In this document: piece after piece, positions 1 to 64,000 of the stretch
How the letters are laid out: the number at the start of each line of letters is the position of its first letter
Numbering within the stretch: the stretch's first letter is position 1
From: Marinilabiliaceae bacterium ANBcel2
GTDB lineage: Bacteria > Bacteroidota > Bacteroidia > Bacteroidales > Marinilabiliaceae
Reading direction: 5' to 3'
Assembly: GCA_029688995.1 (NCBI GenBank)
Contig: JARULA010000007.1
Coordinates: 1 to 64,000, forward strand
Length of the DNA stretch: 64,000 bases
The notes under the pieces: generated by a model
Told to the model about the DNA's origin: nothing
Database searches by the model: none
What the model saw: only the letters and a program-made list of their open reading frames with translations
Position numbers and translations under genes: made by a program

Positions 1-69
1 CCCCGACGGGATTCGAACCCATATCATCAGAACCGGAATCTGACATTCTATCCATTGAACTACGGGGTC
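1..69 (-). tRNA. tRNA-Arg (anticodon CCG), 3' end cut by window edge
   Basis: Read on the minus strand this folds as a tRNA. The 5' acceptor strand GACCCCG (69-63) pairs with CGGGG at 5-1, and the last acceptor bases lie outside the window. The D stem is GTTC/GAAT, the anticodon stem TCAGA/TCTGA, and the T arm has the loop TTCGAAT. The seven-base anticodon loop TTCCGGT places CCG at 36-34, which reads the Arg codon CGG. A TATTTTTG box at 96-89 on the same strand, about 20 bases from the first tRNA base, is a likely promoter -7 element. Confidence 0.9.
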
Positions 70-88
70 ATTGATAATTAAAGAGCAG

Positions 89-120
89 CAAAAATAGATA
101 ATTTATAAAATTACCCCAAC
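89..120 (-). promoter_or_regulatory. candidate promoter of tRNA-Arg
   Basis: On the minus strand the sequence reads GTTG (120-117), a 20-base spacer, then TATTTTTG (96-89). This fits the Bacteroidota primary sigma-factor pattern TTTG-N19/20-TAnnTTTG with one mismatch in the -33 box. The predicted start of transcription is near 84, about 15 bases before the tRNA. Confidence 0.45.
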
Positions 121-252
121 TATTTTACTCTATATTTAATCTTCTTCAACAATATAAAACTGAAGAGAGCCGAAAATAAGAATGATTGAAAAACTTTTCC
201 TAAATTCGCACTTTCACAACAAAAAATAAAAATCTACAGATCATAACCAGCT

Positions 253-3039
253 ATGGAGTACAATTTTAACGAGATCGAAAAGAAGTGGCAAAAGTCGTGG
301 AGCGAAAATAAAATATACAAAACAACAGAAGATAGTTCACGCCCAAAATATTATGTTCTGGATATGTTTCCCTATCCCTCGGGAGCAGGACTTCATGTTG
401 GTCACCCTCTGGGGTACATCGCCTCAGACATCTTTAGTCGCTATAAAAGACTTCAGGGCTTTAACGTTTTACACCCTATGGGTTATGACGCATACGGATT
501 ACCGGCAGAACAGTATGCCATTCAAACAGGTCAGCACCCACGAATTACAACAGAAGAAAATATTGCTCGTTACCGTGAGCAGCTCGACAAGATAGGTTTT
601 TCATACGACTGGGATCGTGAAGTTAAAACATGTGATCCCAATTACTACAAATGGACTCAGTGGGCTTTTATTGAGATGTTTAATCACTATTATGACAATG
701 ATGCAGATAAAGCTCTCCCAATAAAGGCACTTACAGACCATTTCAAAGAGAAGGGTACCGAAGGTTTAAAAGCAGCTTGTAGCGAAGAGATTACTTTTAC
801 TGCCCGGGAGTGGAACAGCAAGAGTGAAAAAGAGCAGGATGAGATTCTTCTCAACTATCGTCTGGCTTATCTTGCCGATACAATGGTAAACTGGTGCCCT
901 GCTCTGGGGACAGTTCTTGCCAATGATGAGGTTAAAGAAGGGGTCTCAGAAAGAGGAGGACATCCGGTAGAGCAAAAGAAGATGAAGCAGTGGCTGCTGA
1001 GAGTCTCAGCCTATGCTGAAAGGCTACTCAAAGGATTGGACAATATTGAATGGAGTGACTCATTAAAAGAGATACAAAGAAACTGGATAGGACGATCCGA
1101 AGGGGCAGAAATAAACTTTCCGGTTAAAAATTCAGATATAAATATAGAAGTTTTTACAACCAGAGCCGATACTATTTTTGGTGTAACATTTATGGTTTTG
1201 GCTCCTGAAAGCGATTTAACCTTACAACTCACAAAAGAAGAGAAGAGAGAGGAGATTACAAGCTATATAAAAGAGAGTAAAAAAAGAACCGAAAGAGAGA
1301 GACAGACTGATGTAAAGAAAGTTACAGGGGTATTCACAGGATCTTACGCCATTAATCCATTATCAAACGAAGAGATACCAATATATGTGAGTGATTATGT
1401 GCTAGCAGGATATGGCACTGGCGCTATCATGGCAGTTCCTGCACACGACAGCAGAGACTTTACTTTTGCAAGAGAATTTAATCTTCCTATACGACAGGTT
1501 GTTGTACCTAAAGGGAGCAAACCCGAAGATACGTCAACATGGAAAGATTCAATAGATTCTAAAGAGGGTTACCTTATCAACTCCGATTTTATAAACAACC
1601 TATCAGTAGCCGAAGCAATTAAAAAAACTTGTGAATATATCGATAAAAAAGGGTTAGGCAAAGTTAAGGTAAACTACCGCCTAAGAGATGCCATCTTTAG
1701 CAGACAAAGGTATTGGGGAGAACCCTTTCCTGTATATTATAAAGATGGTATGCCTAAGATGTTATCTAAAGAGGACCTCCCTCTTACACTCCCCGAAGTG
1801 GATAAATATCTCCCTACCGAAAAAGGGGAGCCACCTTTAGCACGATCAAAAGAGTGGCAAACCAAAGAGGGGTATCCGCTGGAAGTTAATACTATGCCCG
1901 GTTTTGCAGGATCATCGGCATACTATCTACGATATATGGATCCACAAAACAGAGAAGAGCTGGTAAGTAAACAAGCCAATGAATACTGGCAGGATGTGGA
2001 TCTCTATATAGGTGGAACCGAACATGCTACAGGTCATTTGGTATATTCAAGATTCTGGAACAAATTCCTTTATGATATAGGTACAGTATGCAAAGATGAG
2101 CCCTTTAAAAAGCTTGTAAATCAAGGGATGATACAGGGACGTTCAAATTTTGTTTACCGAATAAAGGGAACAAACAAATTTGTATCACTCAACTTAAAAG
2201 ATGATTACGACACCACACCCTTACATGCAGATGTAAATATTGTACATAACGACATATTGGATATTGATGCCTTTAAAAAATGGAATCCTGAATATAAAGA
2301 GGCTGAATTCATCCTTGAGGATGGAAAATATATTTGCGGCTGGGCTGTAGAGAAAATGTCTAAATCAATGTATAATGTGGTTAATCCCGATACCATAGTA
2401 GAGCAGTATGGTGCCGATACACTGCGCCTGTACGAAATGTTTTTAGGTCCGCTCGAATATGCCAAGCCATGGGACACAAAGGGCATTGATGGAGTTCATA
2501 AATTTTTACGCAAATTATGGAGACTCTTTTACGATAAAGAGGGTAATGTAGTTGTAGAAGATAAAAAAACAGGCGCCCAGGAGCTGAAAATCCTTCATAA
2601 AACAATAAAAAAGACAACTGATGATATAGAGAGATTTTCATTTAACACAGCCATCAGCTCTTTTATGATATGCATCAATGAATTAAATGATTTAAAATGT
2701 CATAAACGTGAAATTCTGGAACCCTTTATTAAACTGATATCTCCTTTTGCTCCGCACATATGCGAAGAGCTATGGCAGATATTAGGGAATAAAAAGACAA
2801 TATGCGATACCCGTTGGCCTCAATTTAACCCTGATCATTTAATTGAAAGCAGTGTAACCTATCCGGTATCATTTAACGGAAAAATGCGTTTTAAAATCAC
2901 TGTTGCAGCCGACATGCAAAGAGAAGAGATTGAAAAAGAGGCGTTAAATAATGAGCAGTCGGCACGTTGGATTGGTGATAAAGAGGTGAAAAAGATAATA
3001 GTGGTACCCGGGAAAATAATAAATATTGTGGTTAAATAA
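253..3039 (+). CDS. leuS: leucine--tRNA ligase
   Basis: Class I aminoacyl-tRNA synthetase that charges tRNA-Leu in the cytoplasm. The HIGH-type motif HVGH is at residues 48-51 and the KMSKS loop at 701-705. Between them is the CP1 editing domain, recognisable from [12 protein letters not shown] near residue 300 and [16 protein letters not shown] near residue 395. The C-terminal anticodon-binding domain is present, and 928 residues is normal for Bacteroidota LeuRS. The start ATG at 253 gives the family's usual N terminus. The stop codon shares one base with the start of the YitT-family gene (TAATG), so the two are probably co-transcribed. No convincing promoter was found in 73-252; the closest is TAAATTCG at 201-208, one mismatch from the -7 consensus. 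Confidence 0.98.
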
Positions 3040-3899
3040 TGGATATAAAGGGAACATTAAAATTCCTGCAAAGCTATATTTTTTTAACAGCAGGATTAGC
3101 CCTGGCTGCAATAGGCTGGGCCGGATTTATTATTCCATCAAATATTATTGGTGGTGGAGTAACCGGTATTGCTACAATATTACATTTTTCAACAGGATTA
3201 GATATCGGAATCTCTACCCTCTTAATGAATATTGTTCTAATACTTTTGGCAATTAAAATAGTGGGGCTCTCTTTTGGGGTTAAAACAATATATGGAATAA
3301 CAGTTTTCTCCATTTTTCTATCAATAACAGGAATGGTTGTTACAGAACCTCTTGTAAGTGAAAAGATAATGGCTACTTTTACCGGTAGTATTTTAGCGGG
3401 GGCAGGAGTTGGAATTGCCTTTTTAAATGGAGGCAGCACAGGAGGATCTGATATTATAGCAATGATTATTAATAAATACCGCGATATTACATTGGGACGG
3501 CTATTGCTCTATGTTGATGCAATAATAGTTAGCAGCTCATTTTTCCTTTTTAAATCAATTGAGACAATGATTTATGGATTTATAATGATCTCAATTCTTG
3601 CATATACCGTTGATGCCGTTATAAGCGGAACAAAGCAGACAGTACAATTTTTTATTTTATCAAAGAATTACGACGAATTAAAAGATGAGATAATACTTAA
3701 AACAGAAAGAGGGGTTACTGTTATTCCCGGCGAAGGTGGCTATACAGGAAATCAGGTAAAAGTGTTAATGGTTATTGCCCGCAAAAGCGAATCTCAAATA
3801 ATTTTAAAAACCATTAAAAATAAAGACCCCAAAGCATTTATCACTATGAGTAGTGTTGTTGGTGTTTACGGACAAGGCTTCGATCCAATCAAAATATAG
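3039..3899 (+). CDS. YitT family membrane protein (DUF161/DUF2179)
   Basis: Integral inner-membrane protein of 286 residues. The first 200 or so residues hold five or six hydrophobic helices with Gly-rich turns (for example around NGGSTGGSDIIA), typical of the YitT/DUF161 family. The last 70 or so residues form the soluble DUF2179 domain (TERGVTVIPGEGGYTG and following). The family's molecular function is not established; transport has been proposed. The ATG overlaps the leuS stop by one base and the M23 peptidase follows after five bases, so the three genes look like one operon. There is nothing odd about length or composition. Confidence 0.9.
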   Translation: MDIKGTLKFLQSYIFLTAGLALAAIGWAGFIIPSNIIGGGVTGIATILHFSTGLDIGISTLLMNIVLILLAIKIVGLSFGVKTIYGITVFSIFLSITGMVVTEPLVSEKIMATFTGSILAGAGVGIAFLNGGSTGGSDIIAMIINKYRDITLGRLLLYVDAIIVSSSFFLFKSIETMIYGFIMISILAYTVDAVISGTKQTVQFFILSKNYDELKDEIILKTERGVTVIPGEGGYTGNQVKVLMVIARKSESQIILKTIKNKDPKAFITMSSVVGVYGQGFDPIKI

Positions 3900-3904
3900 A
3901 ATGT

Positions 3905-5341
3905 ATGTTTACAAAAAGAGCGTTAAATAAAGTTGCAATAGCAATAGTTCTATTAACAGTTATCGCTATTATTTTTTATGCAGACAAAGACTCTCGCACC
4001 AAAGATGATGCTAAAGAGTATGTAAGCACCGACTCTATATCGGAAAAAGAAGGGGTTAAAGCCGAAAAGGAGGATCAATATAAAATTGCAACAAAATATG
4101 GATTTCCTGCCGACTCATTTGAATTTAAATCTCATCGGGTTCAAAGAAATCAAAATCTTGCATCAATACTTTCAAATCATAATATAGACTATTCAATAAT
4201 CCATAATCTTGCTATTAACAGCAGTGATCATTTCAATATAAAAAGATTAAGAACAGGTAACAGATACCATTTACTATACAGTAGCCAAAATGAGTCATTA
4301 GAGACACCCAAATGGTTTATCTATGAAATAAACAATATAGATTATCTTGTAATGGAACTCTCAAGTGATGGAGAAATATACAGAGATTCTAAACCGGTTA
4401 CAACAAAGCTAAAAGAGAGCTCTGCAATAATAACATCCTCACTTTGGAATGCAATAACAGATAATGCCTTAAATTACAATCTTGCTCTTGAGCTTTCAGA
4501 TATTTATGCATGGACTGTAGATTTTTTTAGAATCGACAGAGGTGATCGCTTTAAAGTGATCTATGAAGAAAATTATGTAGACTCAATCTCAACAGGAATT
4601 GAAACTATACATGCTGCATACTTCTATCATCGTGGAAGAGAATATTATGCATTTAAGTTCAAAGAGGACAGTGTTCACAGCTATTTTGATGAAGAAGGTA
4701 ATAGTTTACGTAAAGCATTCTTAAAAGCTCCTTTACGATTTTCCAGAATAAGCTCACACTTTAGTCACAGCAGATTTCACCCGGTGCACCGCGAATATCG
4801 TCCCCATCACGGAGTAGATTATGCAGCCCCAACAGGAACTCCCGTTTATGCTATTGGAGACGGCACCGTGACTCAAAGAGCCTGGTGCCCCAATGGCGGT
4901 GGTAATTATGTAAGAATAAGACACAATAGTGTTTATACAACTGTATATATGCACCTCTCACGCTTTGCAAGAGGATTAAGCAGAGGACAGTTCGTTCAAC
5001 AAGGAGAAGTTATAGGATATGTAGGTGCTACAGGTACTGCAACCGGACCACATCTCGACTTCAGGATTCTTAAAAACGGCTCTCCAATTAACCCGTTAAA
5101 TATAGAGGCTCCGCCTGTTGATCCCATAAAAGATGAGAACATGATTGAATTCCTTAAATATATATATCCATTAAGAGTAGGGTTAGATCGTATCACCTAT
5201 CCAGGCGGAGAAGATCTTCCTCCCCGCAGAGAATTTTCTCTATTACCCGAGGGTAATATTCATACTCAAGTTCGTGAACTTTGGATGCCAAAGAGGCAGG
5301 ATCATCATTGGTATCTACCTTACATGATGCCTGAAAAATAA
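3905..5341 (+). CDS. M23 family murein metallopeptidase with a C-terminal extension antisense to purN
   Basis: Envelope protein of 478 residues. An N-terminal hydrophobic segment (about residues 8-25) is a signal anchor. It is followed by a domain resembling those N-terminal to other M23 endopeptidases, with an opacity/LysM-like start near residue 75, and then the M23 (lysostaphin/LytM-type) domain at about 290-400. The zinc-site motif is H301-x3-D305 and a catalytic-type His lies in YMHLSRF. The usual HxH is H383-L384-D385, so the position of the third zinc ligand is Asp. I recall this variant from other Bacteroidota homologues, so it is probably lineage-typical. The role is presumably peptidoglycan cross-link hydrolysis. 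The last 49 codons lie antisense to the conserved 3' end of purN. ATG 3905 is used; an out-of-frame ATG lies at 3901. Confidence 0.88.
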   Translation: MFTKRALNKVAIAIVLLTVIAIIFYADKDSRTKDDAKEYVSTDSISEKEGVKAEKEDQYKIATKYGFPADSFEFKSHRVQRNQNLASILSNHNIDYSIIHNLAINSSDHFNIKRLRTGNRYHLLYSSQNESLETPKWFIYEINNIDYLVMELSSDGEIYRDSKPVTTKLKESSAIITSSLWNAITDNALNYNLALELSDIYAWTVDFFRIDRGDRFKVIYEENYVDSISTGIETIHAAYFYHRGREYYAFKFKEDSVHSYFDEEGNSLRKAFLKAPLRFSRISSHFSHSRFHPVHREYRPHHGVDYAAPTGTPVYAIGDGTVTQRAWCPNGGGNYVRIRHNSVYTTVYMHLSRFARGLSRGQFVQQGEVIGYVGATGTATGPHLDFRILKNGSPINPLNIEAPPVDPIKDENMIEFLKYIYPLRVGLDRITYPGGEDLPPRREFSLLPEGNIHTQVRELWMPKRQDHHWYLPYMMPEK

Positions 5342-5786
5342 TATTTCCATCATCATACTTTTCATTCACATAATGGATGGTTATTCCCGATTTGTCTTCA
5401 CCATTTTCGATAACCGCTTTATGAACATTATCTCCATACATGCCTTTACCTCCATAATGAGGTAATAGTGCAGGATGTATATTTATTATACGGTCTCTAA
5501 AATGAGAAACCATAGATGAAGGAATCAGCCATAAAAATCCGGCTAAAACAATAATATCAGGATCCACCTCTTTTAAAAAGTCTATAACAGTTTTACTGTT
5601 ATAAAACTCCTCACGACTAAACACTTTGCTTTTAACACCTAAATTTTTAGCACGAGTTAAGGCATAAGCATCTTTTTTGTTTGATAACAACCAAATAACA
5701 TCGCCAACTTTACTTTTTTGAAAATATTTTATAATATTTTCTGCATTGCTTCCCGAACCCGAAGCAAACAGCACTATCTTTTTCAT
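5193..5786 (-). CDS. purN: phosphoribosylglycinamide formyltransferase
   Basis: Purine biosynthesis enzyme transferring formyl from 10-formyl-THF to GAR. The N terminus KKIVLFASGSGSNAENI is the glycine-rich phosphate-binding loop. The catalytic segment has Asn-Ile-His-Pro (NIHPALLPHYGGKGMYG), and the conserved Asp lies in the loop after SGITIHYVNEKYDDG. About 197 residues is slightly short but complete. I start at ATG 5786 (MKKIVLF) because homologues begin there; an in-frame ATG at 5807 would add seven residues. A TAATTTTG box at 5835-5828 on the minus strand is a plausible promoter element. The 3' end overlaps the M23 peptidase gene tail-to-tail by 149 bp. Confidence 0.93.
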   Translation of the reverse strand: MKKIVLFASGSGSNAENIIKYFQKSKVGDVIWLLSNKKDAYALTRAKNLGVKSKVFSREEFYNSKTVIDFLKEVDPDIIVLAGFLWLIPSSMVSHFRDRIINIHPALLPHYGGKGMYGDNVHKAVIENGEDKSGITIHYVNEKYDDGNIIFQASCKVDTNDDPASLASKVHELEYEYYPRVIEKILCGEEDLLRLDR

Positions 5787-5827
5787 TTGCAGCATTTTAC
5801 AACCCATAAAAGATCTAAATTAAAGTC

Positions 5828-5835
5828 CAAAATTA
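5828..5835 (-). promoter_or_regulatory. candidate -7 box for purN
   Basis: The minus strand reads TAATTTTG, a perfect TAnnTTTG. Its predicted transcript start near 5822 leaves a leader of roughly 35 bases to ATG 5786. No good -33 TTTG was seen at the right distance. Confidence 0.35.
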
Positions 5836-5875
5836 GAAAAAAAGCACCCTAAAAAATAATTTCAATGCAGATATA

Positions 5876-5907
5876 TTTGATTTATTTTAGTTAAATCTTT
5901 TTCTTTG
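5876..5907 (+). promoter_or_regulatory. candidate promoter of acpP-fabF-rnc
   Basis: TTTG at 5876-5879, a 20-base spacer, then TTTCTTTG at 5900-5907, which is the TAnnTTTG box with one mismatch. The predicted start near 5913 gives a leader of about 47 bases for acpP. Confidence 0.45.
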
Positions 5908-5959
5908 CACAGTTATTTTTTAAAACTAAAACTGAATTATTAACTAAAAATTTAAAGCT

Positions 5960-6196
5960 ATGTCAGACATTGCATCAAGAGTTAAAGCAATTATTGTAGA
6001 CAAGTTGGGTGTTGACGAAACCGAAGTTACTCCGGAAGCAAGTTTCACCAACGATTTGGGTGCTGACTCTCTTGACACTGTTGAGCTGATCATGGAGTTT
6101 GAAAAAGAATTCAACATTGCTATTCCTGATGATCAGGCAGAAAACATTGGCTCAGTAGGTGATGCTATTGCATACATCGAAGAGAACGCCAAGTAA
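5960..6196 (+). CDS. acpP: acyl carrier protein
   Basis: Small acidic cytoplasmic protein (78 residues) that carries acyl chains in fatty-acid and lipid A synthesis. The 4'-phosphopantetheine attachment site is Ser37 in the DSL motif of [16 protein letters not shown]. The four-helix length and acidic composition are typical. It is followed after 34 bases by fabF and then rnc, the common acpP-fabF-rnc order in Bacteroidota. It supplies the acyl donor for the LpxA, LpxD and FabZ steps encoded elsewhere in the window. Confidence 0.98.
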
Positions 6197-6230
6197 GAGA
6201 ATAAATTTTAGTATTACTGAAAATTTAGCT

Positions 6231-7478
6231 ATGGAGTTGAAAAGAGTAGTTGTAACAGGTCTTGGGGCTATTACCCCTTTAGGTAATTCCGTTGATGAGT
6301 ATTGGAATAATCTTACAAAAGGAGTAAGCGCTGCAAAACCTATTACTCGATTTGACGCCACCAATTTCAAGACTAAATTCGCTTGCGAGGTTAAAGATTT
6401 TAATCCCACCGATTACCTTGATCGTAAAGAGGTGAGGAAAATGGATTTGTTTGCTCAGTATGCCATGGCAGCTACTGAGCAAGCTTTTCAGGATTCCAAA
6501 ATAGACCTGGAAAAAATAGATCCCGATAATGCCGGGGTTATTTGGGGTACTGGAATCGGAGGGATTATAACTTTCATGGATGAGGTGAGAAATTATGTAC
6601 TGGGTAATGGCACGCCACGCTTTAGTCCGTTTTTTATACCAAAAATGATCTCCGATATAGCATCGGGACATATATCCATGAAATACAACCTGAGAGGACC
6701 AAACTATGGAACAGTTTCAGCCTGTGCATCATCAACTCATGCAATAGCCGATGCGTTTAACTTAATACGCATGGGCAAAGCTGATTTTTTTGTAACAGGC
6801 GGTTCAGAAGCAGCAATTAATGAAGCCGGTGTAGGCGGATTTAATTCTCTTCAGGCACTCTCAACACGCAACGATAACCCATTAGAAGCATCAAGACCTT
6901 TTGATAAAGATCGTGATGGCTTTGTAATAGGAGAAGGTGGCGGAGCTTTAATACTGGAAGAGTATGAACATGCAGTAAAAAGAGGTGCCAAAATATACTG
7001 CGAAGTTACCGGTGCCGGAATGACTGCCGACGCACATCACTTAACCGCCCCCCACCCCGAAGGGAAGGGAGCTATTAGAGTTATGCAGCAGGCACTCAAA
7101 GATGGTAATACCGACAGGGATGAGATAGATTATGTAAATGTACACGGAACAGCAACTCCCTTAGGAGATATTGCAGAATCAAAAGCAATAAAAGCGGTGT
7201 TTGGTGAACATTCCTATAATCTTAACATCAGCTCAACTAAATCGATGACCGGTCATTTATTGGGGGCTGCCGGTGCCGTAGAATCTATAGCTTCAATTAA
7301 AGCTATAAATGAAGGCATCATTCCACCAACAATAAACCTATTTGAACTTGATCCTGAAATTGATTCAAAACTCAATTTCACTGCTAACAAAGCACAGGAA
7401 AAAAGTATAAAAGCCGCTATTTCAAACACATTCGGATTTGGCGGACATAATGCATCAGTAGTATTTAAAGCATTATAA
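6231..7478 (+). CDS. fabF: beta-ketoacyl-ACP synthase II
   Basis: Condensing enzyme of fatty-acid elongation (KAS II), 415 residues. The nucleophile is Cys165 in SACASSTHA. The catalytic histidines are His305 (NVHGTATPLGD) and His342 (SMTGHLLGAAG), and the C terminus has the usual NTFGFGGHNAS glycine-rich loop. The start is ATG 6231 (MELKRVVVTG), matching the family. An in-frame ATG at 6159 would overlap acpP by 38 bases and add 24 residues unlike any KAS, so it is rejected. It sits between acpP and rnc. Confidence 0.98.
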   Translation: MELKRVVVTGLGAITPLGNSVDEYWNNLTKGVSAAKPITRFDATNFKTKFACEVKDFNPTDYLDRKEVRKMDLFAQYAMAATEQAFQDSKIDLEKIDPDNAGVIWGTGIGGIITFMDEVRNYVLGNGTPRFSPFFIPKMISDIASGHISMKYNLRGPNYGTVSACASSTHAIADAFNLIRMGKADFFVTGGSEAAINEAGVGGFNSLQALSTRNDNPLEASRPFDKDRDGFVIGEGGGALILEEYEHAVKRGAKIYCEVTGAGMTADAHHLTAPHPEGKGAIRVMQQALKDGNTDRDEIDYVNVHGTATPLGDIAESKAIKAVFGEHSYNLNISSTKSMTGHLLGAAGAVESIASIKAINEGIIPPTINLFELDPEIDSKLNFTANKAQEKSIKAAISNTFGFGGHNASVVFKAL

Positions 7479-7482
7479 AACT

Positions 7483-8238
7483 GTGTTTAAAAACATTATT
7501 ATATTATTAAAACTTCTTATTCTAATAAAGGATAAGAAGTTTTATTTTTTAATATTAAAGATAACAGGAGTACTCCCCGCTTATCACCACTACTATAAAC
7601 TGGCTTTCAAGCATAAATCCTTAATGCTGAAGGATAAAAATGGTCTCCCTCTCAATAATGAAAGACTCGAATTTTTGGGAGACGCCATATTGGGTGCTGT
7701 CATAGCAGGAGAGCTCTATAAAAGATATCCCAATAAAAAAGAGGGAGCACTTACCAGAATAAGAGCAAGACTGGTAAACAGGATTAATTTAAACGAACTG
7801 GCAGTTAAAATGGGTCTGCACAAACTTATTGAAGCTCAAACCCACTCCAATCCCAAACAGACACACATTCCGGGAGATGCACTTGAAGCATTAATAGGGG
7901 CAATATTTTTGGACAAAGGTTATAAAGCAGCTTCAAAATTTATCACAAAAAAAATAATAGATAAGTTTCCTAACTTAAATGAAGCAGATGCTAAAGATTC
8001 CAATTATAAATCAATCTTAATTGAGTGGGGGCAAAAAAACAAAAATGAGATCCACTTTATTACAGAAGAGTATCCTTCACAAAAAGATAAATGTGATCCG
8101 GAATTTTATGCACGTGCGTTTATGAATAATGAACTAATAGGCAGAGGTAAAGGGGCCACAAAAAAGGAGGCCCAGCAAAATGCTGCTTGCGAGGCGTTAA
8201 AAAACGCCTCAAGCTTAAGATCTATTTCACTCAATTAA
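7483..8238 (+). CDS. rnc: ribonuclease III (GTG start)
   Basis: Double-strand-specific endoribonuclease for rRNA and mRNA processing, 251 residues. The signature is NERLEFLGDAILGAVIAGELY (about residues 60-80). The second catalytic acidic cluster is in GDALEALIGAIFLDKGY. A C-terminal dsRNA-binding domain ends in GRGKGATKKEAQQNAACEAL. The start is GTG at 7483, four bases after the fabF stop; the N-terminal extension of about 35 residues resembles other Bacteroidota RNase III proteins. Near the 3' end the coding strand forms a perfect 8-bp hairpin (8191-8210). It is the last gene of the acpP-fabF-rnc unit. Confidence 0.95.
   Translation: MFKNIIILLKLLILIKDKKFYFLILKITGVLPAYHHYYKLAFKHKSLMLKDKNGLPLNNERLEFLGDAILGAVIAGELYKRYPNKKEGALTRIRARLVNRINLNELAVKMGLHKLIEAQTHSNPKQTHIPGDALEALIGAIFLDKGYKAASKFITKKIIDKFPNLNEADAKDSNYKSILIEWGQKNKNEIHFITEEYPSQKDKCDPEFYARAFMNNELIGRGKGATKKEAQQNAACEALKNASSLRSISLN
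8191..8210 (+). repeat. perfect inverted repeat inside the 3' end of rnc
   Basis: GAGGCGTT (8191-8198), loop AAAA, AACGCCTC (8203-8210). The stem has eight perfect pairs with five G-C pairs and lies about 28 bases before the rnc stop codon. There is no T-run directly after it, so it is not a standard terminator. Confidence 0.6.
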
Positions 8239-8428
8239 TAATTTACGTATAAAAAGGTTTGGAAATTACAAGAGTGATAGCTATTTTGGTAACGTTTAAA
8301 TTCTCGAAAAAGTTGATAAATCTACCCCACAAGATAGCGAGAGAGATTAGTTTTTTTATAAAAACACTGACTATCAAGAAAGTGCAGTTAATTAATGTTA
8401 AACTGACAATCGGTTAATTTTAAGCAGT

Positions 8429-8436
8429 TATTTTTG
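8429..8436 (+). promoter_or_regulatory. -7 promoter box directly upstream of the histidine kinase start
   Basis: TATTTTTG is a perfect TAnnTTTG only four bases before the ATG at 8441. Transcription would start at about 8440-8442, so the message would be leaderless or nearly so. No TTTG is present at the -33 position. Confidence 0.4.
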
Positions 8437-8440
8437 CATT

Positions 8441-10051
8441 ATGAGCAAAAGGTTTATTCAAATCCTTATAATAGTTATTACCTTTACACTAATTGGTCTT
8501 ATCTATATCCAAACAATGTGGATTAAAAATGCCACAAAAATCAAAGAGGATCATTTCGACCAGTTAGTAAGGCAGGCACTTGATCATGTTGTTTATCGCC
8601 TTGAGATGAACGAAACATCAATGTTGGGAGCCCGACTTGATTTAAACCCATTAGTTAATTTACCCCGCAGATTTCATCAGGATAACCAACTTTTACAAGG
8701 GCAAAACGGAGCTGAAAAAAGCAGTCTGGAAGAGAGTTTACTCCATTACAATATCTCGTTCGACTTCTCTATTAACGGGTCGCAAATGCGCACAAAATTT
8801 TCTGCATCAGATCCCGACTCATTAAGATATAATGGCAGAGGGCAACAATCGATCTCATTTGATCCTCTGGATCAATCACAGCCGCTTTCGCATGCAATCA
8901 ACAATATTCAGGCCCAGTTAAAAAACCGGTTTGAAGAGCAGGGAGCCAGATTAATGAAAGAGATGTTCCTAAGTGATAAACCTATTCAGGAACGAGTCCC
9001 AAAAGAGATGATGGATGTTTCACTGGTGCAGGCATTTGAAGAGCGCGGACTGTCACTACCATTTGAATTTGGAATATACAACTCACGGGGTAATCTTGTA
9101 ACTTCAACCGACCATTTTGAAAGAGAGGAAGCTACGGTATCGTATCAAAAACATCTTTTTCCTAACGATGTTCATCCAAAAGCCAATTATGTACTTGTTT
9201 ATTTCCCGAAAAGACCTAATTTTATAATGGATTCAATGGGAATGGTTTTACCAACAATAGTTTTTACTCTGGTAATGATATTCCTCTCAATCTTAACTCT
9301 GATTATTATAGTAAAACAGAAGAGGCTTGATGATATCAAAAATGATTTTATCAATAATATGACACATGAGTTTAAAACACCTATATCAACAATATCATTA
9401 GCCTCACAAATGTTAAAAGATGGTAGCGTTGCTAAAAGTCCATCAACCTTAACCCATGTTTCCGGCGTAATACAAGATGAGAGCAAACGATTAAGCTTTC
9501 AGGTTGAAAAAGTCCTGCAAATGGCTATCTTTGATAAAGGAAAAGCAGGATTAAAAAAGAAAAAAACAGATATAAACAATCTGGTAAACAATGTAGTAAA
9601 TACATTCCGTATAAAAGCAGAGTCAGAAAACGGTAGAATTATTGAAAAACTCGATGCTAAAAACCCAACTGTTTACGTCGATGAGATGCACTTTACAAAT
9701 GTTATTTTTAACTTGCTTGATAATGCATTAAAATATCGTAACGGAAAACCTGTTTTAAACGTAAAAACATGGAACAGAAAAACCGGAATAGTAATTTCTA
9801 TTGAAGATAACGGATTAGGAATATCAAAAGAGAACCTAAAAAGAGTTTTTGAAAAGTTTTATCGCGTACCAACAGGCAATGTACACAACGTAAAGGGATT
9901 TGGATTGGGACTTGCCTACGTTAAAAAGATTGTTGAAGATCACGATGCAGATATAACAGTTGAAAGCGTAATTAATGAAGGAACTAAATTTGAAATATTT
10001 ATACCCCTTAAAAGCAATAAGGAATGGAAAAAGAATATAAAATTCTCCTGA
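8441..10051 (+). CDS. rprX: RprX-like sensor histidine kinase
   Basis: Membrane sensor kinase of 536 residues. A first transmembrane helix at about 6-25 is followed by a periplasmic domain of about 235 residues and a second helix at about 265-290. The HisKA domain carries phospho-accepting His309 in NNMTHEFKTPIS. The HATPase domain has the N box NVIFNLLDNALKYRNG, G1 DNGLGI and G2 GFGLGLAY. The gene overlaps the response regulator by 28 bases, so the two are translationally coupled. The name rests on overall likeness of the pair to Bacteroides RprX/RprY, clearest in the regulator. The signal sensed is unknown. Confidence 0.85.
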   Translation: MSKRFIQILIIVITFTLIGLIYIQTMWIKNATKIKEDHFDQLVRQALDHVVYRLEMNETSMLGARLDLNPLVNLPRRFHQDNQLLQGQNGAEKSSLEESLLHYNISFDFSINGSQMRTKFSASDPDSLRYNGRGQQSISFDPLDQSQPLSHAINNIQAQLKNRFEEQGARLMKEMFLSDKPIQERVPKEMMDVSLVQAFEERGLSLPFEFGIYNSRGNLVTSTDHFEREEATVSYQKHLFPNDVHPKANYVLVYFPKRPNFIMDSMGMVLPTIVFTLVMIFLSILTLIIIVKQKRLDDIKNDFINNMTHEFKTPISTISLASQMLKDGSVAKSPSTLTHVSGVIQDESKRLSFQVEKVLQMAIFDKGKAGLKKKKTDINNLVNNVVNTFRIKAESENGRIIEKLDAKNPTVYVDEMHFTNVIFNLLDNALKYRNGKPVLNVKTWNRKTGIVISIEDNGLGISKENLKRVFEKFYRVPTGNVHNVKGFGLGLAYVKKIVEDHDADITVESVINEGTKFEIFIPLKSNKEWKKNIKFS

Positions 10052-10707
10052 CCGAAGACGACGAAAACCTGGGTATGTTACTCAGGGAGTATTTAGTAGC
10101 CAAAGGTTATGAAACAGATCTAATGCCCGATGGAGAAGCGGGATATGAAGCCTTTATGAACAACAAATATGATGTATGCATATTTGATGTAATGATGCCA
10201 AAAAAAGATGGTTTCACTTTGGCAAAAGAGATAAGAATGGTAAATACAGAAATACCAATCATTTTTCTGACAGCAAAATCAATGAAAGATGATATATTTC
10301 ATGGATTTAAAATTGGTGCAGATGATTATCTAACCAAGCCGTTCAGTATGGAAGAGTTGCTGTTTCGCATAGAAGCAATACTAAGAAGAACCAAAGGCTC
10401 ACTGGGTAGTCAGGACTCTTTCCAAATAGGAAAATATAAATTTGACACTCAAAAACAGCAACTTATAGACGGGGAGCGAATTGTGAAGCTCACCACAAAA
10501 GAGTCGGAGTTGCTAAAGCTATTATGCAATAATGCAAATAAGGTGCTGGAGCGCAATTTTGCCCTTAAAACAATATGGGTAGATGACAACTACTTTAATG
10601 CAAGAAGCATGGATGTTTATATAACCAAATTGCGTAAACATCTAAAAGATGAACCTTCCGTTGAGATATTAAATGTTCACGGTAAAGGTTACAAGTTGGT
10701 AATGTAA
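10024..10707 (+). CDS. rprY: RprY-like OmpR-family response regulator
   Basis: Cytoplasmic DNA-binding regulator of 227 residues. The receiver domain (about 5-120) has the acidic pocket E11-D12-D13, phospho-acceptor Asp55 in CIFDVMMPKKDG, Thr in FLTAKS and Lys in LTKPFS. A winged-helix OmpR/PhoB DNA-binding domain occupies about 130-225 (LTTKESELLKLLCNN, then SMDVYITKLRKHLK). The N terminus TEDDENLGMLLREYL closely resembles Bacteroides RprY. ATG 10024 lies inside the kinase gene. A strong hairpin terminator follows 9 bases after the stop. Confidence 0.92.
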   Translation: MEKEYKILLTEDDENLGMLLREYLVAKGYETDLMPDGEAGYEAFMNNKYDVCIFDVMMPKKDGFTLAKEIRMVNTEIPIIFLTAKSMKDDIFHGFKIGADDYLTKPFSMEELLFRIEAILRRTKGSLGSQDSFQIGKYKFDTQKQQLIDGERIVKLTTKESELLKLLCNNANKVLERNFALKTIWVDDNYFNARSMDVYITKLRKHLKDEPSVEILNVHGKGYKLVM

Positions 10708-10716
10708 ACGGTTATC

Positions 10717-10754
10717 AAAAAAAGGCTCTCTTAAGTTTAAAGAGAGCCTTTTTT
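10717..10754. terminator. bidirectional intrinsic terminator between rprY and lepA
   Basis: The stem GGCTCTCTT (10724-10732) pairs with AAGAGAGCC (10740-10748) across a seven-base loop. It is flanked by seven A on the left (10717-10723) and six T on the right (10749-10754), so it can terminate the plus-strand two-component operon and the convergent lepA. Confidence 0.88.
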
Positions 10755-10800
10755 AATATATATTAAAAATAACTTTAACTATAAATAAAAGGCAGATAGA

Positions 10801-12588
10801 TCAATCAAGTTTTAAAACTGCTAAAAACGCCTTTTGAGGAACCTCAACATTACCTACCTGCTTCATCCGTTTTTTACCCTTCTTCTGTTTTTCTAATAAC
10901 TTTCTTTTTCGCGATATATCACCTCCATAACATTTGGCAGTCACATCCTTTCGCAGTGCTTTAACGGTTTCTCGTGCAATAATTTTAGAGCCTATCGCAG
11001 CCTGAATTGCAACATCAAACTGCTGTCTTGGTATCAACTCTTTTAACTTATCACACATTCTTCGTCCCATAGTATAAGCATTATCAAAATGTGTAAGCAT
11101 CGATAAAGCATCAACACTCTCACCATTTAAAAGGACATCTAACTTAACAAGTTTTGCCGAACGGTAACCCGTTGTATAATAATCAAAAGATGCATATCCT
11201 TTCGAAATACTCTTTAACTTATCATAAAAATCAAAGACTATTTCGGCTAAAGGCATATCAAAGACTAACTCTACCCTATCGGTTGTCAAATAGTGCTGCT
11301 TTTTTAGTTCCCCACGTTTGCCCAAACAGAGAGACATTAAATTACCAATAAAATCGGCCTGAGTTATTATTTGGGCACTAATATAGGGCTCTTCAACATA
11401 ATCAAGCTCACCGGGATCGGGCAAATCAGAAGGGTTGTGTACTTCGCTGAACTCACCCGATTTTGTATATGCATAATAGGGAACGTTTGGAACAGTGGTA
11501 ATAACATCCATATCAAATTCGCGATCAAGGCGTTCCTGCACAATCTCCATATGAAGCATTCCCAAAAATCCACACCTAAATCCAAACCCAAGTGCAGCAG
11601 AGGATTCGGGTTGAAATGAGAGAGAAGCATCATTTAACTGCAGTTTCTCTATAGATGCACGCAAATCCTCATAATCATCAGTATCAACAGGATAAACCCC
11701 TGCAAATACCATTGGTTTAACATCTTCAAAGCCGGCAATGGCCTTATCACAAGGGTATTTAGAATGGGTAATAGTATCACCCACTTTTACCTCTTTACTG
11801 GTTTTAATTCCTGAGATAATATATCCAACATCCCCGGTTTTAAGAACTTTACGAGGGACCAGATCCAATCCCAATACACCAACCTCATCGGCCTCATACT
11901 CTTTCCCTGTATTAACAAACTTTACAGCATCCCCTTTTTTAATCTCGCCATTAACAACTTTAAAATAGGCTATAATACCTCTATATGAATTAAAAACAGA
12001 ATCAAATATTAATCCCTGTAAAGGAGCTTTGGGATCACCAACAGGATGAGGAACACTCTTTACAATAGACTCTAATATAGTTTCAACACCCATTCCAGTT
12101 TTACCGCTAGCATGGATAATCTCCTCTCTTTCACACCCAATAAGATCCAGAATTTGATCTTCAACCTCTTCGGGCATAGCATTGGGCATATCCATCTTAT
12201 TAAGAACAGGTATAATATGGAGATCATGTTCAACTGCCTGATACAGGTTACTTATTGTTTGAGCCTGAATACCCTGTGTTGCATCAACAATCAATAAAGC
12301 ACCCTCACATGCAGCAATAGAACGGGAGACTTCATAAGCAAAATCAACGTGACCCGGTGTATCAATCAGGTTAAGAATATAATCTCTCCCTTCATGTTCA
12401 TACTTCATTTGAATAGCCTTACTCTTTATGGTAATGCCCCTCTCCCGCTCCAAATCCATACTATCAAGGGTTTGTTCCTGCAACTCCTTCCCGCTAATGG
12501 TTTTAGTATGCTCCAGCAAACGATCTGCCAATGTACTCTTCCCATGATCTATATGGGCAATAATGCAAAAATTTCGAATATTATCCAT
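10801..12588 (-). CDS. lepA: elongation factor 4 (LepA)
   Basis: Ribosome-associated translational GTPase of 595 residues, the normal length. The P loop is [14 protein letters not shown] at the N terminus. It is followed by G2/G3 ([15 protein letters not shown]) and G4 NKMD in [14 protein letters not shown]. The EF-G-like domains and the LepA-specific C-terminal domain ([22 protein letters not shown]) are complete. It stands alone between the bidirectional terminator and the groEL terminator. The minus-strand box TATATTTG at 12648-12641 is a likely promoter element, giving a leader of about 45 bases. Confidence 0.98.
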
Positions 12589-12640
12589 CTAACCTTTCTG
12601 TTTCAACCATTACTTATTAATATCTCCGCCAAAAGTGATG

Positions 12641-12648
12641 CAAATATA
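12641..12648 (-). promoter_or_regulatory. candidate -7 box for lepA
   Basis: The minus strand reads TATATTTG, a perfect match to TAnnTTTG, with a predicted start near 12635, about 45 bases before the lepA ATG. No clear -33 TTTG was seen. Confidence 0.4.
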
Positions 12649-12692
12649 TTGATTTAACCTTAAAAATCTTAATATAAAGAGCATTAAGCACG

Positions 12693-12723
12693 AAAAAAAA
12701 GGGTTTCGGATATACCGAAACCC
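12693..12723 (-). terminator. intrinsic terminator of groES-groEL
   Basis: On the minus strand GGGTTTCGG (12723-12715), a five-base loop and CCGAAACCC (12709-12701) form a perfect nine-pair stem, followed by eight T (12700-12693). It lies 33 bases past the groEL stop. Confidence 0.9.
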
Positions 12724-12755
12724 CCTAATATATAGAATGATTCAAATATTAAATT

Positions 12756-14417
<1,662 letters not shown>

Positions 14418-14459
14418 TTAGGTTTTAATTGAGTAATGTTACTTAAGCCTCTTAACAGA

Positions 14460-14738
14460 TTAAGCTATATACAAGATGTCACTTTGAGAAATCAAAAGAT
14501 ACTCTTCCCCATCTATATTAAGCTCAGTACCGGCATACTTTCCGTAAAGCACCACATCTCCGGTTTTAACCTCCATAGGCTCATCTTTCTTATCGGCTCC
14601 GGTAAGAACCACATCACCTTTTTGGGGTTTTTCCTTGGCTGAATCAGGAATAATAATACCACTGGCTGTTTTCTCATCTGCAGGTTGAGGCTTTACCAAA
14701 ACCTTACCGGCAAGAATCTTTCCCTTTAATGTAGACAT
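14460..14738 (-). CDS. groES: 10 kDa co-chaperonin GroES
   Basis: Co-chaperonin lid of GroEL, 92 residues. It has the GroES beta-barrel pattern (GKVLVKPQPADEKTASGIIIP) with the mobile loop around residues 20-35, and GDVVLYGKYAGTEL in the second half. The first gene of the bicistronic groES-groEL operon. The upstream region (14739-14878) is AT-rich. The nearest -7-like sequence on the minus strand (ATATTTTG near 14799-14792) is imperfect, so I do not call a promoter. Confidence 0.98.
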   Translation of the reverse strand: MSTLKGKILAGKVLVKPQPADEKTASGIIIPDSAKEKPQKGDVVLTGADKKDEPMEVKTGDVVLYGKYAGTELNIDGEEYLLISQSDILYIA

Positions 14739-14878
14739 TCTATTTTAATTTTAATTGTTAAACATTTAATTTTAGCTGAGAGGAAAATATCACAAAATAT
14801 GCCAAAGAGAGAAAAGAGGAAAAATTGATTAAATTATGACATAATTGCACATTAAGTAGTCACCTAACCCTTATATAC

Positions 14879-14909
14879 AAAAAAAGAGTGTCAGCAAAAC
14901 TGACACTCT
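14879..14909 (-). terminator. intrinsic terminator after secG
   Basis: On the minus strand AGAGTGTCAG (14909-14900), loop TTTTG and CTGACACTCT (14894-14885) form a perfect ten-pair stem running into a T-tract (14885-14879). It closes the sigma-54 activator, lptE, TPR protein, secG unit. Confidence 0.88.
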
Positions 14910-14934
14910 GGCACCGAATAAATATTTTCACTGA

Positions 14935-15312
14935 TTACTCCAAATCCAAATCCTCCATATCCAAATCACCAGGAGTCTCCTCTTGGGCAGGTGGCTCTTC
15001 ATCTTCACCTACGGGGAAAGAGGGCATTCCCTGTTGAGGCTGTTGCATATTCTGCATCTGCTCATCAATTACAGCTCCACCCATTTGCTCACGTGGAAGC
15101 GTCATAACAGAAACAAATGATAACATTAAAAGCGAAATGGCGAGAGTCCAGGTTGCTTTTTCTAAAAAATCAGTTGTTTTACGAACTCCCATCATTTGAT
15201 TGGATGACTGAAAGTTTTGTGCCAGACCTCCTCCTTTAGAGTTCTGTACCAACACAATTAAAATTAAAAGTATGCTGGCCAATATTACCAGTACTGAAAC
15301 AAATGCATACAT
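14935..15312 (-). CDS. secG: preprotein translocase subunit SecG
   Basis: Small membrane subunit of the SecYEG channel, 125 residues. Two transmembrane helices lie at about 3-24 and 53-72. Between them is the family's conserved cytoplasmic loop (LVQNSKGGGLAQNF, then GVRKTTDFLEKATW). The C-terminal tail of about 45 residues is Gln-, Pro- and acid-rich, longer than in E. coli but common in Bacteroidota. It is the last gene of the minus-strand unit, 22 bases after the TPR protein. Confidence 0.95.
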   Translation of the reverse strand: MYAFVSVLVILASILLILIVLVQNSKGGGLAQNFQSSNQMMGVRKTTDFLEKATWTLAISLLMLSFVSVMTLPREQMGGAVIDEQMQNMQQPQQGMPSFPVGEDEEPPAQEETPGDLDMEDLDLE

Positions 15313-15334
15313 ATCTATTACTATTACTTAGTTA

Positions 15335-16219
15335 CTACTGTTTTTCTTCCAACTCTTTAATTCGACGTGCAAAGTAAATGTTTTTTTCGGGATATTTCAA
15401 ACGTAATCGTTCGAATATCTCAATTGCCTTCAAAAAATTATTTTGCTTTATATATATATCGGCCAAAGTTTCGGTCATTAAATCATCATTTTCTTGCAGA
15501 CTGGGGGCGGCTTTATCCTCTTTATCTCTTTCACTATCACTTCCAGGTAATATTTTACCCGGAGCTCCTCTTTCAAGAAAACTGTCGATCAAATCCATTT
15601 TAGGGGCAGTGGCCTCTCTATCCTTCTGCTCTACCTTGCTACTTTCGCCTGGAGAGTGATAGCGAAGAACATTAAGCCACTCCGAAAAAGAGCGAGACTC
15701 CTCATTAAGCTCATCACCATCTGGAAGTATAGTATAAACAGTCTCTGATGAACGCTCATAATCAAGCAGGTCGGCACTGGGCAGCACTAAATTATCAACA
15801 TCTTCATCGGGAACATCAAAGCGGAAAGAGGTACTCTCTTTGTTGTCACACTCATAAATATCACTCACCTCAAAATAGGCTCCCGAAGACTCTTCTGACT
15901 CTGAAGCAGAGAGTTCTTCATCTTCTTTTTGAGAGGTCACTTCACTGCTACAATCTTTATGGTTAAACTGCTCATAGAGCTCCTCATTTTTAGAGTATAC
16001 CAACTGATAAAGACGGGCACGATCAGTAATATGAGCAGCCGCAACCTTAAGCTCGTTGTTATATTTTATATGATTAAGCTGATGCAAATTTTTGATCCAT
16101 AACATCCTGCCAGCCTCAAAAAAAGGATATTCATCAAGTACAGTTTTTAAAAGATCAAGACTGGCATGATCAAAAACTGCTTTCCCCTCAATTGCATCTG
16201 TAAAAAACTGCTTATTCAT
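15335..16219 (-). CDS. conserved Bacteroidota protein with C-terminal TPR-like repeat
   Basis: 294 residues with no signal peptide. The N-terminal 90 residues are helical, the middle (about 90-230) is acidic and low in complexity, and the C terminus (about 245-290) looks like a tetratricopeptide unit (LADIYIKQNNFLKAIEIFERL, then YPEKNIYFARRI). I do not recognise a defined function. Its place between lptE and secG suggests an envelope-related or assembly role, but that is inference. Confidence 0.7.
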   Translation of the reverse strand: MNKQFFTDAIEGKAVFDHASLDLLKTVLDEYPFFEAGRMLWIKNLHQLNHIKYNNELKVAAAHITDRARLYQLVYSKNEELYEQFNHKDCSSEVTSQKEDEELSASESEESSGAYFEVSDIYECDNKESTSFRFDVPDEDVDNLVLPSADLLDYERSSETVYTILPDGDELNEESRSFSEWLNVLRYHSPGESSKVEQKDREATAPKMDLIDSFLERGAPGKILPGSDSERDKEDKAAPSLQENDDLMTETLADIYIKQNNFLKAIEIFERLRLKYPEKNIYFARRIKELEEKQ

Positions 16220-16268
16220 AAAATAACACTCTATTTTAATTCATTGGCCAAATATAGAGACCCATCCC

Positions 16269-16805
16269 CTACCAATCAGAAAAAGCTCTATTAAATATAT
16301 TTTCGGTTAGCTGATCCACCAAAGCTGAAACAAGCTCATCTTCAATCGCAGTAATATTTCTATCACTTGGAAAATCCTCATAGGCCGAAAAGGTAGACTC
16401 CCAATTATCATCCGGATTTTGAAAGTTGCGATATCGCACTCTAACTGTAAGGGTAAGCCGTGTTTCGGCCGCAACAGCATCTGACTGAATAGCCATAGGT
16501 CTTATTTCATACCCGGTAATTTCACCTGAAAAATCAACATCCCCCATATCATCAACAATATTAAGGCGTGATTCCCCGGAAATTCTATCCTTTAAACCTT
16601 CGGTAAAAGTTTGACTCAACAAAGGGTTTACAACTGCTGCCCTGTTGTCAAAATATTGAACAGAAGCTGATCTAACATTATCAGGAATAGAGGCACCCCT
16701 AAAAGTAACATGTACCGAGCAACCAACCAATATAACAACACCTGTTAAAAACGGTACAATAAAGTTTAACAGAAATAAAACCCTCTTTTTATCCACTAAT
16801 TGCAT
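16269..16805 (-). CDS. lptE: LPS-assembly lipoprotein LptE
   Basis: Outer-membrane lipoprotein of 178 residues that would plug the LptD barrel in LPS export. The signal peptide ends in the lipobox LVGC with Cys29 as the lipidated residue. The mature start has the Bacteroidota LptE pattern SVHVTFRGASIPDNVRSASVQYF, followed by NRAAVVNPLLSQTFTEGLKDRI. The start at 16805 overlaps the end of the sigma-54 activator by 17 bases. Together with kdsB and the lpx genes it shows an LPS-bearing outer membrane. Confidence 0.88.
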   Translation of the reverse strand: MQLVDKKRVLFLLNFIVPFLTGVVILVGCSVHVTFRGASIPDNVRSASVQYFDNRAAVVNPLLSQTFTEGLKDRISGESRLNIVDDMGDVDFSGEITGYEIRPMAIQSDAVAAETRLTLTVRVRYRNFQNPDDNWESTFSAYEDFPSDRNITAIEDELVSALVDQLTENIFNRAFSDW

Positions 16806-18051
16806 ATTCTTTTATCTTTCGGTAGAGAGTTCTTTCAGAAACACCCAACTCTTTAGCTGCATATTTCCTTCGTCCTCCATGTTTATCCAAAGCCTTTTCA
16901 ATTAACTCTATCTCCTTATCCCTCAATGAGAGAGACTCCTCTACAAACTCTTCTGTATCCTCAATATGGTTATCATCAATGTGACCATTATATGTAACGG
17001 GAGATGATCTCTCATTATGATGCGAAGATGATGAGTTATCAACTATACCGGGCTCAGCATCATAAAGTTTTTTTAAAATTCGTGCATTATCACCTTGCAA
17101 ATTAACCTCCTGCCCATGTTGAATCATATCAAGTACAAGTTTTTTCAAATCGTGCATATCCCTCTTCATATCAAAGAGAACCTTATATAGAATCTCTCTC
17201 TCAGTTGAAAAATCAGTAGTTCCCTCCTTGCTGTCGGCACTTATTAAAGCAGGTAAATTATCATTTGCATGAGAAGGAATATATTTTTGAAGATCCTCGG
17301 CTGAAAGCTCACGATTTTGTTCAATAACAGAGATCTGCTCGGTAATATTTTTTAACTGTCTTATATTTCCGGGCCAGCGATATTTTTCCAAAAGCTTTCG
17401 AGCCTCACTATTCAATTTTATAGACGGCATCCTGTATCTTGTAGCAAAATCCCCCGCAAATTTCCTGAAAAGAAGATATACATCATCAACCCTTTCACGC
17501 AAAGGCGGAATAACAACAGGCACATTATTTAGCCTATAGTATAAATCCTGGCGAAACTTGCCATTAGAAATTGCTTTATCAAGATTAACATTAGTTGCAG
17601 CAACAACCCGCACATTACTCTTTATAATTTTTGAAGAGCCAACACGAATAAACTCCCCTGTCTCAAGCACTCTTAAAAGACGTACCTGAGTAGCAAGCGG
17701 TAACTCGCCAATCTCATCCAAAAAAATAGTACCACCGTCAGCCTCCTCAAAATATCCCTTCCTGTCGGATAAGGCTCCGGTAAAAGAACCTTTTTCATGA
17801 CCAAAAAGCTCTGAATCGATAGTCCCTTCAGGAATAGCTCCACAATTTACAGCTATATATCTATTATGTTTACGACTACTGTGTTGATGTATAATCTGCG
17901 GAAAAACCTCTTTACCGGTTCCGCTCTCTCCGGTTATCAACACTGAAAGATCGGTCGGTGCAACCTGTACAGCAATATCAATAGCCCTGTTTAGAGCCTC
18001 TGAATTTCCAATAATACTAAACCTTTGCTTTATTTGCTGAAGATCCCTCAT
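16789..18051 (-). CDS. sigma-54-dependent transcriptional activator without receiver domain
   Basis: 420-residue bacterial enhancer-binding protein. Only about 15 residues precede the AAA+ domain, so there is no N-terminal sensory or receiver module. Walker A is GESGTGKE at residues 41-48. The sigma-54 contact loop reads GSFTGA (88-93) instead of GAFTGA, a variant I believe is common in Bacteroidota. Walker B is GGTIFLDEIGEL. A linker of about 130 residues leads to a Fis-type helix-turn-helix (KYAAKELGVSERTLYRKIKEY). I start at ATG 18051 because the -7 box at 18089-18082 lies upstream of it and downstream of the alternative ATG at 18111. It leads the lptE-TPR-secG unit. Confidence 0.9.
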   Translation of the reverse strand: MRDLQQIKQRFSIIGNSEALNRAIDIAVQVAPTDLSVLITGESGTGKEVFPQIIHQHSSRKHNRYIAVNCGAIPEGTIDSELFGHEKGSFTGALSDRKGYFEEADGGTIFLDEIGELPLATQVRLLRVLETGEFIRVGSSKIIKSNVRVVAATNVNLDKAISNGKFRQDLYYRLNNVPVVIPPLRERVDDVYLLFRKFAGDFATRYRMPSIKLNSEARKLLEKYRWPGNIRQLKNITEQISVIEQNRELSAEDLQKYIPSHANDNLPALISADSKEGTTDFSTEREILYKVLFDMKRDMHDLKKLVLDMIQHGQEVNLQGDNARILKKLYDAEPGIVDNSSSSHHNERSSPVTYNGHIDDNHIEDTEEFVEESLSLRDKEIELIEKALDKHGGRRKYAAKELGVSERTLYRKIKEYAISG

Positions 18052-18081
18052 TTTATATGTTAAAATTGCAGTTTGAACTGA

Positions 18082-18089
18082 CAAAGTTA
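18082..18089 (-). promoter_or_regulatory. -7 box for the sigma-54 activator, lptE, TPR, secG unit
   Basis: The minus strand reads TAACTTTG, a perfect TAnnTTTG. The predicted start near 18076 leaves a leader of about 25 bases to ATG 18051 and rules out ATG 18111 as the translation start. No -33 TTTG was seen at the usual distance. Confidence 0.45.
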
Positions 18090-18223
18090 CAATTTTATAC
18101 AGCATTAACAATCGTGTGTTTGCACAAAATTAATAAGAGAAAAGTACAATTAAAATGTAATAATATTTTCATAAATTTACCTGAACAAGAATCATTTAAA
18201 GATAAACCTAAAAACAGACCAAA

Positions 18224-18997
18224 ATGTTACAAGACAGACTGCTCGGCTTAATTCCGGCAAGATATGCATCAACAAGATTCCCGGGAAAACCTCTTGCCGA
18301 TATAGGAGGCAAACCGATGATTCAAAGAGTTTATGAACAGTCATCCAAAGCACTTAAACATGTCTATGTAGCAACCGATGATAAACGCATATATGATGCA
18401 GTTAAAAAATTTAACGGCAATGTTGTAATGACATCTTCCAACCATACAAGTGGGACCGATAGATGCACCGAAGCTTTACATATTGTAGAAACCCAGGAGC
18501 GAAGGAATTATGATGTTGTCTTAAACATACAGGGAGATGAACCATTTATAGAACCTGCACTGCTACAAACTTTATCGGGCTGTTTTATGAGCTCAATTAC
18601 AGAAATTGCCACTTTAGTAAAACCGCTCAGCTCAACAGATGACCTTTTTGACCCAAACAAGCCAAAAGTTATATTTAATCCCAAGTATGAAGCAATATAC
18701 TTCTCCCGCAGCCCAATTCCCTTTCTAAGAGAATATAACAGAGATGAATGGGTAAAAAATCATAGTTACTATCAGCACATAGGTCTATATGGATATAGAA
18801 GTGATATCCTAAGGGAAATTACAAGTTTAAAAACATCATCACTTGAGAAGGCAGAATCGCTGGAGCAGCTCAGATGGCTTGAAAACGGATACCGGATAAG
18901 TGTAAGACCGGTAACTCATGATAGTATAGGCATTGACACTCCTGAAGATCTAAAAAAGGCCATTGAATCAGATCTGCTAAATAATAGTAACTACTAA
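18224..18997 (+). CDS. kdsB: 3-deoxy-manno-octulosonate cytidylyltransferase
   Basis: Cytoplasmic enzyme forming CMP-KDO from CTP and KDO for the LPS inner core, 257 residues. The nucleotide-binding N terminus LIPARYASTRFPGKPLADIGGKPMI is diagnostic. NIQGDEPFI and FSRSPIPF also match, and the C terminus has GIDTPEDLKKA. The start is ATG 18224. It runs divergently from the sigma-54 activator unit that contains lptE. The branching-enzyme gene follows after 15 bases on the same strand. Confidence 0.97.
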   Translation: MLQDRLLGLIPARYASTRFPGKPLADIGGKPMIQRVYEQSSKALKHVYVATDDKRIYDAVKKFNGNVVMTSSNHTSGTDRCTEALHIVETQERRNYDVVLNIQGDEPFIEPALLQTLSGCFMSSITEIATLVKPLSSTDDLFDPNKPKVIFNPKYEAIYFSRSPIPFLREYNRDEWVKNHSYYQHIGLYGYRSDILREITSLKTSSLEKAESLEQLRWLENGYRISVRPVTHDSIGIDTPEDLKKAIESDLLNNSNY

Positions 18998-19012
18998 ATA
19001 ACACTGTAAAAA

Positions 19013-21022
19013 ATGGGACTATCTAAATATGATCCCTGGTTAACACCATACTCCCAGGCACTAAAAAAGAGAAAAGAGATCTATTTAAAAAGATATAATG
19101 AAATAGTTTCTCATTGGGGCTCATTAACCAACTACGCCTCGAATTACAACTATTTTGGTCTGCACAAAACAGATAGTGGATGGATATTTAGAGAGTGGGC
19201 CCCAAATGCGAAAGAGATATATATTACAGGGCAATTTTCAAACTGGAAACCCGAATCTCAATACCGGCTCATAAAAAAAAGTGATGGCACAGCAGAGATA
19301 GAGATGCCTCTATCTCTTTTAACTCATGGTGACCATTACAAACTATATATGGTATGGGAAGGTGGAGAAGGAATGAGAATTCCTGCCTACTGCAGACGTA
19401 CAATACAAGATCCCGATACTCTTCTCTTTAGTGCTCAGGTATGGGATCCAGAACCATTTAAATGGGATGATAACAGTTTTGTAGTACCAAAGCAAGCTCC
19501 GCTTATATATGAAGCACATCCCGGAATAGCTCAGGAGAAAGAGAGTACCGGAACTTTTAAGGAGTTTACAAAAAATATTATTCCCAGGATTGTAGATGCC
19601 GGCTATAATACAATTCAATTGATGGCTGTTCAGGAGCATCCGTTTTACGGAAGTTTTGGATATCATGTAAGTAATTACTTTGCTCCCTCCAGCAGATTTG
19701 GAACACCTGAAGATCTTAAAGAGCTTATTAATGAAGCACACAAACAAGGAGTTGCAGTTATAATGGATATTGTCCACTCTCATTCGGTAAAAAACGAAGA
19801 GGAGGGGTTAAGTAAATTTGACGGAACCCGCAGCCTCTATTTTCATGATGGTGATGCAGGAAATCACCCGGCATGGGATTCACGATGCTTTAATTACGGA
19901 AAAGATGAGGTGACAAGGTTTCTTTTATCAAACTGCCGTTATTGGATAGAGGAGTTCCATTTTGATGGATTTCGTTTTGACGGGGTTACAAGTATGTTCT
20001 ATTATCATCACGGACTCGAAAAGGCGTTTACATCGTACAATGACTATTTTAACGGAGAGCAGGATGGTGATGCAATCCTCTACCTTTCTCTTGCCAATAC
20101 ATTAATCCATCAAATAAAAAAGGATGCTATCTCAGTTGCTGAGGAGATGAGCGGAATGCCAGGAACAACAGCACCTCCCGAAGAAGAGGGGATCGGTTTT
20201 AACTATAGATTGTCGATGGGTGTTCCCGATTTATGGATAAAAATTATTAAGGAAAAAAGTGACGAACAGTGGAATATAGAGCAGCTATATCATGAATTAA
20301 TTCAAAGACGCCCCGAGGAGAAAATTATATCATATGCAGAGTCACATGATCAGGCTCTTGTAGGAGATAAAACTATAATGTTCAGACTGGCAGATAAGGA
20401 GATGTATGATAAAATGGATAAAGATAAAGAGAGCATTATTATCGACCGGGCTATTGCACTGCATAAAATGATAAGACTAATAACTCTTTCAACATCATTT
20501 GGAGGATATCTTAATTTTATGGGTAATGAGTTTGGCCATCCCGAATGGATCGACTTCCCAAGAGATGGTAATAACTGGTCATACAAATATGCCCGACGCC
20601 AATGGAGCCTAACAGATAATGAAAATCTTAAATTCAGTTATCTTAACAGGTTTGATAAAGCTATGGTAGAAATTGCAAAAAAATTTAATCTGCTGACTAT
20701 ACCTGAAATATATTTAAAAACTGCTAATAACAGCGACAAAATAGTAGCATTTGAAAGAGATAAACTGCTGTTTGTCTTCAATTTTAATCCCGAAAAATCA
20801 TTTCCCGATTACGGTATCCCTACATCACAGGGTAAGTACAAAGTTGTACTCACCACCGATCATCCCGATTATGGCGGATTTAATCGTGTCGATATATCAA
20901 TAACGCACTACTCACACAAAACAACAAAAAACCGGAACGAGCATCAATTGCTGCTCTACATTCCGGCTCGTTGCGCTATCATTCTCGAAAAACAGCAAGT
21001 AAAATCAATTTATGACTTATAA
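19013..21022 (+). CDS. glgB: 1,4-alpha-glucan branching enzyme (GH13, eukaryotic-like GBE type)
   Basis: Introduces alpha-1,6 branches into glycogen; 669 residues. An N-terminal CBM48 (about 60-150, FREWAPNAKEIYITGQFSNW) is followed by the GH13 barrel. Catalytic residues are nucleophile Asp323 (DGFRFDGVTSM), acid/base Glu377 (VAEEMSGMPG) and stabiliser Asp446 (ESHDQALVGDKT). The pattern is closer to the eukaryote-type GBE subgroup (GH13_8) than to E. coli GlgB. It ends only three bases from the end of the convergent synthase-phosphorylase fusion, so the glycogen genes meet tail to tail. Confidence 0.95.
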   Translation: MGLSKYDPWLTPYSQALKKRKEIYLKRYNEIVSHWGSLTNYASNYNYFGLHKTDSGWIFREWAPNAKEIYITGQFSNWKPESQYRLIKKSDGTAEIEMPLSLLTHGDHYKLYMVWEGGEGMRIPAYCRRTIQDPDTLLFSAQVWDPEPFKWDDNSFVVPKQAPLIYEAHPGIAQEKESTGTFKEFTKNIIPRIVDAGYNTIQLMAVQEHPFYGSFGYHVSNYFAPSSRFGTPEDLKELINEAHKQGVAVIMDIVHSHSVKNEEEGLSKFDGTRSLYFHDGDAGNHPAWDSRCFNYGKDEVTRFLLSNCRYWIEEFHFDGFRFDGVTSMFYYHHGLEKAFTSYNDYFNGEQDGDAILYLSLANTLIHQIKKDAISVAEEMSGMPGTTAPPEEEGIGFNYRLSMGVPDLWIKIIKEKSDEQWNIEQLYHELIQRRPEEKIISYAESHDQALVGDKTIMFRLADKEMYDKMDKDKESIIIDRAIALHKMIRLITLSTSFGGYLNFMGNEFGHPEWIDFPRDGNNWSYKYARRQWSLTDNENLKFSYLNRFDKAMVEIAKKFNLLTIPEIYLKTANNSDKIVAFERDKLLFVFNFNPEKSFPDYGIPTSQGKYKVVLTTDHPDYGGFNRVDISITHYSHKTTKNRNEHQLLLYIPARCAIILEKQQVKSIYDL

Positions 21023-21025
21023 TCT

Positions 21026-24000
21026 CTAAATCCACTTTACCAGAGCAAAATCCTGACGATATCTTAAAAGATCATGCCGGGGATAAATTCTTATTCCAAA
21101 TCTGAAAACTCCTGGATTTTTTAATTTATAGTCGAGGGTATAATAGAGTTTTGTTCCCTCCTTTTTAGCTACCTTAAAAGTTTTAACTGGAAACAAATCA
21201 GCATCTTTTTCATCTGCAGCCTCCACAACAACAAGCTCAACACCTATATCCACATCAGCAAGCTGTTTTAAATCAAGAACCACCTTAACCGAATATAACT
21301 CGCCCAAACCAAGCTCTTTTTTTCCTATATCGGGCATATCAATCGAAAGCACCTCAATAGAATCCCACCCTGCAAGAACTTTTCTTTTCCAAAAAGCAAT
21401 CTCTCGTATAGCACGATAATCTTCCTTAACCAACATTTCTAATCGCTCTTTCATTGGATAATAAAACTTCTTACAATAATCATCCATCATTCGTCGGGTT
21501 GTATAATGTGGTGCAATCTCTGAAACAGACTTTTTAATATAGGAGATCCATTTTGCAGAAATACCATTTTTATCAACATCAAAATAGGTTGGAATAATCT
21601 CATTTTCAAGGATACTATAAATTGTTAAAGCATCCAGATCATTTTGATAATCACCATTATCATATGTCTGCTCATCAGACAAAGCCCATCCTGCACCTTC
21701 ACGATACCCTTCGTACCACCAACCATCAAGAACACTAAAGTTAAGCACCCCGTTAAGCTCAGCCTTTTCTCCGCTTGTCCCTGATGCTTCCTGCGGTCTG
21801 GTTGGCGTATTCAACCATACATCAACACCACTTACCAACCTCTTGGCAAAATCCATGTCATAATTTTCCAAAAAAATAATTTTCCCTACAAACTCAGGAC
21901 GCCGTGACACCTCAACTATATGTTTAATAAGAGCCTGTCCTGCATCATCAGCCGGATGCGCCTTCCCCGCAAACAAAAACTGAACCGGGTGCTCTTCATT
22001 GTTCACTATCTCCTTTAATCTTTCAATATCTCTAAACAATAGATTTGCTCTCTTGTAAGTTGCAAACCGCCTTGCAAATCCAATTGTTAAAGCATCTTCT
22101 CTAATTGACTCTAAAACTTCAATAGAGTGAGAAGGGCTCTCGTGACGTTGGGTCATCCCCCTTTCTAATCTACGCTTTATATAATCGATAAGCTTTTTCT
22201 TTAAAACCTTTCTTACCTCCCAGATCTTTTGATCAGAAACCTCATAAATTTTTTGCCAAACAGAGCTGTCCGAAACATCATTTAAAAACTCTTTACTAAA
22301 CTCTCCCTCATACAATCTTCTTAAAATATTTGATGTCCAGGTTCCGTAATGTACACCATTAGTAACATGTTTTATATGAAGCTCCGAAGGAAAATATCCT
22401 CTCCATAAATTTTTAAACATCTCTCTGGAAACTTCCCCATGTAACAGACTAACACCATTCATCTCCTGAGAAGTTTTGGCAGCTAAAACGCTCATAGAAA
22501 ACTCCTCACTATCACTGTTAGTTTCACGCCCCATAGAGATGAAATCTTTCCAGGAAATTCTCAACTTCTCGGGAATATGGCGCATATATATTCTAAGAAG
22601 ATCTTCATCAAACTTATCATGTCCGGCCGGAACAGGAGTATGAGTAGTAAAAAGAGAAGATGCTCTTACCAGCTCCATAGCTTCGGCAAAACTATATCTG
22701 CGCGAGGTATATTCAATAAGTCTTTCAACATTTATAAAAGCCGCATGGCCTTCATTACAATGATAGAGATCACTTTCTATCCCAACAGCATTTAAAAGCC
22801 TAACACCTCCTATCCCCAATAATATCTCCTGTTTCAATCTGTTTTCCAATCCACCCCCATATAACATATGAGTTATCTCCCTATCTTGAGATGCATTTTG
22901 AGGGATATCGGTATCCATCAAATATAAAGGAACCTTACCTACACATGCTTTCCAAACTATAGCATTAACCTCACGACCGGGAAAATCAACCTTTACCATA
23001 ACCCTCTCTCCATCATCTCCCCTAACCTCTTCAACAGGCAAATTGGAAAATTCCTGAACATCATAACTGGCAGTCTGTTCACCAAAAACAGTCAATGATT
23101 GTCTAAAATAACCATACCTGTACATTAAGCCAACAGCAACCATATTAACACCCTTATCACTAGCCTCTTTAAGATAATCTCCAGCAAGGATTCCCAATCC
23201 ACCGCTAAATATCTTCAACACATCATTTATTCCGTACTCCATGCTAAAATAAGCTATAGATGGGCTATCTCCAATAAGAGGTCTCGCCATATATGAGTTA
23301 AATTTCACTTCAACATCAGCAAGTCGGGAAATAAAAGATTCATCATTAGACAACTCTTCAAGTCTCTCATAAGAAACTTTGCCCAATAATTTTACAGGAT
23401 TTTTATCCAGCTCCTGCCATAAAACCCTGTCAATATATTCAAAAAGTTCAACGGCCTCATAATTCCATGTCCACCATAAATTACGCACCAGCTTCTGCAA
23501 AAAAGAGATTTTTTCGGGAAGTTTAGATTTAACTACAATCTTTTTCCATGAAGGTTCTGCAATAAAATCAGGGACAATTCTGGCCGGTGACTCATCCACT
23601 GTAAAAGAGAACTTTTCTCTTCTACTGTTAACTTTACCCAAAGCAATATCATAAGCCTTATAGTAATTATCTATAAATTTGGGCCAGGTGAGCTCCTCTG
23701 AAAGAGCTATACTCTTTTTTCTTATAGTTTCACGATCTTGAAGTGAACATTTACTATACTCTTTAATCTCCTCTGCAACAGAATTGACAGCATCATTGTA
23801 ATTAAAATCATCTCGTTCAATAACAGCAACACCATCAATAATACCACCTGTTTTACTCTTCACCCATTGCCCAAATCCTGACAAAGAAGTAGTAACTGCA
23901 GGAACTCCTAAAGAGATGCTCTCAACAGAGGTGTATCCCCATGGCTCATAATATGCAGGAAACAGAGTCAGGTCGGCTCCGGCCATAAGTTCAAAGTAAG

Positions 24001-25261
24001 GAATGTTAAATATCCCATCATCTCCATCAAGATAGGCAGGAACAAAAAATAGTTTAACATTATCTTCAGGATTATTATTCAAATGAATATCTCTTATTCT
24101 GTTAATAATAGGATCATAACCTATGTCATGCAGTCCGTGAGTCAAAAAAGAGTCACACAAAGGCTCTCCATGCTCTCCCGCAGAAAGTCTCTCAATAAGA
24201 TCGTGTCGGGGGCCATAACTATTTGCCGGAATTAAAACAAAACAGAAAATTTCACAACCGGTATCAACAGAATTTAAAAGCTCAAGTGCATCCAGTAACA
24301 GATCGGTTCCTTTATTTCTATATTCATAACGACCGCTGCTGGCAACAAAGAGAGCATTATCAGGAACATCCCTGCCCATTACAGCTGAAGCAACCTCTTT
24401 AAATCTGCTGCGCGACCTGTTTCTTACAATTGAGATCGCATCCCTGCTATCTTCATTGCGAATATCGCCAAACCCATCAGGGGTTATTATATCAGGCTTA
24501 CGCATAAAAAAATGGGAACACTCACGTGCAGTTATTTCAGATAGAGTGGTGAATGTATCGGCATAAAATGCACTTTTAGACTCAAGAGAATGTTTGGCTA
24601 TAACTCCCAAATCCTGAGCTTTCGCCTCTGCATCAAACTCATGCAATTCACTATAAAGCGAGTGACCGCTACCTGCAAGAGAGCGTCCTAAAACGGTAGA
24701 GTGAGCAGTAAAGACTGTTGCAGCCTGTGGCAATTTATCTTTTAAATAAAGTGCGCCTGTTCCTGAAGTCCATTCATTAAAGTGAGTTACAATTTTATCA
24801 GACACTGTTAAATGAAACCGATAAAAACTTTCAATAACAGCGCCGGCAGCATAACCAAAAAGTACCGGCTCAATATAATCCCACTTACCATATATACTAT
24901 CAACTTTATAGGTCTCCCACAAATAGGATAAGATTCTATTCTTTTCAGCCACATAGGGGGTAAAATCAACAAGTAACACCAAAGGTTTACCAGGGATATT
25001 CCACCTGCCGCATCGCACCCTTAACCCTTCATTCAAAAGGGAGTATTGCCAGGAAGCAAAAACTGTATCATCAGGTATAAATTCAGGGTTATTACTAACC
25101 CCCCTTACAACATCCGGACCAACAAAAATAGCCTTGTCACCAAACTCCTGGACCAATGTATCAACTTTCGAAGCAAGTACAGTGTGAACTCCTCCTGTTT
25201 TATTACAAATTTCCCAACCTGTCTCAAAAAGATAATCCGGTTTCAATAATCTTTCTCCCAT
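21026..25261 (-). CDS. fused GT3 glycogen synthase and GT35 alpha-glucan phosphorylase
   Basis: A single reading frame of 1411 residues. Residues 1 to about 545 are a GT3-type glycogen synthase: ETGWEICNKTGGVHTVLASK at the start, and the E-x7-E acceptor/donor motif in YYEPWGYTSVESISLGVPAVTTSLSGFG near residues 430-460. After a short linker, about 575 to 1290 is an alpha-glucan phosphorylase of the DUF3417 subtype, starting LPEKISFLQKLVRNLWWTWN. The PLP-binding Lys is K1166 in EASGTSGEKAELNGVLNF. A C-terminal beta domain of about 110 residues ends the protein. One polypeptide thus carries a glucose-adding and a glucose-releasing (phosphorolytic) domain. It is the last gene of the glycogen operon. 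No frameshift or stop separates the halves. Confidence 0.93.
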   Translation of the reverse strand: MGERLLKPDYLFETGWEICNKTGGVHTVLASKVDTLVQEFGDKAIFVGPDVVRGVSNNPEFIPDDTVFASWQYSLLNEGLRVRCGRWNIPGKPLVLLVDFTPYVAEKNRILSYLWETYKVDSIYGKWDYIEPVLFGYAAGAVIESFYRFHLTVSDKIVTHFNEWTSGTGALYLKDKLPQAATVFTAHSTVLGRSLAGSGHSLYSELHEFDAEAKAQDLGVIAKHSLESKSAFYADTFTTLSEITARECSHFFMRKPDIITPDGFGDIRNEDSRDAISIVRNRSRSRFKEVASAVMGRDVPDNALFVASSGRYEYRNKGTDLLLDALELLNSVDTGCEIFCFVLIPANSYGPRHDLIERLSAGEHGEPLCDSFLTHGLHDIGYDPIINRIRDIHLNNNPEDNVKLFFVPAYLDGDDGIFNIPYFELMAGADLTLFPAYYEPWGYTSVESISLGVPAVTTSLSGFGQWVKSKTGGIIDGVAVIERDDFNYNDAVNSVAEEIKEYSKCSLQDRETIRKKSIALSEELTWPKFIDNYYKAYDIALGKVNSRREKFSFTVDESPARIVPDFIAEPSWKKIVVKSKLPEKISFLQKLVRNLWWTWNYEAVELFEYIDRVLWQELDKNPVKLLGKVSYERLEELSNDESFISRLADVEVKFNSYMARPLIGDSPSIAYFSMEYGINDVLKIFSGGLGILAGDYLKEASDKGVNMVAVGLMYRYGYFRQSLTVFGEQTASYDVQEFSNLPVEEVRGDDGERVMVKVDFPGREVNAIVWKACVGKVPLYLMDTDIPQNASQDREITHMLYGGGLENRLKQEILLGIGGVRLLNAVGIESDLYHCNEGHAAFINVERLIEYTSRRYSFAEAMELVRASSLFTTHTPVPAGHDKFDEDLLRIYMRHIPEKLRISWKDFISMGRETNSDSEEFSMSVLAAKTSQEMNGVSLLHGEVSREMFKNLWRGYFPSELHIKHVTNGVHYGTWTSNILRRLYEGEFSKEFLNDVSDSSVWQKIYEVSDQKIWEVRKVLKKKLIDYIKRRLERGMTQRHESPSHSIEVLESIREDALTIGFARRFATYKRANLLFRDIERLKEIVNNEEHPVQFLFAGKAHPADDAGQALIKHIVEVSRRPEFVGKIIFLENYDMDFAKRLVSGVDVWLNTPTRPQEASGTSGEKAELNGVLNFSVLDGWWYEGYREGAGWALSDEQTYDNGDYQNDLDALTIYSILENEIIPTYFDVDKNGISAKWISYIKKSVSEIAPHYTTRRMMDDYCKKFYYPMKERLEMLVKEDYRAIREIAFWKRKVLAGWDSIEVLSIDMPDIGKKELGLGELYSVKVVLDLKQLADVDIGVELVVVEAADEKDADLFPVKTFKVAKKEGTKLYYTLDYKLKNPGVFRFGIRIYPRHDLLRYRQDFALVKWI

Positions 25262-25296
25262 AACAATTTAATATTTAAATGTAAACTCCCAAACAG

Positions 25297-26643
25297 CTAT
25301 TTTGATGCTGATCTCACCTTTTTATCAACTTTTTTCTTAACAATAGTGCGCCTGCGTCTTAACTTTTTTAGCTCTTCCTGCAATTTTTTAATCATCAAAT
25401 CTTTCTCAGAAAGCAGATCAGACAAGTTGGCTATCTCCATTTCAGAATCAGTTTCAGGAACTGCAGCATTAAGAGTGATTATAAAATCACTCAAAATATT
25501 CATATAATTAATAAATGCTTCGTATGGTGTATCATATGGATTAAAATATGCATGAACAGCACCATCAGAAAAAAACTTAGTGCTCATATAATAGAAGTGG
25601 TCACTGCCTTGCAAAAACATCCAGTTTTTTAATAATATGCTATCATCACAAGCCTTTACTTTAGGGAGTAAAGAGTATAACTTATTAAAAGCCTCCTGCT
25701 GCATTTCATTACCAAGCCATGCAGTCAAATCTCTCTCTTCATCTGCCCAGGAGACAGGATAAGGAACACTTAAAGCTGCTACAGGCTGAAGCATAGAAGC
25801 AATCTTTGAAGGAGTTGCAAACCTTATGCCCCCTCTTTTAAAAACCTCAACAGGCAGATGTTCGAAAAACTCAAAAATACCTGTACTCTTATCTTGATGT
25901 TCACCAAAGGTCTCATAATCCATAAAAATATTTACAACCTCCTCTTTTTTATCAAGAGCTTCAATCCAATCAACATATTTTTTTGCTGTTAAAGGCCACT
26001 CACTCCATCCCTTATCTCCAAAGCGAAAAGCAATATCATCACTCAACTTGTAATTTTTAAGCAATAATTTTAAACGAGGATTAACTACATTATAATATAA
26101 AAAGTCGGGACTCTTCCAGCCCAAAATATGTTTGGCCCCCTCGGTAAGCATAGCCTTATAACCCATCGAAGCAACCACCTCTCCAATTTTATCGGAATAG
26201 ATAAGTTCAGTATTCCTGAAAACAGAAGGTCGTTGTCCAAAAAGAGTCTCAATGATATCTGCATGTGCCTTAACCTGCTCTTTAAAACCCTCTTCATCAG
26301 CAAGGGATGCCAAAGAGTGAGAATAAGTTTCGGCCAAAAACTCTACCATCCCGGTATCTGCAAGTTTTTTAAAACTCTCAAGCACTTCAGGAGCATACAA
26401 CTTAAACTGCTCTATTGCCAATCCGCTTATAGAAAAAGCAATCTTAAACCTACCTTTATGTTTTTTAAGCATCTTCAAAAGCAACTCATTTGCCGGAAGA
26501 TAACATCGCGAAGCAACCTTTGTCATTATAAGCTCATTGGTATAATCATCAAAATAGTAATGATCATTACCAATATCAAAAAATCGATAACGTCTTAGTC
26601 GGAAAGGCTGATGCACCTGAAAATAAAAACATATTGTCTTCAT
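25297..26643 (-). CDS. glycoside hydrolase family 57 alpha-amylase-like protein
   Basis: 448 residues, no signal peptide, so probably cytoplasmic. The GH57 start CFYFQVHQPFRLRRYRFFDI is clear. The predicted nucleophile Glu lies in FRNTELIYSD and the acid/base Asp in FMDYETFGEHQD. The last 45 residues are a basic coiled-coil tail (SEKDLMIKKLQEELKKLRRRR). GH57 members include amylases, 4-alpha-glucanotransferases and branching enzymes, so the exact reaction is uncertain, but its place between a GT4 gene and the synthase-phosphorylase fusion points to glycogen turnover. Gaps to its neighbours are 18 and 35 bases. Confidence 0.9.
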   Translation of the reverse strand: MKTICFYFQVHQPFRLRRYRFFDIGNDHYYFDDYTNELIMTKVASRCYLPANELLLKMLKKHKGRFKIAFSISGLAIEQFKLYAPEVLESFKKLADTGMVEFLAETYSHSLASLADEEGFKEQVKAHADIIETLFGQRPSVFRNTELIYSDKIGEVVASMGYKAMLTEGAKHILGWKSPDFLYYNVVNPRLKLLLKNYKLSDDIAFRFGDKGWSEWPLTAKKYVDWIEALDKKEEVVNIFMDYETFGEHQDKSTGIFEFFEHLPVEVFKRGGIRFATPSKIASMLQPVAALSVPYPVSWADEERDLTAWLGNEMQQEAFNKLYSLLPKVKACDDSILLKNWMFLQGSDHFYYMSTKFFSDGAVHAYFNPYDTPYEAFINYMNILSDFIITLNAAVPETDSEMEIANLSDLLSEKDLMIKKLQEELKKLRRRRTIVKKKVDKKVRSASK

Positions 26644-26661
26644 ACTGCTCTATTTAATATT

Positions 26662-27957
26662 TTAATGCCTGCTGTTTAATAACCTGTCATATATTTTTTT
26701 TACATGTTGTGCCGATTTCCCCCACTGTAAAGATTCTACCTCCTTTTTACCATGTAACACAAACATCTTTGGAAGAGCCGAATAGTTTAACACGCCGTAA
26801 ATTGCGTCAGCCATCGCATCAACATCCCAAAAATTGGTCTTTATAGCATAAGTTAATATTTCGGATACCCCTGACTGGTATGATATAAGAACAGGAACAT
26901 TGCTTTGCATTGCTTCAAGCGGACTAATACCAAAGGGTTCTGAAACCGAAGGCATAACATACAAATCACTCATCGAGAGCATCTCGTAAACATCATCTCC
27001 TTTTAAAAAACCGGTAAAATGAAACTTGTCAGTTATTTTAAGTTGAGCTACTCTTCTAACCATCTTCTCCATCATATCGCCACTACCGGCCATCACAAAA
27101 CGAACATTATCCATTTTTTGAAGCACACGATAAGCAGCCTCAATAAAATATTCTGGACCTTTTTGCATAGTGATTCTTCCCAAAAAAGTAACCAGCTTTT
27201 CATCCACACCCTTGTTTTTCAATTTGGGTTTACCCTTTTCGTATGGTTCTACAGCATTATAAACAGTCTCAATTTTAGAGGGATCAATACCATACTTTTC
27301 AATTACAGTACTACGCGTTAAATTACTAACAGCAATAATTTTATCAGCAGCATTCATTCCTCTCTTCTCTATCTCAAAAACTGCAGGATTAACACTTCCT
27401 CCACTTCGATCAAAATCGGTAGCATGAACATGAATAATGAGCGGTTTGCCGGTAGCCTCTTTTGCAGCAATACCAGCCGGATATGCCAGCCAATCATGTG
27501 CATGAATAAGGTCAAAAGAGGAGTCCTGTGCAATAATATTTGCAACAAAGGCATAATTTTTTATCTCCTCAAGAAGCGATGGACCATACTTTCCTGAAAA
27601 CTCTATCTTTCCATTCTCATTTGTCTTAACCAGTTGATGACCTCTTTTAGAACTCCTTTTGCTATATCTCCAAAACTCTTCAGGATTGGAATAGGGAACA
27701 ATTTTCGAGTCAACCTCTATATAATCAAGCTGTTCGGTAATCTGCTTTGATCTAACTTTACGATGATTAACAGAGACCTCATTTGCTCCAAGAAGTTGCA
27801 TGCCTGTTTGATCTTCATCACCATATGCGCGTGGAACAACAAAGAGAACCTCAAGCTCCTTTATTGTTGCCAATCCGCGTGTCAAACCATAACAGGCAGT
27901 CCCCAATCCGCCGGATATATGTGGAGGAAACTCCCAGCCAAACATTAATACCCGCAT
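26662..27957 (-). CDS. GT4 family glycosyltransferase of the glycogen operon
   Basis: 431-residue cytoplasmic GT-B glycosyltransferase. The N terminus VLMFGWEFPPHISGGLGTACYGL resembles the starch-synthase-like GT4/GT5 entry loop. The C-terminal half has the nucleotide-sugar site VTFLGRITMQKGPEYFIEAA and the EPFGISPLEAM E-x7-E motif. It starts three bases after the debranching-enzyme stop and is followed by the GH57 gene. It may prime or extend alpha-glucan using a nucleotide sugar. The substrate cannot be read from the sequence. Confidence 0.87.
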   Translation of the reverse strand: MRVLMFGWEFPPHISGGLGTACYGLTRGLATIKELEVLFVVPRAYGDEDQTGMQLLGANEVSVNHRKVRSKQITEQLDYIEVDSKIVPYSNPEEFWRYSKRSSKRGHQLVKTNENGKIEFSGKYGPSLLEEIKNYAFVANIIAQDSSFDLIHAHDWLAYPAGIAAKEATGKPLIIHVHATDFDRSGGSVNPAVFEIEKRGMNAADKIIAVSNLTRSTVIEKYGIDPSKIETVYNAVEPYEKGKPKLKNKGVDEKLVTFLGRITMQKGPEYFIEAAYRVLQKMDNVRFVMAGSGDMMEKMVRRVAQLKITDKFHFTGFLKGDDVYEMLSMSDLYVMPSVSEPFGISPLEAMQSNVPVLISYQSGVSEILTYAIKTNFWDVDAMADAIYGVLNYSALPKMFVLHGKKEVESLQWGKSAQHVKKIYDRLLNSRH

Positions 27958-27960
27958 AAG

Positions 27961-29901
27961 CTAAATATATTTTTCAGTTAACTTTATAATTTGCATAACA
28001 GCCGAAACGCTCCACGCCATACTAACTGCACCTTTAGCATTGTGTGGCGGATTCCCGTCAAAACATTCAGATATTGTACTAATACAATGTTCTCCCATCT
28101 CTTTATCGAAACCATCAATAAGAGAATGCACAAGTGAAAGACCTGCCTTTTTATTAATAGAAAGGTACCCCTTAACAAAAAAGGGAAGCAACCAGGGATA
28201 AACTGTCCCCTGATGAAGAGCCAAATCTCTCTCCCTTTGATCACCCTCAACAACTCCCTTATATTGGGGTGAAGAGGGAGATAACGTTCTTAAACCTTTT
28301 GGTGTTAACAACTCTCTCTCAACAACATCCAAAACCATCTTTTTTTGTAAAGAGGAGAGGGGAGAATAACTTAAAGATGTAGCAATAACCTGATTGGGTC
28401 TTATACAAGAACCTTTATCATCGCCATCAACATAATCATAAAGATACCCCCCTTCACTATTCCAAAAAAGATCAACAAAAGAGTTTTTAACCTTTGAAAT
28501 AAGAATAGAAATATTTTCATAACTCTCATTCCTCTCTTTAGTTACACACTTTTCAAAATAGTAACAAAGAGCATTATACCACAATGCATTTATCTCCACA
28601 ACATAGCCCGGACGTTGGGTAACAGGAGCTCCATCCACAACTGCATCCATCCAGGTTAACGAACACCCCTCCTTTTTGGTATAAATCAATCCATTATCAC
28701 CAACCCTTAAAAGCCCTGAACTGCGCCTTAGTATCACCTCAATAATCTCAACCATAACATCTCTGTATCGACTGCACAAATCGATATCAGGAACAATATC
28801 CTCTAACTGTTGAAGCGTGTGAAAAAGCCATAAAGGAACATCAGCATCTTTAAGATTGTAACGTAATCCTGCATCATTCTCGCCAAGATATTTAGTTCTT
28901 ACATCCTTCACTGCCTGATCAAGAATTTTAATATATATATCCCTGTTTTCCTGATAACTCATTAATCCCGGCAAGGCAATAAGAGTATCTCTTAACCTCT
29001 CATCATACCAATGATAACCTGCCAAAAGCTTCTGCTTATCACCTCTTACCTGAATAAACTGCTCAGATGAGTTTAAAAGATTGTGTAATAGCGTATCACG
29101 TGGAATACGTTTTTTCTGTTCCCTTGTAAATTTAGCCTTTAAGCCGGCAGGTTTAGACTCATCGGTTGCTGCAGAAAATATAACCGAACTACCCTTTTTT
29201 AACTCCAGCTCAAAATATCCCGGCACAAAAAGATCCTCCTTATAAGGATATCCCCTGTTCATCTCCTTTAAATACTCAATACCACGATACCAATCGGGAG
29301 TGGCAACAAACTCGCTGCTATTACTCAACTGCATCGAAAGAAATGGAAATCCCTCATACATCTTAATTTTTATCCCATTATCAATATCATGGTAACGGGT
29401 ATTAGCTGCCAGGTTATCATGAGTTAGCTGATGGATATTTCTAAAAGCCAAAAAAGGCTTTAATCTTATTTTGGTTAGCGAATGAGCCTGCTCCAATGAG
29501 ACCTTACAGAGAAATTGGTCTCTGTTTTCAACCATTAAAAACTCAGTGGATAATACAATACCACCTACCCGGTAAACGCGCTTAGGAAACTTTTCAAGAT
29601 CAAAATGGGTCAAATATTTATGCCCGCGAGGACTATATTCATTCCCCCCATACTTATGTATCCCCAAATTAAACTCCTGATCATGTTGTATAACAGAGAT
29701 ATCAAGAGAAGATAAAAGGACAAACTTGCCTCCGTCAAAATGTTCTACAGGGGATACAAGTAATCCATGATATTTACGGGTATTACAACCGGTCAATGTA
29801 GTTGAAGAGTATGCCCCCGAACGATTTGTCCTTAAAATCTCGCGATAGAGAGAATACTCCAGATTTACCAATCTGGACTTATCAATATTAAAATATGCCA
29901 T
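27961..29901 (-). CDS. glycogen debranching enzyme (amylo-alpha-1,6-glucosidase)
   Basis: 646 residues. The N-terminal beta-rich domain characteristic of bacterial GDE opens with NRSGAYSSTTLTGCNTRKYHGLL. The C-terminal (alpha/alpha)6 amylo-1,6-glucosidase domain (GH133-like) has DADVPLWLFHTLQQL, NALWYNALCYYFEK and HQGTVYPWLLPFFVKGY. It removes alpha-1,6 glucosyl stubs from glycogen and is likely cytoplasmic, since there is no signal peptide. It is the first gene of the minus-strand glycogen operon, with a candidate -7 box at 29999-29992. Confidence 0.92.
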   Translation of the reverse strand: MAYFNIDKSRLVNLEYSLYREILRTNRSGAYSSTTLTGCNTRKYHGLLVSPVEHFDGGKFVLLSSLDISVIQHDQEFNLGIHKYGGNEYSPRGHKYLTHFDLEKFPKRVYRVGGIVLSTEFLMVENRDQFLCKVSLEQAHSLTKIRLKPFLAFRNIHQLTHDNLAANTRYHDIDNGIKIKMYEGFPFLSMQLSNSSEFVATPDWYRGIEYLKEMNRGYPYKEDLFVPGYFELELKKGSSVIFSAATDESKPAGLKAKFTREQKKRIPRDTLLHNLLNSSEQFIQVRGDKQKLLAGYHWYDERLRDTLIALPGLMSYQENRDIYIKILDQAVKDVRTKYLGENDAGLRYNLKDADVPLWLFHTLQQLEDIVPDIDLCSRYRDVMVEIIEVILRRSSGLLRVGDNGLIYTKKEGCSLTWMDAVVDGAPVTQRPGYVVEINALWYNALCYYFEKCVTKERNESYENISILISKVKNSFVDLFWNSEGGYLYDYVDGDDKGSCIRPNQVIATSLSYSPLSSLQKKMVLDVVERELLTPKGLRTLSPSSPQYKGVVEGDQRERDLALHQGTVYPWLLPFFVKGYLSINKKAGLSLVHSLIDGFDKEMGEHCISTISECFDGNPPHNAKGAVSMAWSVSAVMQIIKLTEKYI

Positions 29902-29991
29902 AGCTTAACTTATGTTAATATGCAGCAAAAAACCTCTTTTTAAACGATCATTAAGTTACTGATATAACAAAAAATAAGCAAGGGTATTAGT

Positions 29992-29999
29992 CAAAAATA
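29992..29999 (-). promoter_or_regulatory. candidate -7 box of the glycogen operon
   Basis: The minus strand reads TATTTTTG, a perfect TAnnTTTG, about 90 bases upstream of the debranching-enzyme ATG. The surroundings are very A/T-rich and no -33 box is visible, so a chance match is possible. Confidence 0.3.
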
Positions 30000-30021
30000 A
30001 AAAAATTATTTTTACTAATAA

Positions 30022-31038
30022 TTATAGTGAGTTAATGCGCTCTTTTAACAATTTAAGATCTTCACTCCAGTTGGAAAAAGAATAACGTTTTTGAAACTCT
30101 TCCAGCCGGGCGACACATCTTAGCAAAAATTTATAATATGCCTCTTTATTATAACCCGAAAAACGATGATCAATATCCTTACGTTTTTTAAGAGCCTCAC
30201 GTAGATATTCTTTGGCTTTATAGGTAAGGTAAGTATCTATAAAGCGATCTGTTATGTAATCAACTGCAACTTTTGAGGGTTGAACCATATCTTCATTATA
30301 AAAACGGTAATCTCTCAACTCATCCATAACTATCTCATAAGAGGGGAAGTAGAATAGATTACTATAGCTGCATGTAAGTTTTTCTACAGCAAGAAGAAGA
30401 GCCGCCTTGCTGCGCTGATTATCAACAGCTCCATCTTTAAGGTGTCTAACCGGACTAACAGTGAGGATAATGTTTAAAGCGGGGTTAAACTCTTTAAGCT
30501 TCTCAAAAATAGTAGAGTAAAAAGTGACGATTGAAGCGGGATCAAGCCTGTATCTGGTAAAGCGTGAAGCCGGCACCCTATGACAATTGGCAACAATTTT
30601 GCTACTCTCCTTAAACTCAAAAACATAAGAAGTACCAAAGGTAATGATCAAAAAGTGTGCATTCTTTAAAAAATGTGCTGTTTTATCAATTGTACTATTA
30701 ATTAAGGAGAGAGTCTCCTGCGGTTGCCGACGGCTAAATGAGCCATGATGATCCATCGAGTGCCACAACCCATCATAAAACAACAGATCATCACTATTAA
30801 AAGAACGTTTTTCTATAACATGCAAAAGGGAGTTGCCAACAGATAAAGGATTGTAAAGAACACCAAAAGGATTAACAAGTGCAGGAAATCTTAAATCGGT
30901 AAAATACCGTCCAACGTTTCCGGCAAAGCAAGAGCCGGTAAAACAGATAGGAGAATCTGAATCAATTAAGTGAGTGCTTCTTTGTAAATCAACTACCGTA
31001 CGAAAAAGAGAAGCAGATGTAAACTCCTGATTATGCAT
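30022..31038 (-). CDS. GSCFA-domain protein
   Basis: 338 residues, no signal peptide or membrane segment. It begins with the family-defining motif in ICFTGSCFAGNVGRYFTDL. Further conserved blocks are NPFGVLYNPLSVGNSL, LIITFGTSYVFE and NIILTVSPVRHLKDG. The GSCFA family is related to SGNH-type hydrolases, with the first-block Ser as possible nucleophile and the late Pro-Val-Arg-His as possible catalytic His, but substrates are unknown. It lies eight bases downstream of the alpha/beta hydrolase gene, at the end of the suf-queG strand. Confidence 0.85.
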   Translation of the reverse strand: MHNQEFTSASLFRTVVDLQRSTHLIDSDSPICFTGSCFAGNVGRYFTDLRFPALVNPFGVLYNPLSVGNSLLHVIEKRSFNSDDLLFYDGLWHSMDHHGSFSRRQPQETLSLINSTIDKTAHFLKNAHFLIITFGTSYVFEFKESSKIVANCHRVPASRFTRYRLDPASIVTFYSTIFEKLKEFNPALNIILTVSPVRHLKDGAVDNQRSKAALLLAVEKLTCSYSNLFYFPSYEIVMDELRDYRFYNEDMVQPSKVAVDYITDRFIDTYLTYKAKEYLREALKKRKDIDHRFSGYNKEAYYKFLLRCVARLEEFQKRYSFSNWSEDLKLLKERINSL

Positions 31039-31045
31039 ATAAAAA

Positions 31046-31897
31046 TCATTTTCGGCTCTTTAAAACATCATCAATCCAATTTATAATATCATTGATAACC
31101 TCTACTCTACAACCATCACGATGCAGTTCATGACGACCATTTTTATACTTTTTATAATCAAAAAGATCGGGGTTATAGCCGGCAAAAGTTTCAGAAGCTA
31201 AGGAACGTGTTACTCTGTCATCTTCTCCATGAATTATAAATAAAGGGATTTCCACAGGAAAAGGATAGTTCATAATATCTATGGAGCTATTATAAAGCTC
31301 ATTAAAAAGTCGAAGAGTGATTTTTTTATGGATTAACTTATCTTTCTTACTCCGCTTTTTTTCAGATTTCACAGAAGTCATATCCTTAGCCTTTAGACCG
31401 GTTTTAAATGTCACCTCGGGTATTATATGATCCAGCAGAGCTCCAGCTTTTAATAAGAAAGAACCGGGTTGTCGATAAAGCTCAAGCCATGGTGATGAGA
31501 CAATTGCTCCTGCAAAATCCTGACGCATATGCATTAAGTAGCTAAGCAGCAAATTGCCACCCATACTGTGACCATATATAAAACCGGGAACATCACCCCA
31601 GTTTCGTTTACTGCGTCTCACTATTGTACTTATATCATCATAATATTCATTTAACGAATTAACATGTCCACGTTTCCCCTCAGAATAGCCATGTCCACGC
31701 AAATCAAAACTATACACCATTATTCCCTCACGACAAAACTGCTCTGCAAACTCGCTGTATCTGAGAGAATATTCACCAATACCATGAATGATAGATAAAG
31801 TAGCTTTAATATTATTATCAGCAGGTTTCCACAAATATCCTTTAAGAATAGTTCCGTCGGTAGATACCAGGTTAAAATCCTGCTCTTTAATTTTCAT
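31046..31897 (-). CDS. alpha/beta hydrolase, monoacylglycerol-lipase-like
   Basis: 283 residues of the serine-aminopeptidase/lysophospholipase fold (Hydrolase_4). The nucleophile Ser is in GHSMGGNLL, the oxyanion HG is in IIHGIGEYSLRY, the acid is likely the Asp in IIHGEDDRVT, and the final His is in NGRHELHRD. An insertion with many Lys and Arg sits in the cap region (EKKRSKKDKLIHKK). Substrate unknown; lipids or lysophospholipids are likeliest for the family. It follows queG by 56 bases. Confidence 0.88.
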   Translation of the reverse strand: MKIKEQDFNLVSTDGTILKGYLWKPADNNIKATLSIIHGIGEYSLRYSEFAEQFCREGIMVYSFDLRGHGYSEGKRGHVNSLNEYYDDISTIVRRSKRNWGDVPGFIYGHSMGGNLLLSYLMHMRQDFAGAIVSSPWLELYRQPGSFLLKAGALLDHIIPEVTFKTGLKAKDMTSVKSEKKRSKKDKLIHKKITLRLFNELYNSSIDIMNYPFPVEIPLFIIHGEDDRVTRSLASETFAGYNPDLFDYKKYKNGRHELHRDGCRVEVINDIINWIDDVLKSRK

Positions 31898-31953
31898 TTG
31901 AAAAATATGTTTTAAATAATTTATAATTATCTAACCACATGCAGATCAAAAAT

Positions 31954-32898
31954 CTACTTTTTAGATAAAACAAAATTAATATTTCTTTTTAAACCACTAT
32001 ACTTAGTTCGTTTAACGGCAGAATTTTTAAAAAGTTTTGAAAAAGAGTCTGTTGAAAGCTCTTCCCACTCAGGCAAAGAGACCTCTTTAACCTCATCTTT
32101 CACAACCAACTCACTATTATCAACAGGGGTGGCATTTTTTATATTCCAGGGACACACCTCCTGACAGATATCACATCCAAAAATCCATCCGTTAAAACTT
32201 TCACGAAGATTCCCGGGAAGATCTTTGTCTCTGTTTTCTATAGTTAACCAGGATATACACCTGCGCGAATCAATAGTACGACCAGGCAATATAGCTTTCG
32301 ACGGACAGGCATCAATGCATCTTGTGCAGCTTCCGCACCTATCGGGCACCTCCCTCTTATCAGCAGGCAGAGGCAAATTAACAAGCATTTCACCTATAAA
32401 AACCCAGGAGCCAAATTTAGGAGTAATAAGAAGACTGTTTTTACCTATATAACCCAATCCGGCTCTCTCAGCAATCGATCGCTCTAGCAATGGAGGAGTA
32501 TCGGTAAAATAGCGCCCTTCAAGTGCGGGGTAAATATCAGCTTTAATATAATCAAAGAGGGTTTTTAAATCTCTTTTAATTGTAAGGTGATAATCGATAC
32601 CCGAGGCATAACGGGAAATTTTAGGAGCAGATTTTACAAGTGGAGAGTCGTTGTAGTAATTTTTAACTACCACTATAGCAGTGGTTGCATTGTCAACTAA
32701 GAGCGAAGGATTTAGACGCTTATCTAAATTACGCTCCATATATTTCATGTTGGCATGATGCCCCTGCTTCAACCATAATTGAAAAGGTTGCCTCTCTTTA
32801 GAGAACTCTGAAAGCGATGTAAATCCTATATCACTAAATCCCAGCTTAAAAGCCTTTTCACTTATGAGCCTCTTAATATTGTCACTCTCTAAACACAT
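31954..32898 (-). CDS. queG: epoxyqueuosine reductase QueG
   Basis: Last enzyme of queuosine tRNA modification, reducing epoxyqueuosine with cobalamin and two [4Fe-4S] clusters; 314 residues. The cluster motifs are CGSCTRCIDACP and GCDICQEVCPW. The cobalamin/substrate region has FTDTPPLLERSIAERAGLGYIGKN. It starts seven bases after the SufT-like gene, so an Fe-S client enzyme appears to be co-transcribed with Fe-S assembly genes. Confidence 0.96.
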   Translation of the reverse strand: MCLESDNIKRLISEKAFKLGFSDIGFTSLSEFSKERQPFQLWLKQGHHANMKYMERNLDKRLNPSLLVDNATTAIVVVKNYYNDSPLVKSAPKISRYASGIDYHLTIKRDLKTLFDYIKADIYPALEGRYFTDTPPLLERSIAERAGLGYIGKNSLLITPKFGSWVFIGEMLVNLPLPADKREVPDRCGSCTRCIDACPSKAILPGRTIDSRRCISWLTIENRDKDLPGNLRESFNGWIFGCDICQEVCPWNIKNATPVDNSELVVKDEVKEVSLPEWEELSTDSFSKLFKNSAVKRTKYSGLKRNINFVLSKK

Positions 32899-32904
32899 AT
32901 TTCT

Positions 32905-33225
32905 CTATAGTAATCCCAGCTCCAAAAGAGCCTCATCACTAAGCATATCACGATTCCATGGTGGATCAAAAGTCATTTTAAGCTCCACCTCTTTTACTCC
33001 TTTTACACCTGCAACGACATCATGAACCTCTTCGGGAAGAGAGTCAGCAACAGGACAGTTAGGCGATGTTAAAGTCATAACAATTTTAACTTTCCCATCC
33101 TCTTTTACATCTATCTCATATATCAAGCCCAAATCATAGATATTAACAGGAATCTCGGGGTCAAAAACCGTTTTAATCGCATGAATAATATCTGTCTCTA
33201 TCTCTAAAAACTCATTCTTCATCAC
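32905..33225 (-). CDS. SufT-like Fe-S assembly factor (MIP18/DUF59 family)
   Basis: 106 residues. The single DUF59 domain has VFDPEIPVNIYDLGLIYEI, then LTSPNCPVADSLPEEV with the family Cys, and FDPPWNRDMLSDEALLELG at the C terminus. Such proteins help Fe-S maturation or carrier function; SufT is the bacterial name for those in suf operons. It follows sufE by 28 bases and precedes queG. Confidence 0.92.
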   Translation of the reverse strand: MMKNEFLEIETDIIHAIKTVFDPEIPVNIYDLGLIYEIDVKEDGKVKIVMTLTSPNCPVADSLPEEVHDVVAGVKGVKEVELKMTFDPPWNRDMLSDEALLELGLL

Positions 33226-33253
33226 TACAAAATTTAGTTAATTCTAAAAGGCA

Positions 33254-33673
33254 CTACTTTTTATGCTGAAAAGCCAAAGCATACATTTTCATCTGCTTAA
33301 CCATTGCAACCAAACCATTTGATCGTGTAGGAGAAAGGTGCTCCTTTAACCCAATTTTATCAATAAACCAAAGTTCAGCATCTACTATCTCCTGAGGAGT
33401 TCTATTATCAAAAAGACGAATAAGAAGCGATACAATTCCTTTTACTATAATAGCATCACTATCGGCCATAAATCTTATCCTATCCTCTTCAAGCCATGCG
33501 TGCAGCCACACTTTCGACTGGCACCCCTCAATAAGATTTTGGTCGGTGCGATACTCCTCTTCAAAAGAGTCAAGATCATTGCCCAACTCTATTAATAATG
33601 AGTAGCGATCCATCCAATCATCTAACATTGAAAACTCTTCGGTAATCTCCTCCTGAACTTCGTTAAGTGTCAT
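33254..33673 (-). CDS. sufE: cysteine desulfuration protein SufE
   Basis: 139-residue sulfur acceptor that takes persulfide from SufS and passes it to SufB. The sulfur-accepting Cys is in IEGCQSKVWLHAW, and the C-terminal half has GLKEHLSPTRSNGL typical of SufE. The spacing of 33 bases after sufS indicates one operon. Confidence 0.95.
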   Translation of the reverse strand: MTLNEVQEEITEEFSMLDDWMDRYSLLIELGNDLDSFEEEYRTDQNLIEGCQSKVWLHAWLEEDRIRFMADSDAIIVKGIVSLLIRLFDNRTPQEIVDAELWFIDKIGLKEHLSPTRSNGLVAMVKQMKMYALAFQHKK

Positions 33674-33706
33674 TGAAATAGTCTGTTTTTAATATATAAT
33701 CAATAT

Positions 33707-34930
33707 CTATTTTAAAAGTTTCTCAACTCTTTTTAATAGCCCTATAAATTTATCTATCTCACTGTGAGTATTATAAACTCCAAAAGAAATGCGTATTGTC
33801 CCTGGAATATTATACCTGTCCATAAAGGGTTGTGCACAATGGTGACCTGTTCGCAAAGCAACTCCCATCTTATCAAGTAAAGTGCCAACATCAAAAGGAT
33901 GCAGATCCTTTATTAAAAATGAGATAACACTTGTTGCATCCCCGCCTGTACCATAAAAAAGAAGGCCTTGAATCTCATGTTGCAACCTCTCCCTGCCATA
34001 ATTAAGCAGATCTGTTTCATGTAATGAGATGTTATCAACTCCTATATTCTCTATAAAATCAACAGCCGCTTTTAACCCTATAGCACCCACATAGTTGGGG
34101 GTGCCGGCTTCAAATTTATATGGCAGCTCATTATAGAGCGTCTTTTCAAAAGATACAGACTTGATCATCTCTCCTCCCCCTTGCCAGGGAGGCATCTTAT
34201 CTAACAGTTCCTCTTTGCCGTAAAGCAGACCTATTCCTGTAGGACCATACAATTTATGACCCGAAAAAACATAAAAGTCACAATCAAGCTTTTTAACATC
34301 CACTTTAATATGCTGAACAGCTTGAGCTCCATCTATTAAAACAGGAATAGAATATTTTCGGGCTTCTTTCACAATATCCTCTACAGGATTAACAATACCG
34401 GTAACATTGCTTACATGTGTTACTGATATAAACCGGGTACGCTCATTTATCAAAGAGGAGAAAATATCCATATCAAGAGTTCCGTCATCAAGCAGAGGGA
34501 TAACCCTGAGAGTAATCCCTTTTCTTGCCCTAAGCATCTGCCATGGAACAATGTTAGAGTGATGCTCCATTTCAGAGATAATAACCTCATCGCCCTCTTT
34601 TAAAAATGCATCTCCAAACGAAGATGCTACAAGATTTATCGATTCGGTAGTGCCACGCGTAAAAATAAGTTCATGCTCTTTATCTGCATTGATAAATTTT
34701 GCAATATCCCTGCGTGACTCTTCAAACTTTTGAGTTGATATATTACTTAAATGGTGAACTCCCCTGTGAATATTACTGTTATAGCAGCTATACACCTCAT
34801 CCATAGCTTTAACAACGCTCAAAGGAGTTTGGGTTGTTGCCGCATTATCAAAATAGATTAGCTCGCTGTTATGAACTTTTCTGTTTAAAATAGGAAACTC
34901 GTCTCTTATATTACCTATTGAATAAGTCAT
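33707..34930 (-). CDS. sufS: cysteine desulfurase SufS
   Basis: PLP enzyme of group II that removes sulfur from cysteine for cluster assembly, 407 residues. The PLP Lys is in FSGHKLYGPTGIG. The active-site Cys is in RTGHHCAQPFM, and HSNIVPWQ and IDGAQAVQH line the cofactor pocket. It overlaps sufD by four bases (ATGA), implying translational coupling. Confidence 0.97.
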   Translation of the reverse strand: MTYSIGNIRDEFPILNRKVHNSELIYFDNAATTQTPLSVVKAMDEVYSCYNSNIHRGVHHLSNISTQKFEESRRDIAKFINADKEHELIFTRGTTESINLVASSFGDAFLKEGDEVIISEMEHHSNIVPWQMLRARKGITLRVIPLLDDGTLDMDIFSSLINERTRFISVTHVSNVTGIVNPVEDIVKEARKYSIPVLIDGAQAVQHIKVDVKKLDCDFYVFSGHKLYGPTGIGLLYGKEELLDKMPPWQGGGEMIKSVSFEKTLYNELPYKFEAGTPNYVGAIGLKAAVDFIENIGVDNISLHETDLLNYGRERLQHEIQGLLFYGTGGDATSVISFLIKDLHPFDVGTLLDKMGVALRTGHHCAQPFMDRYNIPGTIRISFGVYNTHSEIDKFIGLLKRVEKLLK

Positions 34931-36312
34931 ACACCTGATAAATCATTCATTACTTTATTTATATCTGCACACACAATACAGGAATCACATTTATCAAGCT
35001 CTCCCCTAAACCTTTTCTCAACCAAAGTTCTAATCTGCTCTTTTAAAGCAGGCACTCTGATTTTTTCAATCACCTCATAGGCAAAAGCATACATTAAAAG
35101 AATTGTTGCCTCATCTTTACCTATTCCGCGAGCCCTTAGATAAAACAGAGCCTCTTCATCAAGCTGTCCAACTGTTGCTCCGTGACTACATTTTACATCA
35201 TCAGCATATATCTCAAGTTGCGGACGAGCATTCATCAATGCAGTATCGGTAAGTAAAAGATTGTTGTTTGACTGGTATGCATTTGTTTTTTGAGCATCCG
35301 GAGCAACATATATTCTTCCTGTAAAAGCTCCTGACCCTGCATCATCAAGTACCGATTTAAAAAGCTCATTGCTTTCGCATTCGGGGACATTATGACTTAT
35401 AGATAAAAAATTATCAACATGTTGGTTTTTATCAACAAGAGTAAGTCCCGATATATGATTCTCGCCATGCAGGCCATTCATATCTACAAAAACATTGTTT
35501 CGCGCTATACCACTGTTCAATGAAAAGTAGTTAGCATTAAGAAGCGACTTCTTATCCTGCTGAAAATAGTAACCGCCAATTTGTACAGTTCCATTGTGCT
35601 GATTTTGAAGATTATAAAAATCAAGAGTACCCGAATCTGCAACAAAACCTTCAGTAACAGCATTAACCAAAAACCGGTTTGTTGAAATAGTGTGATCACA
35701 AAACAGTAATCGCAGATCGGCTCCTCCTTCAACAACAATAAGGTCACGACGATTTACCAATATATCATTTTCAGCTGTAAGAATATTAACAACCTGAAGT
35801 GGTTTTTCGGGCTTAATACCCGAAGGAACATATATAAACAGTCCATCAGTTGCCAACATAGTGTTAAGAGCAATCACACCATCCTTTTCAATGAGAGCGC
35901 TCTTTCCATAATACTTCTCTACAATAGCAGGGTGCATTTCAGCCATCTCAGCAAACCCTCCAACAATAACACCCTCAGGCAAAGCCCCTGGATTATTATC
36001 ACCAATAAACTTCCCGTTGACAGTAAACATAGTATAGGTGTCGAGCTCTTCAACATTACACTTAAAAAGCTCTTCAATATTCCCACTAAACTTTTCACTC
36101 TCTAAAACAGATTGGTAATCCCTGCTAAATGGCTCTTCAATATTGGTATATTTATATGCCTCACTTTTAACTGTTGGAATTCCACTCTTTTTAAAAGCAT
36201 CAAAAGCCTTATCACGATACTCATTCACAATTTGAGAAGAGTTATCCAATAGACGCTCTTTATGATTTTGATAAAGAGTTATATATTTTTGGGTTAAATT
36301 ATTATTGCTCAT
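34927..36312 (-). CDS. sufD: Fe-S cluster assembly protein SufD
   Basis: Scaffold partner of SufB and SufC, 461 residues, parallel beta-helix family. Recognisable blocks are IYVPSGIKPEKPLQVVNI, FTGRIYVAPDAQKTNAYQ, DDVKCSHGATVGQLDEEALFYLRARG and the C-terminal helical FAYEVIEKI. It overlaps sufC by 11 bases and sufS by four. Confidence 0.96.
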   Translation of the reverse strand: MSNNNLTQKYITLYQNHKERLLDNSSQIVNEYRDKAFDAFKKSGIPTVKSEAYKYTNIEEPFSRDYQSVLESEKFSGNIEELFKCNVEELDTYTMFTVNGKFIGDNNPGALPEGVIVGGFAEMAEMHPAIVEKYYGKSALIEKDGVIALNTMLATDGLFIYVPSGIKPEKPLQVVNILTAENDILVNRRDLIVVEGGADLRLLFCDHTISTNRFLVNAVTEGFVADSGTLDFYNLQNQHNGTVQIGGYYFQQDKKSLLNANYFSLNSGIARNNVFVDMNGLHGENHISGLTLVDKNQHVDNFLSISHNVPECESNELFKSVLDDAGSGAFTGRIYVAPDAQKTNAYQSNNNLLLTDTALMNARPQLEIYADDVKCSHGATVGQLDEEALFYLRARGIGKDEATILLMYAFAYEVIEKIRVPALKEQIRTLVEKRFRGELDKCDSCIVCADINKVMNDLSGV

Positions 36313-37060
36313 CTAACTCCTTTTTTATCCAGTCGTAACCGTTTATCTCAAGCTCATGTGCCAGTTCTTTTCCGGCAGATTTCACTATTTTACCCTTATA
36401 AAGTACATGAACTTTATCAGGAACTATATGATTAAGCAACCTTTGATAGTGAGTTATAACAATGGTTGCATTATCATCCCTGCGTAACTTATTAACACCA
36501 TTAGCTACAACTCTAAGGGCATCAATATCCAATCCTGAATCAGTTTCATCAAGTATAGAGAGCCGGGGATCGAGCATAGCCATTTGAAAAATTTCATTTT
36601 TCTTCTTCTCACCACCGGAAAAACCCTCATTTACCGATCTGTTGGTAAGATCTGAATCAATCTCTACAAGATTTTTCTTATCCCTCATCAACTTAAGAAA
36701 ATTACTTGCCGACAAAGGTTTCTCTTTACGATATTTTTTTTGCTCATTTAAAGCAGTTCGCAAAAAATTGGTCATACTAACTCCCGGAATTTCAACAGGA
36801 TATTGAAAGCTTAAAAACAACCCCTCTCTTGCTCTCTCCTCTGGAGACATCCCCAGCAGATCATATCCGTCAAACTCAACTGTTCCCGAGGTAACTTCAA
36901 AAGCCTCATTACCGGCAAGTACTGCTGCCAAAGTACTTTTGCCCGAACCATTAGGTCCCATAACAGCATGAACTTCACCGGCTTTTATATCCAAATCAAT
37001 ACCCCTTAAAATCTCTTTTCCATCTATAGCTGCATGTAAATCTCTTATCTTAAGCATCAC
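36302..37060 (-). CDS. sufC: Fe-S cluster assembly ATPase SufC
   Basis: ABC-type ATPase of the SufBCD scaffold, 252 residues, cytoplasmic. Walker A is GPNGSGKST, the signature is FSGGEKKKNEIFQ, Walker B with catalytic Glu is LSILDETDSGLDIDAL, and the switch His is in IVITHYQRLL. The start is MMLKIRDL; the second Met could be the real one. It lies 31 bases after sufB. Confidence 0.97.
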   Translation of the reverse strand: MMLKIRDLHAAIDGKEILRGIDLDIKAGEVHAVMGPNGSGKSTLAAVLAGNEAFEVTSGTVEFDGYDLLGMSPEERAREGLFLSFQYPVEIPGVSMTNFLRTALNEQKKYRKEKPLSASNFLKLMRDKKNLVEIDSDLTNRSVNEGFSGGEKKKNEIFQMAMLDPRLSILDETDSGLDIDALRVVANGVNKLRRDDNATIVITHYQRLLNHIVPDKVHVLYKGKIVKSAGKELAHELEINGYDWIKKELDEQ

Positions 37061-37091
37061 TCTTTTTTTAAATCTTAAATTAATTATACAA

Positions 37092-38540
37092 TTATCCTAC
37101 ACTCCCTTCAAGACTAATATCAAGGAGTTTTTGGGCTTCAACAGCAAACTCCATAGGCAGTTGATTTATAACCTCACGTGCATAACCATTCACTATTAGT
37201 CCAACAGCCCTTTCAGTATCAATTCCCCGCTGATTACAATAAAATATCTGATCTTCTCCTATCTTTGAAGTAGTAGCCTCATGCTCAACTTTAGCACTGC
37301 TGTTTCGTGTCTCAAGATAGGGAAATGTATGCGCTCCACATTTATCACCAAGCAAAAGAGAGTCACACTGAGAGAAATTACGTGCATTACGTGCATTTTT
37401 ACCTACTTTTACCAATCCTCGATAACTGTTTTGACTAAAGCCTGCTGATATACCTTTAGAGACAATTAAACTATTAGTATTCTTCCCAAGGTGTATCATT
37501 TTAGTGCCTGTATCGGCCTGCTGATAATTATTGGTAAGTGCTACTGAGTAAAACTCGCCAGATGAATTATCACCCAACAAAACACAACTGGGATATTTCC
37601 ATGTTATAGCAGAACCAGTCTCTACCTGAGTCCACATAATTTTAGAGTAGTCACCCTTGCACAACCCCCGTTTTGTAACAAAATTGTATATTCCACCTTT
37701 ACCCTCTTTATTTCCGGGATACCAATTTTGCACTGTTGAATACTTAACCTCAGCTCTATCGAGAGCAACAATCTCAACAACTGCCGCATGAAGTTGATTT
37801 TCATCACGCATAGGAGCTGTACAACCCTCAAGATAACTTACATAGCTATCATCCTCGGCAACAATAAGAGTGCGTTCAAACTGCCCGGTATTCATTGCAT
37901 TTATCCTAAAATAGGAGGAGAGCTCCATAGGGGAGCGAACACCTTTAGGAATATAGACAAAAGAGCCGTCACTAAATACAGCCGAATTTAATGCCGCAAA
38001 AAAGTTGTCTCCTATAGGAACAACTGTTCCCAAATATTTTTTAACAAGGTCGGGATACTCTTTTACAGCCTCAGATATACTGCAAAATATAATTCCTTTT
38101 TCGGCAAGAGTCTCTTTAAAAGTAGTTTTAACCGAAACACTATCAATAATTGCATCTACGGCAACACCAGCCAAAACCTTCTGCTCATCGAGAGGGATTC
38201 CAAGTTTGTCAAAAGTCTCTCTCAACTCGGGATCAACCTCATCCATACTTTCAAGCTGTGGTTTCTTTTTAGGGGCAGCATAATATATCATATCCTGAAA
38301 ATCTATCTCAGAAATTTTTAGATGTGCCCACCGTGGAGATTCCATAGTAAGCCACTTTCTATATGCTTTAAGTCGAAACTCCAGCATAAATTGAGGCTCT
38401 CCTTTCCTTTTGGATATCTCTTTAATAACCTCTTCATTTAAACCTTTAGGCAGCGATTCTGTTTCAATATCAGAATGAAATCCATATTGATACTCTCTGC
38501 CTGTCACCTTCTCCAATAATTTATCCTGTTCGCTAGCCAT
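37092..38540 (-). CDS. sufB: Fe-S cluster assembly protein SufB
   Basis: Main scaffold subunit of the SufBC2D complex, 482 residues. It contains [55 protein letters not shown] and the C-terminal [21 protein letters not shown] block. It is the first gene of sufBCDSE-sufT-queG. Upstream lie a minus-strand -7 box at 38675-38668 and two CTCTTTAAAG elements. Confidence 0.97.
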
Positions 38541-38597
38541 AATATAATAGAGTAATAAAGCTCTTATTAAATAATCTGTACATCTAAATCAACAAAA

Positions 38598-38664
38598 AAC
38601 TCTTTAAAGAGTTCAACATATATAATCAACCTGTTGAATCACCAAAAAAGAGAGCTCTTTAAAG
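38598..38664 (-). promoter_or_regulatory. palindromes and repeated CTCTTTAAAG elements in the suf leader
   Basis: A perfect 16-bp palindrome AACTCTTTAAAGAGTT lies at 38598-38613. Its core CTCTTTAAAG (38600-38609) recurs exactly at 38655-38664, next to the predicted suf transcript start, 55 bases away. A second inverted repeat TTCAACA (38612-38618) and TGTTGAA (38632-38638) has a 13-base loop. These could be operator sites for an Fe-S or redox regulator, or an RNA structure. The regulator is unknown. Confidence 0.45.
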
Positions 38665-38667
38665 CAA

Positions 38668-38675
38668 CAAATTTA
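38668..38675 (-). promoter_or_regulatory. -7 box of the suf operon
   Basis: The minus strand reads TAAATTTG, a perfect TAnnTTTG, with predicted start near 38662, which would give sufB a leader of about 120 bases. It overlaps the -33 box of the divergent HD-domain gene, so the two promoters may compete. Confidence 0.5.
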
Positions 38676-38702
38676 CAAAACTATTCAGATTAATTACATT
38701 TG
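38672..38702 (+). promoter_or_regulatory. promoter of the HD-domain gene
   Basis: TTTA (38672-38675, one mismatch from TTTG), a 19-base spacer and TACATTTG (38695-38702) match the Bacteroidota consensus. The predicted start is near 38708, about 32 bases before the TTG start codon. Confidence 0.55.
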
Positions 38703-38739
38703 TACCTTAATTAACCTTACAAACAGAAATAAAAATATA

Positions 38740-39987
38740 TTGAAAAAGAGCAACACCAACAAAAAAAAGATCATTAACGACCCTGTACACGGTTTTATAA
38801 CAATACCCGGAGATCTCCTTTTTGATCTTTTGGAGCATCCTTACATTCAAAGATTAAGAAGGATAAAACAGCTGGGAATGACCCATCTGGTATATCCGGG
38901 AGCTACTCATTCAAGATTTCAGCACACCATTGGCTGTATGCACCTGATAAGTGCAGCAATAAACACTCTGCAACAAAAAGGATTTTCAATAACCGATGAA
39001 GAGTCAGAAGCTGTACATGCAGCCATACTAATGCACGATTTAGGACATGCTCCTTTTTCTCATGTACTGGAATCAACACTGGTGAAAAAGATAACACATG
39101 AAGAGATCTCTCTTCTTTTTATGGAGCGTCTCAATAAAGAGTTTAACGGAAAGTTATCTATGGCAATTGAGATATTTAAAAACAGATATCCCAAAAGGTT
39201 TCTCCATCAGCTAATCTCAGGACAACTGGATATGGACCGGCTCGATTACCTGCGAAGAGACAGTTTTTATACAGGGGTATCCGAAGGTGTTGTAAGCTCC
39301 GACAGAATAATTAAAATGCTTACCCTTCATAATGATGAGCTTGTTGTTGAAGCAAAAGGAATCTATTCAATTGAAAAATTTTTAATTGCTCGCAGATTAA
39401 TGTTTTGGCAGGTTTATCTTCATAAAACAGCTCTGGTAAGTGAAAAAATGCTAAACAAAACTGTAAAACGTGCAGCATACATAGCTTCAAAAAAGGGTGA
39501 TACAGGTGCTCCAGGAACTCTTGAATTTTTCTTAAAAACAGATAAAGAGAGTATCGATTTTAAAAATGATCCGCAAGTATTAAACAATTTTGCAATGCTT
39601 GATGATAATGACATTATGAGTGCTTTAAAAATTTGGAGTTACAGTGAAGATAAAGTATTATCCTGGTTATCAAATGCTCTTTTAAACCGAAAGCTACTGG
39701 CAATTGAAATTGAGAAAGATAAGTTTACAAAAAATCACATTCATCAGTTAAGAGAGATTGCTGTTAAAGAGCTCTCCCTTACATATAGTGAGTCGAAATA
39801 CTTTGTCTTCACCGATACAATAGAAAACAACGCCTACAATATTTTTGACGATAAAATAAAGATCCTTTTTAAAAACAGTCGCGTAAAAGATATATCCCAG
39901 GCATCAGATATTCTAAACCTCTCGGTACTGAGCAAAACAGTAAGAAAAAATATTCTTTGCTACCCCAAGAATATTAATGAGCAGTAG
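38740..39987 (+). CDS. HD-domain phosphohydrolase, dNTPase/SAMHD1-like (TTG start)
   Basis: 415 residues, cytoplasmic. The metal-binding HD motifs are H in HSRFQHTIGCMHL, HD in AAILMHDLGHAPFSH, and the distal D in GQLDMDRLDYLRRD. The opening KKIINDPVHGFITIPGDLLFDLL is typical of the HD proteins related to SAMHD1 and dGTPases. Hydrolysis of dNTPs or another nucleotide is likely, but the substrate is not proven. The start is TTG at 38740, chosen because homology begins immediately and no ATG exists upstream. It diverges from the suf operon. Confidence 0.88.
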   Translation: MKKSNTNKKKIINDPVHGFITIPGDLLFDLLEHPYIQRLRRIKQLGMTHLVYPGATHSRFQHTIGCMHLISAAINTLQQKGFSITDEESEAVHAAILMHDLGHAPFSHVLESTLVKKITHEEISLLFMERLNKEFNGKLSMAIEIFKNRYPKRFLHQLISGQLDMDRLDYLRRDSFYTGVSEGVVSSDRIIKMLTLHNDELVVEAKGIYSIEKFLIARRLMFWQVYLHKTALVSEKMLNKTVKRAAYIASKKGDTGAPGTLEFFLKTDKESIDFKNDPQVLNNFAMLDDNDIMSALKIWSYSEDKVLSWLSNALLNRKLLAIEIEKDKFTKNHIHQLREIAVKELSLTYSESKYFVFTDTIENNAYNIFDDKIKILFKNSRVKDISQASDILNLSVLSKTVRKNILCYPKNINEQ

Positions 39988-40013
39988 TATGCTAAAACAT
40001 AAACAGTAGTTGC

Positions 40014-40056
40014 AAAAAATGAGAGAGGCTGCCATAAATAATTATAGCAGCCTCTC
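40014..40056. terminator. terminator between HD gene and sialidase gene
   Basis: GAGAGGCTGC (40023-40032) pairs perfectly with GCAGCCTCTC (40047-40056). The A-run at 40014-40019 becomes a T-run on the minus strand, so it should end the sialidase transcript best; plus-strand use is weaker. Confidence 0.75.
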
Positions 40057-40076
40057 ATCGAATTTATGGTCCTGTA

Positions 40077-42977
40077 CTATTTTACAACTACCTTATGAAT
40101 TTCATCTCCTACACGCACAATGTAAATACCTGATTGAAGAGTTGTATTTGGCTTAACCTTAACGCCTGTTAAAGAAAATATGTTTATATCAGAATCATCC
40201 GAAGTTTCAACATATATCCTGCTATTTTCACTCCACACTTTTGAATTACTTTTATCTTCAACCTCAGAGATAAATGTAGGTGCAGGCGCCTGATAAATAT
40301 CATCCCCATCTGTTAACCACTCAAGTGTAAATCTTACAAACACCATATCATAACCACCTCCTACAGAACCATCTTCATAATAAACTCCTATTGTTCCATC
40401 AGAAAGTTTGGTAAATGTGGAGTATGCACTTGGTGCGGGACAAATACTCTTTACGATAGGAAATGTTTCGCCCTCATCATAACTTAACAACATAGAGACA
40501 TTTGAACGGTTTCCTGCATAAGCAACAGAATGAAGCATTCTGTTGCTTTCATAATTATCATTAGTAGAGGTATAAACCATAATCTCACCATTACAGTTAG
40601 GATCTACCAGATCGGGATGGTTAGTACTATTACCCCAGGTCATTCCATTATCTGAAGAGAGATTCCATTCGCGTGTACCCCAATTACGAATAGAAATAAT
40701 AACATCACCATTATTTCTTTGCGCCAACTTAGCTTCATCTCCATGACGATGGACCATCTCAGTATTAATATTCCAGCTCTCGCCTTTATCATCTGAATAG
40801 ATTACATAATTATCAATTCCATCAGTGGTTCCTCTAACTGCAACGGCAAACATCAACCTCCCATTATCAAGCTGCAAACCTCGCCCCGAGGCAACGAACA
40901 TTGCATTCCACTGACTCGAAATGGGATCATCTGATCCTGCTCCATAAAGTGAATCTGTAATATCTTTAGGATCACTCCATGTTAAACCATTATCACTGCT
41001 TTCACTAATTGTAACACGAATTGGATCAGTTGGTGTAGAATGAAAGAACCCATTATCATAGGCCATAACACAAAAGATCTTTCCGGTCTCCTCTTCAACT
41101 ACCAAAGCAGGATCTCCATATCCCTTAGTAGTGTTCTCTCCTGCAATCATTATAGGCTCACTCCATGTTTTACCATTATCGGTTGATCTACGAACATAAA
41201 CATCAATATCAGCCGGCAAATCCCCTTGATGATTATTTCTCTTATCTGTAGCCGTAATCAAAGACCCATCAGGAGCTGTAACTATAGCAGGAATACGGTA
41301 AAAATTAGATCCATAATCTCCGGGTGAAAAGAGAGTGCTTTGAGTTAAGAATATTGTGGATTTATGCTCTGGAGATAACTCCCCGGCATCAATAACATCT
41401 TCACCCACTGGTTTAAATGAAAGCAAAGTGCTGTTTATTAAGTTACCCTCTGCAGCACTATCAGATATTTTCAATACCAAAGCAAATCTAGCTTCTCCGG
41501 GATTCATCTCAAAAGGCTCATCAAAAGTGATAGCAACCTCTTTATTTGTCACTTCAGCACTACCCAAAATTTCTGATTCTTGAGTGCTATAGCGTAATCC
41601 CGAATTTACATAAGCTATTGATGCTTCTTCAATATCATCAATATCGGAAGTTCCTTCAAAATCGAGAGAGATCTCTTCCAGACCAAAAGAACCGGTGAAT
41701 CCTTCTAAAACCACTTCAATATACATAGAAGCATAATTATCATTTCCTATTCCGGTGGTAACCTGTCCATTTAACACCTCAACTGAAGAAAAATTCAAAG
41801 GTGCCTCGGCATCATCATCAGATACTGTTTCAAATCTCCAGGATGAAGGCGAATCGAGTCCACCTGGCCAACTTACAATTAAAGAGCCATTCTCCTGACA
41901 ATGTAATGGACTGCTACCTTCTGAAAAAATAGAAAATTGCCCTTTATCACCCAGGCTCTCAATTTTATACTCCCCTGGGGTTTCAGAAGTACCATCAGTT
42001 ACAGGCACTGCAATATAGAGTCCACTAGCCATATTCACTAACCCATATCTATTCTCTTCCAGTTCCTCAATTTTCCATAACATGTTAGGATCTTTCCTTT
42101 TTTCATCAAACTGTAATCGAACTCCCGGCTCATCACTACGATTAACAATCACCTTTCCACTACTATATGGATTAACAGCAGCAGAAACTATATAGTACCA
42201 TGTCTCATCATCTCCATCACTAATTTGAAGCGGATTCTTTGGAGAGTCATTAAATGCAGTTATAGCATCATTCAAATCATCAGAAGCCGACTCAAACTCT
42301 TCATCGGTTGAGCCTGTATCATAAATATCACTGGCATTTGTAATAGCCGAATTAAACAGATCAACAGCCTCACTATCAGGGGAAATAAACCCCGGATCTT
42401 CCCCAACCATATTATTTATAAGGTTTTGAGCAGAATTTAAAACAGAACCTAAAAGACTACGGGCATCACTTCTTACAATAAAATAAAAAGCAACATTAGA
42501 ATCGGCCTGCAAAATATTTAAACGATCGGCCTGCAGGTTGTTCCAAATAACAATATGACTACCGGTTCCACTTTCCGATCTTATCCAGTATTGCCCATCA
42601 CTTCCTTCTATCTCGCCATAAGTTACATTCTCACCGCTATTATTCAAAGAGTGAGACTCTACCATGTAACGACCGGTTCCCTTATTCATTAATCTTACCA
42701 CTCCATCACTCTCAACAAGCGCCCATAGCTCCTCATCTCCACCAGCTCTTTCTCTAGCTAATATTCTTGATCCACTATTGGAATCATATAAAACATATCC
42801 CCTTAAATCATCCGGTCCTGTGTACAAACCATTCAATGTTATTGGATCGGTACAAGCCGACTCAATCTCAAACCATACCGGATCCTCTTCGGTACTAATC
42901 GGAGGAGCTGTTTGAGAAAAAGCATTGAGCGAACAAAACAGACCCAATACTAAAAATAGATGTAAAAACTTTTTCAT
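40077..42977 (-). CDS. secreted sialidase (GH33-type) with lectin-like domains and a type IX sorting signal
   Basis: 966 residues. A signal peptide covers about residues 1-22 (LFLVLGLFCSLNAFSQ). Next come a ricin-like beta-trefoil segment (about 30-170), a FIVAR-like helical segment (about 175-245), a second ricin-like segment (about 250-390), a beta-sandwich (about 395-540), and the six-bladed sialidase propeller. The propeller starts with the Arg-containing FYRIPAI motif near residue 560. At least four Asp-boxes are visible (STDNGKTW, SSDNGLTW, SSDNGMTW, and weaker YSDDKGESW). The last 75 or so residues are a Por/type IX C-terminal sorting domain (INIFSLTGVKV, SGIYIVRV). It stands alone, with no sialic-acid uptake or catabolism genes beside it. 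It probably releases sialic acid from glycans at the surface or outside. Confidence 0.93.
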   Translation of the reverse strand: MKKFLHLFLVLGLFCSLNAFSQTAPPISTEEDPVWFEIESACTDPITLNGLYTGPDDLRGYVLYDSNSGSRILARERAGGDEELWALVESDGVVRLMNKGTGRYMVESHSLNNSGENVTYGEIEGSDGQYWIRSESGTGSHIVIWNNLQADRLNILQADSNVAFYFIVRSDARSLLGSVLNSAQNLINNMVGEDPGFISPDSEAVDLFNSAITNASDIYDTGSTDEEFESASDDLNDAITAFNDSPKNPLQISDGDDETWYYIVSAAVNPYSSGKVIVNRSDEPGVRLQFDEKRKDPNMLWKIEELEENRYGLVNMASGLYIAVPVTDGTSETPGEYKIESLGDKGQFSIFSEGSSPLHCQENGSLIVSWPGGLDSPSSWRFETVSDDDAEAPLNFSSVEVLNGQVTTGIGNDNYASMYIEVVLEGFTGSFGLEEISLDFEGTSDIDDIEEASIAYVNSGLRYSTQESEILGSAEVTNKEVAITFDEPFEMNPGEARFALVLKISDSAAEGNLINSTLLSFKPVGEDVIDAGELSPEHKSTIFLTQSTLFSPGDYGSNFYRIPAIVTAPDGSLITATDKRNNHQGDLPADIDVYVRRSTDNGKTWSEPIMIAGENTTKGYGDPALVVEEETGKIFCVMAYDNGFFHSTPTDPIRVTISESSDNGLTWSDPKDITDSLYGAGSDDPISSQWNAMFVASGRGLQLDNGRLMFAVAVRGTTDGIDNYVIYSDDKGESWNINTEMVHRHGDEAKLAQRNNGDVIISIRNWGTREWNLSSDNGMTWGNSTNHPDLVDPNCNGEIMVYTSTNDNYESNRMLHSVAYAGNRSNVSMLLSYDEGETFPIVKSICPAPSAYSTFTKLSDGTIGVYYEDGSVGGGYDMVFVRFTLEWLTDGDDIYQAPAPTFISEVEDKSNSKVWSENSRIYVETSDDSDINIFSLTGVKVKPNTTLQSGIYIVRVGDEIHKVVVK

Positions 42978-43295
42978 AGCTTAAAATTTAATTAAATAAA
43001 ACAAAAAAAGAACTATATTATAACTGAACCTTGCTTAACTAAATATTGAAATCTGCATAAAACAGAAACATGTAAACATTATTATATCGACAACCACTTA
43101 GTATTAAGTAGTACGTAACAAGGTGAGATATTACTCATTCAAAGCCTCCTCTTTTGTTAATTTTTTTTACATTGATTAAAAAAAACAAAACAAAAAACTT
43201 ATTCTATGCAGAGTAAGTAGATTATTTGGGTAACATAATAAGTGCCATATAAATATTTTCGTAGTTTTGTATTTTATTATAAAAAAAAAATCAAA
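42978..43295. other. 318-bp intergenic region between sialidase and lpxD
   Basis: Very A/T-rich and non-coding. It holds the lpxD -7 box near its right end (43262-43269). No clear promoter for the sialidase could be found, no tRNA or hairpin terminator is visible, and the small inverted repeat ACTTA-GTAT-TAAGT at 43096-43109 is probably chance. Confidence 0.5.
43262..43269 (+). promoter_or_regulatory. -7 box of lpxD-lpxC/fabZ-lpxA
   Basis: TAGTTTTG is a perfect TAnnTTTG. The predicted start near 43275 lies 21 bases before ATG 43296 but after the alternative start at 43242, so it settles the lpxD start. A TTTG at 43225-43228 is too far away (33-base spacer) to be its -33 box. Confidence 0.5.
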
Positions 43296-44315
43296 ATGAT
43301 ATTCACTGCAAAACAGATTGCTCAATTAATAGATGGAGAAATTCAGGGAGATCCTGAAACCACGATTAAAGATGTTTCAAGAATTGAAGATGGAGCACCC
43401 GAGACACTTACCTTTTTAGCAAATGAAAAATATAACAACTATCTATATACAACAAAAGCATCTGCGGTTATTGTAAATAAATCTTTCACTCCCGAAGAAC
43501 CTGTAAAAGCAACATTAATAAAAGTAGATGATGCTTATGGTGCAATAGCTAAATTACTGCAATATTATGAAGAATCTCTTCCTAAAAAAACAGGAAGAGA
43601 AGAGCCCTGTTTTATCGACAAGTCAGCCCAAATAGGAGAATTTAACTATACAGGAGCTTTTAGCTATATTGGTCAGGGAGTTAAAACGGGATATGGTGTT
43701 CAAATATATCCCGGGGCTTTTATAGGAGATAATGTGGAAATAGGAGATAACACCATTATTTATGCCGGAGCAAAAGTGTATAAAGGATGTAAAATAGGCA
43801 AAAGCTGCGTTGTTCACGCAGGTGCTGTTATCGGATCAGACGGTTTTGGCTTTGCCCCCGATGATCAGGGCAAATTTAATAAAATCCCTCAGGTAGGAAT
43901 AGTTGTTTTAAAAGATAATGTTGAGATTGGAGCCAATACAACAATAGATCGTGCCACAATGGGTAAAACAGTAATAGGTGAGGGCACCAAACTTGACAAT
44001 CTTATTCAGGTAGCGCATAATGTGGAGATAGGCAAAAACTGTGTTATTGCAGCTCAAACCGGAATTGCAGGAAGTACTAAAACCGGAGATAGCATCATGT
44101 GCGGAGGGCAGGTTGGTATTTCAGGACATATAAAAATAGCCTCAAAAACAAAACTTGCTGCTCAAACAGGAGTTTCAAAAAGCATAACAAAAGAGGGTAC
44201 TGCAATAATGGGATCTCCAGCAATGGATGCTCTTAAATTCAACAAAGCTTATGTAATTTTTCGTAACCTGCCTGAATTAAAAAAACGTATCGATCAAATT
44301 GAAAAACATATTTAA
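43296..44315 (+). CDS. lpxD: UDP-3-O-acylglucosamine N-acyltransferase
   Basis: Third step of lipid A synthesis; transfers a hydroxyacyl chain from ACP to the 2-amino group. 339 residues from ATG 43296 ([19 protein letters not shown]). The N-terminal uridine-binding domain is followed by left-handed beta-helix hexapeptide repeats ([19 protein letters not shown] and so on). The catalytic His is in [14 protein letters not shown]. An upstream in-frame start at 43242 would place the promoter inside the gene and adds 18 residues without homology. It is followed after 10 bases by lpxC/fabZ. Confidence 0.96.
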
Positions 44316-44325
44316 CTTAAGAGAA

Positions 44326-45726
44326 ATGGCAGATAAACAGAAAACCATTGTTAACCCGGTTAATCTTAAAGGATCAGGATTACATACAGGCGTAGATGTA
44401 ACATTAACATTAAATCCGGCTGATGATAATTTTGGATATCGCATAAGACGTATCGATCTCGAAAACAAACCAGTTATTAAAGCTACAGCCGATAATGTTG
44501 TAGAGACAGAAAGAGGAACAGTTCTGCAGGAAGGAGAAGCAAAGGTTAGTACAATAGAGCACTGTCTTGCTGCTTTACGCGGAATGGGGGTTGACAACTG
44601 CCTTATAGATGTTGACGGACCCGAAGCTCCTATTCTTGATGGAAGCGCTCAACCTTTTGTTGATGCCATAAAAAAAGCCGGTATAAAAGAGCAAAAAAGT
44701 GACAGGGAGTATTTTGTCGTTAACGAGAAAATGATGCTTGAAGATCCTGAAACAGGGAGTTACATTATAGCTCTGCCCGACAATAGCTTCTCGGCACAAA
44801 TAATGATCTCATTTGATCACTCTCTGCATTTAGCCAATCAATTTGCAACAATTGAGTCGTTAGAGAGCTTTGAAAAAGAGATAGCTGCGTGCCGTACATT
44901 TGTCTTTCTTCATGAGCTGGAACCCCTTCTTAAAAACAATCTAATAAAGGGGGGCGATTTAGACAATGCTATAATTATAATAGACAAACCTGCTAATCAG
45001 GAAGAGCTGGACCGACTTGCAAAGCTGTTCAATAAACCATCGGTTGAGGTAAAACCAACAGGCATACTCAACAATCTTGAACTTCACCATACAAACGAGC
45101 CTGCAAGACATAAACTGCTTGATGTTATAGGGGATCTTGCCCTTTGCGGAGCTCCAATTAAGGGTCGAATAATTGCTAACAAACCCGGACATAAAATTAA
45201 TTCGCAATTCGCAGCAAAATTACGAAAAGAGATAAAAAGACGCCAATTAAAAATTGAGGCCCCCCACTATGATCCTGAAAAAAAGCCGGTTTTCGATATT
45301 AATCAAATTAAAGCCCTGCTACCCCACCGCCCACCCTTTTTATTAGTTGATAAAATCATTGATCTTCAAGAGAAAACAATTACCGGGGTTAAAAATATAA
45401 CAATGAATGAGCCTTTTTTCACAGGCCATTTTCCCGATGAACCGGTAATGCCCGGTGTTCTTTTAGTAGAAGCAATGGCCCAGATAGGAGGAATACTGGT
45501 TTTAAGTCAAATAGAGGAGCCACATACATATAGCACCTACTTTTTAAAGATTGATAATATAAAATTTCGAAAAAAAGTAGTGCCGGGAGATACTGTTATA
45601 TTTAAACTGGAAATGATGACCGAAATAAGACGGGGAGTTGCAAATATGAAAGGAACAGGCTTCGTTGGTAACACAATAGTTGCAGAAGGCGAATTTATGG
45701 CTCAAATCACAAAAAATAAAAAATAG
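44326..45726 (+). CDS. lpxC/fabZ: bifunctional LpxC deacetylase / FabZ dehydratase
   Basis: 466-residue fusion typical of Bacteroidota. The LpxC half (about 1-310) is the zinc deacetylase that commits UDP-acyl-GlcNAc to lipid A: TIEHCLAALRGMG carries one zinc His, HHTNEPARHKLLDVIGDLAL carries the second His and the Asp, and PGHKINSQFAAKL carries the catalytic His. The FabZ half (about 320-466) is the hydroxyacyl-ACP dehydratase: LLPHRPPFLLVDKI, then catalytic His and Glu in FFTGHFPDEPVMPGVLLVEAMAQ. I start at ATG 44326 (MADKQKTIV); a TTG nine codons upstream overlaps lpxD and is unlikely. The fusion links two enzymes competing for hydroxyacyl-ACP. Confidence 0.97.
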   Translation: MADKQKTIVNPVNLKGSGLHTGVDVTLTLNPADDNFGYRIRRIDLENKPVIKATADNVVETERGTVLQEGEAKVSTIEHCLAALRGMGVDNCLIDVDGPEAPILDGSAQPFVDAIKKAGIKEQKSDREYFVVNEKMMLEDPETGSYIIALPDNSFSAQIMISFDHSLHLANQFATIESLESFEKEIAACRTFVFLHELEPLLKNNLIKGGDLDNAIIIIDKPANQEELDRLAKLFNKPSVEVKPTGILNNLELHHTNEPARHKLLDVIGDLALCGAPIKGRIIANKPGHKINSQFAAKLRKEIKRRQLKIEAPHYDPEKKPVFDINQIKALLPHRPPFLLVDKIIDLQEKTITGVKNITMNEPFFTGHFPDEPVMPGVLLVEAMAQIGGILVLSQIEEPHTYSTYFLKIDNIKFRKKVVPGDTVIFKLEMMTEIRRGVANMKGTGFVGNTIVAEGEFMAQITKNKK

Positions 45727-45806
45727 GGAAACACTAAATTTGACAAACAATTTGTCATGTGAGCTAAACTCTATCAAATTAATAAATAAGAACAAAATAT
45801 TTTCTG

Positions 45807-46607
45807 ATGAAACAACCACTGGCATATATTCATCCGGAGGCAAAAGTTGCCCCAAATGTTGTTATAGAACCATTTGCCACAATAGATAAAAATGTTGTTA
45901 TAGAAGAGGGAACAACCATAGGCTCAAATGTTACAATTCTTGAAGGAAGCCGAATCGGAAAAAATTGTAAAATATTTCCCGGAGCCGTTATAGGTGCAAT
46001 TCCTCAGGATCTTAAATTTGCAGGAGAAGATACAACTGCTGAAATAGGAGATAATACAACTATAAGAGAGTTTGTTACAATAAACCGCGGAACAAAAGCA
46101 AAAAACAGAACAGTAATTGGAAAAAACTCTCTTTTAATGGCCTATGTTCACATTGCCCATGATACTGTAGTTGGGAATAATGTAATTCTTGTAAATAGTG
46201 TACAGGTGGCAGGAGAAGTAATTATTGATGATTATGCTATAATTGGCGGATTATCGGCAATACATCAGTTTGTGAGAGTTGGCTCTCATGTAATGATATC
46301 AGGAGGATCACTGGTGGGTAAAGATGTTCCCCCTTTCATAAAAGCAGGCAGAGCAAAACTCTCTTATGCAGGGGTTAATTCGATAGGTTTGCGACGTAGA
46401 AAATTTTCAAATGAACAGATAAGAGATATTCAAAACTGCTACAGAATGTTGTTCCAGTCAAACCTAAACAATAGTGATGCAGTAGAGAGAATTGAAGCTG
46501 AGTTGCCGGCATCTAACGAACGGGACGAAATAATCCTCTTTGTAAAAAATTCACAAAGAGGTATTATAAAAGGTTATAATCCTGACAGAGAAAAGGATAG
46601 TAATTAA
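45807..46607 (+). CDS. lpxA: UDP-N-acetylglucosamine acyltransferase
   Basis: First step of lipid A synthesis, 266 residues. Left-handed beta-helix hexapeptide repeats run from residue 5 to about 190. The catalytic His is in AYVHIAHDTVVGNNV. The C-terminal helical domain has the family GLRRRKFSNEQIRDIQNCYRML. It starts 80 bases after lpxC/fabZ on the same strand and is the last gene of the lipid A cluster. It ends six bases from the convergent pdxA, with no terminator visible between. Confidence 0.97.
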   Translation: MKQPLAYIHPEAKVAPNVVIEPFATIDKNVVIEEGTTIGSNVTILEGSRIGKNCKIFPGAVIGAIPQDLKFAGEDTTAEIGDNTTIREFVTINRGTKAKNRTVIGKNSLLMAYVHIAHDTVVGNNVILVNSVQVAGEVIIDDYAIIGGLSAIHQFVRVGSHVMISGGSLVGKDVPPFIKAGRAKLSYAGVNSIGLRRRKFSNEQIRDIQNCYRMLFQSNLNNSDAVERIEAELPASNERDEIILFVKNSQRGIIKGYNPDREKDSN

Positions 46608-46613
46608 TACTTC

Positions 46614-47678
46614 CTACTTCTCTTGTTGAGAAGAGTGAATATCGCCGGGTAAGAGAGGATTTACACCAAACTCCTCATTCATCCGTCGATTTTCATAAAT
46701 ATCAACCGCACTATATATTGCAGATAAAAATGATTGAGCATCAGCCTTATTCTCACCGGTTATCTGGTAAGCAGTTCCATGATCGGGAGATGTACGCACT
46801 ATCGACAATCCGGCAGTATAATTAACCCCGGTAGAAAAACTTAAAGCCTTAAAAGGGGTAAGCCCCTGATCATGATACATTGCAAGCACAGCATCAAAAC
46901 TTTTTATACCATCAGTTGCAAAAAAACCATCAGCCGGATAAGGCCCAAAAGCCATTATATCCTCCTGTTCACGTGCTTTTTTTACAGCAGGCTCTATAAT
47001 ATGCTTCTCCTCATCACCAAGCAGTCCGCCATCACCTGCATGCGGATTCAGTCCCAAAACAGCAATACGGGGTCTGCGAATTACAAAGTCCTTTTTTAAA
47101 GAATCATTTAAAATTTTTAGTTTTGATATAATAAGCTCCTCATTAATAGACTCACTTACCCTGTTCAAAGGTAAGTGAGCAGTAGCAACACCAACCTTTA
47201 AAATATCACTTACCATTAACATTAAAGGAACACCGCCAAATATACTGGCAAGATATTCGGTATGACCGGGAAAATTGAAGTGAACCGATTGAATAACCTC
47301 TTTATTAATTGGTGCTGTAACCAACACATCTGCAAAACCGTTTTTTATCTCCTCAACAGCCCTCTCAAGTGCAATAAATGCTGACTCGCCACTAATTTGT
47401 GTAGCCTTACCCAACTCAACACGAACATTATCGGTTAAGCAGTTAACAATATTAATTCTTTTGGGATGTGCATCGGCTGCCGACTTAATATTGTTGAGAC
47501 TAACAGCGGGGATGCTTAATGCTTTACGATGATATGCAGCAACTTTTGAAGAACCATATATCACCGGAGTACATATTTCAAGCATACGGGGATCCGAAAG
47601 TGCTTTAAAAATAACTTCATATCCTACACCATTAATATCCCCTTGTGTTATAGCGACTTTTACTTTATTATCTTGCAT
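46614..47678 (-). CDS. pdxA: 4-hydroxythreonine-4-phosphate dehydrogenase
   Basis: Vitamin B6 (pyridoxal phosphate) synthesis enzyme, NAD- and metal-dependent, 354 residues. Metal-ligand histidines are in FPGHTEYLA, NPHAGDGGLLGDEE and MYHDQGLTPFKAL. The N terminus VAITQGDINGVGYEVI is the usual start. It follows the leucyl aminopeptidase by 13 bases and is the last gene of the run from 55.1 kb on this strand. Confidence 0.96.
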   Translation of the reverse strand: MQDNKVKVAITQGDINGVGYEVIFKALSDPRMLEICTPVIYGSSKVAAYHRKALSIPAVSLNNIKSAADAHPKRINIVNCLTDNVRVELGKATQISGESAFIALERAVEEIKNGFADVLVTAPINKEVIQSVHFNFPGHTEYLASIFGGVPLMLMVSDILKVGVATAHLPLNRVSESINEELIISKLKILNDSLKKDFVIRRPRIAVLGLNPHAGDGGLLGDEEKHIIEPAVKKAREQEDIMAFGPYPADGFFATDGIKSFDAVLAMYHDQGLTPFKALSFSTGVNYTAGLSIVRTSPDHGTAYQITGENKADAQSFLSAIYSAVDIYENRRMNEEFGVNPLLPGDIHSSQQEK

Positions 47679-47691
47679 CTTATATCAAATT

Positions 47692-49137
47692 TTATTGTGA
47701 TAATGAGGCTAAATAGTTAAACAGTAGTCTTACTCCAACACCTGACCCTCCTGCAGGTCGGTAACCAACATTAGATGGCAAAAATGCCGGTCCGGCAATA
47801 TCTAAATGAATCCAGGGCTTATCGGTAAAATGACCTAAAAATTTTCCGGCCGATATTGCACCTCCCTCTCTCTCTCCAAGATTCTTAATATCGGCAATCT
47901 TAGATTTAACCGAATCATCATAATCCTCCCAAAAAGGGAACCAGACAACTCTTTCACAAACATTATCCCCCGAAACCTCAACTGCATTTTTAAAATTGTT
48001 GCCGGCAGTACCCATTCCCACAATACCATGAATGCCTATTGCAATAGCAGCATTGCCGGTTAGGGTAGCCAAATCGATAACAACCATAGGATCATAAGAT
48101 GATGCAAAACTTAAAGCATCGGCCAAAATTAAACGACCTTCGGCATCAGTGTTTATAACCTCCACGGTTTTACCATTATACATCTTAATTATATCTCCGG
48201 GAACAAAAGCTTTTTGACCGGGTCTGTTATCTGTAGCCGGAACTAATCCAACCACATGAACAGGCAATTTATTGGAAGCAGCGGCAACAATAGCACCAAG
48301 TACAGCAGCAGCTCCCCCCATATCGCATTTCATAGTATCCATACTACCGGCAGGAGTTTTAAGATTCAATCCTCCGGTATCAAACATAACACCCTTTCCT
48401 ACCAGAACCACAGGTTTACTATTTACAGCATTATCGGGCTTCCACTCCATTACCGAAAAGGTAGGAGGGTCAATACTGCCACGATTAACACTCAAAAGAC
48501 CATTCATTCTTAAAGCTTCAATCTTTTCACGATTAAAAACTTCGGCACTAAAATTATGTTCGAGAGATTTCTCCTTTACTATTTCACCAAACTTTTCGGC
48601 CGTTAAATAGCCTAGCGGCTCATTAACAAGGTCACGAGTAAGATATACCGACTCAATAAGGTTTGATAACTCCTTTAAATCATTGTCGAAAACAGATTTA
48701 TCAATAACCCCTATCTTTAAAGCACTCTTCTCTTTTTTTTCACTCTTATACTTATCGAAACTATAAGCCGACAAAAGCACTCCTTCAACAAAAGCAAGTG
48801 AGAACTCCTTTTTTTCAACCAAATTTTGTACAGCAAACTGAGTAAAACCTTCTTTGTTAGCACTATTGTAAAATGATGCACCACAACGTCTCACTTTTTC
48901 AATATAGTGATTACTGCAACTCTCCTCACCAATAAAAAGGATACCAATATATGATTTAAGTCTGTTAATTGTTATAACAGTTGCAGACTCTTCTTTCTTC
49001 TCTTTGAATTTTGACTCTGCATACTCCCTTTCGTCACTACTCAATTGTAATGTCGAAAGTGCCTTAATATCAGAAACTATATAGGTAACAGAATCTTTAT
49101 CGGTTAATTTATCTTTTTTGAATAAAGAATAATCCAT
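47692..49137 (-). CDS. leucyl aminopeptidase, M17 family
   Basis: 481-residue cytoplasmic di-zinc peptidase that removes N-terminal residues. The M17 metal and catalytic motifs are VGKGVMFDTGGLNLKT, MKCDMGGAAAVLG and NTDAEGRLILADAL. The N-terminal macro-like domain (about 1-150) is divergent, as usual. It belongs to the same-strand run DUF4837-pepA-pdxA, 77 bases after the DUF4837 gene. The chain is complete. Confidence 0.95.
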   Translation of the reverse strand: MDYSLFKKDKLTDKDSVTYIVSDIKALSTLQLSSDEREYAESKFKEKKEESATVITINRLKSYIGILFIGEESCSNHYIEKVRRCGASFYNSANKEGFTQFAVQNLVEKKEFSLAFVEGVLLSAYSFDKYKSEKKEKSALKIGVIDKSVFDNDLKELSNLIESVYLTRDLVNEPLGYLTAEKFGEIVKEKSLEHNFSAEVFNREKIEALRMNGLLSVNRGSIDPPTFSVMEWKPDNAVNSKPVVLVGKGVMFDTGGLNLKTPAGSMDTMKCDMGGAAAVLGAIVAAASNKLPVHVVGLVPATDNRPGQKAFVPGDIIKMYNGKTVEVINTDAEGRLILADALSFASSYDPMVVIDLATLTGNAAIAIGIHGIVGMGTAGNNFKNAVEVSGDNVCERVVWFPFWEDYDDSVKSKIADIKNLGEREGGAISAGKFLGHFTDKPWIHLDIAGPAFLPSNVGYRPAGGSGVGVRLLFNYLASLSQ

Positions 49138-49214
49138 ACATTATATATTTTAATTATATAACTCCTTTTTCAAAGAAGCTCAATAATAATTCAACTCCTG
49201 TTAAGATAATAAAT

Positions 49215-50210
49215 TTATTTTTGAGAAAATTCAACTGAATAGAAAAGAGACTCTACCTCCCAAACCAAATTTCTCTTTTTAGGCTCATCGGGAAAATAAA
49301 CATAACCATCGGTCATAATAATACGACTGTTCTCCTCATCAAAATGAGCGCATAAAACAAATGGGCCACCCATCAAATCACCCTCGACCTTCCATAAACC
49401 TCTAAGTTCAAAAGCTTGATGTTCATTTATTGTCATCCTGCTAAAAGTTGTCTCAACTGTACGTTCTGTTGCCATATAAGAGCCGGGAGAAGGTCCCGGA
49501 ACATTGCGCTGCAGTGCAGAGTCCCTCTTATCAAGTAAAAACTCCCTTGTTATATCTTCATAATCTCCAAAATATTCAAAATCATAAACCATCAATCCCT
49601 GACTAAATCGTGAGGCCTCTTTTGACATCCACGAAAAGTTATCAGAGCCCTGATTTCGGGTAAACTCATCAGGAACAACCATATTAACATTAAACTTACT
49701 CTCAATCTCGTTTATCATCTTATGATTACGATTTCGCTTATATACCGATAAGGATCGCTCTCTCTCGGCTGCAAGGAAAAAACCCAAAATACGATCTTCA
49801 TGCTCATTTAAGAGTTCAAAAAAATTATCAGAATCTGAAGCTTCGAGAACTACCATTTTTTGTCCTTTAGCCCAGGTTGTTGTACGATAATATCTAACAT
49901 GATCATCCTGAGCATCTTCGCCGATTCTCACAAAAAAGATGTTTCGGTATGTTCTCATAGCTCCGGTAAACCGTTGATGAGGAACAAAAGATGGGGTAAA
50001 TATCGATTCTGCCTGAGGTAGTCCCAACATAGGCTGAAATAGCACCTCGCGAACACGCTCTCCCTCAGACCCATTTCTCCACTCATTATCTATAACAACA
50101 AGCACTTCACCTTTAGCACCCTGAATCGAAGGCTTGCTGCTTTCCGACTCTTTACATCCGCTAATTAGATATATAAAAAAAAGCGAAAATATTACTATTA
50201 AACTTCTCAT
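49215..50210 (-). CDS. DUF4837 family lipoprotein
   Basis: 331 residues. A lipoprotein signal ends in LISGC with Cys19 lipidated. The body is the Bacteroidota-specific DUF4837 (GEVLVVIDNEWRNGSEGERV, FRNIFFVRIGEDAQDD-like patterns, ATERTVETTFSRM). It is probably anchored to an envelope membrane on the periplasmic side. Its function is unknown. It sits 12 bases downstream of a lytic transglycosylase, suggesting a wall or envelope role by context only. Confidence 0.87.
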   Translation of the reverse strand: MRSLIVIFSLFFIYLISGCKESESSKPSIQGAKGEVLVVIDNEWRNGSEGERVREVLFQPMLGLPQAESIFTPSFVPHQRFTGAMRTYRNIFFVRIGEDAQDDHVRYYRTTTWAKGQKMVVLEASDSDNFFELLNEHEDRILGFFLAAERERSLSVYKRNRNHKMINEIESKFNVNMVVPDEFTRNQGSDNFSWMSKEASRFSQGLMVYDFEYFGDYEDITREFLLDKRDSALQRNVPGPSPGSYMATERTVETTFSRMTINEHQAFELRGLWKVEGDLMGGPFVLCAHFDEENSRIIMTDGYVYFPDEPKKRNLVWEVESLFYSVEFSQK

Positions 50211-50222
50211 AAATAAATGGAT

Positions 50223-51383
50223 TTATTCTAACTCTTTTTTTATCTCTCTGCTAACCGAAAAAGAAGCAGGCTCTTCGGGCTCTATCCAGATTATAAGTTC
50301 CTGACCGGCCATCAAATCCCTTGATTCAATATTGTTCCATCTTTGTATATCTTCTACTCTTACACGATAATTAATTGCAATTTTATGAAAAAACTCTCCG
50401 GGTTCTACGGTATGAGTAATTTTCTTTCGCCCACTGGTATCTCCAACTTCTCTCTTTTCGGGCTTTACAGGGCCACGCTCCTCTACAAGTTGATCTCGGT
50501 TCCTAAAAAAAGTGAAAACCTTATTACCGGGAATAATAAAAGGAACAGAAGAGTCATTAACAGGAACATAGTCACGCAAATAAACAGGATTCAAAAGCCT
50601 TAACTTTTCAATATTAACATCAGTTATAGCCGATATCTGCTGAAAAGAAACACTCCTGTCCAAATTGATAATTCCAATATCATCATATTCAAAAGGAGGC
50701 TGACCTGGTTCTATATCATAATCAGAATAGTAGTTTAAAGCATAATTGGCTGCTATAAAAGCCGGTATATAACCTTGAGCCTCGGCAGAGAGATGTTGAC
50801 GTATCTTCCAGTAACAGCTCTCACCATCAGCTTTTTCAATAGCCTCATAAACCGAAGCAATACCTGCATTATACGCGGCCAACACCAAATTCCAGTCATG
50901 AAGATTATCATAAAGATAATCTAAATAACGACATGCTGCTTCTGTTGATTTTACAGGATCGGATCTCTCATCTATATATGAAGAGACCTCCAAATCAAAA
51001 AGCCTTGATGCCTGATAAAGAAACTGCCATAACCCTTTTGCACCGGAAGTTGATTTAGCAAGAGGGTCTAATGCAGACTCAATAACAGCAACATATTTTA
51101 ACTCTAACGGCAACCCATATTTATCCAGATACTCTTCAAAGAGAGGGAAATAGAGTTTTGATCGTCCAATAATATTGGCTAAATGCTCCTTTCTATGAAT
51201 AGTATAGACATCTATATATGCCTGAACATTATTATTATGTATCAACTCTACAGGCGTTTGCAAATCAAGAATCTCTAAACGGTTCTCAACACTCCCGCCA
51301 AACGGCTCCTTTTCCAGATCAAATTGAGAAGCTGCATACAAAGGGAACATAACTAACAGAACCAACAATTGCAACCTCACCAT
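50223..51383 (-). CDS. lytic transglycosylase with LysM domain (MltD-like)
   Basis: 386 residues with a signal peptide at about 1-19. The SLT domain (about 75-230) has the catalytic Glu in VAVIESALDPLAKSTSGAKG, the LWQF motif, and NLVLAAYNAG. A LysM peptidoglycan-binding repeat is at about 325-370 (HTVEPGEFFHKIAINYRV, then LMAGQELIIWI). It cleaves glycan strands in the periplasm. It lies 18 bases after tatA and 12 before the DUF4837 lipoprotein. Confidence 0.93.
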   Translation of the reverse strand: MVRLQLLVLLVMFPLYAASQFDLEKEPFGGSVENRLEILDLQTPVELIHNNNVQAYIDVYTIHRKEHLANIIGRSKLYFPLFEEYLDKYGLPLELKYVAVIESALDPLAKSTSGAKGLWQFLYQASRLFDLEVSSYIDERSDPVKSTEAACRYLDYLYDNLHDWNLVLAAYNAGIASVYEAIEKADGESCYWKIRQHLSAEAQGYIPAFIAANYALNYYSDYDIEPGQPPFEYDDIGIINLDRSVSFQQISAITDVNIEKLRLLNPVYLRDYVPVNDSSVPFIIPGNKVFTFFRNRDQLVEERGPVKPEKREVGDTSGRKKITHTVEPGEFFHKIAINYRVRVEDIQRWNNIESRDLMAGQELIIWIEPEEPASFSVSREIKKELE

Positions 51384-51401
51384 AATTTACAATAAATTTA
51401 A

Positions 51402-51617
51402 TTAATCATTCTTCAGCTCTTTTTTATCATCCCCTTCATCCTCATCCGACTCACTATCAGCTTCGTTACGCGCCTTCTTAAATTCCTTCATACCTTGTCC
51501 AAGACCTTTCATAAGCTCCGGAATTTTTCGTCCGCCAAAGAGAAGTACAACTATTAAAATAATTATAATTAGCTCCCATCCTCCGGGCATGCCAACTAAA
51601 ACGAGATTTGAAAACAT
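51402..51617 (-). CDS. tatA: Sec-independent protein translocase subunit TatA
   Basis: 71 residues. A single transmembrane helix (about 12-30) is followed by the hinge [18 protein letters not shown], an amphipathic helix and a charged acidic tail. This is the TatA/TatE pattern and forms the pore for folded twin-arginine substrates. No tatC is nearby in this window. It lies 98 bases after rseP. Confidence 0.93.
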
Positions 51618-51715
51618 ATCGGTTAAATTTTAAATTATATTAATACTCACAAATGTACAAATCAAAACTAACAAACTATCTGCCAATTTATGATAAATTT
51701 AAAGATATTATTAAA

Positions 51716-53032
51716 TTAAAAGAGCCATCTGTATATATCATTACCATTTGCATAGATTAGAAGTGCAAAGAGCAACATCATACCTGTTACTGTAGCATAC
51801 TCCATAAATCTATCACTCGGTTTTTTCCCTACAACAATTTCATAAATAAGAAACATAACATGTCCACCATCCAAGGCAGGAATAGGCAATATATTCATAA
51901 AAGCAAGAATAAGCGAAAGAAAAGCAGTGGTAAACCAAAAAGTTTGCCAATCCCATAATGAAGGGAAAAGACCACCTATAGTACCAAAACCCCCAATCTG
52001 TTTAGCCCCTTCAGGAGTAAAAACCAGTCCGAGCTGCCTAACATAACCTGAAAGAATGTCAACACCTTTATCAATTCCGGCCGGGAATGCTGCAAAAAAT
52101 CCATATGAGATATCCTCGGTATCAAATAGTGCCATAGGAGACTTAACAACAAACCCTATAACTCCTTCACTGCTAACTTCAACCTCAAGATCATGAACAT
52201 AACCATCTCTTGTTAAAGACAGGTTTACAACCTCTCCTTTATGTTCTGAAATTTTTCCCGTAAACTGATGATAAAAAGGAGTTTCAACACCATTAACGGC
52301 AAAAATACTATCTCCTTTTTGCAGACCGGCCTTTTCAGCAGCAAAACCTGAGGCAACTGAATCAACTAAAACAGGCAGTTGGTACGACACAAAACCAGCA
52401 CCAACCTCGGCAAGCATTCGCTGTCCAAAATTTTCGGGTATGTTAATAGTTAAAAGAGAATCGCCTCGTTTAACCTTTAACCTGGTGGCATCATCCAGTA
52501 AAATTTTCCCGGCTACCTCATTAATCTGTTTAATCTCTTTATCATCCACTGCTACAATATGATCTCCATCCTGCAATCCAATCTCATGAGCAACAGGATG
52601 ATAATGAAACCCATACTGTGCATTCTCGGCAGGAATATAAGACTCTCCCCATGTAAAAAGAATCATCCAAAATATCACCATAGCAGTAATAAAATTCATC
52701 AAAACGCCCCCAACCATAATCATTAAACGCTGCCAGGCAGGTTTTGACCTAAATTCATATGGCTTAGGAGGTTGATTCATCTGCTCTTTATCCATCGACT
52801 CATCAATCATTCCGGAAATTTTAACATAACCTCCTAAAGGAAGCCACCCTATACCATATTCAGTTTCACCTTTCTTATATTTAAAAAGAGAAAACCCGGG
52901 ATTAAAAAAGAGATAAAACTTTTCAACACGTGTTTTAAAGAGACGTGCAAAAAAGAAGTGACCGAATTCATGAAGAATTACGAGTATTGACAGACTAAGA
53001 ATAAGTTGTAACGCCTTTATTAAAAACTCCAT
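51716..53032 (-). CDS. rseP: RseP-type site-2 membrane protease
   Basis: Intramembrane zinc metalloprotease, 438 residues. The zinc motif is HEFGH in LHEFGHFFFARLF in the first transmembrane helix. The second conserved motif is NILPIPALDGGHV in a late helix, where the Asp is the third ligand. Two PDZ segments occupy the periplasmic middle (about 125-290). It probably cleaves anti-sigma factors or signal peptides. It follows dxr by 21 bases. Confidence 0.95.
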   Translation of the reverse strand: MEFLIKALQLILSLSILVILHEFGHFFFARLFKTRVEKFYLFFNPGFSLFKYKKGETEYGIGWLPLGGYVKISGMIDESMDKEQMNQPPKPYEFRSKPAWQRLMIMVGGVLMNFITAMVIFWMILFTWGESYIPAENAQYGFHYHPVAHEIGLQDGDHIVAVDDKEIKQINEVAGKILLDDATRLKVKRGDSLLTINIPENFGQRMLAEVGAGFVSYQLPVLVDSVASGFAAEKAGLQKGDSIFAVNGVETPFYHQFTGKISEHKGEVVNLSLTRDGYVHDLEVEVSSEGVIGFVVKSPMALFDTEDISYGFFAAFPAGIDKGVDILSGYVRQLGLVFTPEGAKQIGGFGTIGGLFPSLWDWQTFWFTTAFLSLILAFMNILPIPALDGGHVMFLIYEIVVGKKPSDRFMEYATVTGMMLLFALLIYANGNDIYRWLF

Positions 53033-53053
53033 TGTACCTTTTTATATTATTAA

Positions 53054-54223
53054 TTATACTATTTTTTTTCTATCATTTAAAAATTCTGTTGCAAGTGAAC
53101 GTGTCACAGTATCAGTGGTTAAATAATCATCATAAGATGGATTGGAAATAAAACTGCTCTTTTCAATTGTCTCCATAATAAGATAAGACATCTCTACAAA
53201 ACCCAACCGGGAGTTTAAAAAAGCCTCCACTGCAACTTCATTGGCGGCATTTAATACACATGGCATATTACCCCCCATATTCATAACATCAAATGCTATT
53301 TTTAAATTTTTAAAACTATCATAATCGGCTCTCTCAAAGGTAAGCGAAGGGTAATCAACAAAATCAAATCTTTTAAATTTATTGGAGATTCTGTTTGGAT
53401 ACCCTAAAGCATACTGTATTGGAAGTTTCATATCCGGCAACCCCAACTGAGCCTTAATAGAACCATCATAAAACTGAACCATACTGTGAACTATAGATTG
53501 TGGATGCACAACCACCTCAATCTGTTCAGGTTTTAAATTAAAGAGCCAGCGAGCCTCTATAGCTTCTAAACCTTTATTCATCATTGAGGCCGAATCAATA
53601 GTTATCTTTGCTCCCATATCCCAATTAGGATGCTTAAGTGCCTCACAGCAGGTAACAGTTTTTAAAAAATCTGTACTCTTTCCCCTAAAAGGACCTCCCG
53701 AAGCAGTTAGTGTGATCTTTTCAACCGGGTTATTATACTCACCCTGCAGACACTGAAATATTGCAGAGTGTTCTGAATCAACAGGTATTATGGGTACATG
53801 CTTCTTTGCAGCAAGCTCCATAACGTACTCACCTGCGATTACCAAAGTCTCTTTATTTGCCAATGCTACAGCAATACCGGCATTAATAGCCTCAATGGTA
53901 GGTTTCAATCCTGAAAAACCCACCAGTGCCGAGAGAACAATATCAACAGTTGACATGGATGCTGTCTGGGCAACAGCTTCACCACCTGAATAAACCTTAA
54001 CAGGCTCATCAGCCAGTTTATCTTTCACCTCATTATACTTTTCTTTATTGGCAATAACCACAACATTAGGCGAATACCTTTTTGCCTGTGACACAAGCAA
54101 TTGAACATTATTATTGGCAGTTAAAACCTCTACCGAAAAAAGATCGGGGTGAGCATCAATCACCTCAAGAGCCTGAGTCCCTATTGAACCGGTTGAACCT
54201 AAAATAGCAACACGTTTTTGCAT
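53054..54223 (-). CDS. dxr: 1-deoxy-D-xylulose-5-phosphate reductoisomerase
   Basis: Second enzyme of the non-mevalonate isoprenoid pathway, NADPH- and metal-dependent, 389 residues. The NADPH loop is ILGSTGSIGTQALEVI. Metal and substrate motifs are PVDSEHSAIFQCL and SASMMNKGLEAIEARWLF. It starts 12 bases after the M23 peptidase, and the dxr-rseP pairing is a common arrangement. Confidence 0.98.
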   Translation of the reverse strand: MQKRVAILGSTGSIGTQALEVIDAHPDLFSVEVLTANNNVQLLVSQAKRYSPNVVVIANKEKYNEVKDKLADEPVKVYSGGEAVAQTASMSTVDIVLSALVGFSGLKPTIEAINAGIAVALANKETLVIAGEYVMELAAKKHVPIIPVDSEHSAIFQCLQGEYNNPVEKITLTASGGPFRGKSTDFLKTVTCCEALKHPNWDMGAKITIDSASMMNKGLEAIEARWLFNLKPEQIEVVVHPQSIVHSMVQFYDGSIKAQLGLPDMKLPIQYALGYPNRISNKFKRFDFVDYPSLTFERADYDSFKNLKIAFDVMNMGGNMPCVLNAANEVAVEAFLNSRLGFVEMSYLIMETIEKSSFISNPSYDDYLTTDTVTRSLATEFLNDRKKIV

Positions 54224-54235
54224 CTGTATCTTTGT

Positions 54236-55123
54236 TTAGAATGAAATAAAATCAACCGGGTTTAAAGGAGATCCATTATGCCATAATTCAAAATGAAGAT
54301 GGGGCCCGGAAGTATATTCACCGGTATTACCGATTTTTGCAATAACCTCACCGGTCTGCACAATATCACCTACATCTTTAAGCAATGTTTCATTATGCTT
54401 ATATATTGAAATCAAATTCCCGGAGTGCTGTAATTGAATAACATAACCGGTCTCTACTGTCCATCCGGAAAAAATAACAATCCCATCCATAACAGAAGAT
54501 ACCCGGCTGCCGGGAGCAGCAACAACATCTACACCATAATGTCCTGTAACTTCACCAAACCCATTAATAACCATACCCTCAATAGGTGAAAAAAAGAAGG
54601 CACTTTCAAGCTTTCCGTTTCCATTTTCACTTGTCATAGGTTGTATATCAAACCTCTCCTCCCTTTCAATTTGCCGCCGAAAAAGAGAATCTTCCAGTGA
54701 ACGCGAAAATTCAACATCATCCATAGCGTTGTAATTATCATTATCATCAAAATCATCGGGAGAGTGAGGAGAATCAACAACATCTCCCCGCAAAATAGTT
54801 TGAATAGTACCTATAAACTCATCCCGTCGCTCTATTTCTAAAATTAGAGAATCAACCCTTTGAGCATTACGAACAATCAAAAGTCGCTGATTAGCATCGG
54901 GATAGCCGGGAATATATTCTCTCAGACTGGTAAATGCGATTAAAATGGATGTTAAAATCACCAGTAATACAACAGTAACCCCTGTAAAAGAAAAAAGATT
55001 GAGTCTCGAAAATTTAAAAACAAATACCTCCTCGTAAGTTTTCTCATTAAATATAGCCAGCCTATATTTACTCTTAAGCTTGTTTATAAAAGACTTTCTC
55101 TTTTTACTATTGCCTGCAGACAT
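54236..55123 (-). CDS. M23 family membrane-anchored metallopeptidase
   Basis: 295 residues from ATG 55123 (MSAGNSKKRKSF). A cytoplasmic basic stretch is followed by a transmembrane helix at about 43-64, a coiled or linker region, and a C-terminal M23 domain with HYGVD and the full GPHLHFELW motif, unlike the HLD variant at 3905-5341. It probably cuts peptidoglycan cross-links in the periplasm. The in-frame ATG at 55150 overlaps a promoter box at 55155-55148, so the shorter start is preferred. It is the first gene of the run to dxr and rseP. Confidence 0.9.
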   Translation of the reverse strand: MSAGNSKKRKSFINKLKSKYRLAIFNEKTYEEVFVFKFSRLNLFSFTGVTVVLLVILTSILIAFTSLREYIPGYPDANQRLLIVRNAQRVDSLILEIERRDEFIGTIQTILRGDVVDSPHSPDDFDDNDNYNAMDDVEFSRSLEDSLFRRQIEREERFDIQPMTSENGNGKLESAFFFSPIEGMVINGFGEVTGHYGVDVVAAPGSRVSSVMDGIVIFSGWTVETGYVIQLQHSGNLISIYKHNETLLKDVGDIVQTGEVIAKIGNTGEYTSGPHLHFELWHNGSPLNPVDFISF

Positions 55124-55147
55124 ATACTCTAAAATTAAAAATTGCAA

Positions 55148-55155
55148 CAAATTTA
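55148..55155 (-). promoter_or_regulatory. -7 box of the M23-dxr-rseP run
   Basis: The minus strand reads TAAATTTG, a perfect TAnnTTTG. The predicted start near 55142 leaves about 19 bases before ATG 55123. A TTTG at 55182-55179 lies 23 bases upstream, slightly far for a -33 box. Confidence 0.45.
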
Positions 55156-55275
55156 AAAAATATATAGCTGATGCAGTACAAAAACAGTACCTTTTAAATA
55201 TATTTCCCTTACAAATCTAATTATCAGCAACAATCAAAAGAAATAGAGAACTATTAAAAAAAAACACAATTAAAG

Positions 55276-55307
55276 TTTGCATTTTGACTTTAGCTACCCT
55301 ATATTTG
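55276..55307 (+). promoter_or_regulatory. promoter of tRNA-fMet
   Basis: TTTG (55276-55279), a 20-base spacer and TATATTTG (55300-55307) match both boxes of the Bacteroidota consensus perfectly. The predicted start near 55313 is about 33 bases before the tRNA. Confidence 0.75.
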
Positions 55308-55345
55308 CAATCGCAAAAAGAGATAGAAACGTATTTAAAATATAT

Positions 55346-55418
<73 letters not shown>

Positions 55419-55424
55419 CTACAA

Positions 55425-55460
55425 GCCTTTGTAAGATAAAACTTACAAAGGCTTTTTTTT
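55425..55460 (+). terminator. intrinsic terminator after tRNA-fMet
   Basis: GCCTTTGTAAG (55425-55435) pairs perfectly with CTTACAAAGGC (55442-55452), followed by eight T (55453-55460). Confidence 0.92.
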
Positions 55461-55493
55461 ATTTATTCTTTCATTACATATTAAAATTGAGTA

Positions 55494-55527
55494 AAAAAAG
55501 AAAGGGGCTTTTCAAATGAAAAGCCCC
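55494..55527 (-). terminator. intrinsic terminator of rimP-nusA-infB
   Basis: On the minus strand GGGGCTTTTC (55527-55518), loop ATTT and GAAAAGCCCC (55513-55504) form a ten-pair stem followed by a T-rich tract (TTTCTTTTTTT, 55503-55493). It lies 34 bases past the infB stop. Confidence 0.9.
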
Positions 55528-55561
55528 TTTTAATATCTTAAAACTATGTGCAGCTCAGGTT

Positions 55562-58500
55562 TTAAAGTTTTCGTGACACCTCAAACTCTTCATAGGCCTC
55601 AACAATGTCTCCAACTTTAATATCATTAAAATTTGCAACATTTAAACCACATTCAAAGCCCGAAGCAACCTCTTTGGCATCATCCTTAAACCTTTTCAAA
55701 GAGCCCAATTCTCCAGTATAAATCACTATACCATCACGAATTACACGAATCTTTGAGCTTCTTTTAATTTTACCTTCACGTACTATACATCCGGCAACCT
55801 TACCAACCTTAGAAATTTTAAATACATCAAGAACTTCAACAGTAGATACAATCTGCTCTTTTATTTCAGGTGACAACATACCTTCCATAGCAGCAGTGAT
55901 CTCTTCTATTGCATCATAAATAATTGAGTAGATACGTATATCAATCTGCTCCTTTTCAGCAAGTTTACGCGCTGCCATTGAAGGCCTCACCTGAAAACCA
56001 ACTAAAATTGCATTTGATGCAGCAGCCAGCATAACATCCGACTCCGAAATACCTCCAACAGCTTTATGAATAACGTTTACCTGTATCTCTTCGGTTGACA
56101 ACTTAATTAAAGCGTCAGCCAATGCCTCAATAGAACCATCTACATCACCCTTTACAATAATATTAAGCTCCTGGAAGTTACCAATTGCTATTCTGCGACC
56201 AATCTCATCAAGTGTAATATGCTTTTGGGCACGCATTCCCTGCTCCCGCTGCAGCTGTTGACGTTTGGTAGCAATATCCTTTGTCTCTTTTTCACTATCC
56301 ATCACATTGAATTTCTCTCCTGCCTGCGGAGCTCCATTCAATCCAAGTATTAAAACAGGCTCTGACGGTCCGGCCGCGGTAATCTGCTGATTTCTCTCAT
56401 TAAACATAGCCTTAACATGTCCATAAAAGCTACCTGCTAAAATAAGATCTCCAACCTTCAATTGTCCTGCCTGAACAAGCAGAGTTGCAACATATCCGCG
56501 TCCTCTGTCAAGAGTAGATTCAATAACTGAGCCGACAGCAGGCTTTTCCGGATTTGCTTTCAATTCTAAAAGCTCCGATTCCAAAACAACCTTTTCTAAA
56601 AGATCCTTTACATTGGTACCATGTTTAGCAGAAACCTCCTGGCATTGATATTTACCACCCCAATCTTCAACGAGATAGTTCATATTGGCAAGTGACTCCT
56701 TTACTTTATCAGGATTGGCACCGGGCACATCAATTTTACTTATAGCAAAAACAATAGGCACTCCGGCAGCAGATGCATGATTTATAGCCTCGACGGTTTG
56801 AGGCATAACATTATCATTGGCAGCAATAATAATAATTGCTATATCTGTCACTTGTGCACCCCTGGCACGCATTGCAGTAAAAGCCTCATGACCAGGAGTA
56901 TCAAGGAATGTAATTTGCCTTCCACCTTCAAGTTTAACTCCGTATGCACCAATATGCTGGGTAATACCACCGGCCTCACCGGCAGTAACATCAGCCTTTC
57001 TTATATAATCAAGAAGTGAAGTTTTACCATGATCAACGTGTCCCATCACCGTAACAATAGGTGGACGATCCTTTAAATCTTCAGGACGATCCTCACCCTC
57101 ATCTATACTTTCAGCAACATCGACACTAATAAACTCAACTTTATAACCAAACTCTTCACTCACCAAAGAGATTGTTTCAGCATCAAGTCTCTGGTTTATT
57201 GAAACAAACATTCCCAGACTCATGCAAGAGGCAATAATTTCATTAACTGAAACATCCATCAAGCTTGCAAGCTCATTAGCTGTTACAAACTCTGTTACAT
57301 GTAACACCTTTTTCTCTTCAGCCTGCTTATCAGCCTCCTGCTTTTGTTTTTGAACAACCTGATCTCTTTTATCTTTTCTGTAACGCGAAGATTTAGATTT
57401 ACCTTTAGTTGTTAATCTGGCAAGAGTCTCTTTGATCTGCTTAGCAACATCCTCTTCGTTAACCTCCGGACGGGCAGGTCTCTTTTTAACTCTGGGCGGC
57501 TGTTTTCTTCTCGGTGGTCTCTTTTTCTCTCCCTCTTTCTCTTTTGCTCCTCTATGGGGAGCATCCTTACTCTGTGCTGCTTTAGCACCGGCAGCATTTA
57601 TATTAACTCTCTCCTTCTCTTTTCTAATCCGCTTTCTCTTTCTTCGTTTCGACTTTTTATCCTCCCGGGACTCATTTCCATTTTTTTGAGCATTTGCAGG
57701 AAGATCAATTTTGCCAACAACAGTTGGCCCGGATAGTTTTTTCACCTGAGTAGGTCTAAAATTATCCTTATCACCTTCAGCTTTTTCTACTTTCTCCTTC
57801 TCTTTGGGTTCAGATTTTTTCGAGACAGGCTTCTCTTTTTCAACCTTCCTGGGAGCGTCCTTTACTTGGCCATCTTTTGAAGGCTTATCTTTTTTAACCT
57901 CCCCTTTTTTGGAAGCATCTTTTTTACCTTTTTCATGAGCAGAAGGTTGCTCTTTTTTTATCTCAGCAGGCTTTTTAGATCTCTCCTTTTCAGAAGGTTT
58001 CTTACTCACCTCCTTTTCTGACTTAATCTTTTTAGCTTCAACTTTAGTGGATTCATCCTCTTTTTTGGGCTTATCTCCACTCTTTTTCTTATCAAGATCT
58101 ATCTTACCCACTACTTTAGGCTCCTCCTTCTCAACTTTAATTCGAGTTGTTTCATCAGGATCTCTCTTTTTATCCTCTTTACTCTTATCCTTACTCTTCT
58201 CTTCGCTTTGAGGCGCCTCTTTTTTAGGCTTATCATCCTCGCTCTTTTTCTTATCAAGATCTATCTTGCCTACAACTTTCAAATTCACATTACGGGCAGA
58301 TGAGGGCTCTTCGGTTTCAACATCCTCTTTCTTTGCTTCCTCTTCACTATTCCCGGCAGACTCCTCCTCGTTCTCTTCTATAGAAATATTCTCACTTCTC
58401 TTCTGCTCTTTCTCTTTCTGTTTTTTCTCAATAAGCTCTTCTGAGGCTTTTTTAACACTCTGATCCTGCCTGAACGCATCCTCAAGAAGGCCCATCATCT

Positions 58501-58627
58501 CTTTTGAAACCTTAAAATTAGGATTCATTTCAATATCGAATCCCTTCTTACGAAGAAAATCCACGATGGTAGATGTACCAACGTTCAAATTTTTTGCAAC
58601 TTTACTTAATCTTTGTCCAACTGCCAT
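55562..58627 (-). CDS. infB: translation initiation factor IF-2
   Basis: GTPase that brings fMet-tRNA to the ribosome, 1021 residues. A small IF2-N domain (about 1-55) is followed by about 380 residues of Lys/Glu-rich low-complexity linker with three copies of VVGKIDL (118-124, 172-178, 303-309). A second IF2-N domain is at about 443-495. The G domain has G1 GHVDHGKT (529-536), G3 DTPGH (576-580), and a G4 that reads SKID (630-633) where NKID is expected. Domains II to IV follow, with the fMet-binding C terminus intact. The last gene of rimP-nusA-infB, it ends in a terminator facing the initiator tRNA. Confidence 0.96.
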
Positions 58628-58704
58628 AAAAGGATCTTTCAGTTTAATTTTGAGGGTGAAACAAGGCTTGAGTTAAAATGTAATATCTGACAAAGATATA
58701 CTAA

Positions 58705-59946
58705 TTATTCAAATTCAGATTTTAATACCGAGATAACATCCAATATGGTCTCCTCTTCTAAATCAGTTCTTTTTGCCAGATCATCAACAGTCAAATCCAA
58801 TACAGATTTGGCTGTATCACAACCAATTGCTTTAAATGCATCAATAATCCACTCTTCAATCTCATCAGAGAATTCATCAAGTGAAACATCTTCTTCCTCT
58901 TCTTCACCTTCTGTTTCACGGAAAACATCCAGTTCATATCCTGTTAACTGTCCGGCAAGACGAATATTTAATCCTCCCTTACCTATAGCAAGAGAAACCT
59001 CTTCGGGCTGAAGATATATCTGTGCCCTTTTTGTCTCTTCAAAAACTTTAATACTGGTAATTTTAGCCGGATTCAATGCTCTTTGGATAAATAACTGAAT
59101 ATTTGTCGTATAATTTACTACATCAATATTCTCATTACGTAACTCCCTTACTATGCCATGAATTCTGGAACCTTTCATTCCAACACAGGCACCAACGGGA
59201 TCAATACGGTCATCGTAGGATTCTACAGCAACCTTAGCTCTTTCACCGGGTTGACGAACTATCTTCTTAATAGTGATCAAACCGTCATGAATTTCAGGAA
59301 CTTCCAGTTCAAATAATCTCTCCAGAAAAATTTCTGCAACCCTCGATAAAATAATAAGCGGATTGTTATTTTTAATCTCAACCCTAACAACAACAGCCCT
59401 TAAAGTATCACCTTTGCGATAGAAGTCTCCGGGAATCTGCTCAGATTTTGGAAGAATCAACTCATTTCCCTCATCATCCAAAACCAACAACTCCTTCTTC
59501 CATATTTGATAAACCTCTCCTATAACAATCTCTCCAACCTTCTCCTTATATTTATTATATATCGAATCTTTCTGAAGATCCATTATTCGAGTAGAAAGAT
59601 TTTGGCGCAGACTTAAAATAGCCCTTCGTCCAAAATCAAGAAACTTTACCTCATCGGTAACCTCTTCTCCGATTTCATAATCGGCATCAATTTTACGAGC
59701 TTCGGACAATCCTATCTGTAAATTCTCATCATCCACATCCTCATCAGCAACAACCTCACGGTTTCGCCATATCTCAAAATCTCCCTTGTCGGTATTAATG
59801 ATAACATCAAAGTTTTCATCTGTACCAAACAGTTTTACAAGTACACTGCGGAAAGAGTCTTCAAGAACACGGATTAATGTTACCCGGTCAATATTCTTAA
59901 GCTCTTTAAACTCCGAAAAAGTGTCAATAAGATTTATATGCTCCAT
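58705..59946 (-). CDS. nusA: transcription termination/antitermination protein NusA
   Basis: 413 residues. The N-terminal RNA-polymerase-binding domain (about 1-130) is followed by an S1 domain (about 135-200, GEIVIGEVYQIWKKELLVL) and two KH domains (RIDPVGACVGMKGSRIHGIV and VSLAIGKGGLNIRLAGQLTGY). After an acidic stretch there is a short helix-hairpin domain (ALGCDTAKSVLDLTVDDLA-like). It starts 18 bases after rimP and precedes infB by 77 bases, the classical gene order. Confidence 0.97.
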   Translation of the reverse strand: MEHINLIDTFSEFKELKNIDRVTLIRVLEDSFRSVLVKLFGTDENFDVIINTDKGDFEIWRNREVVADEDVDDENLQIGLSEARKIDADYEIGEEVTDEVKFLDFGRRAILSLRQNLSTRIMDLQKDSIYNKYKEKVGEIVIGEVYQIWKKELLVLDDEGNELILPKSEQIPGDFYRKGDTLRAVVVRVEIKNNNPLIILSRVAEIFLERLFELEVPEIHDGLITIKKIVRQPGERAKVAVESYDDRIDPVGACVGMKGSRIHGIVRELRNENIDVVNYTTNIQLFIQRALNPAKITSIKVFEETKRAQIYLQPEEVSLAIGKGGLNIRLAGQLTGYELDVFRETEGEEEEEDVSLDEFSDEIEEWIIDAFKAIGCDTAKSVLDLTVDDLAKRTDLEEETILDVISVLKSEFE

Positions 59947-59964
59947 GTTATATCTTGTGTCGAA

Positions 59965-60429
59965 TTAAAACTTTAAAACCTCTTTCACTGCTTTTACTTC
60001 GCTAAAATTAAAAGTATGTTCGATAATCTGCAACTCTTTTCGCTTTTTCCCTTCAATCTTTACCTTTTTTTTCTCTTTAACAACAAAACTGCTCTCAGAT
60101 AATGAGGACAACTCCCCGGTAATCTTTAAGCCTGTTGATGTTAAAACCTCAACATCCTTTCCTATACTTTTATAATATTGTTGCTTAACCTTAAACGGAT
60201 ATCCAATACCGGGAGAAGAAACCTCCAGCTCAAAATCCTCTACATCCCGGTCAAGTGATGATTCAATTAATCGTGAAAGCGAAACACAATACTCAACAGG
60301 TACCCCTGAATCGCTGTCAACATGAACAACAATTTTATTTCCGGGCTTCACAGTTACATCGACGATATAATAACCATCAGATTCAATTTTAGCTGCTATT
60401 ATCTCTTCTATTTTTGTACTGGAAATCAT
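59965..60429 (-). CDS. rimP: ribosome maturation factor RimP
   Basis: 154 residues from ATG 60429 (MISSTKIEEIIAAKI). It is needed for 30S subunit maturation. Key blocks are IVVHVDSDSGVPVEYCVSLS and LEVSSPGIGYPFKV, followed by the Sm-like C-terminal domain (TGLKITGELSSLSESSFVV). An upstream ATG at 60519 would lie within the promoter, so it is rejected. It leads the rimP-nusA-infB operon. Confidence 0.95.
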   Translation of the reverse strand: MISSTKIEEIIAAKIESDGYYIVDVTVKPGNKIVVHVDSDSGVPVEYCVSLSRLIESSLDRDVEDFELEVSSPGIGYPFKVKQQYYKSIGKDVEVLTSTGLKITGELSSLSESSFVVKEKKKVKIEGKKRKELQIIEHTFNFSEVKAVKEVLKF

Positions 60430-60468
60430 ATTTTGATAAGAATGTACTAAAAAATATAAGTAATAAAA

Positions 60469-60490
60469 TAGGGGACACAATAGTCCCCTA
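60469..60490 (-). promoter_or_regulatory. hairpin with U-rich tail in the rimP-nusA-infB leader (possible attenuator)
   Basis: On the minus strand TAGGGGAC (60490-60483), loop TATTGT and GTCCCCTA (60476-60469) form a perfect eight-pair stem, followed by the T-rich stretch TTTTATTACTTATATTTTTT (60468-60449). It sits about 20 bases into the transcript and 40 bases before rimP. It resembles an intrinsic terminator inside a 5' leader. Confidence 0.55.
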
Positions 60491-60516
60491 ATTCTCCTCC
60501 GGATCAAAATCCGCCA

Positions 60517-60548
60517 CAAATTTAACTATGAATACTCTATTTTCCAAA
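60517..60548 (-). promoter_or_regulatory. promoter of rimP-nusA-infB
   Basis: On the minus strand TTTG (60548-60545), a 20-base spacer and TAAATTTG (60524-60517) match both boxes of the Bacteroidota consensus exactly. The predicted start near 60511 gives a leader of about 80 bases. Confidence 0.75.
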
Positions 60549-60597
60549 GAAAAAGAGAAATTAATAATCATAACTACTCCGCGCAAAAAAACATCCC

Positions 60598-60605
60598 TAT
60601 CTTTG
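60598..60605 (+). promoter_or_regulatory. -7 box of the ThiL-like gene
   Basis: TATCTTTG is a perfect TAnnTTTG. The predicted start near 60611 is about 17 bases before ATG 60628. No -33 TTTG was seen. It is divergent from the rimP promoter, about 75 bases away. Confidence 0.5.
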
Positions 60606-60627
60606 CACAGAGTCAAAAAAAAAGAAT

Positions 60628-61665
60628 ATGGAAAAGTCAAAAAAAACACTTGCACAGCTCGGCACTTATGGTCTTATGGATCATATCAAAAATAAATATA
60701 TTTCATCCTGCAGTAATATATTGGCTGGATTAGATGAAGATGCGGTGATTGAAGATGGTGATCCCTTAAAAGTTAGCAGCAACACTCTCCTTTTAGAAGG
60801 TATTCACTTTGATCTAATTTATACTCCTCTTCAACATCTGGGTTATAAAGCAGTTACTGCAACCATAACAGATATTTTAGCAATGAATGCAACGCCTCTA
60901 AATATATCAATCTCACTGGGGATTGGGAATAAAACAACTCTTGAAATGACAGAAGAGCTGATGGCCGGTATATCTATGGCATGTAAAGATTACAACATTG
61001 AGCTAGCAGGCTTTACTCCCTCATCTTCTCTAACAGGATTAACATTATCATTAACCGCTAACGGAAAAGTAAGTGATAACGATATTGCTTTAAGATCAGG
61101 AGCCTCCACAACCGATATAATTTGCATTACAGGTAATCTGGGAGCATCACTAATGGGTCTTCATCTTTTAGAAAGAGAAAAACGTGTATTAAAATCAAAA
61201 CAAGAGCTAAAACCTGAACTGGAAGGGCATGAGTATGTTCTAAAACGACAATTAAAACCTGAAGCTCGCCTAGGAATAAACAGCATTTTAAAAGAGATAA
61301 ATATCAATCCATCCTCAATGATCGCAATAAAAGAGGGTGTTGCTGCTGCACTACTGCTGTTATGCAAAGCATCAGGGACAGGATGCAGAATATATGAAAA
61401 CAAACTGCCAATCGATCAAAACACATTAAAAGCAGCAAAAGAGCTCAAATTTAATCCATTAATTGCAGCATTAAACGGAGGAGAAGATTATGAACTCCTT
61501 TTTACAATTCCGCTTGAAGAGTATGAGAAAAATAAAGATATAATCCCTGATGAGATAACAGTTGCCGGATTTATAGCGGATAAAGATAAAGGATGCAGAC
61601 TAATAACATCATCTGATCAGGAGACAGACTTAACATCTCCGGGGTGGGGACAAAACAATAGATAA
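60628..61665 (+). CDS. ThiL-like (AIR-synthase fold) protein lacking the acidic metal-binding residues
   Basis: 345 residues, aligned by eye with Bacteroidota thiamine-monophosphate kinase (ThiL) along its whole length: LGYKAVTATITDILAMNATP, LEREKRVL, YVLKRQLKPEAR, LNGGEDYELLFT and a terminal PGWG. The residues that bind Mg-ATP and phosphate in ThiL are changed. GIGDDAAV becomes GLDEDAV (34-40), the DxLxEG Asp becomes Asn52, the GGDT Asp becomes Phe129, GDLG becomes GNLG (170), and MIDISDGLSSDL becomes MIAIKEGVAAAL (231-242). The fold is kept but catalysis looks unlikely. It is followed by ruvA after 21 bases. It could be a regulatory or structural paralogue; a true kinase function is doubtful. 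Confidence 0.85.
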   Translation: MEKSKKTLAQLGTYGLMDHIKNKYISSCSNILAGLDEDAVIEDGDPLKVSSNTLLLEGIHFDLIYTPLQHLGYKAVTATITDILAMNATPLNISISLGIGNKTTLEMTEELMAGISMACKDYNIELAGFTPSSSLTGLTLSLTANGKVSDNDIALRSGASTTDIICITGNLGASLMGLHLLEREKRVLKSKQELKPELEGHEYVLKRQLKPEARLGINSILKEININPSSMIAIKEGVAAALLLLCKASGTGCRIYENKLPIDQNTLKAAKELKFNPLIAALNGGEDYELLFTIPLEEYEKNKDIIPDEITVAGFIADKDKGCRLITSSDQETDLTSPGWGQNNR

Positions 61666-61686
61666 AACCTTATAACATAAATCCAA

Positions 61687-62268
61687 ATGTACGAATTCAT
61701 ATCCGGAAAAATAACCGAAAGCAGTCCGGCCCACATTGTAATAAACAATAACGGAATCGGCTATCTTCTTCATATCTCACTTAATACCTACTCTGCAGTT
61801 AAAGAGAAGCAGGAGTGCACTCTATTAATATATGAAAATATAAGAGAAGATGCCTTTTCTCTTTATGGGTTTCACAACCATGAAGAGAGAAATCTTTTTA
61901 TTCATCTTATCTCGGTATCCGGAATCGGAGCCAATACTGCACGAATGATGTTGTCATCACTACCTCCGGATGAGCTAAAGCTGGCAATACAGTCAGAGAA
62001 CACTGCACAAATTAAGAGTATAAAGGGGATCGGACTAAAAACGGCTCAAAGGGTAATTGTAGATTTAAAGGATAAGCTAGGCAAAGAGCATGCCGATGAA
62101 AAATTATTTGGCAAAGCAGACAATACCATGCGCGAAGAAGCGTTATCAGCATTAGTAATGTTAGGTTTTGCAAAATCTGCTTCTCAAAAAGCAGTTGATA
62201 AAATATTACAATCAAATCCTGACAGCCGCGTTGAGGATATTATCAAAAAAGCATTAAAAATGCTTTAA
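61687..62268 (+). CDS. ruvA: Holliday junction branch-migration protein RuvA
   Basis: 193 residues. The N-terminal OB-fold (MYEFISGKITESSPAHIVI) is followed by the helix-hairpin-helix motifs SVSGIGANTARMMLS and SIKGIGLKTAQRVIVDLKDK, and a C-terminal RuvB-binding domain (about 145-193). It binds four-way junctions and loads RuvB. It lies 21 bases after the ThiL-like gene and 31 bases before sprA on the same strand. Confidence 0.97.
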   Translation: MYEFISGKITESSPAHIVINNNGIGYLLHISLNTYSAVKEKQECTLLIYENIREDAFSLYGFHNHEERNLFIHLISVSGIGANTARMMLSSLPPDELKLAIQSENTAQIKSIKGIGLKTAQRVIVDLKDKLGKEHADEKLFGKADNTMREEALSALVMLGFAKSASQKAVDKILQSNPDSRVEDIIKKALKML

Positions 62269-62299
62269 AAATACCGGTATATAAACTTTAAAGTAATTT

Positions 62300-64000
62300 T
62301 TGTCTAAGTTGAAACAAAAATTTGCATATAGTATTGCGCTTCTTTTTTTGGCTACTGCTTTTACCGGGGCTGTAACCAATATTTCAACCGTGTGGAAAGA
62401 TGTTGACCAACAGCAACAGATTGATCAGCAGCCCGAGCAGGAGTTTGATCCAAACCAACAGCAAGAGTTTGACCAGCAGCCTCAGGATGACTTTCAACAA
62501 GATGACACTCCTGCTCAAAGAGAAGATGACTTTATTGAGAGCCGCGAAAACATCTTTGACCTGGAGAGTGAAGAAGATGATAATATTCAACAGCAGCAGG
62601 ATCAGTTAAGAGAAGAGCAGCAACAATTAAGAGAGGAGCTGCTGCAACAGGAGGAACAGGTTGCAGCAGAAACAGAAGATGTAGAAATTTTCTCCCCTTT
62701 TAACCCATCAAGAGTAATTATCCCCTCATCTCTTTACAAACCCGATAAGAAAGAGAGAGAAGGGATAAGATTGCAAGATCCTGAAAATATTACCTACCAT
62801 TATGAGTATGATCCTGATAACAAATTGGTAACCGTATATCGTAAAAGCGGAAACATAACCACAAGACTCCCCTACACAATGTCACTTGAAGAGTATAACA
62901 ATAAAAAAATGAGGGAGTCGATGGAGCAATATTGGGACAGAAGCTCATTAGACAGCGAAATAGAAAGTGAAGATCAATTTGGAAGATTTGATATTGACAG
63001 TGAAGGATTTGAATCAATTTTTGGAAGCAGTACAGTAAATATACGACCAAGAGGTACGGCAGAACTTCAGCTGGGAGTTAACCGCACAAACATTGACAAC
63101 CCAACACTTCAGGAGAGAATGCGAAAGACAACAACTTTCGATTTTGACCAGCGAATTCAGATGAATATAGATGGTGATGTAGGGGAGAGATTAAACCTGG
63201 GAATTAACTACAACACAGAAGCAACCTTCGATTTTGAAAATCAGATAAATGTCGAATATGAAGGTCAGGAAGATGACATTCTTCAAAATATTGAAGCAGG
63301 TAATGTCTCTATGACTCTTCCAGGCACATTAATAACGGGAAGTCAAAACCTTTTTGGAGTAAGAGCTGATATGCAGTTTGGCAAACTTTCTGTTTCAACA
63401 ATTTTCTCTCAACAAAAAAGTGAAACATCGGTTATGAATATTGAAGGAGGGGCTCAAACCAGAGAGTTCGATATATCAGCCGATGAATATGACCGCAACA
63501 GACACTTTTTTCTATCTCACTACTTTAGAGACAACTATGACAGGGCGCTGGAGAACTTACCGGTAGTCAACTCAGGCATCAACATTACAAGAATTGAAGT
63601 GTGGGTAACTAACCGCAGCAATAACTTTGATCACTCCAGAAACATTGTAGCATTTACCGATCTTGGTGAACATCCCGAAAATATGTCAAAACCCGAATTG
63701 TGGGGCGGAACTCCAAATCAGATACCTTCAAACAGCAGCAACAACTTATATGAAGAGGTTACTACAACATATAGCGGAATAAGAGATTTTACTCAGGTAA
63801 GTTCTGTTTTAGGTGCTCTCTCAGGATCGGGATTTACAACATCAAGAGATTATGAGAGAATAGAGAATGCGCGACTGCTTTCTGAGTCGGAATATACAGT
63901 AAATCGTAAACTGGGTTATATATCCCTTAACAGTCGGCTCGATTCAGATGAGATCCTGGCAGTTGCCTATGAATATACCTATAACGGAGAGACCTACCGT
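62300..64000 (+). CDS. sprA: SprA/Sov-type type IX secretion translocon protein, 5' part (runs off window)
   Basis: Open frame of 567 codons from TTG 62300 to the window end; a stop at 62294-62296 bounds it upstream, and a second TTG at 62309 is also possible. A signal peptide (about 5-27, FAYSIALLFLATAFTGAVTN) is followed by a Gln- and acid-rich low-complexity segment (about 35-130) and then the conserved SprA region: GSSTVNIRPRGTAELQLGV, NRTNIDNPTL, LNLGINYNTEATFDFENQI, IEAGNVSMTLPGTLITGSQN. SprA (Sov in Porphyromonas) is the very large outer-membrane barrel that exports type IX substrates, such as the sialidase in this window. Only about a quarter of the usual length is visible. Confidence 0.93.
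   Translation, partial: MSKLKQKFAYSIALLFLATAFTGAVTNISTVWKDVDQQQQIDQQPEQEFDPNQQQEFDQQPQDDFQQDDTPAQREDDFIESRENIFDLESEEDDNIQQQQDQLREEQQQLREELLQQEEQVAAETEDVEIFSPFNPSRVIIPSSLYKPDKKEREGIRLQDPENITYHYEYDPDNKLVTVYRKSGNITTRLPYTMSLEEYNNKKMRESMEQYWDRSSLDSEIESEDQFGRFDIDSEGFESIFGSSTVNIRPRGTAELQLGVNRTNIDNPTLQERMRKTTTFDFDQRIQMNIDGDVGERLNLGINYNTEATFDFENQINVEYEGQEDDILQNIEAGNVSMTLPGTLITGSQNLFGVRADMQFGKLSVSTIFSQQKSETSVMNIEGGAQTREFDISADEYDRNRHFFLSHYFRDNYDRALENLPVVNSGINITRIEVWVTNRSNNFDHSRNIVAFTDLGEHPENMSKPELWGGTPNQIPSNSSNNLYEEVTTTYSGIRDFTQVSSVLGALSGSGFTTSRDYERIENARLLSESEYTVNRKLGYISLNSRLDSDEILAVAYEYTYNGETYR

Follow-up and report, generated by a model that had tools for sequence, protein, structure and literature searches.

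Chains that unite two glycogen-pathway enzymes are known from the TreS-Mak/Pep2 and GlgB-MalQ fusions, which, in the accessible portion of PMC11046441, join other enzymes than a GT3 synthase and a phosphorylase. Closer to the protein described here is KEGG entry K16153, named 'glycogen phosphorylase/synthase' (EC 2.4.1.1 and 2.4.1.11) in the part of PMC8307300 that was available, its number being given also in the corresponding part of PMC11093988. The dual name and dual EC assignment fit the architecture of our protein, in a comparison by label only, and because the entry bears this dual name we regard the architecture as already known to databases. A literature description or biochemistry of a Bacteroidales GT3-phosphorylase fusion was not found in a literature that was represented mainly by titles and abstracts and that covered subscription journals thinly. 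At Bacteroides and Xylanibacter loci (L132, L129 and L117) the same two proteins are encoded in the same order and on the same strand, as the separate neighbouring genes that a preliminary description of the present DNA had named for Bacteroides; the phosphorylases from these loci belong to the split clade described below. These loci differ from ours in having two frames, which are parted within the region that corresponds to the linker of the fusion.

We have analysed a 64,000-nt stretch of DNA from Marinilabiliaceae bacterium ANBcel2 (hereafter, the window), in which a synthase and a phosphorylase share one frame. Our reading, to which we assign a probability of roughly 0.78, is that this gene encodes a two-activity glycogen enzyme on a probably flexible tether, that the fusion is ancestral in Bacteroidales, and that the Bacteroides gene pair came from a single fission.

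The fused gene and its surroundings

Features of the locus are collected in Table 1. In the ORF reading of the window, the minus-strand frame 25261..21026 ran through 1411 codons without a stop, and the same coordinates on the plus strand contained 53 stops. The coordinates and the single long frame given in the preliminary description were therefore right, with the gene lying on the minus strand.

Table 1. Features of the fused gene and its neighbours, in window coordinates
Feature	Coordinates	Strand	Remarks
GlgB-like GH13 branching enzyme	19013..21022	+	convergent, 3 nt from end of fusion gene
Fused glycogen synthase-phosphorylase gene	21026..25261	-	one frame, 1411 aa
Alpha-glucan phosphorylase half, aa 562-1411	21029..23578	-	PDB 9l6i, E about 1e-300, colinear; TIGR02094
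Lys1166, predicted PLP lysine	21764..21766	-	aligned with Lys 646 of the GTGNMK motif in E. coli maltodextrin phosphorylase (chain 1ahp)
DUF3417 domain, aa 581-682	23216..23521	-	PF11897, E 1.2e-32
Linker, aa 545-575	23537..23629	-	low column conservation; low pLDDT; codons 545-580 lack ATG
GT3 glycogen synthase half, about aa 6-554	23600..25246	-	Pfam PF05693; human GYS1 8cvx, E 8.5e-78; yeast Gsy2
GT3 E439 and E447 (E-x7-E)	23921..23947	-	aligned with same motif in human GYS1
GH57 protein	25297..26643	-	PF03065; same direction, 35 nt upstream of fusion
GT4-like glycosyltransferase	26662..27957	-	PF00534/PF13439
Glycogen debranching enzyme	27961..29901	-	GDE_N + GDE_C

The fusion protein was matched once in its own 2.98 Mb genome. 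Among the matches listed, four of the five other genomes of the window's family showed the same uninterrupted fused frame, the fifth being matched as well, and the same continuous frame was present in independent assemblies of named Marinilabiliaceae. The closest named relatives belong to the Marinilabiliaceae: Alkaliflexus imshenetskii with 64% identity, and Alkalitalea and Natronoflexus with 63% (best-segment values). These observations bear on the suggestion that the fused frame is an artefact of assembly or sequencing, a suggestion that could draw on the finding that the first gene of split relatives ends in the same linker, but that has to contend with the many independent assemblies that carry the continuous frame; we give it practically no credence. 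In particular, a sequencing error hiding a stop near codon 560, one of the cases that the preliminary description had named as fatal to the fusion, is very unlikely because the frame is uninterrupted both in four other genomes of the window's family and in the named Marinilabiliaceae assemblies.

The GH13 protein at the 3' side of the gene had GlgB as its top NCBIfam matches, yet scored below their cut-offs. At 42 fused loci (named, non-duplicate and longer than 12 kb, with some flanks shortened by contig ends), proteins of the window were matched 32 times for GH57, 31 for GT4, 30 for GDE, 17 for GlgB and 9 for KdsB. Neither of the two split loci in the same comparison gave a match to any of these five proteins, and none of the five was matched within about 8 kb upstream of GT3 in 18 further split genomes, whose copies may be located in another part of the genome. 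With regard to the Bacteroides and Xylanibacter loci introduced above, L129 differs from the window in that the GDE-GT4-GH57 genes were not found there, L117 and L132 being too short for the comparison.

The two halves and their catalytic residues

The N-terminal half matched the Glycogen_syn family (PF05693) with 308 bits against a gathering cut-off of 27, the better of two stretches covering residues 13-345, and a GT-B C-terminal Pfam match followed at 424-506. By sequence, the closest solved GT3 enzymes are the human and yeast glycogen synthases. We take the E-x7-E motif to be catalytic, and R311 and K317 to be the phosphate-binding Arg/Lys pair. E439 was kept in 98/99 and E447 in 99/99 rows of the alignment of fused proteins of 1381-1499 aa. 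Over 105 fused rows, a set made up without two rows of truncated GT3 (L136 and L175), R311 and E439 were each kept in 104, and K317 and E447 in all; the sole deviations were Ser for R311 in one row and Asp for E439 in one. All four residues were kept in 58/58 split rows. The GT5 GlgA profile TIGR02095 reached 44.8 bits against a cut-off of 328.45, in its C-terminal part only, which places the fusion protein outside that family. The GT3-type synthase that had been proposed from the letters of the DNA is thus borne out by the PF05693 score and by the E-x7-E, R311 and K317 positions. In comparison with the eukaryotic enzymes GYS1 and Gsy2, it belongs to the same Pfam family and its catalytic motifs align, but it is shorter, and the Arg-rich helix of GYS1, which is presumably regulatory, is not kept in the alignment.

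The C-terminal half matched PF11897 (DUF3417) with 113 bits against a cut-off of 25, the Pfam Phosphorylase family at 834-1180, and TIGR02094 over residues 669-1268 with 850 bits against 191.7. A stand-alone solved phosphorylase aligned end to end with residues 562-1411 (PDB 9l6i/20yr, colinear throughout), although the solved chain lacks a synthase domain. The earlier assignment of this half to the DUF3417-type phosphorylases is accordingly confirmed, but its proposed end near residue 1290 falls short, since the half reaches the C-terminus at 1411. Lys1166 had been named as the PLP lysine, and its alignment with residue 646 of 1ahp, which we take to be the PLP-holding residue of E. coli MalP, upholds that position. 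R1065, K1070, T1162 and K1166 were each present in 105/105 fused and 58/58 split rows.

From these sequence matches and the conserved residues, to which the glycogen genes in the neighbourhood add support, we infer that both enzymatic activities would be present in the fusion protein. Alternatively, one half, most likely GT3, might have become a degenerate partner or an anchor to glycogen. Two loci of lineage f87 (the L136 and L175 rows mentioned above) fit such a scheme, in that they fuse a truncated GT3, of residues 1-263 in one and 1-287 in the other, to a full phosphorylase; the near-invariance of the catalytic residues in full-length rows does not, and we consider a degenerate half improbable.

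The linker and the question of one protein or two

Column conservation, averaged over the linker in 99 fused rows of 1381-1499 aa, was 0.39, the lowest of any block, the others ranging from 0.48 to 0.71. In 104/107 fused rows the junction between aligned domain edges measured 25-43 residues. We used AF2 to model two partial constructs, residues 1-1200 and 212-1411, from 47 alignment rows (pTM 0.77 and 0.67, respectively). The pLDDT values fell below 50 at residues 555-577 in the first construct and at 552-574 in the second, in each case between confidently modelled domains; other stretches below 50 were short, or lay where the constructs had been truncated. None of the 14 solved sequences that matched the full-length protein with an E value of at most 1e-20 covered both halves.

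No ATG was found in codons 545-580 of the window, where a GTG is present at codon 555, and 38 of the 99 fused rows had a Met in the aligned junction, at scattered positions. The poor conservation of the linker, its low pLDDT, the lack of an ATG and the scatter of the Met residues together point to a loose tether rather than a rigid channel, as far as the models can be relied upon, and disfavour separate translation of the phosphorylase. The contrary proposal is that the fusion exists in the DNA only, its product being cut or translated as two proteins. Such a proposal could account for a linker of low conservation and low model confidence and could make use of the GTG at codon 555, but the ATG-free junction of the window and the sporadic junction Met in the relatives speak against it, and we rate it as unlikely. 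Channelling through a rigid interface was considered and set aside as unsupported, the linker being below 50 pLDDT in both partial-chain models. The channelling and domain switching raised in the preliminary description likewise find no support in these models, nor in the catalytic residues, which are kept in fused and split proteins alike.

Distribution of the fused and split arrangements

Of 393 Bacteroidales genomes surveyed, 352 gave a match with an E value of 1e-20 or lower; nearly all of the best matches listed span both halves, a form of result from which a fused fraction is not readable. At least seven rows among the matches listed had in-frame stops, and of seven such rows five were fetched, four proving to be split (G527, G501, G623 and G763) and one fused (G661). 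G347, G596 and further genomes are likewise split according to their stop-to-stop ORFs. Extended to other classes of Bacteroidota, the survey of domain architectures, a step that the preliminary description had advised, contrasts the many fused proteins of Bacteroidales with matches that, among those listed, cover the phosphorylase half alone.

Classification at the ORF level began with 217 rows, of which 205 were left after removal of five shorter duplicates (L002-L006) and seven exact ones: 107 fused, 58 split and 40 with phosphorylase only (GP-only), 24 of the last being outgroup. Fused proteins thus make up 107/181 of the non-outgroup set, a non-random sample to which split genomes had been added on purpose. 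The 16 non-outgroup GP-only rows include one from another order (L213) and two at contig ends (L135 and L214), and others may have GT3 elsewhere. In lineage f60, phosphorylase alone was found in five genomes. The GT3-phosphorylase fusion is common in Bacteroidales and ordinary for its order. The oddity implied when it was first noticed is therefore reversed, the split state being most likely the derived one.

Direction of the change: fission or fusion

A tree built from the phosphorylase halves placed the 58 split and five GP-only rows in one clade (support 100), which was nested in the fused rows and adjoined the window's clade. All 58 split pairs, from Bacteroides, Xylanibacter and others, fell in it. 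Since GP-only rows are interleaved in this tree, the split label requires four changes on it and the fused label eight. In the unrooted tree of GT3 halves, a single branch (support 100) parted fused from split. Constraining the fused rows to one clade was not rejected by AU tests (LG+G4), either for the phosphorylase half (76 rows; p-AU 0.207, ΔlnL 38.9) or for GT3 with an outgroup of other GT3 proteins (75 rows; p-AU 0.488, ΔlnL 0.7).

Because these tests did not settle the direction, a species tree was built from rpoB and rpoC of 28 of 30 genomes, comprising 15 fused, 8 split and 5 outgroup genomes from the same class (G437 gave no match, G462 was left out for a broken rpoB, and G399 was without rpoC). 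Split genomes again formed one clade (support 100), nested among the fused and adjoining the window's family, and the constraint of fused genomes to one clade was rejected (ΔlnL 146, p-AU 5.4e-8). Split pairs were on one strand in 58/58 cases, 55 of them with gaps of 1-205 nt. The phosphorylase frame had its first ATG 15-16 residues before the position aligned with aa 576, at about residue 560 of the window's protein, in 55/58 pairs. Distances in the GT3 and phosphorylase halves were correlated, with r 0.84 among fused and 0.85 among split proteins, values not reached in any of 500 permutations.

The nesting of the split clade in the rpoB+rpoC tree and the one shared start place in the linker lead us to conclude that the fused gene is probably the ancestral state of Bacteroidales, the Bacteroides arrangement being most likely a single derived fission. 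The opposite order of events, with separate genes ancestral and the fusion arising once, or several times, within Bacteroidales, agrees with the gene-tree AU tests, which leave fused rows standing as one clade, and with the lone phosphorylase seen in other classes among the matches listed. Yet a single origin of the fusion is rejected by the species tree, several independent origins would each have to arrive at the narrow range of junction lengths given above, and the split forms have one start point in common. We hold this order of events to have little likelihood.

Nucleotide-sugar donor

The best scores in the window's own genome were 24.8 bits for GlgC and 49.1 bits for GalU, both below cut-off, and the best-matching ORF of the search looks like RmlA; the controls of a PF01704 search gave no match, so that this search carries no information. 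In the available part of PMC10395257, members of Bacteroidetes are said to lack GlgC. A full-length GT5 synthase was not found in this genome, where only a fragment was present, which agrees with a statement on Bacteroidetes in the portion of PMC11046441 at hand. Membership in the GT3 family and a GlgC score that does not pass its cut-off lead us to guess at UDP-glucose as the donor, a guess that lacks the support of a donor-making enzyme, as neither GlgC nor GalU was found above cut-off.

Discussion

Under the proposed ancestral fusion, the N-terminal GT3 synthase would use a nucleotide-sugar donor to lengthen alpha-1,4-glucan chains, and the C-terminal GT35 phosphorylase (DUF3417/TIGR02094) would shorten them to yield glucose 1-phosphate. 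A probably flexible tether of about 25-40 residues would join the two domains and may keep both enzymes, in 1:1 ratio, on one and the same glycogen particle, where they would form a unit of storage turnover. The benefit of tethering would then lie in the fixed ratio and in joint placement on the particle. Direct channelling is not expected, because the substrate that the two enzymes have in common is a polymer end, namely the non-reducing end of a glycogen chain. A single fission inside the linker would have produced the adjacent but separate genes found in Bacteroides and its relatives.

The covalent link is dispensable, because split, phosphorylase-only (f60) and truncated-GT3 (f87) lineages exist. 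A more ambitious proposal, which we put forward tentatively and think rather doubtful, is that the tether is functional, the ancestral synthase-phosphorylase unit setting chain-end length or turnover, and that the split lineage gave up this unit once, together with the break-up of its glycogen cluster.

What is new here is the direction of the change, the fused state being probably the older and the Bacteroides split derived. Our observations suggest that the arrangement that looks odd from the viewpoint of Bacteroides is ancestral for the order. Orthologous enzymes in fused and split form also offer a natural comparison, through which one may ask whether the tethering of two opposed enzymes alters the storage polymer.

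Surroundings of the fused gene and related loci

The fused gene, in which a GT3 glycogen synthase half precedes an alpha-glucan phosphorylase half, converges with a GlgB-like gene, and the ends of the two are separated by 3 nt. Elsewhere in the same genome, a short ORF resembles glycogen synthase of another family, GT5, with the match confined to the N-terminal part of that enzyme; the gene adjoining this ORF looks, from its sequence, like panC.

Coordinates of the features discussed
Feature	Location	Coordinates	Strand	Frame (aa)
GlgB-like gene	window	19013-21022		
Fused gene	window	21026-25261	-	1411
GT5-like ORF	own genome, C6, L222	1408-2208		266
Phosphorylase match	G023, C90	35686-38238		1970 (reported)

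A longer GT3, of 609-628 aa (L232-L240), occurs in some genomes belonging to other orders of the class, with 31-37% identity over the N-terminal part, and 2 genomes of family f110 have a GT3 of this type in addition to the fusion. The phosphorylase match in G023, a genome belonging to a different class of the phylum, lies within a long reported open frame, which is possibly a different fusion; frame lengths from the same source proved misleading at other loci.

Variation within the Bacteroidales families

At two f87 loci the GT3 match is confined to residues 1-287 (L175, fused gene of 1157 aa) or 1-263 (L150/L136, 1188 aa), so the catalytic C-terminal part is missing; the match spans the full length in two genomes of the same genus, G632 and G769. 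In 5 f60 genomes (G398, G515, G612, G692 and G754) a phosphorylase was found and no GT3, and these genomes may have lost GT3.
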